Below, in pieces: positions 1 to 41,940 of a DNA stretch of 41,940 nt. The stretch comes from Chloroflexota bacterium (lineage in GTDB: Bacteria > Chloroflexota > Anaerolineae > Anaerolineales > Villigracilaceae), in the NCBI GenBank assembly GCA_026390015.1, contig JAPLGS010000103.1, positions 1 to 41,940 on the forward strand, given 5' to 3'. The position numbers and the translations under genes are program-made. Position 1 is the first letter of the stretch. Every line of letters begins with the position of its first letter. Below the pieces are notes generated by a model. The model was not told where the DNA came from. It saw only the letters and a list, made by a program, of their open reading frames with translations, and made no database searches.

Positions 1-61
1 GCGGGTCTTTAATATCGCCAAAATGCTCCTGAATATGGGCTAATGAATCTACTTGGCTCAT
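1..61 (-). CDS. N-terminus of ISAs1-family-like transposase (partial, runs off window)
   Basis: Reading leftwards from an ATG at 61-59, the first 20 codons give MSQVDSLAHIQEHFGDIKDP, and the next codon begins with C, fitting Arg. A short leader ending in HF..x.DPR is the usual start of ISAs1-type (H-repeat-associated) transposases, where the N-terminal DDE-associated domain begins. Only 20 residues are visible, so the family call is tentative; the catalytic DDE part would lie outside the window. No terminal inverted repeat or target duplication could be identified on the inner side. It could also be an unrelated protein with a similar leader. Confidence 0.45.
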   Translation of the reverse strand, partial: MSQVDSLAHIQEHFGDIKDP

Positions 62-130
62 TCTCATCCTCTTGGTTTCTTTTTCCCTTGAGGATACCCG
101 ATACCCTTCTATTGTCTAGATGTAAGATGC

Positions 131-165
131 GTTTGCCCTGCCTTCGCTACCGCTCAGGGTGACAA
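131..165. repeat. Dispersed CCCTGAGCG/TAGCGAAGG-type repeat fragment
   Basis: On the minus strand this stretch reads TTGTCACCCTGAGCG, then GTAGCGAAGGCAGGGC. The TCACCCTGAGCG...AGCGAAGG core is a short interspersed repeat type found in many bacterial genomes. It lies between the transposase fragment and the ABC-F gene. The rest of 62-216 holds no gene; TATATT at 184-189 with GTGACA at 159-164 (19-nt spacer) could be a weak promoter for the ABC-F gene. Confidence 0.35.
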
Positions 166-216
166 TTTTATATAACTTGTAGTATATTTTGCCCCTTCAA
201 AGGATATGAATTATTT

Positions 217-2058
<1,842 letters not shown>

Positions 2059-2061
2059 ATC

Positions 2062-3750
2062 TTAATGAGAGAGTTGGTGACGTATCGCGCGTGGAACCCA
2101 TACGAGAATGGTTGTTCCTTCTCCACTCACCGCTGAAATATCAATATCACCCCCGACTGCGTGCGCGCGTGTTTGCATATTCGCCAAGCCGTGACCTAGT
2201 GATGCCTGCATGGTATCAAGGTCAAAACCTTTGCCGTCATCTTTGATCTCCAACAAGGCGCGGTCATGGGTGGTCCATAATACAATTTGTACTTTTTTTG
2301 CCTTGGCATGTTTTGCGGCATTCGCCAATGCTTCCTGACAGATGTGGAATAATGCCAGTGACTGCGTGTGCGGCAGGTCTTTCAGATCAGCTTCAGTTCC
2401 GGTGAAGTTAACTTCAGAGAAAGTATGCGCACGATATTCTGCGATCAGGTGTTTGATACCAATCAACAAACCTTCATTGCCAAGTTGACGGGGCCGCAGG
2501 TCCAGAATGTAGGCGCGGATATCTCGAATGGCCTGATTCAATCCATCGATCGAATGGCGGATCTGATCTTTGGAAGATTTTGGATCCTCGTCCAGCGTTA
2601 GTTTCGCGCCTTCCAGTACAAGCCCCACGCCGTAAATGGATTGAATAATTCCGTCATGCAAATCCATGCCGATACGGTCACGTTCCTCCAGCACGGCCAG
2701 CCTGCGTGCGTTGGAATGCAGGCGGGCATTCTCAATGGCAAGTCCTGCCCATGTACCCACGGCTGTGAGCAGTTGAATACTTCTTTCGTCAAATGGATCG
2801 GTTGCGCGGGTGGCCACGCCCATCACCCCCATCAGGTTTTCGCCTGAAAGCAATGGAATACATGCGATCTGTTGAAAGCCAGCCTGCACCACTTTATCAC
2901 GCAAAAAATTTGTATCACTCGCCAGATGCCTGCCGATCATCGGCTTGCGATTCTTGGCAACAATTCCAGGATAGCCCTCGCCGACCTGGAAAACATTTGC
3001 GGTCCAAAATGCTTCGGCGGCCTGCCCGCGATGCAGTACCATTCGCAGGGTGGTCTTATCTTCTTCCAACAGAAAGATCTCGCCCGCTTCCACTTTCATA
3101 TAGTTCATCACAAGCCCAAGAGTCTTGTTAAGGATCTCGTCGAGTTCCAGGCTTGAGGTCAGCGTGGATGCGATACCGTTGAGCAGTCCCATATCCACGT
3201 TGCGGCGAGTCAGCGCGAGGTCACGTTCCTTCATCTGTTCGTATAATCGCGCATTCTGAAGGGCAGTGGCGGCGTAAGTGGCGAGCATTTGGATGATCAT
3301 TTCATCATCCGCGGTAAATTCAAGCGCATCAATTTTTTCGGTAAGGTAGATCTGCCCCAGTTGAATATCACCTGCGCGAATTGGAACTCCTAAAAAAGAA
3401 GTCATCTTTGGGTGATGCGTGGGAAACCCAATTGAGCGCGGATGATCCGACATCACTGGAATACGCAAGGGGATTTCTGTATGCATCAATTCACCGATCA
3501 AGCCTTTTCCTACAGGCGGGTGTGGCATTTTTTTGATCTGCGCGTCGGTCATCCCGACTGAAATAAATTGCTTTAATTTGCCTTCGTCATCCAAAACCCC
3601 CAGCGCAGCATATCGCGCACCTGCCTGCTCACAAGCCGTGGCCGCAATTCGCTCAAGCAATGTTTCAAGAGAGACATCTTTTACCAATTCCAAACTTGCA
3701 CGATGTAGCGCGAGCAAACGATCCTGTAACTGTTCACGAGTAAGAAGCAT
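2062..3750 (-). CDS. Two-GAF NarL/DosS-type sensor histidine kinase (orphan)
   Basis: A cytoplasmic kinase of 562 residues. GAF-1 (~28-170) contains HPRSIGFPTHHPKM and FLGVPI (103-124), a block strongly reminiscent of the heme-binding GAF-A of mycobacterial DosS/DevS. GAF-2 spans ~185-345. The HisKA_3 dimerisation helix carries the phospho-acceptor in DRIGMDLHDG (His365), followed by an HATPase domain with N-box CQEALANAAKHA, DDGKGFD and GHGLANM. Such kinases phosphorylate NarL/FixJ-type regulators, but none is encoded nearby. The ATG at 3750 is chosen over upstream starts because TATAAT (minus strand, 3762-3757) ends 6 nt before it, suggesting a leaderless message, and because residues start to match the family there. 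It is divergent from HMG-CoA reductase. Heme binding is inference from motif similarity. Confidence 0.87.
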   Translation of the reverse strand: MLLTREQLQDRLLALHRASLELVKDVSLETLLERIAATACEQAGARYAALGVLDDEGKLKQFISVGMTDAQIKKMPHPPVGKGLIGELMHTEIPLRIPVMSDHPRSIGFPTHHPKMTSFLGVPIRAGDIQLGQIYLTEKIDALEFTADDEMIIQMLATYAATALQNARLYEQMKERDLALTRRNVDMGLLNGIASTLTSSLELDEILNKTLGLVMNYMKVEAGEIFLLEEDKTTLRMVLHRGQAAEAFWTANVFQVGEGYPGIVAKNRKPMIGRHLASDTNFLRDKVVQAGFQQIACIPLLSGENLMGVMGVATRATDPFDERSIQLLTAVGTWAGLAIENARLHSNARRLAVLEERDRIGMDLHDGIIQSIYGVGLVLEGAKLTLDEDPKSSKDQIRHSIDGLNQAIRDIRAYILDLRPRQLGNEGLLIGIKHLIAEYRAHTFSEVNFTGTEADLKDLPHTQSLALFHICQEALANAAKHAKAKKVQIVLWTTHDRALLEIKDDGKGFDLDTMQASLGHGLANMQTRAHAVGGDIDISAVSGEGTTILVWVPRAIRHQLSH

Positions 3751-3756
3751 ACAGAC

Positions 3757-3762
3757 ATTATA
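3757..3762 (-). promoter_or_regulatory. -10 box of sensor kinase gene, leaderless type
   Basis: TATAAT on the minus strand ends 6 nt before the kinase ATG at 3750. There is no Shine-Dalgarno sequence and no clear -35 box, so transcription would start at or next to the start codon. Confidence 0.5.
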
Positions 3763-3806
3763 ATCAATCCGTCGCTTTTTGATAGAATTTGAAAGAAGCC
3801 AAACAC

Positions 3807-3812
3807 TATACT
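3807..3812 (+). promoter_or_regulatory. -10 box of mevalonate operon
   Basis: TATACT lies 13 nt before the HMG-CoA reductase ATG, which would leave a leader of only about 6 nt. There is no convincing -35 hexamer at 17 nt. It lies back to back with the kinase promoter at 3757-3762. Confidence 0.4.
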
Positions 3813-3825
3813 TGGAACAACTCAC

Positions 3826-5115
3826 ATGACAAATTCGCGCATCTCTGGATTTTACAACCTGACTATCGAAGAACGCCGCGCCAAACTTGCGAAAGCCGCA
3901 GGTCAGACTCCCGAAAGCCTGCTCCCATTTACTACAGGCGGACTCTCTGCTGAATCAGCTGACCACATGATCGAGAATGTGATCGGCATGTTTGCGCTCC
4001 CAGTCGGCATCGGACTGAACTTCATGGTCAACGGCCGCGATGTGTTGATCCCCTTTGTAGTGGAAGAACCATCGGTTGTAGCTGGCGCATCCTTCATGGC
4101 AAAACTGGCCCGCGCCGGCGGCGGATTTATAGCCACCACTACCGAGCCTTTGATGATCGGACAAATGCAGTTGATCAACGTAGTCAACATGAATGAAGCA
4201 AAGCTGAAAATATATGAACACAAAGCCGAATTACTCGCCGTTGCAGATTCGATTGACCCGATCCTGAAGAAATTTGGCGGCGGCGCACGCGACCTTGAAG
4301 TGCGTATGATCGAAGAATCTGCCATCGGTCCGTTCATCGTCATTCATCTTATTTATGACGTGCGCGACGCGATGGGCGCGAACGCGGTCAACACAGCCTG
4401 TGAAAAACTTGCGCCACAAATTGAAGCCATCACGGGCGGAAAAGTCCATTTGAAAATATTATCAAATCTCGCAGATAGAAGAATTGCGCGCGTACGTGCC
4501 ACCATCCCGGTCAGCGAGCTGACCGTTGGATTTGAATCCTTCAAAGGTGAAACCGTGCGCGATGGCATCATCGCCGCATATGCCTTCGCCGCATCCGATC
4601 CGTATCGTGCCGCGACCCACAATAAGGGAATCATGAACGGCGTGGACTCAGTCGTCATCGCCACGGGCAACGACTGGCGCGCCATCGAAGCGGGCGCACA
4701 CGCTTATGCCGCTCGCAATGGACGATACACAGCATTATCCACTTGGGGCAAGGATAAAGATGGTAACCTTGTTGGCACACTCGAAATGCCGATGGCGGTG
4801 GGAATTGTCGGCGGCGCGACCAAGGTACATCCCGCCGCGCAAGCCGCAGTTAAATTAATGGGTGTGAAGACCGCATCCGAATTGGCAGAGATCATCGTCT
4901 CGGTGGGACTCGCTCAAAACATGGCCGCCCTGCGCGCCCTCGCCACCGAAGGCATCCAACGCGGACACATGTCCCTGCACGCGAGGCAGGTCGCCATCGC
5001 TGCGGGCGCATCTGGCGAGTTAATAGAAAAGGTTGCCGCGCAAATGGTGGCGGAAAAGATTGTGAGAATCGATCGCGCGGAAGAGATTTTGAAATCAATA
5101 AAGGAAATACAATGA
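3826..5115 (+). CDS. mvaA: Hydroxymethylglutaryl-CoA reductase, class II
   Basis: Interconverts HMG-CoA and mevalonate using NAD(P)H, the committed step of the mevalonate route to isoprenoids. The 429-residue length and lack of membrane segments mark the bacterial class II soluble form. The active-site elements align with Pseudomonas mevalonii numbering: Glu in VVEEPS (80-81), Lys267 in THNKGIMNG, Asp283 in ATGNDW and the general-acid His385 in GHMSLHARQ. The cofactor region contains DAMGANAVN (181-189). Starting at 3826 gives the family's normal N-terminus. It heads a plus-strand block and overlaps the following lipoprotein gene by 4 nt (ATGA). HMG-CoA synthase downstream argues for the biosynthetic direction. 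Cofactor preference cannot be read from the sequence. Confidence 0.95.
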   Translation: MTNSRISGFYNLTIEERRAKLAKAAGQTPESLLPFTTGGLSAESADHMIENVIGMFALPVGIGLNFMVNGRDVLIPFVVEEPSVVAGASFMAKLARAGGGFIATTTEPLMIGQMQLINVVNMNEAKLKIYEHKAELLAVADSIDPILKKFGGGARDLEVRMIEESAIGPFIVIHLIYDVRDAMGANAVNTACEKLAPQIEAITGGKVHLKILSNLADRRIARVRATIPVSELTVGFESFKGETVRDGIIAAYAFAASDPYRAATHNKGIMNGVDSVVIATGNDWRAIEAGAHAYAARNGRYTALSTWGKDKDGNLVGTLEMPMAVGIVGGATKVHPAAQAAVKLMGVKTASELAEIIVSVGLAQNMAALRALATEGIQRGHMSLHARQVAIAAGASGELIEKVAAQMVAEKIVRIDRAEEILKSIKEIQ

Positions 5116-5801
5116 GAAAAATACTTGTTTTCGTTTTTATTATTGCAGCAGCTGTTTCAGGATGTAATTTTTCCACGACAAGTACTTCTCCTGAAAGTAT
5201 TCCGACCCTTGCTGCGACACCAATTCCGTTTACGCCAATCCCAACATTAACTCCAACACTTGAGCCAACTTTAACCCCACCCGCAGCCCTTGGAACGATC
5301 GCGCTCGATTTCGTTGCATTGTTGTGCAATGCCAAATGGATGAATGGTGGACAGCAACTCACAGTTTGCCCAGATATAAATGCCGATCATTCAGGCGGTT
5401 ATGCAGTAGCGACTGATCCAAGTTCGGAAGGCTTGCCTGTCAATATGCCGGTACTTTTGACAATCCCGGCCATAAATTCATATTCCGCCTTATTCCTTCG
5501 TTATCCATCTTATACGGTTCACTCAGGAGATCGCTTCCGCGCAATGCTTCAATGCAAGTCTGGTGCACCTTGTGATGTTGAATACTCTTTGGAGTATTAC
5601 GATGCAAAAGGCAAATACCAGAGTCCCTTTTTATCGTGGAAGTTCAAATCCGGGGATGCGCCTGTCAACGTGGACGTGGATCTGAATATGCTCGCAAATC
5701 AAACCATTGACTTTGTATTGGCCCTCCGCCCAAACAATGACAGGCCGCAAGATGATGTCAGCCTGTGGATTGCGCCTCATATTTTCCGCCCTGCACCGTA
5801 A
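5112..5801 (+). CDS. Putative lipoprotein of unknown function
   Basis: A 229-residue exported protein I do not recognise. It opens with a lipoprotein signal: MRK, a hydrophobic stretch, then the lipobox VSGC with Cys18 as the acylated residue. Next comes a low-complexity Thr/Pro linker (~residues 22-57), a tether style common in Chloroflexota surface proteins. The remainder looks like a single globular beta-rich domain with three or four Cys (LCNAKW, VCPDI, LQCKSGAPC) that could form disulfides. It overlaps the end of mvaA by 4 nt and ends 11 nt before the HMG-CoA synthase start, so it is probably cotranscribed with mevalonate genes although a lipoprotein has no obvious place in that pathway. 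Confidence 0.75.
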   Translation: MRKILVFVFIIAAAVSGCNFSTTSTSPESIPTLAATPIPFTPIPTLTPTLEPTLTPPAALGTIALDFVALLCNAKWMNGGQQLTVCPDINADHSGGYAVATDPSSEGLPVNMPVLLTIPAINSYSALFLRYPSYTVHSGDRFRAMLQCKSGAPCDVEYSLEYYDAKGKYQSPFLSWKFKSGDAPVNVDVDLNMLANQTIDFVLALRPNNDRPQDDVSLWIAPHIFRPAP

Positions 5802-5812
5802 GGAAATAACTT

Positions 5813-6892
5813 ATGACGACCCCTCAAACACACTCCCCCACCCTCCTCAAACCCGTCAAGCCCGTTGGGATTGTCGGCTACGGCGCGTATGTGCCGCGTT
5901 ATCGTCTGCCCGCCAAGGAAGTCGCGCGCGTATGGACAGGCAAGACCAGCGGACTTCCCATCAAAGAGAAAGCCGTGCCCGGCCTCGATGAAGATGTGAT
6001 CACCATGTCCATCGAAGCGGCGCGCAACGCCATGCTCCGCGCACAAATTGACCCGACAGAATTGCGGGCGGTTTGGGTCGGCTCCGAGTCGCATCCGTAT
6101 GCGGTCAAACCAACTTCCACCGTAGTCGCTGAAGCGATCGGCGCAGTCCCCAACACACAAGGCGCGGATTTTGAATTCGCATGTAAGGCCGGCACTGAAG
6201 CCCTCGTCGCCGCCATGGGAATTGTCGGCTCGGGCATGGGGCATTACGCGATGGCAATCGGCATGGACACCGCGCAAGGCAAGCCCGGCGACGCGCTCGA
6301 ATATACTGCGGGCGCGGGCGGCGGTGCGTACATTGTCGGTCCCGCCGATGAGTCGCTGGCGATCATCAACGCCTCGTATTCCTACGTCACCGACACGCCC
6401 GATTTCTGGCGGCGCGAATATCAAAAATATCCCGAGCACGGCATGCGCTTCACGGGCGAGCCCGCCTACTTCAAACACATCACCGAAGCCGCGACTCATT
6501 TGATGGAAGCATCGGGCACAACCGCAAAAGATTACAAGTGGGCGGTTTTCCATCAGCCGAACACAAAATTCCCGCAGCGTGTCGCAGGCCAACTCGGATT
6601 TTCTGCGGAACAAATTGCGCCCGGGCTTTTAGTCCACACGATTGGAAATACTTACGCCGGCGCAGCCATGATCGGCTTGACAGCGACTCTCGACATCGCC
6701 CAGCCCGGTGACAGGATACTCATCGTCTCTTTCGGCTCTGGAGCTGGCTCAGACGTTTTCGACATTCTCGTCACTGACAAAGTCACCTCCCGCCAGGGTC
6801 TCGCGATGAAAACGCAGGAATACATCGCAAGACGTACTGAAATTGATTACGCCACTTATGTAAGATATCGCGGCAAGTTGGCGATGAAATAA
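5813..6892 (+). CDS. Hydroxymethylglutaryl-CoA synthase, archaeal type
   Basis: Condenses acetyl-CoA with acetoacetyl-CoA to HMG-CoA, feeding the reductase encoded two genes upstream. The 359-residue protein has the thiolase fold: an opening strand [13 protein letters not shown] (19-31), the acyl-accepting Cys124 in [11 protein letters not shown], catalytic His247 in VFHQPN, GNTYAGA (278-284) and the closing glycine-rich SFGSGAGSD (306-314). The compact length and the [13 protein letters not shown] start are typical of the archaeal/UPF0219-like branch rather than the staphylococcal one. AAGGAAA before the ATG serves as ribosome binding site. In archaea the cognate thiolase and a DUF35 OB-fold protein usually sit next to this gene; here an esterase intervenes and no DUF35 gene is present in the window. 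Confidence 0.92.
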
Positions 6893-6900
6893 AAAATTAT

Positions 6901-6984
6901 TCGTCATTGCGAGGGCGCTCTTGTTCTTTGCCCGAAGCAATCTCACCAATCTGTTGGAGATTGCTTCGCAAAGAACGCTCGCAA
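6901..6984. repeat. MITE/REP-like imperfect inverted repeat (CGTCATTGCGAG type)
   Basis: The left arm runs from TTGCGAG (6907) to GAAGCAATCTC (6934-6944). The right arm GAGATTGCTTCG...CTCGCAA (6957-6984) is its reverse complement, interrupted by a few extra bases in the left arm. This CGTCATTGCGAG...GAAGCAATCTC element is a widespread bacterial interspersed repeat type. It fills the gap between HMG-CoA synthase and the esterase. A second small hairpin, CACTTGC/GCAAGTG (6985-7006), follows just before the esterase ribosome binding site. Confidence 0.7.
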
Positions 6985-7028
6985 CACTTGCACCAGCACG
7001 CAAGTGCAGGTGTGACAGGAGACACTAT

Positions 7029-8006
7029 ATGGCATTCTTCGATCTCTCGCTCCCCGAACTAAAAACCTACCTCCCCACGCGTGAAGAACCCGCGGACTTT
7101 GACTCATTCTGGAAATCTACATTGGATGAAGCGCGGACCTTTCCACTCAATGCAAAGTTTGAAAAAGTTGATTATGGTCTCACCGCGCAGGAAACCTTCG
7201 ATGTCACCTTCAACGGTTTCGGCGGGCAACCCATCAAAGGTTGGTTTATTCTTCCAGTAGGGGCGCGTCGCGACGCGCCCCTACCCTGTGTTGTTGAATA
7301 CATCGGCTACGGCGGTGGACGAAGTTTCGCTTTCGAATGGCTCTTATGGGCAAGCGCAGGCTATGCTCACTTCGTGATGGATACACGCGGACAAGGCAGC
7401 ACTTGGTCGCCTGGAGACACACCAGATCTGTATGCCGAGGGCGGCAATCCACACATCCCAGGCAATATGACCAACGGCGTGCTGGATCCCAAACATTATT
7501 ATTACCGCCGCGTTTTCACAGACGCAGTCCGCGCGATTGATGCGGCACGCAACCACACTGAAGTAGACGCGTCACGCATATCTGTGACTGGCGGATCGCA
7601 AGGTGGAGGCATCACCATCGCCGCGGCAGGACTCGTCCCCGATGTAGTCGCAGCCATGCCCGACGTACCATTCCTTTGTCACTATCGCCGCGCAACAGAA
7701 CTGGTGGATTCCTATCCATATAAAGAGATCGCGGATTATTGTCACATCCACCGCGATAAAGTGGATACAGTTTTCAATACACTTTCTTATTTTGATGGTG
7801 TCAACTTCGCAACGCGCGCAAAAGCAAAAACATTATTCTCCACTGGTCTCATGGATCAGGTCTGCCCGCCTTCGACAGTTTTTTCGGCCTACAATCATTG
7901 GGCTGGCGAAAAGGAAATTAAAGTGTATCCATACAACGGTCACGAAGGCGGCGGAAGTTATCAGACGATGGAGAAGATAAAGTTTTTGAAGAATATTTGG
8001 AAATAA
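7029..8006 (+). CDS. Acetyl xylan esterase / cephalosporin-C deacetylase family hydrolase
   Basis: An alpha/beta hydrolase of 325 residues of the AXE1 family, which removes acetyl groups from xylo-oligosaccharides or related small esters. The catalytic triad is visible: Ser190 in GGSQGGG, Asp276 in GLMDQVCPP and His305 in NGHEGGG. The oxyanion side carries YIGYGGGR (91-98) and MDTRGQG (117-123). No signal peptide is seen, as in cytoplasmic members. The ATG at 7029 is chosen because AGGAGA lies 5-10 nt upstream and the family N-terminus (FFDLSLPELKTY) follows. Residues 77-85 (VGARRDAPL) are encoded by a perfect 28-bp palindrome that looks like an inserted repeat. The gene interrupts the mevalonate block and is flanked by two different repeat elements; its substrate is unknown. 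Confidence 0.88.
   Translation: MAFFDLSLPELKTYLPTREEPADFDSFWKSTLDEARTFPLNAKFEKVDYGLTAQETFDVTFNGFGGQPIKGWFILPVGARRDAPLPCVVEYIGYGGGRSFAFEWLLWASAGYAHFVMDTRGQGSTWSPGDTPDLYAEGGNPHIPGNMTNGVLDPKHYYYRRVFTDAVRAIDAARNHTEVDASRISVTGGSQGGGITIAAAGLVPDVVAAMPDVPFLCHYRRATELVDSYPYKEIADYCHIHRDKVDTVFNTLSYFDGVNFATRAKAKTLFSTGLMDQVCPPSTVFSAYNHWAGEKEIKVYPYNGHEGGGSYQTMEKIKFLKNIWK
7257..7284. repeat. Perfect 28-bp palindrome inside the esterase ORF
   Basis: The left half GTAGGGGCGCGTCG is followed directly by its exact reverse complement. It is in frame and encodes V-G-A-R-R-D-A-P-L. GTAGGGGCG...CGCCCCTAC palindromes are a known type of dispersed repeat in several bacterial phyla. Confidence 0.75.
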
Positions 8007-8012
8007 GAAATA

Positions 8013-8127
8013 CTCCGCTGGTTGAGTAGGGCGAAGCCCGTATCGAAACCAGTAATAACATGTAATCATGAAATTTGTGGTTTCGATACGATCCGCGAAG
8101 AACATGCGGAGCTACTCAACCACCGAG
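8013..8127. repeat. MITE/REP-like inverted repeat (GGTTGAGTAG...TATCGAAACC type)
   Basis: The left arm contains CTGGTTGAGTAG and CGTATCGAAACC (8018-8050). The right arm contains GGTTTCGATACG and GCTACTCAACCACC (8079-8124) in inverted order. This element is also a recurrent interspersed repeat type in bacteria. It occupies nearly the whole gap between the esterase and the thiolase-like gene. Confidence 0.7.
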
Positions 8128-8140
8128 GTAGAAATTAAAC

Positions 8141-9301
8141 ATGACAGATGTAGTAATCACAGGTATCGGACAAACACAAATCGGCGAACACTGGGAGATC
8201 AGTTTGCGCGATCTCGCTCTCGACGCCATTCAATCCGCGCACAAAGATTCAGGCGGACTCAAACCGCAGGCATTATTTGTTGGCAATATGCTCGCACCGA
8301 ATCTTTCCAATCAAGCGCATCTCGGCGCGCTCATCGCTGATTACGCCGGGCTGACCGGCATCGAAGCCATCACAGTCGAAGCCGCGGGCGCATCGGGTGG
8401 AGCGGCGCTTCGTCAGGCATATCTCGCCATCGCCAGCGGCATGGTGGATGTGGCGCTCGTGGTCGGCGTTGAAAAATTCACAGACAAAATCGGTTCGGAG
8501 GTTGAAGAAGCCATCGCCTCAACCAGCGATTCTGATTTTGAAGCTGTGCAAGGCATGACAACCACCGCGCAAGCCGCGTTGTTGATGAAGCGTTACATGT
8601 ACGAAAATGAAGTCACAGCAAATGGGTTTGCCAATTTTGCATTAACGGCTCACGCCAATGGAGTTGCAAATAAAAATGCGATGTTCCGAAAAGCAATTAA
8701 ATCCGAGACGTATGCCAAAGCAGAAATGGTCAGCGACCCGCTCAACATGTTTGACGCGGCTCCGAATGCGGATGGCGCCGCCGCGCTCGTTCTGACTCGC
8801 CGTGACCTGCTCCCGTCCGATTATCAGAATCAGCTCGTAAAGATCGCCGGCTCAGCGGCCTCCTCTGATACTTTGGCATTGCATGATAGAAAAGATATGT
8901 TGTACTTTGACACCGCGCAAATTTCAGCGGGTAAAGCCATGAAGCAAGCAGGAATCATCCTGGATCAAATCAACTTCTTTGAATATCACGATGCGTTCAG
9001 TATTTACGCCGCGCTAAGTTTGGAAGCGGTTGGGTTTGCAATTAAAGGTCGCGGTTGGAAGCTCGCAGAAAATCATGAGATCAGTTTGAATGGAAAAATC
9101 CCATGCGCAACCATGGGCGGCATGAAAGCGCGCGGATTCCCCGGCGGCGCTGCGGGCGTGTATCAAGCCATTGAAGCAGTCATACAGCTTCGAGGTCAGG
9201 CGGGAGCAAATCAGATAGCCAACGCAAAGTATGGACTCATCCAATCTCTTGGCGGGCCAGCCTCCACAGCGGTCAGTCACATTCTGCAAAGATTGGATTG
9301 A
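8141..9301 (+). CDS. Thiolase-fold protein lacking catalytic Cys and His
   Basis: A 386-residue protein clearly related to archaeal acetyl-CoA acetyltransferases, which make acetoacetyl-CoA for HMG-CoA synthase. The N-terminus VVITGIGQTQIGE, the DP.nMFDAAPNADGAAALVL region, HDAFS (His283) and a C-terminal LGGPAST all fit. However, the motif that normally reads EAACASGG is EAAGASGG, so the acylated Cys is Gly83 (codon GGC at 8387). The C-terminal NPSGG...GHP block is ATMGGMKARGFPGG, replacing the catalytic His by Phe333. Loss of two of the three core residues suggests that it cannot catalyse Claisen condensation. It may act as a structural or substrate-channel partner of the synthase, as thiolase and synthase form a complex in methanogens, or may have another acyl-CoA role. 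A functional thiolase would have to be encoded elsewhere. Confidence 0.85.
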   Translation: MTDVVITGIGQTQIGEHWEISLRDLALDAIQSAHKDSGGLKPQALFVGNMLAPNLSNQAHLGALIADYAGLTGIEAITVEAAGASGGAALRQAYLAIASGMVDVALVVGVEKFTDKIGSEVEEAIASTSDSDFEAVQGMTTTAQAALLMKRYMYENEVTANGFANFALTAHANGVANKNAMFRKAIKSETYAKAEMVSDPLNMFDAAPNADGAAALVLTRRDLLPSDYQNQLVKIAGSAASSDTLALHDRKDMLYFDTAQISAGKAMKQAGIILDQINFFEYHDAFSIYAALSLEAVGFAIKGRGWKLAENHEISLNGKIPCATMGGMKARGFPGGAAGVYQAIEAVIQLRGQAGANQIANAKYGLIQSLGGPASTAVSHILQRLD

Positions 9302-9316
9302 GGAGACACCCACCGT

Positions 9317-11350
9317 CTACGGTCTTAGATCGATCTCCAAAGAATTAATTTGTAAAATATCCCCGCTCAATTTCACCGAGTCAGATTCAAACCCAAAGAA
9401 TGTCCAAAAGACGGCTTGAGATCGATCTGTTTCCAGCATCGCGGAAATAGCGGGTTCTTTGTGACCATAATATTTTGAACGCCAGCCGCGCGTGTTCTTT
9501 GGGTCTGCGCGAATGATGGAGAAATTACTATTCCCTTCAACCAATCCCATTTGAATTTTATATTTATATAATGCAGGCCATAAGCAAATTGCATTATCTT
9601 TTTGTGAGTATGGAAAATCATTTAGTAGCCAGTGAAGTGCATAGTGATGAGACCGCACATCATTGAGATGGTCAACGACGAGCCAGCGGTCATCATCAAG
9701 CATATGCACAGTACGTTTATGTGTGACTGGGTAATATCCATTATGCTCACCCTGCCAGAGTTTGTCATTTTGTTGAAGGGCTTTTCCCTGTGCCCAATCC
9801 ACCCATGTGAAGCGGCTGACCATTTTCATTTGATCTTTGAAATCCACCGTAACTGTATTATGCGCGGATGTGTGCGCCAATCCGTTTCTCCAAACATCTT
9901 CACCGCTGTATAAATAGGTACCTGCATCACAAGCGATATTAATTCCACGCCACCAAAGATCAACATGGAGTTGATCGGCGTGAGATGGGCGTTCTTGAAA
10001 ATTTGTACAGCGGATGATCGCCTTGCTGTTTATGTTGTGTATGATGTAGACCCCGCCGTTTGGAAAACTTGTATTGTCTTGAACTTCGCTCTGCCTGAGA
10101 GCGTGTGAGCTTTCGCCGCACAACCAAAACAAATCTTCATCCCACAAACCAGGTTCAAACAAAAGTTTGTCTTTTGTAATGAACGAACCCAACTGTAAAA
10201 CGGGTCGGTAATCGGTGAAGTCACATGTGTTTAGTGGAAGTACCAACGCGCCATCATTTGAGCCATAGACCGTCATTTGGCCTGTCTGCGGGTCGATCAA
10301 TTGATACAGATAATCGACCGAGGAGGATATGGATTGATAAAGAGATTCAGAAAAACGTAGTTGATTCAATTCGCCTAATCTTATGGCATATAAATATACT
10401 TGAAGAACAAAGCGATGATAATTAAGCGAGTACATTGAATAACTGCCATCGGGGAAAATCTGCTGAGCCGCCTCCCGCTCGAGAGACATGCGCCCAAACG
10501 ATAAATATTTTTCAGAGTCTTTCAATTCAGGAAAAAGTAATCCCGTCATCCACAACCCGAGCGCTTCACTGATGGAATGATTCCCACGCGTGAAGATTGC
10601 GAAATCGGTGTTGCTGTAAATCCGCTGTGCGTGAGCCGCGATGAATGTTGTTAAATCCGCAATATGTTGAGGCGTGGTGACGGGAGATTCCAAAAAAGTG
10701 TACAGGCCAAAAGTCCATGCCATGAGACGCAAAGCCGCCTCCTGACCATCCATCCAGTTTGGTCCTGCGTTAGGAGGATTTGATTCAGCCCAGGATCGAG
10801 TCAATTGCCAGAATGCCTTTGCGTATCTTTCATCTTGATTAAATGCGTATGCGCGCGCCAGTGTATATACAAAACTAAATCGACTGGCTTCCCAGATAAA
10901 TTTGATATCCACTTTGCCTTCATCAGAAAGTTGTGACCAATGTTTGGTTGAATCCAGTTTGATTCCAGTAATGGGGTCTTTATGCCAATCTGGGGGAAAT
11001 CCGGTTTTCTGAAATTCGTGTGTGAAATATTTTAACTCGCCTGATAAAATCCGTTCAGCTTCATCCATCGCGAGTTGCGGATTCCAGGGAATGTTTTCAG
11101 GGATTTGATTCACGCCCCTGAAAAAGAAAGATTGGGAATTTTGTTTGCGCCACTCGGTATATGACTTGGGATCTGAAGGAATGTCCTTCTTCAGCCATGT
11201 TCCAAGCGGACGGTCCTTCCACTGATAGGCTGGTATTTGCAGGCGAATGAGTCCCGTGCGGATGCGAAATGCATAAGCGAAACGAAATGTCAACCAACGC
11301 AGACCAAGTTGACGGTAGAGCGAAGCGAGTGTTCGGGACTTAGTCCACAT
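9317..11350 (-). CDS. Heparinase II/III-family polysaccharide lyase-like protein
   Basis: A 677-residue protein with two parts. An N-terminal alpha/alpha-barrel-like domain (~1-370) contains FTRGNHSISEALGLW and SLNYHRF, which hold the Asn/His and Tyr-His of this superfamily. A C-terminal beta-sandwich (~400-600) contains SHADQLHVDLWWRG, CDAGTYLYSGED and AHNTVTVD. Enzymes of this type cleave acidic polysaccharides by beta-elimination. No signal peptide is apparent, as is usual for members encoded in polysaccharide-assembly clusters rather than degradation loci. It starts at ATG 11350, 62 nt after the WecA-like gene in the same direction, so it is probably the last gene of that operon. The substrate, and whether it is a lyase or a hydrolase, cannot be read from sequence. 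Confidence 0.82.
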   Translation of the reverse strand: MWTKSRTLASLYRQLGLRWLTFRFAYAFRIRTGLIRLQIPAYQWKDRPLGTWLKKDIPSDPKSYTEWRKQNSQSFFFRGVNQIPENIPWNPQLAMDEAERILSGELKYFTHEFQKTGFPPDWHKDPITGIKLDSTKHWSQLSDEGKVDIKFIWEASRFSFVYTLARAYAFNQDERYAKAFWQLTRSWAESNPPNAGPNWMDGQEAALRLMAWTFGLYTFLESPVTTPQHIADLTTFIAAHAQRIYSNTDFAIFTRGNHSISEALGLWMTGLLFPELKDSEKYLSFGRMSLEREAAQQIFPDGSYSMYSLNYHRFVLQVYLYAIRLGELNQLRFSESLYQSISSSVDYLYQLIDPQTGQMTVYGSNDGALVLPLNTCDFTDYRPVLQLGSFITKDKLLFEPGLWDEDLFWLCGESSHALRQSEVQDNTSFPNGGVYIIHNINSKAIIRCTNFQERPSHADQLHVDLWWRGINIACDAGTYLYSGEDVWRNGLAHTSAHNTVTVDFKDQMKMVSRFTWVDWAQGKALQQNDKLWQGEHNGYYPVTHKRTVHMLDDDRWLVVDHLNDVRSHHYALHWLLNDFPYSQKDNAICLWPALYKYKIQMGLVEGNSNFSIIRADPKNTRGWRSKYYGHKEPAISAMLETDRSQAVFWTFFGFESDSVKLSGDILQINSLEIDLRP

Positions 11351-11412
11351 TTTTTGCTGCTTCTTGCATAAATAAGTGTGTCTTCATTTATTGTTACATA
11401 CCTAAAATTAAA

Positions 11413-12438
11413 TTATTCTTTAGATTCTGGCGCAGCGCTTCGTAATCGGGAAGCGTGACGGGACAAGAGAATCCAAATAAGCGGTAATCCCAAAAAAATA
11501 ATCGGCGCAGCGAATTGATGTCCGCGTGCCCATTCATACGAAAGAATTCCTGCAAACAAAGTTAATAGAATATACAAGAGGCTGACCGTTGAATGTTTAT
11601 AACCGCCAATGACCAGGCGTTGAAATAAATGCGAACGATGCGCGGAAAAAACTTTTTCGCCATTGCGCAAGCGAGTGATAAAAGTTAGGCCAGCATCCAT
11701 GATGAAGGTCCACATCAAAAGTGTGCCGAGCATCAACGCGTCGCCGCCCTTGTCAGCGGAAAGAAGTGAGAGAACCGCGAAACTATAGCCGAGAAATGTA
11801 CTGGCAACATCGCCCATGAATATTTTCGCGGGTGACCAGTTGTGAAAGAGAAAGCCTAAACTTCCAGCAGAGATCGCGAGCGCGACCCAAAACGCAAATG
11901 AATTTCCACTCGCGGAAGAAAGCCACATCCAGCCCAGACCCGCGCTGACGGCAACACCGCCCGCCATGCCGTCAATGCCATCCATAAAATTATAGGCGTT
12001 GGTTAATCCGATGATCCAAAAAAACGTAATCACCACTCCGACAATTTCGAGTTGAAGTTCTCCAAACAAGGGAATTGTGACTGACTTGAAATATCCCATG
12101 CTGATAATTGAAACCACTGCGACAATTCCCTGCACCGCAAAGCGGGTGATGGGAGGAAGTGATTTGATATCATCCTGCCAGCCCAACAACGCAATGACGA
12201 TTCCGCAGGCGACATAAACCAAACTATGAGTCAGATCTGTTTGGCTGGCAGATAATAAACCTGCTCCCAAAACAATGACTACAATCGCCAATCCGCCGCC
12301 GCGCGAAATGGGAGTCGAATGCATACTGCGGTCGTTTGGATGGTCGAGCAACTGATCTTTCGCCACCCAGCGTCGAATCAAAAAGACTCCGCCACAAGAA
12401 AGTAAAACCAGAAGAATATATATTGCAATTTGAGTCAT
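11413..12438 (-). CDS. Undecaprenyl-phosphate glycosyl-1-phosphate transferase, MraY/WecA family
   Basis: An integral membrane enzyme of 341 residues with about ten or eleven hydrophobic helices. It transfers a sugar-1-phosphate (often GlcNAc-1-P) from a UDP-sugar to undecaprenyl phosphate, the first step in building a surface glycan. Family signatures are MHSTPISRGGG (39-49), the Mg-binding YNFMDGIDGMAGG, FMGDVASTFLGY and a cytosolic AHRSHLFQRL near the C-terminus, the equivalent of the WecA His motif. MraY of peptidoglycan synthesis usually sits in the dcw cluster; the neighbours here (GT4 transferase, PAP2 phosphatase, heparinase-like protein) point to exopolysaccharide or O-glycan instead. 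The ATG at 12438 overlaps the end of the GT4 gene by 4 nt. Sugar specificity is unknown. Confidence 0.88.
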   Translation of the reverse strand: MTQIAIYILLVLLSCGGVFLIRRWVAKDQLLDHPNDRSMHSTPISRGGGLAIVVIVLGAGLLSASQTDLTHSLVYVACGIVIALLGWQDDIKSLPPITRFAVQGIVAVVSIISMGYFKSVTIPLFGELQLEIVGVVITFFWIIGLTNAYNFMDGIDGMAGGVAVSAGLGWMWLSSASGNSFAFWVALAISAGSLGFLFHNWSPAKIFMGDVASTFLGYSFAVLSLLSADKGGDALMLGTLLMWTFIMDAGLTFITRLRNGEKVFSAHRSHLFQRLVIGGYKHSTVSLLYILLTLFAGILSYEWARGHQFAAPIIFLGLPLIWILLSRHASRLRSAAPESKE

Positions 12439-13655
12439 ACCTTCACCAAATTCTCAAGCAAAGCCAGTGTCTCATTTAATTTATCACGGCGGTCAAGGTG
12501 CTTGACGAGATATACCCGCGCATTTAATCCCATTTGTTTTACTCGCTGCGGGTCATTTGAAAGTTCAAGGATAGTTTTCGCCAGCTGTTCCTCGTTGCCC
12601 GGTGAAACGAACACTCCCCCGCCGGAAGATTCGATCACCTCACGAACGACGCCATCGATCACCAATACAGTTCCACGCGCGGCGGCCATGTAATCAAAAA
12701 CTTTATTTGGATAGGTTGTGCGAAACATGGGAACATCCTGCAGGATCGCGAGACATACATCCGAAGAAGCGATCACCAGCGGCATTTCTTTTTTGGGGCA
12801 AACTCCAGCGAAAATAACATTCGTCAAATTCATCCGCTTCGATTCAGATTCGAGTCGCGCGCGTTCCTTGCCGTCGCCAAAAAGCACAAAGCGAATTTGC
12901 GATTCATGATTCAATCTTTCAGCCGCACGCAGGATGGTATCAATATCATTGGCCTGCCCCAACGCGCCGGCGTAAAGTACAACGAATTTATTTTCCAATC
13001 CAAATTTCTTGCGGACAGGCGAGCCGTCCAGATCGGGATTGAACATATCCACATCAGTGCCGTAGGGGACGTATGTGATCTTATTTTCAGGCGGGCCTTT
13101 TCCAAGCATATATTCCTTATACGCGGGCGAGTTGACGAGAATGTGCGTGGCGCGCGCGTACAAGAAATTTTCAAGCCAGCGCGCGAGCGCGATCACGATC
13201 GGATTTTTCAAGACGCCCATGCTCACCCCGAACTCAGGCCACAAGTCACGCACTTCCAATAAGAATGGTTTGCGCCGAATCAACGCGACGAACCAGGCCG
13301 AAACTGCCTGAAAGATCGGCGGTGTCGTGCCCATGATAATATCAACATCTTTTACTGTGAACGCGGTCCACACCGAAGTGAACATGAAACTAAGAAATGA
13401 AATGATGCGCCAAAAATAACTGCGATGCAGCGCGGGGAAAATATACGCGCGTAGGATCCGCACACCATCAATCATCTGCTCCGCAAAAAGCCCAGTCCGC
13501 TCCACCGTGCGTTGTCCCGTTTGATAATTTAAATCGCTGGCGACAATTACCAACTCATGTCCGCGGGCGCGTAAATATTGCGCCATTTCAAAATGACGTG
13601 TATGCCCCGGCTCGTCTGGCGAGACAAAGGCCTGATTGATCAACAAAATTTTCAT
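12435..13655 (-). CDS. GT4-family glycosyltransferase, WbuB/WcaI-like
   Basis: A GT-B glycosyltransferase of about 406 residues that adds a sugar from a nucleotide-sugar donor to a lipid-linked acceptor. The N-terminal Rossmann half starts MKILLINQAF and has a glycine/His-rich acceptor loop (EPGHTRHFEMAQYLRARGH). The C-terminal half has VLYAGALGQANDID and the donor-binding DVPMFRTTYPNKVFDYMAA. The GRAVY-neutral middle segment SYFWRIISFLSFMFTSVWTAF (~residues 80-100) is hydrophobic, as in membrane-associated WbuB-like enzymes. I choose ATG 13655 because MKILL is the usual start. A GTG at 13673 would add six residues and overlap the PAP2 stop (GTGA), so translational coupling there is also possible. 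It overlaps the WecA-like gene by 4 nt. Confidence 0.87.
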   Translation of the reverse strand: MKILLINQAFVSPDEPGHTRHFEMAQYLRARGHELVIVASDLNYQTGQRTVERTGLFAEQMIDGVRILRAYIFPALHRSYFWRIISFLSFMFTSVWTAFTVKDVDIIMGTTPPIFQAVSAWFVALIRRKPFLLEVRDLWPEFGVSMGVLKNPIVIALARWLENFLYARATHILVNSPAYKEYMLGKGPPENKITYVPYGTDVDMFNPDLDGSPVRKKFGLENKFVVLYAGALGQANDIDTILRAAERLNHESQIRFVLFGDGKERARLESESKRMNLTNVIFAGVCPKKEMPLVIASSDVCLAILQDVPMFRTTYPNKVFDYMAAARGTVLVIDGVVREVIESSGGGVFVSPGNEEQLAKTILELSNDPQRVKQMGLNARVYLVKHLDRRDKLNETLALLENLVKV

Positions 13656-13669
13656 GGACGAGATTCGAA

Positions 13670-14647
13670 TCACTCCGCGAGTTTAAGTTTCTTGAAGATC
13701 CACGGCGCGCCGCCAGCCACCCAAAAACCGATCAGCGAATAACGGATAAATCTCAACAGGTAAAAAATGAAAACATCGCCTTCTGGAAATATTTTTTTCA
13801 ATCCCACATAGAGGATGAGAACTCCGATCAAGCCGATGACATAGCGAATGACACGCTTCTGCAGCGGACCCGCGGCCTGATACCCTCCAACTGACATGAT
13901 CCACGCTGCGCCCACCGCCAACCCGAAGAGAATTCCTGCAGAGGTGAAGGTGCTGCTCGGGTCAATGGGATCAGGTGCGTCAGCCTTCGCGAGCGCTGCG
14001 TTATTCATCCAATCTTCAGGGACTTGATAATCGCTTCTTAAAGTTGTCGCGCCAAATCCTATTACAATGAAAATCATTGAAACGATGAACGCGATCAGGA
14101 TCTGCTGGCTTAAAGTTTTCGGTGCGATCCACGCCGCAACTGGCTCCCAAAAACGGGTGACGATCCATAATAATATTGCACCAAGCAGCCAGCCAAAGAT
14201 CACATCGTGCGGGAAATGCGCGGCAAGAAATATGCGTGAAAAACCGATCAGGAACATGATCGCAATTGTTGTCACCCACAACCAGTTTCGTTTGTAATAA
14301 GCAGCGATCGTCCCCCAGACAGTGACCGCAATTTGCGCATGACCCGATGGAATGCCAAATGAGGTTTCTGAAGTCCACAACGCGCGCACATGAGAGCTTG
14401 CCCAATAGGGACGTGGACCCGCAAAAGCCAATTTGAAAATATTGTTGAATAGATTACTCGTTACAAGAATGATCCCTACCCGCAAGCCTAGCGCCGAATC
14501 AACGCTCCAGTAGATGAGCGGCAACGCAAGCAAAAAGAATTCCTCATTGCCGAGGAAACTAAAGAATTTCATGGGGGCGATCAGCCAATCGCCTGCTCCT
14601 TGAAGAGTGATAATAAGGGCAATACCGAAATCGATCAGGGTTTGCAT
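13670..14647 (-). CDS. PAP2-family membrane phosphatase
   Basis: A membrane phosphatase of 325 residues. The three conserved phosphatase motifs are present: K72...RPYW (KLAFAGPRP), the SGH at 101-103 (FGIPSGHAQ) and SRIFLAAHFPHD (137-148) with nucleophile His144. Enzymes with these motifs dephosphorylate undecaprenyl pyrophosphate or phosphatidic acid-type lipids at the membrane. As the first gene of the polysaccharide operon it may recycle the undecaprenyl carrier (inference). The C-terminal third adds several more hydrophobic helices beyond the basic six-helix core. ATG 14647 is chosen because GGAGG lies 5-9 nt upstream; the 35-residue extension before it is charged and lacks a ribosome binding site. 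The gene is divergent from the transglutaminase. Confidence 0.87.
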   Translation of the reverse strand: MQTLIDFGIALIITLQGAGDWLIAPMKFFSFLGNEEFFLLALPLIYWSVDSALGLRVGIILVTSNLFNNIFKLAFAGPRPYWASSHVRALWTSETSFGIPSGHAQIAVTVWGTIAAYYKRNWLWVTTIAIMFLIGFSRIFLAAHFPHDVIFGWLLGAILLWIVTRFWEPVAAWIAPKTLSQQILIAFIVSMIFIVIGFGATTLRSDYQVPEDWMNNAALAKADAPDPIDPSSTFTSAGILFGLAVGAAWIMSVGGYQAAGPLQKRVIRYVIGLIGVLILYVGLKKIFPEGDVFIFYLLRFIRYSLIGFWVAGGAPWIFKKLKLAE

Positions 14648-14673
14648 GGTATCCTCCAATATCTTTTTTTGAA

Positions 14674-14703
14674 TTGACGAACAAGCTGCTTTTATTGTAC
14701 ACT
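14674..14703 (+). promoter_or_regulatory. Promoter of transglutaminase gene, leaderless type
   Basis: TTGACG (14674-14679), an 18-nt spacer and TACACT (14698-14703) end 6 nt before the ATG at 14710. This is the best-formed -35/-10 pair in the window. The start of transcription would fall on or just before the start codon. Confidence 0.6.
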
Positions 14704-14709
14704 CAAAGG

Positions 14710-17025
14710 ATGGAAAAATCACCCGCGCGCTGGTGGGACCTGCCCTCTGCAATATTTTTATTTCTTGCGGTCCTATTTTCTACCTGGCATTTACAAGCCA
14801 CAAATTGGACGGACGGTCTTGAACACGTCCGCAACATGGCGCTGCTCGGTCTGCTGGTTGGTCTGGCTTTGGGGCAAAGCAAATATCAAAAACGCGGCGT
14901 GACCTTTTTAGCCATTGGATACATGCTCGTATTTTTAACCAGACAATTACTCGGCATGATCGAGTTTGGAGAAGCGGAAACTTATCTGGGCGATAGGTTG
15001 ATCATTCTGGCTGGCAGGGTATTGCTTGGCTTGAGCGAATTCAGCGCAGGGCGGCCGGTCAAAGACCCATTATTCTTTGTGACTATTTTTTGCATCCCCT
15101 ACTGGTTCGCCGCACTGATCAGCGGATATCAATTGACACGTCACGCAAATGCGCTGGCGGCAGTCTTACCAAGCGGCATCCTGATGTTCGTGATCTACTT
15201 CAATCATTACACCACGCACGATTATAGCTGGATGTTTGGTTTATATATTTTCGTTGCGCTGCTGCTGGTGGGGCGGCAAAAATATTTGATCGACAGGGAA
15301 AACTGGCGCGAACGGCATATTCGTATATCCCCGGAAAGCGGAATAGATTTTAATAACACCATTATGATCAGCGCGGCGATATTGATCTTACTGGCCTGGA
15401 TGGCGCCCTCGCCCCTGGCATTTAATACGCAGGCCAGAACTGCCTGGCAAACGATATCAAAAAAAATATTTTCCAAAAACGAACCATTCGAAAATATGTT
15501 CGCCGCGGCTAAAAAAGAAAAAATCCCGGTCGCCGATTATTATCGAAATGAATTATCACTGGGAACACAAGCCAAACAAAGCGCAGCCGTGGCATTCCTT
15601 GTTTATGTGCCGCCAACCGCAATTGAAATACCCCGCTTATATTGGCGCGGCCGCGTATATGATACCTTTGAAAACGGGCGCTGGATCACCACCGGCGTGG
15701 ATGGGCTGAACTATGAACCGCAGGATGGTAATTTCAAAATTCCTGATATTGAAAATCGTATCAGCATGAGCTTTACGTTCAACATATATATCAAAGGGCA
15801 AAGCATCCTATACTCTGCCGCACAGCCGCTATGGGTTAGTCAGCGCGCAAACATCGTGTACAAGAAAATCCCCGAAGCGGAATCCATGGATATTGTGGTT
15901 GTGCAGGCGTCGCCGAGGCTTGAAGCGGGTGATAGTTATCTCGTCAAGGCTCTGGTTACGAATCCAACGATCGCTGAATTACGCACGAGCCGGGCAGAAT
16001 ATCCAAGCTGGGTTACAGAACGCTATTTACAACTCCCCAATGATTTCTCTGTGCGTATTCAATCATTGGCATTTGAGATCACGGCCGATCAAAAAAATCT
16101 ATACGAGAAGGTTGCGGCCATTACCAATTACCTGCGCACCGAGATCAAGTACGAACCTTCGATCTCATTTCCGTCAGGGATAACTGATCCGCTGGAATAT
16201 TTTTTATTTGACGTAAAAAAGGGATTTTGCAACTATTATGCCAGCGCTGAAGTATTGATGCTGCGCTCGATCGGCATTCCTGCGCGGCTGGCTGTTGGCT
16301 TCGCGCAGGGAGAATCGAATTTACAGAACACATTCTATACCGTCCGAGAACGCGATGCGCACGCATGGCCTGAAGTATATTTTCCAAACTATGGCTGGAT
16401 CGAATTCGAGCCGACCGGCAATCAGGAGACGCTCAATCGTCCAGAAAAACGAGCAGACACATCCGCTGCAATTCCCGTTCTGCCGAGCGCACCTGAGGTG
16501 GATCCAATCACACAGGACAAACCTCTCTCAGGCCAGGATAATGAAAAGCCTGTCACGGCGCGCGCGCGCGCTCAGATCATTTGGATCAGCATCATGGCCG
16601 GCGGATTGTCTCTGGTTTTAATCGCCTTCTTCCTTAAGAAACGTTTTGCGCCCAATACACAAACTTCATTGATCTTGAAAAATATTGTTGAGCGGAATGG
16701 TTGGGAAACCCCGGCGTGGCTGAACCGATGGATTCGTTGGAGCGCTCTCTCACCGATCGAAAGGTCTTTCCAAAGTATTAACACTGGCTTGCAATGGATG
16801 GGAAAATCACAGCCTGTTCATACGACACCCTCTGAGCGCGCCAGAATTTTAATGGAACTTATCCCCTCCGCCGCGCCTGCCATAGAAATTCTATTGCGCG
16901 AACATCAATCTGCTTTGTTCAGCCGGCGCACCGGCGATGCCCGTCTCACCCGCCGCGCGGCCAGGAATATTATTTATCAAATTATATACTTGCAAATTAA
17001 GTTCTTCGTCTTGGGATACAATTAG
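14710..17025 (+). CDS. Membrane-anchored transglutaminase-like protein (DUF3488-type)
   Basis: A 771-residue protein with a multi-helix N-terminal membrane domain (~1-245), an extracytoplasmic segment, a transglutaminase-core domain and one more transmembrane helix near residue ~620 (IIWISIMAGGLSLVLIAFFL), followed by a cytosolic tail. The papain-like core shows Cys507 in KGFCNYYAS and His551 in RDAHAWPEV. The third position, usually Asp in FDPT, is Glu567 in IEFEPTG, a variant I believe is common in this branch. The layout matches bacterial DUF3488/transglutaminase proteins whose function is poorly known; peptide hydrolysis or cross-linking at the cell surface is possible. The ATG is preceded closely by a promoter, so a leaderless message is likely. 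The cyclase gene begins 17 nt after its stop. Confidence 0.85.
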   Translation: MEKSPARWWDLPSAIFLFLAVLFSTWHLQATNWTDGLEHVRNMALLGLLVGLALGQSKYQKRGVTFLAIGYMLVFLTRQLLGMIEFGEAETYLGDRLIILAGRVLLGLSEFSAGRPVKDPLFFVTIFCIPYWFAALISGYQLTRHANALAAVLPSGILMFVIYFNHYTTHDYSWMFGLYIFVALLLVGRQKYLIDRENWRERHIRISPESGIDFNNTIMISAAILILLAWMAPSPLAFNTQARTAWQTISKKIFSKNEPFENMFAAAKKEKIPVADYYRNELSLGTQAKQSAAVAFLVYVPPTAIEIPRLYWRGRVYDTFENGRWITTGVDGLNYEPQDGNFKIPDIENRISMSFTFNIYIKGQSILYSAAQPLWVSQRANIVYKKIPEAESMDIVVVQASPRLEAGDSYLVKALVTNPTIAELRTSRAEYPSWVTERYLQLPNDFSVRIQSLAFEITADQKNLYEKVAAITNYLRTEIKYEPSISFPSGITDPLEYFLFDVKKGFCNYYASAEVLMLRSIGIPARLAVGFAQGESNLQNTFYTVRERDAHAWPEVYFPNYGWIEFEPTGNQETLNRPEKRADTSAAIPVLPSAPEVDPITQDKPLSGQDNEKPVTARARAQIIWISIMAGGLSLVLIAFFLKKRFAPNTQTSLILKNIVERNGWETPAWLNRWIRWSALSPIERSFQSINTGLQWMGKSQPVHTTPSERARILMELIPSAAPAIEILLREHQSALFSRRTGDARLTRRAARNIIYQIIYLQIKFFVLGYN

Positions 17026-17041
17026 AAATATTTTAGAAAGT

Positions 17042-18769
17042 ATGACGGAAAATTTCATGAACCCTGAACAAACACGCCCGACCACAGTCCACGATCAATT
17101 ACTCACACTCGGCATACAGGCCGAGAAGATTCGCGTTGACCTGGAGGCGAGCAGACTCAAACTCCCAAAGAACACGCTTGACGATCTGCACAACCTTGAG
17201 ACAACACTTCCAATCATCAGTGGGAAAATAGAAGCCTTCCAAAAAGAACATAGTAATATGCTGGCACTCGCGGATATAGGGCAAGTGATCAACTCGTCGC
17301 TTGAACTCGACGAAGTACTGCGCATCGTGATGGACAACATCGTGCGTCTCACCAAAGCGGAACGCGGATTTCTGATGCTGCGCGATGACAAAGGCGATAT
17401 GGTCATACGCATGGGACGCAACTGGGAAATGGAATCGATCAACCCTTCCGAATTGACCGTCAGCCGGTCCGTTGTAGGGCGCGTCCTCGAAAGCGGCGAA
17501 CCCATCGTAACAACCAACGCGCAGGAAGATAATCGATTCATTGGGCAGGAAAGTATCGTTGCTTTCAACCTGCGTTCCATTTTATGCGTGCCCCTCAAAG
17601 TAAAAAATGAGATCATCGGTGTGATCTACGCCGACAACCGCATCCGCTCCGGTATTTTCGCTGATTCTGAAAAAAATCTTTTGGTGGCATTTGCAAATCA
17701 AGCCGCTGTCGCCATTGAGAACGCGCGTCTGTTCTCATCACTCAAACATACATTCGAAGAAGTAACCGGACTCAAGAACCTGATGGAATCGGTTTTCGCA
17801 TCCATTGCCAGCGGAGTCATCACTGCCGATGATCAGGATCATGTCACTCTTGCGAATCGAGCCGCTCAAAATATCATCGGACAAAGCGCGCCTGAGATAC
17901 TCGGTCATCATCTTAACGAAGTGCTTGCATCCATTTCGAAGGAGATCGCGCCGCATCTGATGGAAGTACGCGCCACCGACAAACCCATCGTGGATCTGGA
18001 GATCAACCACCACCTGCCCTCGCGCGGAAATGTGAACTGGCGTTTGAATTTTTCTCCTCTCAAAGATTCAAATCAGAAGACCCAGGGCGTGGCAATTGTT
18101 CTTGATGATCTGACCGAACGCAAAAAACTTGAAGCCCAACGCAGACTCTTCGAACGCATGGTCTCTCCCGCGGTGATCGAACAACTGGACCCAAACAGCT
18201 TGCAGCTGGGCGGCAAGCGCGCGAACATCACGGTGTTGTTCGCGGATATTCGCGGATTTACAACGTACAGCGAGAATTTGTCACCGGAAAAATTGGTGTT
18301 CACTTTGAACCGTTATCTCGCCGCAATGGCAGATGCCGTGCTTTCGCAGGAAGGCACAATTGACAAGTTCATGGGTGACGCGATCATGGCCTGGTTCAAC
18401 GCGCCCATCCAACAGAAAGATCACACTCTGCGCGCCGTCAAAGCCGCGCTGGCTTTACGGGATTCTGTGGAGGTTCTATATAAGGAACTGCCCGAAGATG
18501 AACATCTTTCCTTTGGTGTAGGCATCCATTTTGGAGATGCGGTATTGGGTCTGATCGGAACGGAAAAAAGACTCGAGTACACCGCCATCAGCGACAACGT
18601 TAATGTTGCCAAACGTATTCAAGAAAACTCCGGCAGGAATCAGATCCTGATCAGCAAGGAAGCCTACGAGCGTGTCATGGAGCAGGTCAAAGTGATTCCT
18701 CATGTTGAAATGAGTTTGAAAGGCAAGACTCATCGAATTGATGTTTTTGAAGTGACGGGGTTGAGATAG
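17042..18769 (+). CDS. Class III adenylate/guanylate cyclase with GAF and PAS sensors
   Basis: A soluble 575-residue signalling enzyme. The order is: a short N-terminal helical region (residues ~1-70), GAF (~75-230), PAS (~240-350, with SGVITADDQDHVTLANRAA), and the cyclase catalytic domain (~390-570). The metal-binding Asp residues are Asp402 in LFADIRGFT and Asp446 in KFMGDAIMAW; substrate and transition-state elements are YTAISDNVNVAKRIQ. The Lys of KFMGD and the Asp of ISDNV fit ATP specificity, so cAMP is the likely product (inference). I choose ATG 17042; an alternative ATG lies at 17057 and the frame is open further upstream. TATTTT (17029-17034) ends 7 nt before the ATG, so it may have its own leaderless promoter, or be read through from the transglutaminase gene. 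Confidence 0.9.
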   Translation: MTENFMNPEQTRPTTVHDQLLTLGIQAEKIRVDLEASRLKLPKNTLDDLHNLETTLPIISGKIEAFQKEHSNMLALADIGQVINSSLELDEVLRIVMDNIVRLTKAERGFLMLRDDKGDMVIRMGRNWEMESINPSELTVSRSVVGRVLESGEPIVTTNAQEDNRFIGQESIVAFNLRSILCVPLKVKNEIIGVIYADNRIRSGIFADSEKNLLVAFANQAAVAIENARLFSSLKHTFEEVTGLKNLMESVFASIASGVITADDQDHVTLANRAAQNIIGQSAPEILGHHLNEVLASISKEIAPHLMEVRATDKPIVDLEINHHLPSRGNVNWRLNFSPLKDSNQKTQGVAIVLDDLTERKKLEAQRRLFERMVSPAVIEQLDPNSLQLGGKRANITVLFADIRGFTTYSENLSPEKLVFTLNRYLAAMADAVLSQEGTIDKFMGDAIMAWFNAPIQQKDHTLRAVKAALALRDSVEVLYKELPEDEHLSFGVGIHFGDAVLGLIGTEKRLEYTAISDNVNVAKRIQENSGRNQILISKEAYERVMEQVKVIPHVEMSLKGKTHRIDVFEVTGLR

Positions 18770-18784
18770 CAAGAAAAATTTATG

Positions 18785-18824
18785 AAAACTTCCGAGGCGA
18801 TAATCGCTTCGGAAGTTTTTGTTT
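18785..18824. terminator. Bidirectional terminator between cyclase and M20 peptidase
   Basis: Arms AAAACTTCCGAGGCGAT (18785-18801) and ATCGCTTCGGAAGTTTT (18803-18819) pair over 17 positions with one G.U. There are T-runs on the right and A-runs on the left, so it can work for both converging genes. Confidence 0.85.
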
Positions 18825-18835
18825 GACTCTAATTC

Positions 18836-19882
18836 CTATTTACCCGCTTCCTCTACGAATCTCACGATTGAGTCCATTCCCTTTTCAATTGGCTCAACAT
18901 CAATATATTCATGTGTGGTATGCGCGCCGCCGCCCGTGGTGATTCCCATTACCACCAAGCCCTGTTCATGCAAACAGCTCACAGCCAATTTCACCAGCGG
19001 ATGTTCGGCGGAAATTTCGCCCGCAGGACGCTGCCCGATAATTTCAGCCAGCAGCGTGACTCCATCATGATCTGCGTGGCGAAATAACTCCTCCACTTGA
19101 CCGATCAATTTTGTCAGCGCGGCTGGATCTTCAGAACGCAGATCCAAATCACATTTTGCTTCGGAGGCCAGCACGTTGACGCCAGTCCCTCCGCCGAACG
19201 TACCGACGTTCATCGTCGTGCGCGGTTCCCGCGGCAATCGCAGCGAGGTCAACTGCGTGACCAACGCCGCCATTTCATGCACCGCCGACGGCTGACCGTA
19301 ATCAGACCATGAATGTCCACCCGCAGTTTTTGCCGTGACACGATAACGCCTGACCCCGATCGCGCGATGATAAACATGCCCAAGCGCGAGTCCTTCCAAA
19401 ATAAGGTAACCGATCACATTCTTATCGAATCGCTCGACGACAGCGCGCATTCCGCATAGGTCTCCGAGTCCTTCTTCGCCAACATTTGCCACGAACCAAA
19501 TATCATGCATCAAGTCAATTCTTTTCTCGCGCAATATCCATGGGATGCCAAACAAAGCCGCGACACCCAGCGAATTATCGCCAATACCCGGCGCGACGAT
19601 TTTCCGCGCCTCATTCTGGCGAGTAACCTGCAAGTTGATATTGTTTGGAAAGACAGTATCCAAATGAGCAGAGACGATCAGCGCTTTCGCCGTCTTCTGT
19701 CTGCCGGGTAAACGCGCATATACATTTCCAATCGCGTCGATGGAAACATCCTGAAGACCCTCGCTCACAAAAAGTCCGCGCACGAATTCAGCGCGCGCCC
19801 CCTCAGAAAATGTTGGCGCAGGGATTTGTTGGATCTGAATGGCAAGGTCGAGAAGGTTGGAAAGTTGCAGGTTTTTATTCAT
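18836..19882 (-). CDS. M20-family metallopeptidase
   Basis: A zinc-dependent exopeptidase or amidohydrolase of 348 residues, probably a cytoplasmic di- or tripeptidase. The zinc site is recognisable: His73 and Asp75 in SAHLDTVFP, bridging Asp102 in PGIGDNSLG, and Glu136-Glu137 in VGEEGLGD. A lid/dimerisation domain follows (~165-270), and the last ligand is expected in the C-terminal GGGAHTTHEYID. It resembles PepT-type enzymes more than ArgE/DapE. It is the third gene of a Tag-PfkB-M20 run, 16 nt after the kinase stop, and ends at the bidirectional terminator. Substrate is unknown. Confidence 0.87.
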   Translation of the reverse strand: MNKNLQLSNLLDLAIQIQQIPAPTFSEGARAEFVRGLFVSEGLQDVSIDAIGNVYARLPGRQKTAKALIVSAHLDTVFPNNINLQVTRQNEARKIVAPGIGDNSLGVAALFGIPWILREKRIDLMHDIWFVANVGEEGLGDLCGMRAVVERFDKNVIGYLILEGLALGHVYHRAIGVRRYRVTAKTAGGHSWSDYGQPSAVHEMAALVTQLTSLRLPREPRTTMNVGTFGGGTGVNVLASEAKCDLDLRSEDPAALTKLIGQVEELFRHADHDGVTLLAEIIGQRPAGEISAEHPLVKLAVSCLHEQGLVVMGITTGGGAHTTHEYIDVEPIEKGMDSIVRFVEEAGK

Positions 19883-19898
19883 AATTGATCTTTTGCTC

Positions 19899-20915
19899 TT
19901 ACACTTCCCGCGCCATATCTTTCAGCGAACGCAGACGCGCTTCGGCGAGACCGGGCAGTACAGCCAGCGGATAGAATGGTCCGCTTCCTTCAATTTTTAG
20001 CGAAGCTGAAACGCTGCCGTATAAGCCAGCCATTAATGGATCATTTGTTTTTTGGAAGCCAGCCAAAAATCCGCCGCAATATGCATCACCGATTCCGGTT
20101 GGGTCTGCGACTCTCGCTGAATAAGCGGGCACTTCATAACGATGATTGCCCGCGGCGTCATAGATCATTTGTCCATGTGCGCCGCGTTTTATGACAATGA
20201 TCTGCGGACCGTATTCACTGGTCTTGCGCGCCATCTCCCAGAGATCATTGGTCTCGCCCCAAAAGAGCGCGCGCATTTCCTCTTCTGAGGGTTGGAAGAT
20301 CGTAACGCCTTGCAAGACGAGTCTCAGGTCACGCCAAAAGCCAGGTGACATATAGCCGGGAGCAGGGTCCAGGCTGACGATTTGGTTTGATCCGCCTTTG
20401 AAGAGATTGACCATCTGACTCTGGCTGATAAAGTCAAAGGGACAGAGATGCACATAGCAGACATCCCAATATTCTTTTGGCACATCCAGCGCGGCTGGCG
20501 AAGTGATCTCAGGTTCACGCGGATCTTTGCGCGATGATTCAGGAGGTTGATAACCAAGCAATGCTTTTGGAAATGTAAGCTGGCGGCGCGCAAAATGTGA
20601 AACCAGATTAGATTGACTGCGTTCATTGGAATCGGTGTACGCAATAAAAAAACGCATATCCATATTTTGCGAATCACGCATCGTGCGAATGCCGCGCACA
20701 TCAAAACCGCGACCCTCCAAATCGCGCAGCCATTGATGTGGATAATCCTCGCCCACGCGCCCGACCAAGCCCGCATCATTATTCCAAACAGCCAGGCCGC
20801 CCGCAGCATAAAGCAAACTTCCGCCGGGCGAATCTAAAAGTGGATTTCCCGATGAGGGCAGAATATATTCACGTTTGAGTTTTCCGATGATGGCAAAAGT
20901 TGGTTGGGTTGTCAT
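19899..20915 (-). CDS. PfkB-family sugar/nucleoside kinase
   Basis: A ribokinase-like kinase of 338 residues that phosphorylates a small hydroxylated substrate with ATP. Signature 2 is DPTGIGDAYCGGFLAGF (271-287) with the catalytic base Asp277. The N-terminal signature GGSLLYAAGGLAVWN (31-45) is the substrate-side GG motif, and VGRVGEDYP follows. An insert of ~25 residues (about 115-140, PPESSRKDPREPE) is unusual and probably a surface loop. There are only 6 nt between the Tag stop and this ATG, so the two are cotranscribed. The specific substrate cannot be assigned. Confidence 0.85.
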   Translation of the reverse strand: MTTQPTFAIIGKLKREYILPSSGNPLLDSPGGSLLYAAGGLAVWNNDAGLVGRVGEDYPHQWLRDLEGRGFDVRGIRTMRDSQNMDMRFFIAYTDSNERSQSNLVSHFARRQLTFPKALLGYQPPESSRKDPREPEITSPAALDVPKEYWDVCYVHLCPFDFISQSQMVNLFKGGSNQIVSLDPAPGYMSPGFWRDLRLVLQGVTIFQPSEEEMRALFWGETNDLWEMARKTSEYGPQIIVIKRGAHGQMIYDAAGNHRYEVPAYSARVADPTGIGDAYCGGFLAGFQKTNDPLMAGLYGSVSASLKIEGSGPFYPLAVLPGLAEARLRSLKDMAREV

Positions 20916-20921
20916 GATGAA

Positions 20922-21467
20922 TTATTTTTGCATCCACGCTGGATGCAAACCTGCCACCGTCCGATACACAGGACATTGCTCTTCATGCGCCCCGGCCAAA
21001 TATCCAGTAGACATAAGGAACTCGTTGACGATTTCACCGCCGGTAAACACAAAAGTTTTTTTGAATAATTTTGTCCATTCATCTTTTGTGAGCGGATGAT
21101 TTGCATCGAGCCAGCCTTTGAATGAACCATATTCTTTTTTCAATTCAAGTATTTTCTGCGCGTTGACAATTGCCGCGTTAACTTTTAACCGATTCCGAAT
21201 AATGCCGGCATCTGCCAGCAAACGGGCGCGGTCTTTTTCTGCATATTTTGCGATCTTTTCAACTTTGAAATTATCATAGGCTTTGTGAAAGTTATCCGCT
21301 TTTTTGAGGATCGTGATCCACGAAAGCCCGGCTTGATTGATCTCTAGAACAAGGCGTTCAAAAAGTTCATCATCGCTATTTATCGGAAAGCCATACTGCG
21401 AATCGTGATAGTTTTTATTGAACGTATCTTCGGGGTGAGAGTTGCAATAATCGCAATAGGTTGGCAT
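20922..21467 (-). CDS. tag: DNA-3-methyladenine glycosylase I
   Basis: Removes 3-methyladenine from alkylated DNA as the first step of base-excision repair. The 181-residue length is normal. Recognisable parts are the N-terminal YCDYCNSH with a zinc-ligand Cys, YHDSQYGFP (second ligand His), LEINQAGLSWITILKK with the base-pocket Glu, DAGIIRNRLKVNA, FTGGEIVNEFLMSTGYLAGAHEEQCPV supplying the C-terminal His and Cys ligands, and the helix-hairpin-helix-like middle. GGAAG lies upstream of the ATG at 21467. It heads the PfkB-M20 run. The 225-nt region upstream (21468-21692) holds no gene; a small palindrome ATTTCCTC/GAGGAAAT is at 21499-21518. Confidence 0.92.
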   Translation of the reverse strand: MPTYCDYCNSHPEDTFNKNYHDSQYGFPINSDDELFERLVLEINQAGLSWITILKKADNFHKAYDNFKVEKIAKYAEKDRARLLADAGIIRNRLKVNAAIVNAQKILELKKEYGSFKGWLDANHPLTKDEWTKLFKKTFVFTGGEIVNEFLMSTGYLAGAHEEQCPVYRTVAGLHPAWMQK

Positions 21468-21692
21468 ACAATCTTCTTCCTTTCAAAAGTGATTTCATAT
21501 TTCCTCACCAGAGGAAATCACAACGTTTGGGATGCAATCGAAAAAAATCTAATGTAATTCGAGTTCGTATTTAAAGTAGTTACAAATCAAACATTTAACA
21601 AGGCTTTTGTCAAAATCGTTTAGACGTGAATGGATTAAATGAAAAAGTCCGAAGCCAGCCTGGAGATGATGCAATAAGTAAATACGCCAGCC

Positions 21693-22880
21693 CTAAAACA
21701 TGCTCCAGTTCATGATTTCATCAAACACCAACAGGTTCAATTTATACTTTACTCCAAAACCCAGAATACCATAATCGAAAATAACTGTATCCCAAAATGA
21801 TGCTAACATCACTACAAACATCCCCAAATAAATCCAACGATACATCCCGTATGATGCAAATAGCCATTGAGAGAGCTGGGGAATTACAAACAATAGAAAA
21901 GACATGCGATAATCCCAGTTATTCCCTAGCAAAAAAGTACCCACGTAAATGGCGGCCCCAAGCCTAAATGCTACCAAATTCCTTTCAGAATTATCTGGGA
22001 ACACAGTTTTTTGTCTAATGGCAACAAAAAAAATACAAACTAATAAGAAAAGAGCTAATGAATGCGGAATAAACATCATTATATTTTGAATTTGATCTTC
22101 AGGTACTATCTTTAGCATATAATAGCGGAAATATTTTCCAAGTACCTCAAAAATAACATACACCCCATACGAGACCTTTGTCCCACGCTGTGTTAATAGC
22201 CACGATGCTTTTACGCTTTGAATATTAAGTAAAACATAAAAAAGAAAAATCGCCGCAACCGTACCAAACAAAGCATAAAAATTTTTTTTATTCTCAGAAA
22301 AGAAAACGATAATCCCAAAAAAAGGGAACAGCTTAAAAAACGCAGCCATCAAAAGAATGACCGCCGCCGCAATGGGCCAGCGATTTACGGTCAAGATTAT
22401 TAATCCAGACAGGATAAAAAATATCAGATCAACATTGCCTCTTTCATAAAGCAACATACAAGCGGGAGAAAAAATAAAAAATAATAAAAGAAGGCTGTCC
22501 CGAACTCGAATTCTTTCCGGAAAAGCAAAAAGAACAAGAAAAAATAACACTAGCAATACAATGCAAATCCAAACTGTATCATCCTGCGAAATCTTCAAAG
22601 AGAAAAGCCCATACCAAATCTTGGGGTAATTAAAGAGACGTACAAGAGGATCGTTTGGGTTTGACACAGCTGGATCAACCCCAGATCGAAAAGTTTCGGA
22701 AGCCCCAGGGATTAAACGAAAGTCTATAAATGGTGGACTCATAGCTGGGATATGCCAGAGTTTCCATGTTTTGATATATCCATTTGAAATGAAGGACAAA
22801 ATAATCACCCCCCATATCAAAAATACGGCTCCAATTAATACTGCTTTACCTCTCTTAATATCAAAATCCTCTAGGCGCAT
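21693..22880 (-). CDS. GT87/DUF2029-like membrane glycosyltransferase
   Basis: A polytopic membrane protein of 395 residues with about ten hydrophobic helices. The periplasmic loop after helix 1 contains FIDFRLIPGASETFRSG and FNYPKIW, and helix 4-5 carries LLYERGNVDLIFFIL followed by KLFPFFG. The combination of an acidic loop with ERGNVD and KlfP motifs is typical of GT-C type GT87 (DUF2029) mannosyltransferase-like proteins that use polyprenyl-phospho-sugars. Its ATG overlaps the M24 peptidase stop by one base (TAATG), so translation is coupled. The gene is visibly richer in A+T than its neighbours, with many A- and T-runs, suggesting later acquisition. Sugar and acceptor are unknown. Confidence 0.7.
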   Translation of the reverse strand: MRLEDFDIKRGKAVLIGAVFLIWGVIILSFISNGYIKTWKLWHIPAMSPPFIDFRLIPGASETFRSGVDPAVSNPNDPLVRLFNYPKIWYGLFSLKISQDDTVWICIVLLVLFFLVLFAFPERIRVRDSLLLLFFIFSPACMLLYERGNVDLIFFILSGLIILTVNRWPIAAAVILLMAAFFKLFPFFGIIVFFSENKKNFYALFGTVAAIFLFYVLLNIQSVKASWLLTQRGTKVSYGVYVIFEVLGKYFRYYMLKIVPEDQIQNIMMFIPHSLALFLLVCIFFVAIRQKTVFPDNSERNLVAFRLGAAIYVGTFLLGNNWDYRMSFLLFVIPQLSQWLFASYGMYRWIYLGMFVVMLASFWDTVIFDYGILGFGVKYKLNLLVFDEIMNWSMF

Positions 22881-23986
22881 TATCCAACCACCCGTATTTC
22901 TCTTGGCATGTCAGATAAACAATCCGCGCCGGTTTCGGTGATAACAATATTATCTTCAATACGCACGCCATTGCGGCCAGTGAGATAAATACCGGGCTCC
23001 ACAGTGTATGCCATACCAGGTTCAAGCAATTGCAGATTGTCGCCGCGCATGTATGGGTCTTCGTGACCTTCCATGCCAATGCCGTGGCCTGTGCGATGCG
23101 TAAAATATTTTCCGTAACCAGATTGTTCAATCACATCACGCGTGGCTTTATCTACATCTGCGCACGGTACGCCAGGCTTGCCAGCCGCGCGCCCCGCCGC
23201 GTTGGCTTCCTGCACGATCTTGTGAATTTTTTGATATTCATCGTCCACTGCGCCCACAGCGAATGTGCGTGTAAGGTCAGAGATATAACCTTCATAAGCC
23301 GCGCCCCAATCCACAACCAAAAGATCGCCTGTCTGCAATTTTCTATACGTGGGTGAAGCATGCGGATTTGCGCCATTCGGTCCGCCAGAAACGATGGGCG
23401 CAAAAGGTATTTCAGGTTCTGAACCATTTTTCAACAATTGGATCACTAATTCAGACGACAACTCACGTTCGGTCATGCCGATCTTAATGAGTGGAATGGT
23501 TGCTTCGAGTGCGGCCTGAGCGATCTTGACTGCGCGGTGCATCTTATCCACTTCGGCTTTATCTTTTTTCAAACGCAATGCGGATAATACATCGCTCGCA
23601 TCGGGGAATTCTGATTCGGGAGCGCCGGCTTTTACATAACCGAATTCCAGCAAGCGCAGTTGACGCGGCTCGACGCCGATGCGCTTCGCATCCAAGCCCA
23701 ACGCCTGTGCCGCCTTTCGAAAGACATTTTCCCACTCTGAGGGATTCTCACCATACGCAAAGACTTGCACTTTGTATGGAAATAAATCCACTTTGGGCAA
23801 TTCAAGTTCGGGTAATACCAGCGCGGGGTCATGACCGGGCGCTACGAATAAAACAATAGGGCGTTCCATAAGATGAAACTGCACACCGCTAAGATACGTC
23901 AGCGTGGGACCGGGATTCAGAATAACCGCATCCAGTTTCGAAGTCCGCATTGAAGCGGTGAGATTGTTGAGTCGCGCAAGTGTCAT
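22880..23986 (-). CDS. M24-family Xaa-Pro aminopeptidase-like protein
   Basis: A cytoplasmic metallopeptidase of 368 residues with a creatinase-like N-terminal domain (~1-135) and the pita-bread catalytic domain. The dinuclear metal ligands are visible in order: Asp in VVDWGAAY, Asp in YISDLTRTF, His in HRTGHGIGMEGHE, Glu in TVEPGIYL and Glu in VRIEDNIV. Enzymes with this layout release an N-terminal residue ahead of proline or split X-Pro dipeptides. AGGAG precedes the ATG. It lies between an SDR gene (9 nt upstream) and the GT87-like gene (one-base overlap), on the minus strand. The choice between aminopeptidase P and prolidase is not possible from sequence alone. Confidence 0.9.
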   Translation of the reverse strand: MTLARLNNLTASMRTSKLDAVILNPGPTLTYLSGVQFHLMERPIVLFVAPGHDPALVLPELELPKVDLFPYKVQVFAYGENPSEWENVFRKAAQALGLDAKRIGVEPRQLRLLEFGYVKAGAPESEFPDASDVLSALRLKKDKAEVDKMHRAVKIAQAALEATIPLIKIGMTERELSSELVIQLLKNGSEPEIPFAPIVSGGPNGANPHASPTYRKLQTGDLLVVDWGAAYEGYISDLTRTFAVGAVDDEYQKIHKIVQEANAAGRAAGKPGVPCADVDKATRDVIEQSGYGKYFTHRTGHGIGMEGHEDPYMRGDNLQLLEPGMAYTVEPGIYLTGRNGVRIEDNIVITETGADCLSDMPREIRVVG

Positions 23987-23995
23987 GTGAGTCTC

Positions 23996-24805
23996 CTAAT
24001 CCAATTTATGATTTTTTTTTGAGAAGGCGTATGTGATCCAATCTACAACGACTGGAAAAAGCATATCAAAAGTTGTGACGATTCGAAACCACCATGGAAT
24101 GATCAGACTGCGGCGCGGACGTCTGGCGACATCCAGCACTCGGCGCGCAACATACTCGGAAGTCATGCGTGTGTTGAAAGATTTTCGTACCGAACCATAA
24201 GCGTTATTTTTACCAATATGCTGACCAAACTCTGTGGCGGCGGGTCCGGGATAAATTCCACTGACTTTGATTCCAAACGGTACAACCTCGCGGCGAAGCG
24301 CATCTGTGAAGGCGCGCGCTCCATGTTTGCTGGCGGAGTAACTTGTAAGGAGCGGTGGGGCGATCAGCCCGGCAACTGAAACCATATTGATGATGTGTCC
24401 CTGACTGCGTTTTAACATGTGAGGCAAAACTGCACGGGTGACTTGCATAAGCGCCGTCAAATTGACCTGCACAAGAGAGTCAATATCACGATCCAGTGAA
24501 TGGTTCTCGAACCAATCTACGCGGCCAATGCCCGCATTATTAAAGAGAATATCTATTTGACCATAATTTTCCAGCGTGGATTTCAGCATGCCTGCTACAT
24601 CGGCAAGGTTTGTAATATCCACTTGAATGGCGATGGCTTCACCGCCAGCTTCTTGGATTTTTGCGGCGAGGATTTTCAAACGGTCAATACGGCGCGCGGC
24701 AAGTACAACTTTACATCCTTCATTTGCAAAGAGCAGTGCGGCATCTTCACCAAAGCCTGAAGATGCGCCTGTTATGAGAATAACTTTATTTTTCAAATTT
24801 GGCAT
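23996..24805 (-). CDS. SDR-family oxidoreductase, classical type
   Basis: A 269-residue short-chain dehydrogenase/reductase using NAD(P). The coenzyme motif TGASSGFG (12-19), the NNAG motif (89-92), Ser143 in VSVAG and Tyr156-Lys160 in SYSASK make a complete catalytic set. Arg38-Arg39 after the second strand suggest NADP(H) preference (inference). The C-terminal region carries a hydrophobic helix (IVTTFDMLFPVVVDWITYAF) that could associate with membrane, as in DltE/YqjQ-like SDRs. It is the first gene of the SDR-M24-GT87 run. The substrate is unknown. Confidence 0.88.
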   Translation of the reverse strand: MPNLKNKVILITGASSGFGEDAALLFANEGCKVVLAARRIDRLKILAAKIQEAGGEAIAIQVDITNLADVAGMLKSTLENYGQIDILFNNAGIGRVDWFENHSLDRDIDSLVQVNLTALMQVTRAVLPHMLKRSQGHIINMVSVAGLIAPPLLTSYSASKHGARAFTDALRREVVPFGIKVSGIYPGPAATEFGQHIGKNNAYGSVRKSFNTRMTSEYVARRVLDVARRPRRSLIIPWWFRIVTTFDMLFPVVVDWITYAFSKKNHKLD

Positions 24806-24889
24806 AAATGATTTTCCAATTCCGTAGGTTATGCTTTTAGCGTGACGGACTGATCCTATTATGTGCTACGCGCCTCAATTGCAAATGAT

Positions 24890-24932
24890 AATAAAAAAAT
24901 CGGTACGGGTAATTTTATCACTCGCACCGATT
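24890..24932 (-). terminator. Terminator downstream of lon
   Basis: On the minus strand, AATCGGTGCGAGT and ACCCGTACCGATT form an imperfect 13-bp stem (24898-24910 with 24920-24932), followed directly by a run of seven T. It lies just past the lon stop codon at 24968. Confidence 0.75.
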
Positions 24933-24967
24933 GAAAATAAATATTGGGAAATAGAAAAAAACAAAAA

Positions 24968-27442
24968 CTATTCTTCCGTACTGTCATCCCGCGCATGCTT
25001 CTTCGGTCTCGGCGGTTCGACCGTCACCTTGTCAGAAAGCGCGATTGCCAGAACATCATCCATGTGTTTGATGGGGATGATCTTCAATTCAGATCTTGCA
25101 GTCTTGGGAAGTTCCACCAGATCTTTCATATTCTTTTCTGGCAGCAGCACGGTCTTTAATCCTGCGCGATGCGCGGCGAGAACTTTTTCGCGCACACCGC
25201 CGATCGGCAGGATCCTTCCGCGCAGAGTGATCTCGCCAGTCATGCCCACGTGACGCAGCACTGCCCGCCCCGTCAGCGCGGAGATGATGGCCGTCGCCAT
25301 GGTGATTCCAGCCGAAGGACCATCCTTTGGAATTCCGCCTTCAGGCATGTGGATGTGAATATCCAACCGCTCGAAGACATCCAGATCAATTTTCAACGTG
25401 GCGGCTCGTGACTTGATGTAAGTCAGCGCGGCTTGACCTGATTCCTGCATCACCTCGCCCATCTGACCCGTCATCTGCATGCTGCCTTTGCCTTCTAGGA
25501 TGGCAACTTCGACAGACATGATCTCGCCGCCAGTTTCCGTCCACGCAAGGCTGGTCGCGACTCCCACTTCGTCGGTGCGTTCCGCTTCGGATTGAAAGAC
25601 TTGCTGAGGGCCAAGCAGTTTCTCGATCATATCTGGCGCAATGGAGGTTGGATATTTTTTCCCTTCCGCTTTCAGACGCGCGACCTTGCGGCTAACCCGT
25701 CCGATCTCGCGTTCCAGATTGCGCACGCCCGCTTCATAAGTGTATTCGCGGATAATGCGCTGTAACGCGGCGGGCTCAAAGAGCATGCCGAGATTGTCGA
25801 TGCCATTCTCTTCGATCTGGCGCGGAATGAGATAGCGGTTCGCGATCTCCATTTTTTCTTCTTCGATGTAACCCGGAAACTCGATGACTTCCATGCGATC
25901 CAACAATGGCAGTGGAATATTTCCCAAAGAATTGGCGGTGGTTACGAACATGACCTTTGAAAGATCAAACGGGAGTTCGAGGTAGTGATCGCTAAAAGCG
26001 AAGTTCTGCTCAGGGTCAAGCACCTCAAGCATGGCCGAGGCGGGATCACCGCGAAAGTCAGAATACAGTTTGTCAATTTCATCCAGCATAAAAAGCGGAT
26101 TGGCCGTGCCAGCGCGCTTCATGGTTTGTATAATGCGCCCCGGCAGCGCGCCAATATATGTGCGGCGATGTCCACGGATTTCAGCTTCATCACGCACGCC
26201 GCCGAGCGAGACACGCACAAACTTGCGTCCCAACGCGTCCGCGATGGAACGACCCAAAGATGTTTTGCCAACTCCAGGCGGCCCAACAAAACATAAGATC
26301 GGCTGACGTTCCTTCTTGGGTTTGAGCGAACGTACAGCTATATATTCTAGGATCCTTTCCTTGGCTTTCTTCAACCCGTAATGATCGCGTTCCAAAATTT
26401 TCGCAGCATTCTTAACATCCAAATTATCGGGCGAGGAGTTGTTCCAGGGCAGGTCAACGATCCAGTCTATATACGTGCGGATCATTCCCACTTCAGGTGA
26501 CATGGGCGGCATTTGATTCAAACGCTCCAACTCTTTCAGCGCGACTTTCTTTGCTTCTTCTGGAAGATTGGCGGCATCCACTTTTTTCTTTAAGTCGGAA
26601 GCATCTCGTGAAAAAACATCGCCTTCGCCTAATTCGGTCTGGATCTGCTTCATCTGTTCGCGCAGATAAAACTCGCGCTGGCTTTTATCCACTTCATTCT
26701 GAACACGGGAATGGATCTCGTCTTCCAGTTCAAGCACATCCACTTCCTGCGCCAATAAACTATTCAACATTCCCAAACGCGCCTTGGGATCAAGGATCAT
26801 AAGCAAACGCAATTTTGCTTCGTAGGTTAGCGAAAGCGAGGTGGAGATCATATCGGAGAGCCAGCCCGGTTCCGAAATATTCAACGCGAACAAATGCGCT
26901 TCTTCGGGAATGGAACGATCCAGTTGCACACAGCGCTCGAACAGACTCAATGCGGAGCGCATCAACGCCTGTGTTTGCCTGTCACCTACTTGCGGCTCGT
27001 TGATCACGCGCGCGCGCACTTTTAGATATGGCTTCGTGCGAATAAATTCAACGATCTCCACACGTTTGCGTCCCTGCACCAAGGCGGAGCGTGAGCCGTC
27101 AGGCATGGTCAACAAACGCCCGACAGCCATCTCAACACCGATCGGCAGAAAATCATCGACGCTCGGTTCATCCAACTCGGAATCTTTTTGCGTAAGTCCG
27201 ATCACAGTTTGTTCTTTGCGCTGCGCTTCCTGCACAGCAAGCAATGAAGCCTCGCGTCCAACAAAGATCGGCGAAACCATGCGCGGAAAAATGACCATAT
27301 CGCGCAGTGGCAGAACCACGGCCTCGATCAAACCGTCAGCGTTCGGCTCCATATTTGGAACACGATACAATTCCTCGGTGCGCTGTGACAGCGTCAGATC
27401 AAAATTATCTTCTTCTTCATTCCAATTAGATTGATGATTCAT
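24968..27442 (-). CDS. lon: ATP-dependent Lon protease
   Basis: An 824-residue cytoplasmic protease that unfolds and degrades damaged or regulatory proteins. The N-terminal LON domain (~38-235) begins VVLPLRDMVIFP, a coiled linker follows, then AAA+ with Walker A GPPGVGKT (387-394) and Walker B LFMLDEIDK, and the C-terminal protease domain with the Ser710-Lys753 dyad (GPSAGIT; VREKVLAAHRAG). The 43-residue spacing between Ser and Lys equals that of E. coli Lon. Length and domain order are canonical for soluble LonA. Its ATG overlaps the folC stop by 4 nt (ATGA), and it ends at a good terminator. The C-terminal tail is short and charged. Confidence 0.96.
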   Translation of the reverse strand: MNHQSNWNEEEDNFDLTLSQRTEELYRVPNMEPNADGLIEAVVLPLRDMVIFPRMVSPIFVGREASLLAVQEAQRKEQTVIGLTQKDSELDEPSVDDFLPIGVEMAVGRLLTMPDGSRSALVQGRKRVEIVEFIRTKPYLKVRARVINEPQVGDRQTQALMRSALSLFERCVQLDRSIPEEAHLFALNISEPGWLSDMISTSLSLTYEAKLRLLMILDPKARLGMLNSLLAQEVDVLELEDEIHSRVQNEVDKSQREFYLREQMKQIQTELGEGDVFSRDASDLKKKVDAANLPEEAKKVALKELERLNQMPPMSPEVGMIRTYIDWIVDLPWNNSSPDNLDVKNAAKILERDHYGLKKAKERILEYIAVRSLKPKKERQPILCFVGPPGVGKTSLGRSIADALGRKFVRVSLGGVRDEAEIRGHRRTYIGALPGRIIQTMKRAGTANPLFMLDEIDKLYSDFRGDPASAMLEVLDPEQNFAFSDHYLELPFDLSKVMFVTTANSLGNIPLPLLDRMEVIEFPGYIEEEKMEIANRYLIPRQIEENGIDNLGMLFEPAALQRIIREYTYEAGVRNLEREIGRVSRKVARLKAEGKKYPTSIAPDMIEKLLGPQQVFQSEAERTDEVGVATSLAWTETGGEIMSVEVAILEGKGSMQMTGQMGEVMQESGQAALTYIKSRAATLKIDLDVFERLDIHIHMPEGGIPKDGPSAGITMATAIISALTGRAVLRHVGMTGEITLRGRILPIGGVREKVLAAHRAGLKTVLLPEKNMKDLVELPKTARSELKIIPIKHMDDVLAIALSDKVTVEPPRPKKHARDDSTEE

Positions 27443-28755
27443 TTAATATTTTTCCATGCAGACATGACTTCCGCTGTGACAAACATGCTTCCAGCGGATA
27501 AGACAATGCTACCATCTTTTGATGACAATTCCAGCGCACGCGCCAATGCGGATTTTACGGGAGTGAGCGTTTCAGACTCCGCCCCAGCCTGCTCTGCCAA
27601 CTGTTGAATTTTCTCCACTTCCAAAGCGCGTGGATGATCGGCGCGCGTGATGATAATTTTCTTGATCTTCGATTTCATTTCCGCAAACATCCCTGGAATA
27701 TTTTTATCCTCCGATGCACCGAAGATGAGATAAACCATCTTGTCAGGAAAATATGTTTGCAAGGTTTCGCTCAATTTCGCAAACGAATCCTGGTTATGCG
27801 CCGAATCAAAGATCACAGGCGGATCGCGCCGCGCGATTTCAAAGCGGGCGCGCCATTGTACTTGAGAAAACCCTTTTTGTATCTGTTCGTCGGTGATGGG
27901 AATTCCGCTGGCTTTTAGAGCGGCATAAGCAGTGGCGGCGTTCTCAACTTGATGAGATCCAAGGAGGGGAATGTTGAAGGTTGGAAGGTTGGAAGATCGG
28001 AAAGTTGGAAAGTTGAAACGTTGCCCATCCAAAGACGACTCTATCAACTCAAATTTTACATCGCGTCCAACGAGCGTAAATCTTGAATTCTTAAGCGCGG
28101 CTACACGCTCTAAAACTGCGAGGGCCTCTTCCTTTTGCGGGGATGAAATCACTGGCACGCCATTTTTGATAATGCCAGCCTTCTCGCCTGCGATCAGCGT
28201 CAATGTATTTCCAAGCACAGCTGTATGGTCATAAGACAATGAAGTGATGACCGAAACCCGCGGCGTGACAATATTGGTCGCATCCAGCCGCCCGCCCAAA
28301 CCCACTTCAAACACCGCGGCGTTGACTCCATATTTACCAAACGCCAAAAATGCCAGCGCGGTTGTGATCTCAAAAGTCGTGAGCATTTCGATCTTCGCCA
28401 CATACGGTTTGATCTCCTCCACCAACTCGACCAACTGCGCGTGCGAGATCGGCTCACCGTTGATCTGGATTCGCTCGGTATATTCCAACAAATGCGGCGA
28501 GGTATATAACCCAACTTTATAACCTGCGACTTTCAAACTAGAAGCACACAGCGCGGACGTGGAACCTTTGCCCTTCGTCCCAGCCACATGGATAATGGGA
28601 TACTTATTTTGCGGGTTGCCCAGCGACTGCATCAACGCGAACATGCGGTCAAGGTTGAAGTCTGCCTTGGCAAGTTCGGAGGAATGTTTCAGGCTATAAT
28701 CCACGAAGGAATAAAGATAATCGAGAGATTGGTTGTATGCGATTTCAATGTCCAT
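27439..28755 (-). CDS. folC: Folylpolyglutamate / dihydrofolate synthase
   Basis: A Mur-ligase-fold enzyme of 438 residues that adds glutamate to folates using ATP. The P-loop is HVAGTKGKGS (56-65); other landmarks are YTSPHLLEYTERI (84-96), EVGLGGRLDATN (150-161), YDHTAVLGNTL and FDSAHNQDSF in the C-terminal domain. Residues ~246-261 (FNFPTFRSSNLPTF) are coded by a GGTTGGAA-type tandem repeat at 27973-28020 and look like an in-frame insertion into a loop before the LLGSHQ motif. The gene starts at ATG 28755 with TACAAT ending 7 nt upstream, a leaderless arrangement, and is coupled to lon through a 4-nt overlap. Confidence 0.92.
   Translation of the reverse strand: MDIEIAYNQSLDYLYSFVDYSLKHSSELAKADFNLDRMFALMQSLGNPQNKYPIIHVAGTKGKGSTSALCASSLKVAGYKVGLYTSPHLLEYTERIQINGEPISHAQLVELVEEIKPYVAKIEMLTTFEITTALAFLAFGKYGVNAAVFEVGLGGRLDATNIVTPRVSVITSLSYDHTAVLGNTLTLIAGEKAGIIKNGVPVISSPQKEEALAVLERVAALKNSRFTLVGRDVKFELIESSLDGQRFNFPTFRSSNLPTFNIPLLGSHQVENAATAYAALKASGIPITDEQIQKGFSQVQWRARFEIARRDPPVIFDSAHNQDSFAKLSETLQTYFPDKMVYLIFGASEDKNIPGMFAEMKSKIKKIIITRADHPRALEVEKIQQLAEQAGAESETLTPVKSALARALELSSKDGSIVLSAGSMFVTAEVMSAWKNIK
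27973..28020. repeat. GGTTGGAA-type tandem repeat inside folC
   Basis: Five imperfect units of the type (A/G)GTTGGAA or AGTTGAA run head to tail. The complementary form CCTTCCAACCTT recurs in the intergenic gap at 29956-29968. It keeps the folC frame open. Confidence 0.65.
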
Positions 28756-28761
28756 GCGAGG

Positions 28762-28802
28762 GATTGTAAATCGTTAATCAAATATCGTAAATCAAAAACC
28801 AC
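28762..28802. repeat. AATCGTAAATC-type A+T-rich repeat
   Basis: Imperfect copies of ATCGTAAATCA fill the divergent gap between folC and the DUF503 gene. ATCGTAAATCAAAAA (28784-28798) recurs exactly at 41480-41494 inside ctaB. Confidence 0.6.
28763..28768 (-). promoter_or_regulatory. -10 box of folC-lon, leaderless type
   Basis: TACAAT on the minus strand ends 7 nt before the folC ATG (28755). A -35-like TTTACG lies 17 nt further upstream, within the AATCGTAAATC-type repeat. Confidence 0.5.
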
Positions 28803-28803
28803 A

Positions 28804-29085
28804 GTGCTCGCCACCCTCACCCTCCATTTACACATCCCACTTTGTTCTTCGCTCAAAGAAAAGCGCCGACGGATCAAACCGCTTATTTCACGTCTGCATC
28901 GCGAGTTCAACGTCTCGGTGGCGGAAATGGATTTGCAGGATAAATGGCAGGAGACGGTCATCACGTGTGCAATGATCAATTCTGACGGAGTGACATTACG
29001 ACAGTCTTTGCAAAGTGTGGCAAAATGGGTGGAAGCGAATTGGGAAGATGGTCAGATCATTAATGAGAAGATCGAAATAATGTAA
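28804..29085 (+). CDS. DUF503 (YlxP-like) protein
   Basis: A 93-residue protein of the DUF503 family, known from Bacillus YlxP, encoded there near ribosome-assembly genes; the function is not established. The family pattern is clear: TLHLHIP.CSSLKEKR (substituted HLP.s.SLKeKR), FNVSVAEMDLQDKWQ, and a strand-rich end with VEANWEDGQI. I choose GTG 28804 because the family's first strand (LATLTLHLHI) starts directly after it; the reading frame stays open further upstream but that part overlaps folC in antisense and the repeat. There is no Shine-Dalgarno sequence. It is divergent from folC. Confidence 0.75.
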   Translation: MLATLTLHLHIPLCSSLKEKRRRIKPLISRLHREFNVSVAEMDLQDKWQETVITCAMINSDGVTLRQSLQSVAKWVEANWEDGQIINEKIEIM

Positions 29086-29086
29086 A

Positions 29087-29148
29087 TGCGTAGAAAGGTA
29101 GACAAGTACACAGGTCGTGTTTACATGTTTACCTGTTTACGTACCGAA
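29087..29148. repeat. GTAGACAGG/GTAAAC-type short repeat cluster
   Basis: GGTAGACAAGTACACAGGT is followed by its approximate inverse (ACATGTTTACCTGTTTAC). Related units, GTAGACAGG twice, occur at 41384-41405. It fills the gap before the SDR gene. Confidence 0.5.
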
Positions 29149-29163
29149 AAAAAGGAGACATAA

Positions 29164-29955
29164 ATGGATTTAGGGCTAAAGAACAAACGCGCGCTCATCA
29201 CAGGCTCATCTCGCGGACTTGGTTATGCGGCCGCGCTGGCGTTGGCAAAGGAAGGCTGTAAGGTTGCCATCAACGGGCGCGATGAAGCGAAGATAAAAGC
29301 GATTGCAGAAAAGCTGAGCAAGGAAACTGGCACTCAGGTAATTGGATTAGCGGGCGATGTTGGCTCAACCGATATTCCTGAAAAACTAATCCGACAAACC
29401 GTAGATGCTTTTGGCGGATTGGATATTCTCATCACAAACGCGGGCGGACCTCCGCCGGGCACCATCGATTCACTTGATGAAGGCGCCTGGCAAAAAGGCG
29501 TGGATCTGTGTTTGATGGCGCATGTCCGCTTGATCAAGGCGGCGCTTCCACATTTGCGGAAATCAGATGCGGCGAGTGTTTTGACGGTTACCTCTTTGAC
29601 AGTAAAACAGCCAATAGCAAATTTGCTTTTATCAAACAGTATCCGCATGGCAACGATCGGATTGACCAAATCATTGGCGCTGGATCTCGGCAAAGAAGGC
29701 ATCCGCTTCAATTCAATACTGCCAGGCTGGACGGAGACTGAACGAGTCACAGAGTTGATGACTGCCCGGGCAACAGCGAACAGCTCAACAGTTGAGGAAG
29801 AGACGCGCAAGCAATCGGAGCAGAGTCCGCTGGGGAGGTTGGGTCAACCTGAAGAGTTCGCAAATGCCGCAGTGTTCCTCGTCTCGCCTGCCGCTTCCTA
29901 TATCACGGGTGTGATGTTAAATGTGGATGGCGGGGCATATAAAGGAACGTTATAA
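29164..29955 (+). CDS. SDR-family protein lacking the usual Tyr-Lys pair
   Basis: A 263-residue short-chain dehydrogenase/reductase fold with a good coenzyme motif TGSSRGLG (13-20), TNAGG (91-95), Ser144 in VTSLTVKQP and the C-terminal SYITGVMLNVDGG. At the place of YxxxK the sequence is SNSIR (157-161), so Tyr and Lys are replaced by Ser and Arg. A distinct SDR branch annotated as 3-oxoacyl-ACP reductase-like shares an LSNxxR signature, so this is probably a subfamily trait rather than damage. Catalysis must differ from the classical mechanism or be absent. AGGAG precedes the ATG. It is followed by a small zinc-ribbon gene on the same strand. Confidence 0.88.
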   Translation: MDLGLKNKRALITGSSRGLGYAAALALAKEGCKVAINGRDEAKIKAIAEKLSKETGTQVIGLAGDVGSTDIPEKLIRQTVDAFGGLDILITNAGGPPPGTIDSLDEGAWQKGVDLCLMAHVRLIKAALPHLRKSDAASVLTVTSLTVKQPIANLLLSNSIRMATIGLTKSLALDLGKEGIRFNSILPGWTETERVTELMTARATANSSTVEEETRKQSEQSPLGRLGQPEEFANAAVFLVSPAASYITGVMLNVDGGAYKGTL

Positions 29956-29984
29956 CCTTCCAACCTTTAACTTGCAAACCAAAT
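29956..29984. repeat. CCTTCCAACCTT repeat remnant
   Basis: Directly after the SDR stop codon the sequence reads CCTTCCAACCTTTAACTTGC, matching the complementary strand of the repeat inserted in folC. Confidence 0.45.
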
Positions 29985-29994
29985 TGGAGAAACC

Positions 29995-30186
29995 ATGAAC
30001 GAACAAAATGAAAAGATATGTTTAAATTGTAATCGCACGGATGTACAGATTCCATTGATCACGCTAACGTTCAAAAGTGATGCGAAATATATTTGCGCGC
30101 AATGTTTACCGGTGCTGATCCATAAGACTCATACGCTTGCAGATAAATTACCGGGCATGGAGATCGCGCCGCCCGCAGATCACTAA
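29995..30186 (+). CDS. Small zinc-ribbon-like protein
   Basis: A 63-residue peptide with two CxxC knuckles, Cys9-Cys12 (CLNC) and Cys34-Cys37 (CAQC), spaced as in a zinc ribbon. The middle strand TLTFKSDAKYI and the C-terminal helix HKTHTLADKL are plausible parts of such a fold. GGAG lies 7-10 nt before the ATG. It sits between the SDR and MurJ genes with only 10 nt to the MurJ start. I do not recognise a named family; a role in protein or nucleic-acid binding is only a guess. Confidence 0.72.
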   Translation: MNEQNEKICLNCNRTDVQIPLITLTFKSDAKYICAQCLPVLIHKTHTLADKLPGMEIAPPADH

Positions 30187-30196
30187 CCGCAACTCG

Positions 30197-31723
30197 ATGA
30201 ATAAACTCTCCCGCTTATCACGCATTTCTCTTTTATTGAGTTTTTTCTTTGCCGCTGATAAAGTGCTGGCATTTGGTAAATCTCTGATCTTCAGCAAGAT
30301 CGTTGGATTGGAGGGAATAGGCATTTTCGGCGCGGCGAACAATATTCCCGATTATCTGTCGGCGTTACTCTCTGGCGGCGCGCTCGGAATGGCTTTTATC
30401 CCGGTGCTGAGAGAATACCTTGATAAAGGAGAAAGGCGTGAATCCTGGGAATTATTTTCCAAGGTTATCAATCTGGCATTTGTCATCACAGGATTTTTTG
30501 CCGTGATCATTATCCTGTCGGCGGACCCACTTGTAAAATATGTTGTCGCTCCGGGATTCTCTCCAGCGAATCAAATACTAACCGCTTCGCTGATGCGCCT
30601 TGATCTGGCTGCGATTGTGATCTTCTCTATCAGCGGTTTGGTTATGGCGAGCCTGCAAGCGAATCAGCATTTTTTACTGCCGGCGCTGGCTCCCGTTTTA
30701 TATAACCTGGGACAAATTTTCGGTGTCACGATCCTTAGCCCAGCCAGCGGAATTCATCTGGGGCCGATCCAATTGCCAGCCTATGGTATGGGGCTATACG
30801 GAATGGTATATGGAGTCATTCTCGGCGCATCACTGCATTTGCTTATTCAAGTGCCAGGATTGATTCGCTATCAATTTCACTGGACGCCGGTGATCGAATG
30901 GAAAAGCCCGGCGATTCAGCGGGTATTGATTCTGCTCGGGCCGCGCGTATTAACAATGGCATCCATTCAAGCCTATTTTTTGATGCGCGATAATCTGGCA
31001 TCCCGCTTTGGAGCAGTCGGCGCAGGCGCGCTCAACTTAGGTTGGACCATTGAGCAAGTACCCGAAACGATCTTTGGCACAGCCATTGCCGTAGCGCTCC
31101 TGCCTTCGCTGGCTGAATTCATCAACCGCAAACAGCTGCAGGATTTCACACAAACGGTCAACCGCGCTTTACGAGTGATGCTGGCGCTCTCCCTCCCATC
31201 AGCGGTTTTGCTGGCTTTGACAGTTCGACCCTTGGCGCAAAGCTTCTTCAACTATGAACCTGCGCGTTTAGATCTATTGACAGTCTGCACCTGGGCTTTT
31301 TTAATTGGACTGCTGGGCGATACCTGGCTCGAAGTAGCGGTACGTTCATTTTATGCGAATCAAAATACACGCACGCCGCTGATTGCGGCTTTTCTTCAGG
31401 TGATCGCTTTTGTGGTGTTTTCGCTTATCCTTTCGCCGATCATTGGACTGGTAGCGATTCCTCTATCTGCCGCGTTGACATTCACCACGCAAGCCATTAT
31501 CCTGCTCATCATCCTTAACCGTCGATTCCCAGGCTTGTTGAACATGGATAAAACTCTGTTCCGCGCGACTGCATCTGCCGTAATCGCAGGCCTTGTTACC
31601 TCAGGCTTGATCTACCTTTTACCTTTCTCCAACCTACTGACGACAATTGCCGCATTGTCTGTCGGCGGAATCATTGCTCTTGCAATTGTATGGTCAGATG
31701 CAAAACAGATTTTCAATTTGTAG
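30197..31723 (+). CDS. murJ: MurJ/MviN-type lipid flippase
   Basis: A polytopic membrane protein of 508 residues with about 14 hydrophobic helices, belonging to the MOP/MviN superfamily. MurJ moves lipid II across the cytoplasmic membrane for peptidoglycan synthesis. Typical features are an early basic/aromatic helix SLLLSFFFAADKVLAFGKS, FGAANNIPDYL, LLSGGALGMAFIPVL (the R/P-rich region after helix 2) and PETIFGTAIAVALLPSLAEF in the middle. ATG 30197 is chosen because it gives the family N-terminus, 10 nt after the zinc-ribbon stop; the longer frame overlaps that gene. Other MviN-type flippases for surface glycans cannot be ruled out because no peptidoglycan genes adjoin it. Confidence 0.85.
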   Translation: MNKLSRLSRISLLLSFFFAADKVLAFGKSLIFSKIVGLEGIGIFGAANNIPDYLSALLSGGALGMAFIPVLREYLDKGERRESWELFSKVINLAFVITGFFAVIIILSADPLVKYVVAPGFSPANQILTASLMRLDLAAIVIFSISGLVMASLQANQHFLLPALAPVLYNLGQIFGVTILSPASGIHLGPIQLPAYGMGLYGMVYGVILGASLHLLIQVPGLIRYQFHWTPVIEWKSPAIQRVLILLGPRVLTMASIQAYFLMRDNLASRFGAVGAGALNLGWTIEQVPETIFGTAIAVALLPSLAEFINRKQLQDFTQTVNRALRVMLALSLPSAVLLALTVRPLAQSFFNYEPARLDLLTVCTWAFLIGLLGDTWLEVAVRSFYANQNTRTPLIAAFLQVIAFVVFSLILSPIIGLVAIPLSAALTFTTQAIILLIILNRRFPGLLNMDKTLFRATASAVIAGLVTSGLIYLLPFSNLLTTIAALSVGGIIALAIVWSDAKQIFNL

Positions 31724-31773
31724 CACAAAATAAAACATAGATAAGAAAAAAAAATTAATGCTCCACAGGGAAG

Positions 31774-31779
31774 TATAAT
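31774..31779 (+). promoter_or_regulatory. -10 box, leaderless type, of TPR-like membrane protein gene
   Basis: A perfect TATAAT ends 7 nt before the ATG at 31787. No -35 box or ribosome binding site is visible. Confidence 0.55.
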
Positions 31780-31786
31780 TGCAACC

Positions 31787-32854
31787 ATGTCAGAACAAAT
31801 AGAAAACACACAACCTCAAAAACCTTTTGATGTAGATGATACTCAGCCGATCAAACCGATCAAGAAGAAATCATCCCGCTGGCGCTCCATTTTCGTAAGC
31901 GTTTTGGGATTTCTGCTGTTGGTTGGGATGGGTGCATTTGGCGGATACTCGAGTGGAATTAGTGATCGCCTAAAAGCGGAAGTTTCTGTTACCTCAAAAC
32001 AACTCACCGAGCAATATACGCTCGCGTTGGTCGATATCACATTTGGCCGTTATGCAACCGCACAAGAACGCCTTGAATACATCATTAAAAAAGACCCTAG
32101 CTTCCCCGGCGCACAGGAAAAACTGACCGAGGTTTTGGTGGCAAGCAATATTCATATCCCAACAAACACGCCTGTCCCAACGCCTACATCCACACCAGAT
32201 TTTAGCGGCGCTGAAAGCGCATTCCAACGCGCGCAGCAACTCATCCAGGTGCAAGATTGGCCAAATGCATTGAACGCTCTAGACACCATCCGAAAACTCG
32301 ACCCCACTTACAAGACCGCGCAAGTGGATGGAATGTATTATTACGTCCTGCGCAACCATGGACATAATCTGATCACCAAAGAAGGCAATCTCGAAGGCGG
32401 TATTTATTACCTGACCCTTGCAGAACGATTCGGGCCGCTTGACAATTCATCCAAAGGAATTCGTGAAGGTGCGCGAGCCTACATCAGGGGCGCAAGCTAC
32501 TGGGAGTTGGATTGGAAACAAGCCGTTGAGATCTTTGCCCAGGTTGGCGCTGGATTTCCCTCTCTTTGGGATGGCACCATGACAGCATCACAGCGCTTCT
32601 ACCAGGCATCCATGCGCTACGGAGATGAGCTATTCGCGCGAAGCGACTACTGCGGCGCATATCTAAACTATACGAACGCAATGGCACTGGGCGGTCTCGA
32701 TAAAACCTCCGCGAAAAATTACAACAATGCATTCACAAGTTGTTACCCAGCCACGCCTACATTAGAAATAATAGCAACAAATACAACAGGCGTACTCCCT
32801 ACAGAACCGCCAGTCGTGACGGAAACTCCAATCGTTGTCCCACCATCACCCTAA
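31787..32854 (+). CDS. Membrane-anchored TPR-like protein of unknown function
   Basis: A 355-residue protein with a cytosolic acidic/basic N-terminus, one transmembrane helix (~35-54, SIFVSVLGFLLLVGMGAFGG) and a large extracytoplasmic part. That part contains repeated helical pairs with TPR-like spacing (FGRYATAQERLEYIIKKDP; QDWPNALNALDTIRKLDP; LDWKQAVEIFAQVGAGFP; YCGAYLNYTNAMALGG). A Thr/Pro linker divides the first and later repeats (~127-143), and the C-terminus is again Thr/Pro-rich. Such proteins act as scaffolds on the outer face of the membrane. No enzyme motif is seen. The CopD-like gene follows 9 nt downstream. Confidence 0.72.
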   Translation: MSEQIENTQPQKPFDVDDTQPIKPIKKKSSRWRSIFVSVLGFLLLVGMGAFGGYSSGISDRLKAEVSVTSKQLTEQYTLALVDITFGRYATAQERLEYIIKKDPSFPGAQEKLTEVLVASNIHIPTNTPVPTPTSTPDFSGAESAFQRAQQLIQVQDWPNALNALDTIRKLDPTYKTAQVDGMYYYVLRNHGHNLITKEGNLEGGIYYLTLAERFGPLDNSSKGIREGARAYIRGASYWELDWKQAVEIFAQVGAGFPSLWDGTMTASQRFYQASMRYGDELFARSDYCGAYLNYTNAMALGGLDKTSAKNYNNAFTSCYPATPTLEIIATNTTGVLPTEPPVVTETPIVVPPSP

Positions 32855-32863
32855 TTCACTATC

Positions 32864-33373
32864 ATGACCACACCTCCATCATGGGTCATGGCGCTGATCT
32901 ACTGGCTGCACATGCTGGCAACGGTCACATGGATCGGAAGCCTGGCCGCCATCAATTTACTGGTACTACCCGCTTCAGTTCGGACCTTGAAACTGGTCGA
33001 CCAACTCAGTTTTATTGCCGCCCTCCAAAAAAGACTTGAACCCCTCGCCTGGTTTTGTATGGGATTATTGCTGGCGACAGGGCTATTCCAACTGAGTGCA
33101 AATCCGCACTATGATGGTTTCCTCTCCACGAGCACACAATGGTCATTGGCTATTCTCGTTAAACACAGTTTGGGAGTGATCATGGCGGTCGTTAGCGCCG
33201 TCCAAACCTGGGAAGTGCTCCCCTCAATTCAGCGCACTTTGATGAGAAAAGAAACCGCAAAAGCTGATGAACTTGCCCGGTTACAAAGACGCGAAATAAT
33301 TTTAATGAGAACCAACCTGATACTCTCGGCATTGATATTAGCCGCCACAGCATTTGCGAGAGCCGCTTTATAA
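32864..33373 (+). CDS. CopD-like four-helix membrane protein
   Basis: A 169-residue integral membrane protein with four hydrophobic helices. The first reads ALIYWLHMLATVTWIGSLAAINLLVLP, with the H...W.G pattern of the CopD/YozB group of heme- or copper-linked membrane proteins. A second His (KHSLGVIM) lies in helix 3, so two helices supply one His each, which could hold a b-type heme (inference). It shares the strand with the TPR-like gene 9 nt upstream and ends at a strong terminator. Whether it handles copper or heme is not decided by sequence. Confidence 0.65.
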   Translation: MTTPPSWVMALIYWLHMLATVTWIGSLAAINLLVLPASVRTLKLVDQLSFIAALQKRLEPLAWFCMGLLLATGLFQLSANPHYDGFLSTSTQWSLAILVKHSLGVIMAVVSAVQTWEVLPSIQRTLMRKETAKADELARLQRREIILMRTNLILSALILAATAFARAAL

Positions 33374-33374
33374 A

Positions 33375-33420
33375 AAACAAAGAAGCCGCTACACTACAGT
33401 AGCGGCTTCTTTGTTTCATA
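33375..33420. terminator. Bidirectional terminator between CopD-like gene and rimO
   Basis: A perfect 18-bp stem (33375-33392 with 33399-33416, core AGAAGCCGCTAC) has a six-base loop, with A-rich and T-rich flanks on either side. It serves both converging genes. Confidence 0.9.
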
Positions 33421-33428
33421 ATGTTTTT

Positions 33429-34778
33429 TTACAACGTGATCAATTTTTGCGCCAGCACTCCCGTCAGGTCATAAGCCAGCGAGCCGGTGATCCTGACAGG
33501 TACGATATCTCCCACGCTGGCCTTTCCTTCAATTACGACCAAGCCGTCCACTTCGGGCGCGTCACGATATGAACGGCCTATCGAAATGCCATCATTAAAT
33601 CCCTCCACCAAAACATCGAGTGTCTTGCCGACGTAGGATTGATTCACCTGCAGTGAGATGGATTGCTGTAACTCCATCAAACGCGCAAAACGTTCTTCTT
33701 TAACAGAAGCAGGCACAGGGTCGCCGAGAGGCGTGGAAGTCGTCCCCGGTTCAAATGAAAATGGGAAAGCGCCCGCCCGATCAAAGCGGATCTCATTTAC
33801 AAAATCATATAAGGCTTGAAATTCTTCCTCCGTCTCGCCGGGATACCCAACGATAAAAGTTGTGCGAATGGCTAATTCAGGAATCGCTGCGCGCATTTTG
33901 GCAAGTGTCTTATGCACCCAATCAATATTGGACGGGCGCTTCATGCGATACAAAGTTTTGGGATGCGCGTGTTGAAGCGGCATGTCGAGATACGGCAAAA
34001 TCTGTTTGCGGGTTGCCATCACCTCGACCAGACGATCGGTCACATAACCGGGATACGCATACATGACGCGTATCCAATCCATGTCGGGAACAGAATCCGT
34101 TAATTGTTCAAGCAAAACGGCGAGACCGTCTTTCAATCCAAAGTCGTGACCATAATCGGTTGTATCCTGCGCGATGAGAATCAGTTCACGCACGCCCGCG
34201 TCGCGCAAGGTCTGCGCTTCGTGCAGGATCGATTCAACAGGACGAGAAACCGCCGTGCCCTTGATCAGAGGAATGGCGCAGAACGCGCACGGGCGGCGGC
34301 AGCCATCCGCTATTTTAATATATGCACTCCCACCGGCAACACAGACACGCAGAGCATCGTTTTCATCCGAGCCGACAACTGTTGCGGTTTCTGGTAAATG
34401 ATAGACCGGTTCGGGGCGCGCTCCCTTGCGGACTTCGCGCACTACCTGCACAATATCCATCCAGCGGCGGGTGCCGAGAATTCCGTCTATGCCCTGAACC
34501 TTCTGCGCAACTTCCACACCATAGCGTTGAGTCAGGCAGCCTGCCGCGATCAAAACCTGTCCACTGCGTTTTGATTTGGCAAGCTCGCCCAGCACTCGAT
34601 ATGATTCTTCTTTTGCGGGGCCGATAAATCCACAGGTGTTGACAATGAGAACAGCCGCTTTATCCGGGTCATCCATCGAACGATACCCATCACGTAAAAG
34701 CAGTTGCGCCATCGAATCAGAATCAACTGTGTTTTTTGCACAACCAAGCGAGACTAAATGAAATGTATTTTTTGTCAC
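33429..34778 (-). CDS. rimO: Ribosomal protein S12 methylthiotransferase
   Basis: A radical SAM enzyme of 449 residues that attaches a methylthio group to an Asp of ribosomal protein S12. The N-terminal cluster-binding domain has Cys13 (SLGCAKNTVDS), Cys49 (VNTCGF) and Cys81 (AAGCLTQRY). The radical SAM cluster is C160xxxC164xxC167 (GCRRPCAFC). A TRAM domain closes the protein (VGKTLDVLVEG...). GCAKNTVDS is characteristic of RimO rather than of the tRNA-modifying MiaB. The start is a GTG at 34778 with AGGA about 8 nt upstream. The 95-nt gap to the RodZ-like gene upstream contains no terminator that I could see. Confidence 0.94.
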   Translation of the reverse strand: MTKNTFHLVSLGCAKNTVDSDSMAQLLLRDGYRSMDDPDKAAVLIVNTCGFIGPAKEESYRVLGELAKSKRSGQVLIAAGCLTQRYGVEVAQKVQGIDGILGTRRWMDIVQVVREVRKGARPEPVYHLPETATVVGSDENDALRVCVAGGSAYIKIADGCRRPCAFCAIPLIKGTAVSRPVESILHEAQTLRDAGVRELILIAQDTTDYGHDFGLKDGLAVLLEQLTDSVPDMDWIRVMYAYPGYVTDRLVEVMATRKQILPYLDMPLQHAHPKTLYRMKRPSNIDWVHKTLAKMRAAIPELAIRTTFIVGYPGETEEEFQALYDFVNEIRFDRAGAFPFSFEPGTTSTPLGDPVPASVKEERFARLMELQQSISLQVNQSYVGKTLDVLVEGFNDGISIGRSYRDAPEVDGLVVIEGKASVGDIVPVRITGSLAYDLTGVLAQKLITL

Positions 34779-34873
34779 ATTATTTTCCTAAAGTTGTAAA
34801 TTAATTTTAAGTCACGCTTGGAGCGCGACTATCCCAATAAAATTTTCGTCGCATTTCAAATATAAATTACCTG

Positions 34874-36424
34874 TTACCCACCGCTCGCAGGTGTATTCGT
34901 CGGCGTGGCTGCTGGTGTAATCGTGGGTACAGGTGTGATCGTCACAGGCGAAGTAGAGGTCGGCGTTGGCGGAAGTGTGGCAGTAGGCGTTGCGATGCCA
35001 GTGATCAAATAGACACGGGTGATCACTTCACCTGTATTGCCCATAAAACCAAGGTCACGCCCATTATATGTGACGCGTAACGCGGCTGCATTGCCAGTCA
35101 ATATCACAACCTGATCTTGGGCTTCAAACAGCCTCGTTTCTCGTGGGGCGAAGCGGCCTTCAAAAACAACTTTCCCGTCCGCTGAAATTCGAACAAAGAC
35201 ACGCTCCACAGCAAAGACACTCACCGCTACATTTGCATCTGAAATGGGTATCAGCGGAGTCTCAAGCGCGGCTAGCGTTTCTGTACCTGCTGCCAAAAGA
35301 TTCTCATCCACCGGCACAAAAGTTGACTCGATCAAACTTGCCGGAGTTGGAGTGCTACCGATCACATTTAACCCGGCCGGCACAGCAGGTTCATCACTTG
35401 AAGAACTGACCACCCGCCCCACGCCCCAGATCGCAAGCGCGATCAACGAGACAATCATCACCAATCCGAAGATCAGATCACCCGCTATAAAACTCCGCAA
35501 GAATGGCATGGATGTGACAACTTCCGTCTGTATCATCTCACGCGGTGTTTCAGAATATTTCTCATGGCGGCGCGCCTGTAGTCCATCAGCAAAACGTAAA
35601 AGAATGGCATCCGTATCCAGATCAAGGAACGTCGCGTAGTTCGCCAGCATCCCGCGCGTTTGCACAGAGGATGGCAGCTTATCAAAGGCGCCTTCCTCCA
35701 ACGCCTTTATAAACACAGCGCGCAATTTCGTGTGCCGTTCCACTTCATCCATCGTCAAGCTGATCATTTCACGGCGTGAGTATAATTGCGCGCCGATCTC
35801 TGCAAAAATAATATCCGCCGGCTGAGTAGGAATGAATTGCGGTGTGAGCGGCTCAAGAGCCGGCGCCATCTCTGGCTTTGATTCTTTTTTTGCAATACGG
35901 GATCGGAAAAGCGCCTCAAACCTTGAGAGTAGACTCGCTTTCGCTTCTAGTTGATCGGCCTCAACAGGCAGACTCTGCTCTTCAACTTTTATCTCCGTTA
36001 CTTCCTCGTCAACTGGTGCGGAAGGTTCTTCGATAGATTCCACCACAAGCGCCGACTCTACCATCGGACGATGTCCCAGCCAACGGCTCCAAAAAGGAGT
36101 CTCGTGTTTTACTTCCTGCTCATTTACTAATGGAGGAATTTCCGTCTCAACAAGATTGACCTGCGGCAAAGGTCCACTCACTTCAATTTCTGGCGCATTT
36201 TTTTGAAGCTCAGAAATCATCTCATCAATATTGAGTTCAAGATATTCCGCGTAATTTCGCAAAAAGCCGCGACCCTGCGCTGCGGATGGCAGAACAGAAT
36301 AATCATCGGATTCCAACGCCCGCAAGAAGACGGTACGAATGCGCGTAACCTCAGACGCTTTCTCAAGCGTAAGATAACGCGCCTCGCGCTCCTTCTTTAA
36401 TCGTTGACCTATCGATTCGAACAT
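34874..36424 (-). CDS. RodZ-like membrane protein with two HTH domains
   Basis: A 516-residue protein related to RodZ, the membrane-bound cell-shape factor that links the MreB cytoskeleton to the wall machinery. Unusually it has two HTH_25 domains: residues ~4-76 (GQRLKKEREARYLTLEKAS...GRGFLRNYAEYLEL) and ~206-280 (GAQLYSRREMISLTMDEVE...TRGMLANYATFLDL). They are separated by an acidic/Pro-rich linker. One transmembrane helix follows (~311-340), then an external DUF4115-type beta domain (~395-465, VFVRISADGKVVFEGRF) and a Thr/Pro tail. TACAAT on the minus strand ends 6 nt before the ATG, indicating a leaderless message. It precedes rimO on the same strand. No mreB is in the window. Confidence 0.83.
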   Translation of the reverse strand: MFESIGQRLKKEREARYLTLEKASEVTRIRTVFLRALESDDYSVLPSAAQGRGFLRNYAEYLELNIDEMISELQKNAPEIEVSGPLPQVNLVETEIPPLVNEQEVKHETPFWSRWLGHRPMVESALVVESIEEPSAPVDEEVTEIKVEEQSLPVEADQLEAKASLLSRFEALFRSRIAKKESKPEMAPALEPLTPQFIPTQPADIIFAEIGAQLYSRREMISLTMDEVERHTKLRAVFIKALEEGAFDKLPSSVQTRGMLANYATFLDLDTDAILLRFADGLQARRHEKYSETPREMIQTEVVTSMPFLRSFIAGDLIFGLVMIVSLIALAIWGVGRVVSSSSDEPAVPAGLNVIGSTPTPASLIESTFVPVDENLLAAGTETLAALETPLIPISDANVAVSVFAVERVFVRISADGKVVFEGRFAPRETRLFEAQDQVVILTGNAAALRVTYNGRDLGFMGNTGEVITRVYLITGIATPTATLPPTPTSTSPVTITPVPTITPAATPTNTPASGG

Positions 36425-36430
36425 GGGGTA

Positions 36431-36436
36431 ATTGTA
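36431..36436 (-). promoter_or_regulatory. -10 box of RodZ-like gene, leaderless type
   Basis: TACAAT on the minus strand ends 6 nt before the ATG at 36424, with no ribosome binding site. It lies immediately downstream of the rplI terminator hairpin. Confidence 0.5.
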
Positions 36437-36439
36437 TTA

Positions 36440-36470
36440 CAAACATCACCGACTTGCGCCGGTGATGTGA
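36440..36470 (-). terminator. Terminator of rplI
   Basis: Arms ACATCACCG (36443-36451) and CGGTGATGT (36460-36468) form a 9-bp stem just past the rplI stop at 36477. On the minus strand it is followed by TTGTAATA, a weak T-tract. Confidence 0.6.
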
Positions 36471-36476
36471 TGTTTC

Positions 36477-37043
36477 TTATTCAACTGTTGCGGCTGGTTC
36501 TTCGACCGCGACTTCTTCGGCTGCCTTGCGGCTGCCGCTCTTCTTCGGTTTCTCGGCCTTTTCAGGTTCTGCTTTTCCTTCGGCGCTTTCAGCGGACTCG
36601 CCTTCACGATGGACGATGATCTTGATCTCAGGCACCAAATCCATCGTCAGACGGATATGAGCGGTGAATTCACCAAGCACGCGAATGGGTTGAATATCCA
36701 CTTGCTGGCGCTTCACTTCAAAGCGTACCTGCTCAGAGAGCGCTGTGGCGATATCCTGAGTAGTAATGGAACCATACAGTTTGCCAGTGTCACCGGCTTT
36801 GGCAGAAAATGTAAGGGTTACAGCTTTGATCTGCTCGGCGAGGCCTGACAGTTCATTGTTCTGCGAGGAGCGCCGAACTTCAGCCTGCGACTTAATCTTG
36901 AGCACCTGTTTCATGGCGCCTTCGGTTGCAAGTACGGCAAATCCCTGTGGGATAAGGAAATTACGGCCAAAGCCGTCGGCTACTTTCTTAATATCCCCCG
37001 CGCGGCCAAGTTTGTATACATCTTTTACAAGCAATACTTTCAT
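36477..37043 (-). CDS. rplI: 50S ribosomal protein L9 with charged C-terminal extension
   Basis: A structural protein of the large ribosomal subunit that binds 23S rRNA near the L1 stalk base. The N-terminal domain MKVLLVKDVYKLG...GDIKKVADGFGRNFLIP is diagnostic, followed by the long connecting helix and the C-terminal domain ending near residue 148 (EIKIIVHREG). The protein continues to 188 residues with an extra Glu/Lys/Ala-rich tail (~149-188), beyond the usual ~150. ATG 37043 is chosen because the longer frame precedes the conserved start and runs into the divergent promoter region; AAAGGG lies about 10 nt upstream. It is divergent from the FtsB-like gene. Confidence 0.95.
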   Translation of the reverse strand: MKVLLVKDVYKLGRAGDIKKVADGFGRNFLIPQGFAVLATEGAMKQVLKIKSQAEVRRSSQNNELSGLAEQIKAVTLTFSAKAGDTGKLYGSITTQDIATALSEQVRFEVKRQQVDIQPIRVLGEFTAHIRLTMDLVPEIKIIVHREGESAESAEGKAEPEKAEKPKKSGSRKAAEEVAVEEPAATVE

Positions 37044-37106
37044 TTGATTTAAGCCCTTTCTAACATTTGGAGTCAGAACGAAGGGTACTACGTTCTGCGA
37101 GCGCAG

Positions 37107-37137
37107 ATTGTACCATAAAGAATTCTTTTCTTGCCAA
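37107..37137 (-). promoter_or_regulatory. Promoter of rplI
   Basis: On the minus strand TTGGCA (37137-37132), a 19-nt spacer and an extended -10 TGGTACAAT (TACAAT at 37112-37107) precede a leader of about 57 nt. The leader holds a small stem AGAACG/CGTTCT. Confidence 0.45.
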
Positions 37138-37159
37138 CTTGGGCAATTAGGATTAAGAT
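37131..37159 (+). promoter_or_regulatory. Promoter of FtsB-like gene, leaderless type
   Basis: TTGCCA (37131-37136), a 17-nt spacer and TAAGAT (37154-37159) end 6 nt before the ATG at 37166. The -35 box overlaps that of the divergent rplI promoter base for base. Confidence 0.55.
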
Positions 37160-37165
37160 AAAGCC

Positions 37166-37534
37166 ATGTCAAACATTCCCATCAACTTTCGACGTATTGC
37201 GATCTTCCTGGTGATCATCTTCCTGGTGATCGGATTCAATTCCCGCGTTCACGAATTGAATCAATTAAACAGTCAACGTGATGAAGTGCGTACTGCGGCA
37301 ACCGAATCCAAACAAACCGAAGAGGCGCTGAACGCTCAAGTAGTATACGCCGCATCCACTGAAGCAGTGGAAAAATGGGCGCGGACCGAAGGCCATTATA
37401 TAAAAGAGGGAGAACAGCCTATGATCCCGATCAGTCAGCCGGGCAGCGAGCCGGTTATCGTTGCCACACCAACTCCGGTACCCACCCCAATGCCAAATTG
37501 GCAGGAATGGTGGAATTTATTTTTCGGCCAATAA
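37166..37534 (+). CDS. FtsB/DivIC-like septum formation initiator protein
   Basis: A 122-residue bitopic membrane protein with one N-terminal helix (~9-24, IAIFLVIIFLVIGF), then a coiled coil with Leu/Asn repeats (~28-58, ELNQLNSQRDEV...), then the conserved end AVEKWARTEGHYIKEGE. This is the signature of the FtsB/DivIC family, which supports FtsL/FtsQ in the divisome. The last 35 residues are a Pro/Thr-rich external tail ending in Trp-rich NWQEWWNLFF. A simple terminator follows its stop codon. Assignment to a specific paralogue is not possible. Confidence 0.78.
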   Translation: MSNIPINFRRIAIFLVIIFLVIGFNSRVHELNQLNSQRDEVRTAATESKQTEEALNAQVVYAASTEAVEKWARTEGHYIKEGEQPMIPISQPGSEPVIVATPTPVPTPMPNWQEWWNLFFGQ

Positions 37535-37540
37535 CCAGGT

Positions 37541-37572
37541 AAGTCGGGATGACCTCCCGACTTATTTTATTT
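37541..37572 (+). terminator. Terminator after FtsB-like gene
   Basis: Stem AAGTCGGGA (37541-37549) with TCCCGACTT (37555-37563), then ATTTTATTT. It overlaps the first possible ATG (37549) of the next gene. Confidence 0.7.
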
Positions 37573-37584
37573 GAGGTCACCATC

Positions 37585-38886
37585 GTGGATCGTCTTCAAC
37601 TTTTTCCCATTACAACGACCATAGAAAAAAACTCCTTAACCATTGCGGGGCAAGCACTCGCTCTTTTGGTTGAGAACTATGGAACGCCTTTATATTTATA
37701 TGACCGCGCCACAATGGATCATGCGGCAACAGGATATAAATCTGCGCTCGCTTCGCGCTACCCGGCAGCTGCCTCTGTGACCTATGCAGGGAAAGCCTTT
37801 TTGAATACCGCCATCGCGCAATGGACTCAATTCCACAACTTGTTCGTGGATTGTACTGGGGAAGGCGAGATCGCCATGGCGTTGGCAGGTGGTGTGCCGC
37901 GTGAACATATCCTTGTGCATGGAGTGAATAAATCGATCGCAGATTTGAAATCCGCGATCCAACATGCAGGCACGCTCGTTGTGGATAACCTGACAGAGTT
38001 AGATCATATCGCAGATCTATTCACAGCTTCCAGCTCCCAATTCCTAAATTTATGGCTTCGGCTTCTGCCAGGGCTTGCAGTCGAAACTCATCACGCGCAC
38101 ACGCAGACCGGTCAACACGACAGCAAATTTGGCATGACGCGTGAAGAAATTTTGGAAGCGGCGCAAGTTTGTAAAGATCACAAATTGCCGTTGAATGGGA
38201 TCCACTTTCATCAAGGCTCGAATTTCCGCGACGCGAGTCCGTTGCAAGCCGCAATTGAGTTGGGATTAGCCATCGCGAAGGAAATTAGTTTCAAAGACGA
38301 ATGGCATTTTAGTCCCGGCGGCGGATGGGGAGTTGCTTATCACGAAGATGAACTTCCGCAACCGGACATCAATGAATATGTAAATATGATCGCTGAGAAC
38401 GTGCTCGAGGGTTGCAAAACGCGCGGACTAGTTCTCCCCCATTTACATTTGGAACCCGGCCGCAGTTTGGTGGCGCGCGCGGGTGTGGCTGTGTATCGAG
38501 TTGGCGCGATCAAAAGACGCGGCGACAAAGTTTGGATATTGACTGATGGCGGCATGACGGACAATCCGCGCTACGCGATGTATGGGGCGAGATATTCTTG
38601 TTTAACAGTATCAGACCCGGGTCGAGAAAAAAGCGAGAAGGTTTCCATCGCGGGGCCGTATTGTGAATCGGGTGACGTCATCATTGAAAATTTACTCATG
38701 CCGAAAATCGAAGAGGGCGAGTTGATCGCCATCCCCGCATCTGGCGCGTATCATTTAAGTATGTCATCCAATTACAATGGTTCACGCAAACCAGCGGTTT
38801 TATGGCTGGAAAAAGAGCGGGTAAAAATTATCATGCGCAGGGAAACAATCGAAGATCTATTGAAAAGAGATTTTAATATTTCCTGA
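37585..38886 (+). CDS. lysA: Diaminopimelate decarboxylase
   Basis: A PLP-dependent fold-III decarboxylase of 433 residues that converts meso-diaminopimelate to lysine. The PLP Lys is Lys70 in VTYAGKAFLN. Further marks are GIHFHQGSNF, SPGGGWGVAY for the phosphate, EPGRSLVARAG, and Cys360 in GPYCESGD contributed across the dimer interface. I choose GTG 37585, preceded by GAGG at a suitable distance, over ATG 37549, which lies within the terminator stem of the previous gene and adds 12 non-conserved residues. It has no lysine-pathway neighbours in the window. Confidence 0.9.
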   Translation: MDRLQLFPITTTIEKNSLTIAGQALALLVENYGTPLYLYDRATMDHAATGYKSALASRYPAAASVTYAGKAFLNTAIAQWTQFHNLFVDCTGEGEIAMALAGGVPREHILVHGVNKSIADLKSAIQHAGTLVVDNLTELDHIADLFTASSSQFLNLWLRLLPGLAVETHHAHTQTGQHDSKFGMTREEILEAAQVCKDHKLPLNGIHFHQGSNFRDASPLQAAIELGLAIAKEISFKDEWHFSPGGGWGVAYHEDELPQPDINEYVNMIAENVLEGCKTRGLVLPHLHLEPGRSLVARAGVAVYRVGAIKRRGDKVWILTDGGMTDNPRYAMYGARYSCLTVSDPGREKSEKVSIAGPYCESGDVIIENLLMPKIEEGELIAIPASGAYHLSMSSNYNGSRKPAVLWLEKERVKIIMRRETIEDLLKRDFNIS

Positions 38887-38922
38887 TCCCTGTTTTGGAT
38901 TGGGACGTTTTTATCCTGAATA

Positions 38923-38971
38923 CGTGACATAAGTTACGGTATTCTTTTTTTTATTCGTGAGATAATTCACA
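38923..38971. promoter_or_regulatory. Two CRP/FNR-like palindromic operators
   Basis: Site 1, CGTGA-N6-TTACG (38923-38938), and site 2, CGTGA-N6-TCACA (38956-38971), have centres 33 bp apart, about three helical turns. Both resemble the TGTGA-N6-TCACA site of CRP/FNR-family regulators. They lie 71-86 and 38-53 bp before the ATG of the 12-helix membrane protein gene; TATTTA (38975-38980) could be its -10. No regulator gene of this family is in the window. Confidence 0.45.
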
Positions 38972-39008
38972 AAATATTTAGTACATCTCCTTTTTCGGAG
39001 GCATCCAA

Positions 39009-40484
39009 ATGCAATTAATAAAAGACAGGTTTAATTACCTCTTCGGCTCCACCAAAGGGCTGATCCTCGTGGCGATCGCCATGATTGGAATCGTCACAGC
39101 TGTCTGGGGCATGCTCTCGGGCCCGATGGCCGAGATGGGCGTACGCGAAGTGGTCATTAAACTTCTCGGAATGAAGATCGTGCAGGCTGAGCGTGAGGGG
39201 CGTATTGTCATCCTGTATCACTCGATCGCGATGGCGATCATTGCGATCGAAACTTATATGATCACAAGCCTGCTCAAAATGAAACCCTTTTTCAAGATCG
39301 CAATCAATGCCATCATCACGGTGGGCTACATTTTGACGATGATCTTCGGCATGGGATTTGCTTACTTCGGGCACAACTGGGCATTTCATGGAATTTATAT
39401 TTTTGGCTTGTCTTTGATCTTCTTTGCAGGAGTCCTGCTGATCATCGCCCTTTGGCCATGGAATCCTGAATACTATGTAACTGATAAAGAATACGCTCAT
39501 ACCAAAAAGGGAGTTGACCTGGAACGCGTGGCCTTCTTCGCCACAGCCGTAACAACCGTGATCTCGGCTTTATTCGGTGCAGTCCCAGGATCATACTTTG
39601 GCAACGGTTTCGAGACTTTTCTCGCTGAGAACATCATCCGCCTGCCCGAAAAAACTACGATGGAATACTCGATCATTGGTCACCTGCATATCATGCTGGC
39701 ATTGATCTGTATCATGATCACGCTCATCATCGGCCGCTGGCTTAACTTCAAAGGCATCCTGCACAAAGTCGCCATGCCGCTGATGATCTTGGGAACCATC
39801 GTGCTCAACCTGGGAGTGTGGGGCGTAGTCACTCCGCTTGAACCCGTTGCGCATATGGTTATCTATGTCGGCGCGACACCATCCATGGTTGCGGCGCTCC
39901 TGTTGCTTATCTGGAGTTGGGGCAAACTAATCCGCGAAGGCACGGCTCATATTCAGAAACCAAGCTTCGGTCAAAAGATCGGAGCACTCTTGCGCGATCC
40001 GCTAAAATTTGGACCGACCTGGCAGATGCTTTTTATGAATTTCACAACCAGCGGAATTGGCATTTTCATGGCGATCAAGCTCGATGAAGTTTTTCGAGTA
40101 TGGCCTGCCCGCGAAGAACGCATCGAACTGACAGGCCACTGGCACGTGCTCTCCGCCATCGTCGCCACCATTATTTTGCTTTACTTCGGCGACATGAACG
40201 GTTTCAGAGGCAAACTGCGCCAGTGGTATGGCTGGAGTATCATCATCCTTTCAGATATTGCCTTTGGCGCCGTGACCGTTTTCGAAATGAAACGTCTCTT
40301 CGTACCAGAAGCCGAGCAGCAACCACTCGTCAACGGGCTTATGTATGCAATTGATTTCGGCCTCGGTATGCTGATGGTCATCCTGGCGGCATTGCTGGTA
40401 TATCGTTTGATCGACCTCTTCAAAAATAAAGGACGCTGGATCGAAGAACTTGACCACGAACTCGCGCGCGAGGTGGACAAATGA
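39009..40484 (+). CDS. 12-helix His-rich membrane protein with three internal repeats
   Basis: I do not recognise a named family for this 491-residue protein. It has about 12 hydrophobic helices that read as three units of four (TM1-4, 5-8, 9-12). Equivalent positions recur: His71, His225 and His377 at the starts of TM2, TM6 and TM10 (spacing 154 and 152); basic turns KMKPFFK, NFKGILHK and GFRGKLRQ before TM3, TM7 and TM11; HGIYIFG, HMVIYVG and GLMYAID at TM4, TM8 and TM12 (His127 and His282). TM6 and TM10 carry GHLH and GHWH. Helix 10 GHWHVLSA recalls the HxH heme-ligand pair of heme-copper oxidase subunit I, but HPEVY and the His-His of its copper site are missing. A b-heme redox role is plausible. 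CGGAGG is a strong ribosome binding site, and the stop overlaps the SUMF1 gene by 4 nt. Confidence 0.8.
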   Translation: MQLIKDRFNYLFGSTKGLILVAIAMIGIVTAVWGMLSGPMAEMGVREVVIKLLGMKIVQAEREGRIVILYHSIAMAIIAIETYMITSLLKMKPFFKIAINAIITVGYILTMIFGMGFAYFGHNWAFHGIYIFGLSLIFFAGVLLIIALWPWNPEYYVTDKEYAHTKKGVDLERVAFFATAVTTVISALFGAVPGSYFGNGFETFLAENIIRLPEKTTMEYSIIGHLHIMLALICIMITLIIGRWLNFKGILHKVAMPLMILGTIVLNLGVWGVVTPLEPVAHMVIYVGATPSMVAALLLLIWSWGKLIREGTAHIQKPSFGQKIGALLRDPLKFGPTWQMLFMNFTTSGIGIFMAIKLDEVFRVWPAREERIELTGHWHVLSAIVATIILLYFGDMNGFRGKLRQWYGWSIIILSDIAFGAVTVFEMKRLFVPEAEQQPLVNGLMYAIDFGLGMLMVILAALLVYRLIDLFKNKGRWIEELDHELAREVDK

Positions 40485-41377
40485 AAGGCCTCTTTCTTAA
40501 CTTCAGCCTGCTCGTTGCTCTATTGGCATCCTGCGCCCCTGTGGATTTAAACGCTGCCATCCCCACCTTCGAAACAGGCGTAGACTCAAACGCCTGGGCG
40601 CAAATCCCCGCGGGCGAATTTTATTTCGGTCAACACGAAGATATTGAAACCACCGAAGCCTATGAGATCATGATCACCGACGTAACCGCCGCACAATATG
40701 CAGACTTTCTCAATGCCGCTCTCGCCGATAACTATGTAAAAACTGACGGCGGTCAAATCGTCGGCTTCTACCCAGGCGATAAGTTCCACGCGATCAAGCA
40801 TGAGGAAGAGATCAAAGCGGGCGATTGGATCTACATCCTGCTCAACGATCCATCGCAGAAAATTAAATTTGACGGCACAACATTCACCGTTCAAACAGGA
40901 TTCAAGAACCACCCAATGACGATGGTCTCCTGGTTTGGCGCACAGGGCTACTGTGAATACTTCAACAGCCGTCTGCCTACTGAAATGGAATGGGAAAAAG
41001 CAGGCCGCGGCACGGATGAACGTTCTTTCCCGTGGGGCGCTGAGATCATGCGCGAAAACGCCAACTTCTACTCAAGCCGCGACCCGTTTGAAGATATGTC
41101 CACTTTCGGTTCACGCACCAGTCCTGTTGGTTTTTACAACGGACAAAAATATGGCGATTTTCAAACTCAAGACTCTGCTTCACCTTATGGCCTTTATGAC
41201 ATGGCTGGCAACGTCTGGCAATGGACAGGTGATGTCTACGAAGGCATGCATTACCGTTTCATGCGCGGCGGGTCAAAAGACACCTACGATATGGATTTGC
41301 GCTTATGGGTCCGCAACAATGCCACGCCTACTTATTTCAGCCCTGGTGTAGGTTTCAGATGTGTGAGAGATAAGTAA
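40481..41377 (+). CDS. SUMF1 (formylglycine-generating-enzyme fold) lipoprotein
   Basis: A 298-residue exported lipoprotein: signal MKGLFLNFSLLVALLASC with acylated Cys18, then a SUMF1/FGE-sulfatase fold. Recognisable parts are IPAGEFYFGQ, TDVTAAQYADFLN, HPMTMVSWFGAQGYCEYFNSRLPTE (substituted cW..A..YC.w..kRLPTE), WEKAGRG, FPWGAE, YGLYDMAGNVWQWTGD and RGGSKDTYDMDLR...GVGFRCVRD. The two active-site cysteines expected between RGGS and GFRC in true formylglycine generators are absent, so it is probably not a sulfatase activator. Related SUMF1 proteins such as NirV accompany nitrite-reduction genes. A 4-nt overlap couples it to the 12-helix membrane protein, and the two likely form an exported unit. 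Confidence 0.85.
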   Translation: MKGLFLNFSLLVALLASCAPVDLNAAIPTFETGVDSNAWAQIPAGEFYFGQHEDIETTEAYEIMITDVTAAQYADFLNAALADNYVKTDGGQIVGFYPGDKFHAIKHEEEIKAGDWIYILLNDPSQKIKFDGTTFTVQTGFKNHPMTMVSWFGAQGYCEYFNSRLPTEMEWEKAGRGTDERSFPWGAEIMRENANFYSSRDPFEDMSTFGSRTSPVGFYNGQKYGDFQTQDSASPYGLYDMAGNVWQWTGDVYEGMHYRFMRGGSKDTYDMDLRLWVRNNATPTYFSPGVGFRCVRDK

Positions 41378-41380
41378 GAA

Positions 41381-41440
41381 AGTAGACAGGCTTGCAAGTA
41401 GACAGGTATACTTGCGGCTTGTAACTTATTTACTCGTATT
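41381..41440. repeat. GTAGACAGG-type short repeat
   Basis: GTAGACAGG occurs at 41385 and again at 41398, separated by CTTGCAA, followed by related TACTTGCGGCTTGTAAC. The same unit type is at 29087-29148. It fills the gap before ctaB. Confidence 0.5.
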
Positions 41441-41454
41441 CCCCTAGGAGTTCC

Positions 41455-41940
41455 ATGACCGTCCAATCATCAATCATAAATCGTAAATCAAAAATCAAAC
41501 TCTACTGGCCTCTCATAAAGAGCACCCAAACCGGGTTGCTTCTGGCAACAGGCATCGCGGGCTACCTCAGCGCGGGAACACGCATCGGCTTGCTGACCTT
41601 ACTTGGTATGTCAATCAGCCTCTTCCTCGCCATCAGCGGATCAACCATCCTAAACATGTGGTACGACCGCGATATTGACGCGAAGATGAAACGCACTCAC
41701 AAACGTTCCGCTGCATCAGGCGAGTTGGATCATAAGGAAGTCTTTGGGGTTGGCATAGCTGTCTCAATTCTTGGGATTGGCTGGGCAATCAGCATCGCAC
41801 CGTTTTATGGTCTCGTGGTTTTTGCAGGTTGGTTCTTTGACGTGGTCATATACACCCTGTGGTTAAAACGCCGCACTGCGTGGAGCATTGTCTGGGGCGG
41901 CATTTCAGGCGCCATGCCCATTCTGGCGGGCCGCGTGCTT
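41455..41940 (+). CDS. ctaB: Protoheme IX farnesyltransferase (heme O synthase), 5' part
   Basis: The first 162 codons of a UbiA-superfamily prenyltransferase that farnesylates heme B to heme O for terminal oxidases; the frame is open to the window end. The diagnostic first Asp-rich motif is NMWYDRDID (Asn67, Asp71, Asp75), followed by KMKRTHKRS. The later YTLWLKRRTAWSIVWGGISG and PILAGR fit CtaB specifically. AGGAG lies 5-9 nt before the ATG. The first ~15 residues (TVQSSIINRKSKIK) are coded by an AATCGTAAATC-type repeat, so the native start may be slightly different or the repeat has extended the N-terminus. Oxidase structural genes would be expected further downstream. Confidence 0.92.
   Translation, partial: MTVQSSIINRKSKIKLYWPLIKSTQTGLLLATGIAGYLSAGTRIGLLTLLGMSISLFLAISGSTILNMWYDRDIDAKMKRTHKRSAASGELDHKEVFGVGIAVSILGIGWAISIAPFYGLVVFAGWFFDVVIYTLWLKRRTAWSIVWGGISGAMPILAGRVL
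41465..41499. repeat. AATCGTAAATC-type repeat in the 5' end of ctaB
   Basis: AATCATCAATCATAAATCG is followed by TAAATCAAAAATCAAA. ATCGTAAATCAAAAA (41480-41494) is identical to 28784-28798 in the folC/DUF503 gap. Confidence 0.6.

Follow-up and report, generated by a model that had tools for sequence, protein, structure and literature searches.

The heme-copper oxidases (HCOs) and nitric oxide (NO) reductases are treated as one superfamily that is recognisable from sequence and defined by heme together with a His-bound metal. In HCO subunit I (cbb3 CcoN, ba3, aa3 and bo3; PF00115), CuB or FeB is held by one His of helix VI and a His pair of helix VII, and the low-spin heme is liganded by a His of helix II and by the second His of the helix X HxH motif. 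The NO reductases of the superfamily (cNOR, qNOR, eNOR, gNOR and sNOR) keep the His residues of the non-heme metal and use heme b. NnrS (PF05940) is a further 12-helix membrane protein that contains heme and copper, and PMC1274295 names it as a member of NO regulons. We analysed a 41,940-nucleotide stretch of Chloroflexota DNA (the window) encoding a membrane protein that shares with HCO subunit I a predicted 12-helix fold over its whole length, a His in helix 2, an HxH in helix 10, a His in helix 6 and, in its main branch, an adjacent CtaB, but that differs from it in having no profile match, no His pair in helix 7 and no HPEVY motif, and in adding a second HxH (helix 6) and invariant His residues in helices 4 and 8. 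With the NO reductases it shares the predicted fold, and it is preceded by regulator sites like those of NO genes, but it lacks the helix-7 pair and its main branch carries CtaB. Compared by sequence profile, it gave no match to NnrS.

The open reading frame proposed by the first-pass annotation was recovered with exactly the same boundaries, encoding 491 residues (Table 1), and we refer to its family as HCOL, a name coined for this analysis. Its own genome, of 177 contigs and 4.3 Mb, contains a single match (E up to 10). Homologues were found in 17 of 400 genomes sampled across the phylum and at no fewer than 76 loci in GTDB contigs; within the class, 66 of 396 genomes carry a homologue, as do 45 of the 234 with completeness of at least 90% and contamination of at most 5%. 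Identity among these homologues falls as low as 34%, and most of the named relatives are Anaerolineales, Anaerolineae or Chloroflexi MAGs. Searches of Pfam and NCBIfam (E up to 10) matched HCOL to no model, and neither as a single sequence nor as a profile did it match the sequence of a PDB chain. Both PF00115 and PF05940 (NnrS) were absent among the 13 Pfam families listed for 30 HCOL members (E up to 1), and a PF00115 search of the window's genome (E up to 1e-5) found three other places and not HCOL. Weak Pfam matches of single members were judged to be due to chance, the best being DUF2214 in one of 30 members (E 0.00098). No plasmid match was obtained with a divergent member as the query, and our literature search of open-licence papers yielded none recognisable as describing this family.

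Table 1. Positions in the window of HCOL, its conserved His codons, upstream palindromes and downstream genes.
Feature	Positions	Strand	Evidence or remark
CRP/FNR-type palindrome GTGACATAAGTTAC, 85 bases before HCOL start	38924..38937	.	such sites in 34/71 loci
GTGA-N6-TCAC palindrome, CRP-like, second possible regulator site	38957..38970	.	between FNR-type box and HCOL start
HCOL, HCO-fold 12-helix membrane protein (predicted), 491 aa	39009..40484	+	ORF; predicted fold; homologues
Codon of His71, helix 2	39219..39221	+	invariant, 46/46
Codon of His127, helix 4	39387..39389	+	invariant, 46/46
Codons of His225-Leu-His227, helix 6, GHLH (His227 codon starts at 39687)	39681..39689	+	both His invariant, 46/46
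Codon of His282, helix 8	39852..39854	+	invariant, 46/46
Codons of His377-Trp-His379, helix 10, GHWH (His379 codon starts at 40143)	40137..40145	+	invariant, 46/46; 0-1 residue from HCO helix X HxH if ungapped
SUMF/FGE-fold lipoprotein, 4-base overlap with HCOL stop	40481..41377	+	PF03781, E 1.6e-38; closest solved relative SUMF2
Heme O synthase CtaB/CyoE, 292 aa, continuing beyond the window end to contig position 42333	41455..41940	+	TIGR01473, 217.4 bits (cut-off 210.3)

An AlphaFold2 model of HCOL built from 30 sequences (mean pLDDT 81, pTM 0.86) contains twelve long helices (residues 15-33, 59-88, 93-120, 124-147, 171-196, 217-244, 250-273, 278-311, 331-356, 366-396, 401-428 and 434-471). 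When this model was compared with the PDB by Foldseek, ranks 1-20 were all HCO subunit I with a probability of 1.00 (best E 1.8e-3, TM 0.61), no match having an E-value of 0.001 or below; the first match outside the HCOs was a MATE protein at rank 21 (TM 0.19), MATE and MurJ proteins reaching a probability of 0.28 at most, and chain B of the P. aeruginosa NO reductase appeared at rank 27 (TM 0.52). VIA-align listed 50 matches, all HCOs by title, with Z-scores from 23.4 to 19.4 over 392-438 aligned residues, the best being a cbb3 subunit (Z 23.4, rmsd 3.9, 405 residues); for reference, the best Z was typically 14 for five helical models that lacked a clear match. A second model, confined to residues 66-384 (46 sequences, pLDDT 84), placed HCOs at ranks 1-36 (Z 16.6-12.4), and below them stood four-helix LTC4 synthases with a Z of about 12 covering 125-145 residues. 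Both models come from small alignments and are heme-free, and it is at this level, that of predicted models, that the pseudo-threefold 12-helix fold of the HCOs is found and that the kinship with the oxidase array suspected in the first-pass annotation is borne out by the two search programs. By sequence, when hhalign set the whole family against 21 and 25 HCOs from related genomes, the score remained at noise level, and the best unit-to-unit score, between unit 2 of HCOL and unit 3 of the HCOs (P 7.6e-4 in nine forward tests, with nine reversed controls reaching down to 0.012), is suggestive only as a signal of homology. Overall, these results support the view that HCOL is a relative of HCO subunit I by its predicted fold, unseen by sequence profiles and lacking the copper-ligand pair. 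Of the three outcomes that the first-pass annotation had named as speaking against it, an unrelated fold, an internal repeat without significance and non-conserved His residues, none was observed, the repeat being significant for two of the three units.

The model placed seven His residues on the helices that had been proposed for them (Table 1), including the two GHxH motifs of helices 6 and 10. All seven were invariant in a set of 46 HCOL sequences picked for diversity, 14 of which are at 34-44% identity, while the other five His residues vary. In the first set of 77 distinct sequences, His71, His127, His282, His377 and His379 were present in every member and His225 and His227 in 76, with one gap, and the remaining five were His in 66 (H122), 24 (H164), 70 (H252), 46 (H314) and 45 (H483) members. 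The only His of helix 7 is H252, near its start, which is replaced by Gln in four members and Tyr in two, with one gap. Tyr70, Tyr119, Arg65, Arg173, Arg211, Asp330, Glu370, Trp378 and Trp409 are also invariant in the diverse set (46/46). Where the CuB or FeB site takes one His from helix VI and a pair from helix VII, HCOL thus has two invariant His residues in helix 6, none in helix 7 and no pair, and the HPEVY motif is absent as well, just as the first-pass annotation had read the sequence. Because the helix-7 pair is missing, HCOL fails a defining test of the HCOs, and since neither the helix-7 ligands nor a match to PF00115 was found when looked for, it lies outside the known catalytic HCO families, in line with the earlier statement that set it apart from ordinary oxidases and NO reductases; its mode of action may nevertheless resemble that of the catalytic HCOs.

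The first-pass annotation had also described HCOL as a triplicated protein of three four-helix units, and this held by sequence for units 2 and 3 (residues 166-316 and 320-474), which hhalign aligned with a P of 6e-9 (probability 96) and with HLH on HWH. Unit 1 (12-160) joins them mainly through the predicted fold, its sequence alignments to unit 2 (P 0.007 over 132 columns) and to unit 3 (P 0.05) being weak beside six reversed-sequence controls at P 0.04 to 0.48. Canonical HCOs of related genomes (loci L109-L137 and the c491 proteins described below) show their threefold repeat by the same method (P 3.7e-11, 2.6e-6 and 1.2e-4), so that a detectable repeat is not special to HCOL. The second model was deliberately ended within helix 2 and within helix 10, so that the register can be read from its aligned termini: residue 66 is matched to residue 58 of the bovine enzyme, 69 of ba3, 57 of cbb3, 99 of R. 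sphaeroides and 103 of bo3, and residue 384 to residues 382, 390, 351, 426 and 425, respectively. This pairing, if ungapped, would put His377 and His379 exactly on His419 and His421 of R. sphaeroides and one residue before the HxH in the other four structures. Under the same condition, His71 would lie two positions past the helix II heme ligand in each of the five. This displacement speaks against a plain copy of the low-spin heme site, although at the rmsd of these alignments (3.4-4.1) a two-residue offset is not decisive. The helix 10 register of HCOL therefore agrees with that of the HCOs and the helix 2 register agrees only to two residues. His71 and His379, the candidate counterparts of the low-spin heme ligands, are invariant and in the right helices, with the end register of the truncated model two residues off for His71 and 0-1 for His379; the invariant His377 would fall at the place of the proximal ligand of the high-spin heme to within 0-1 residue if ungapped.

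Within HCOL, the sequence alignment of the repeats sets His71 on His227 (unit 1 on unit 2) and on His379 (unit 1 on unit 3), and an alignment by eye of the RExRI that precedes both His71 and His377 sets His71 on His377; the helix II His of canonical HCOs pairs with the first of the two helix X His residues. The heme sites of HCOL may thus be read in two ways, as an HCO-like pair of His71 and His379 or as a moved site of His71, His127 and His225. The second reading, based on the repeat register (His71 equivalent to His227 and His379) and on the two-residue structural slip, would have one site of His71, His127 and His225 in the pore between helices 2 and 6, which is not known to hold a cofactor in the HCOs, an equivalent site of His227, His282 and His377 in the active-site pore, and His379 alone in the pore of the low-spin heme. 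We consider this arrangement arguable but unlikely; if true, HCOL would be a heme-O enzyme built on the oxidase fold, nearly symmetric and without copper, and would offer a view of heme binding by the triplicated ancestor.

As shown in Table 1, HCOL is followed by genes for a SUMF-like lipoprotein and for CtaB. Among the at least 76 GTDB loci, the lipoprotein is downstream of HCOL in 66 of the 68 main-branch loci with room for it and CtaB in 64 of 65, and the four-base overlap between lipoprotein gene and HCOL stop recurs in 40 of the 61 loci in which a lipoprotein ORF was called. In loci L057 and L021 tblastn did not find the lipoprotein, though the ORF map of L021 shows one. The best PDB match of the lipoprotein is SUMF2 (1y4j, E 2e-19), with which, and with FGE, it shares the PF03781 domain; it has a lipobox-like Cys (Cys20 in the reference sequence), and the catalytic Cys pair of FGE was not seen in the aligned region. 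A conceivable identity for this SUMF-like protein is NirV, which PMC4770552 names as a partner of NirK. The CtaB proteins keep N-x3-D-x3-D in at least 95% of 53 main-branch members, and that of the window's genome (locus L139) scores above the curated heme O synthase cut-off (Table 1). Other frequent neighbours are membrane proteins without a name, namely c3 (downstream in 49/62 loci and upstream in 43/69), c6 (47/60) and c5 (43/62); one representative of each was scanned without a Pfam match, and no recognised subunit II was seen among the frequent main-branch neighbours scanned. The c3 protein, of 202 residues with one conserved His, flanks the HCOL operon, with 77 copies in 54 loci (32 of them upstream), one being at L139:4336-4941 (contig positions 42336-42941). 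Upstream of HCOL in two other loci (L145:11849-18167 and L147:2998-9050) there is a lipoprotein whose similarity to FmdE falls just below the Pfam cut-off, together with the recurrent unnamed membrane proteins c5 and c10, to which L145 adds a Fer4_5 iron-sulfur membrane protein.

The genomic distribution of CtaB and PF00115 bears on which protein uses the heme O. Genome G072 (99% complete, 1% contaminated) has HCOL and no PF00115 match (E up to 10), and its one TIGR01473 match (E 1e-10 or better; C1:225836-226657) is about 1.1 kb downstream of HCOL (C1:227739-229205). HCOL is also present without a PF00115 match (E up to 10) in G443 (93% complete) and with a 16-bit PF00115 fragment only in G563, each of these two genomes having more than one CtaB-like match. 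In the window's genome, with its three PF00115 places, a second CtaB on contig 55 is near one canonical oxidase gene. Because the sole CtaB of G072 is near HCOL in a genome without an HCO match, and because the window's genome has a separate CtaB, the main-branch CtaB is best explained as serving HCOL, and from this we infer that HCOL binds heme O; the CtaB of an HCO-less genome could instead serve another unknown protein. Since a heme O synthase is part of the main-branch operon, the first-pass description of HCOL as a multi-heme b protein may be wrong in the type of heme. The NO or quinol link suggested there draws on the regulator sites described below and on what adjoins HCOL in some divergent members. 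PF00115 itself was found in 37 of 40 genomes of the class with HCOL and in 24 of 40 without it (Fisher P 0.0012), and in 18 of the 31 HCOL-lacking genomes at 90% completeness or more, the other 9 negatives being under 90%; as the two groups differ in lineage and quality played no part in the choice of negatives, this co-occurrence is weak evidence of a respiratory lifestyle.

Upstream of HCOL, palindromes of the FNR-type pattern KTGAY-N4-RTYAM, lying either in the 250 bases ahead of HCOL or around the start of the preceding c3 gene, occurred in 34 of 71 loci, compared with 0, 0, 0, 0 and 1 for five permuted half-site patterns, although this is no independent test, as the pattern was chosen with sites from these related loci already in view. 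In the HCOL-proximal part, 11 loci have a site where about 1.4 are predicted from background density. The second palindrome of the window, GTGA-N6-TCAC, is exact in none of 72 relatives and present with at most one mismatch in 13 of 72, compared with 3.4 expected from shuffles. A CRP/FNR-family gene is upstream in 39 of the 52 loci with room, and these proteins are a mixed group with 0-5 Cys residues, two or fewer in 33 of 46. According to PMC1274295, TTGACnnnnGTCAA is a site of some HcpR proteins and TTGATnnnnATCAA is the FNR box bound by DNR, both being regulators of NO and low-oxygen genes, and the sites upstream of HCOL resemble both. These sites would fit control by either oxygen or NO.

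The 15 divergent loci examined (L141, L142 and L166-L178) have different surroundings. In L176-L178 (HCOL identity 34%), the gene next after HCOL encodes a CtaB homologue and overlaps HCOL by four bases, leaving no lipoprotein in between, and the CtaB of L176 passes the heme O synthase cut-off (211.3 bits). In the other 12 (L141, L142 and L166-L175, some on short contigs), neither CtaB nor the lipoprotein was seen beside HCOL, which argues against a general requirement for heme O. In L141, of genome G011, genes for a DUF438-hemerythrin-PAS protein, a flavodiiron protein and HCOL stand in a row on one strand; the contamination of G011 is 8%, so this neighbourhood may be foreign to it, and our search within the class of G011 covered one genome only. 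A YtfE-like protein is encoded 3.8 kb upstream of HCOL in L174 and, in L177, a flavorubredoxin-like protein on the opposite strand at a distance of 6.8 kb, both below their curated cut-offs, and L173 encodes a small protein with weak similarity to subunit II. In L142, HCOL adjoins a PF00115 HCO (c491) with homologues in L171, L173 and L175. Neighbours of the NO type are found in only part of the divergent branch, and for some of the HCOL family they lend support to a theme of NO or O2.

Taken together, the predicted oxidase-core fold, the seven invariant His residues, the missing copper-site pair and the adjacent heme O maker suggest that HCOL may be an overlooked respiratory or NO-handling heme protein. 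We favour, with a probability of about 0.55, the reading that HCOL is a copper-less, probably heme-O-binding family of the HCO fold that acts under low oxygen or with NO, most likely as a quinol-linked redox enzyme or carrier; our confidence is lowered by the lack of CtaB beside HCOL in most divergent loci. HCOL would then be a remote homologue of HCO subunit I, built of three times four helices, with the helix 2 His (to within two residues) and the helix 10 HxH at the heme-binding places of the HCOs, a second HxH on helix 6 and, near the beginning of each of helices 4 and 8, one invariant His as additions, and no helix-7 pair to hold CuB or FeB. It would most likely bind two hemes, perhaps three, at least one of which is, in the main branch, probably heme O made by the adjacent CtaB. 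The protein would probably be produced under a CRP/FNR-type regulator when oxygen is low or NO is present, together with the extracytoplasmic SUMF2-like lipoprotein; heme binding and this physiology we infer from the features above. As for substrate, electron donor and catalysis, our guess is that HCOL, linked to quinol, binds a diatomic gas (NO or O2) or reduces it, the site of which would be built on His377, His227 and His282.

The same observations can be read in other ways. HCOL might be a pure electron-transfer protein, with bis-His low-spin hemes only (for example His71/His379 and His377/His227) that pass electrons between quinol and an unknown periplasmic partner without gas chemistry; the HxH motifs of both helices 6 and 10 and the missing copper ligands of helix 7 would suit such a role, and no cytochrome c or cupredoxin family was seen among the frequent main-branch neighbours (one representative each), but heme O is typical of high-spin oxidase hemes, and its synthase is linked to HCOL in the main branch, while some divergent members have neighbours of the NO or O2 type, so that we think this reading unlikely, though with a real chance of being correct. 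HCOL could also resemble NnrS as a heme-containing 12-helix protein of NO stress that lowers NO toxicity and is not a reductase; the FNR/HcpR/DNR-type sites before the operon and the flavodiiron, YtfE-like and DUF438-hemerythrin neighbours of some divergent members are consistent with this, but the sequence profile comparison of 30 members listed no NnrS family, and we hold it to be distinctly unlikely. A role as an assembly or heme-handling factor that passes heme O from CtaB to canonical HCOs would explain the tight CtaB linkage of the main branch and the higher frequency of PF00115 in genomes with HCOL, subject to the differences in lineage and completeness given above, but is improbable given that G072 and G443 carry HCOL with no PF00115 match and G563 with a fragment, that another CtaB stands near a canonical oxidase gene in the window's genome, and that 24 of 40 genomes without HCOL still have PF00115. 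That the resemblance to the HCOs is convergent, HCOL being a 12-helix transporter or metal protein whose invariant His residues bind another metal, is very improbable, since, although sequence profiles do not tie it to the HCOs and LTC4 synthases reach a similar Z with part of the short model, the whole-length Z to HCOs is 23, MATE and MurJ proteins score poorly, the HxH and the His are on the same helices 10 and 2, and CtaB is in the main-branch operon.

Under the favoured reading of a copper-less HCO-fold heme protein, a family common in the class and missed by the profile libraries searched here would widen the HCO superfamily beyond its defining metal site, and it would make the first heme binding by the triplicated oxidase fold directly testable. 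Should HCOL use up NO or O2, its contribution is missing from the respiration and denitrification estimated from genomes of these Chloroflexota.

Two further HCOs were observed in the course of this work. The PF00115-type c491 proteins (L142:10818-12443, L173:7072-8685, L047:4801-6441 and L171:1599-3479), which adjoin several divergent HCOL genes, have no helix-6 His, and WGLDMVADGN replaces HPEVY; as read from its sequence, the L142 copy keeps HH in helix 7 and HxH in helix 10. The L173 copy is below all NCBIfam oxidase cut-offs, and in L047 and L173 a cupredoxin-like protein of 138-140 residues precedes c491. Contig 106 of the window's genome encodes an eNOR-like HCO and a small neighbour protein (L149:9098-10828 and 10836-11357). 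A Gln in helix 6 is a mark of eNOR (PMC8756737), and a close homologue of this eNOR-like HCO, L044_21, has GHPAQQ at helix 6.
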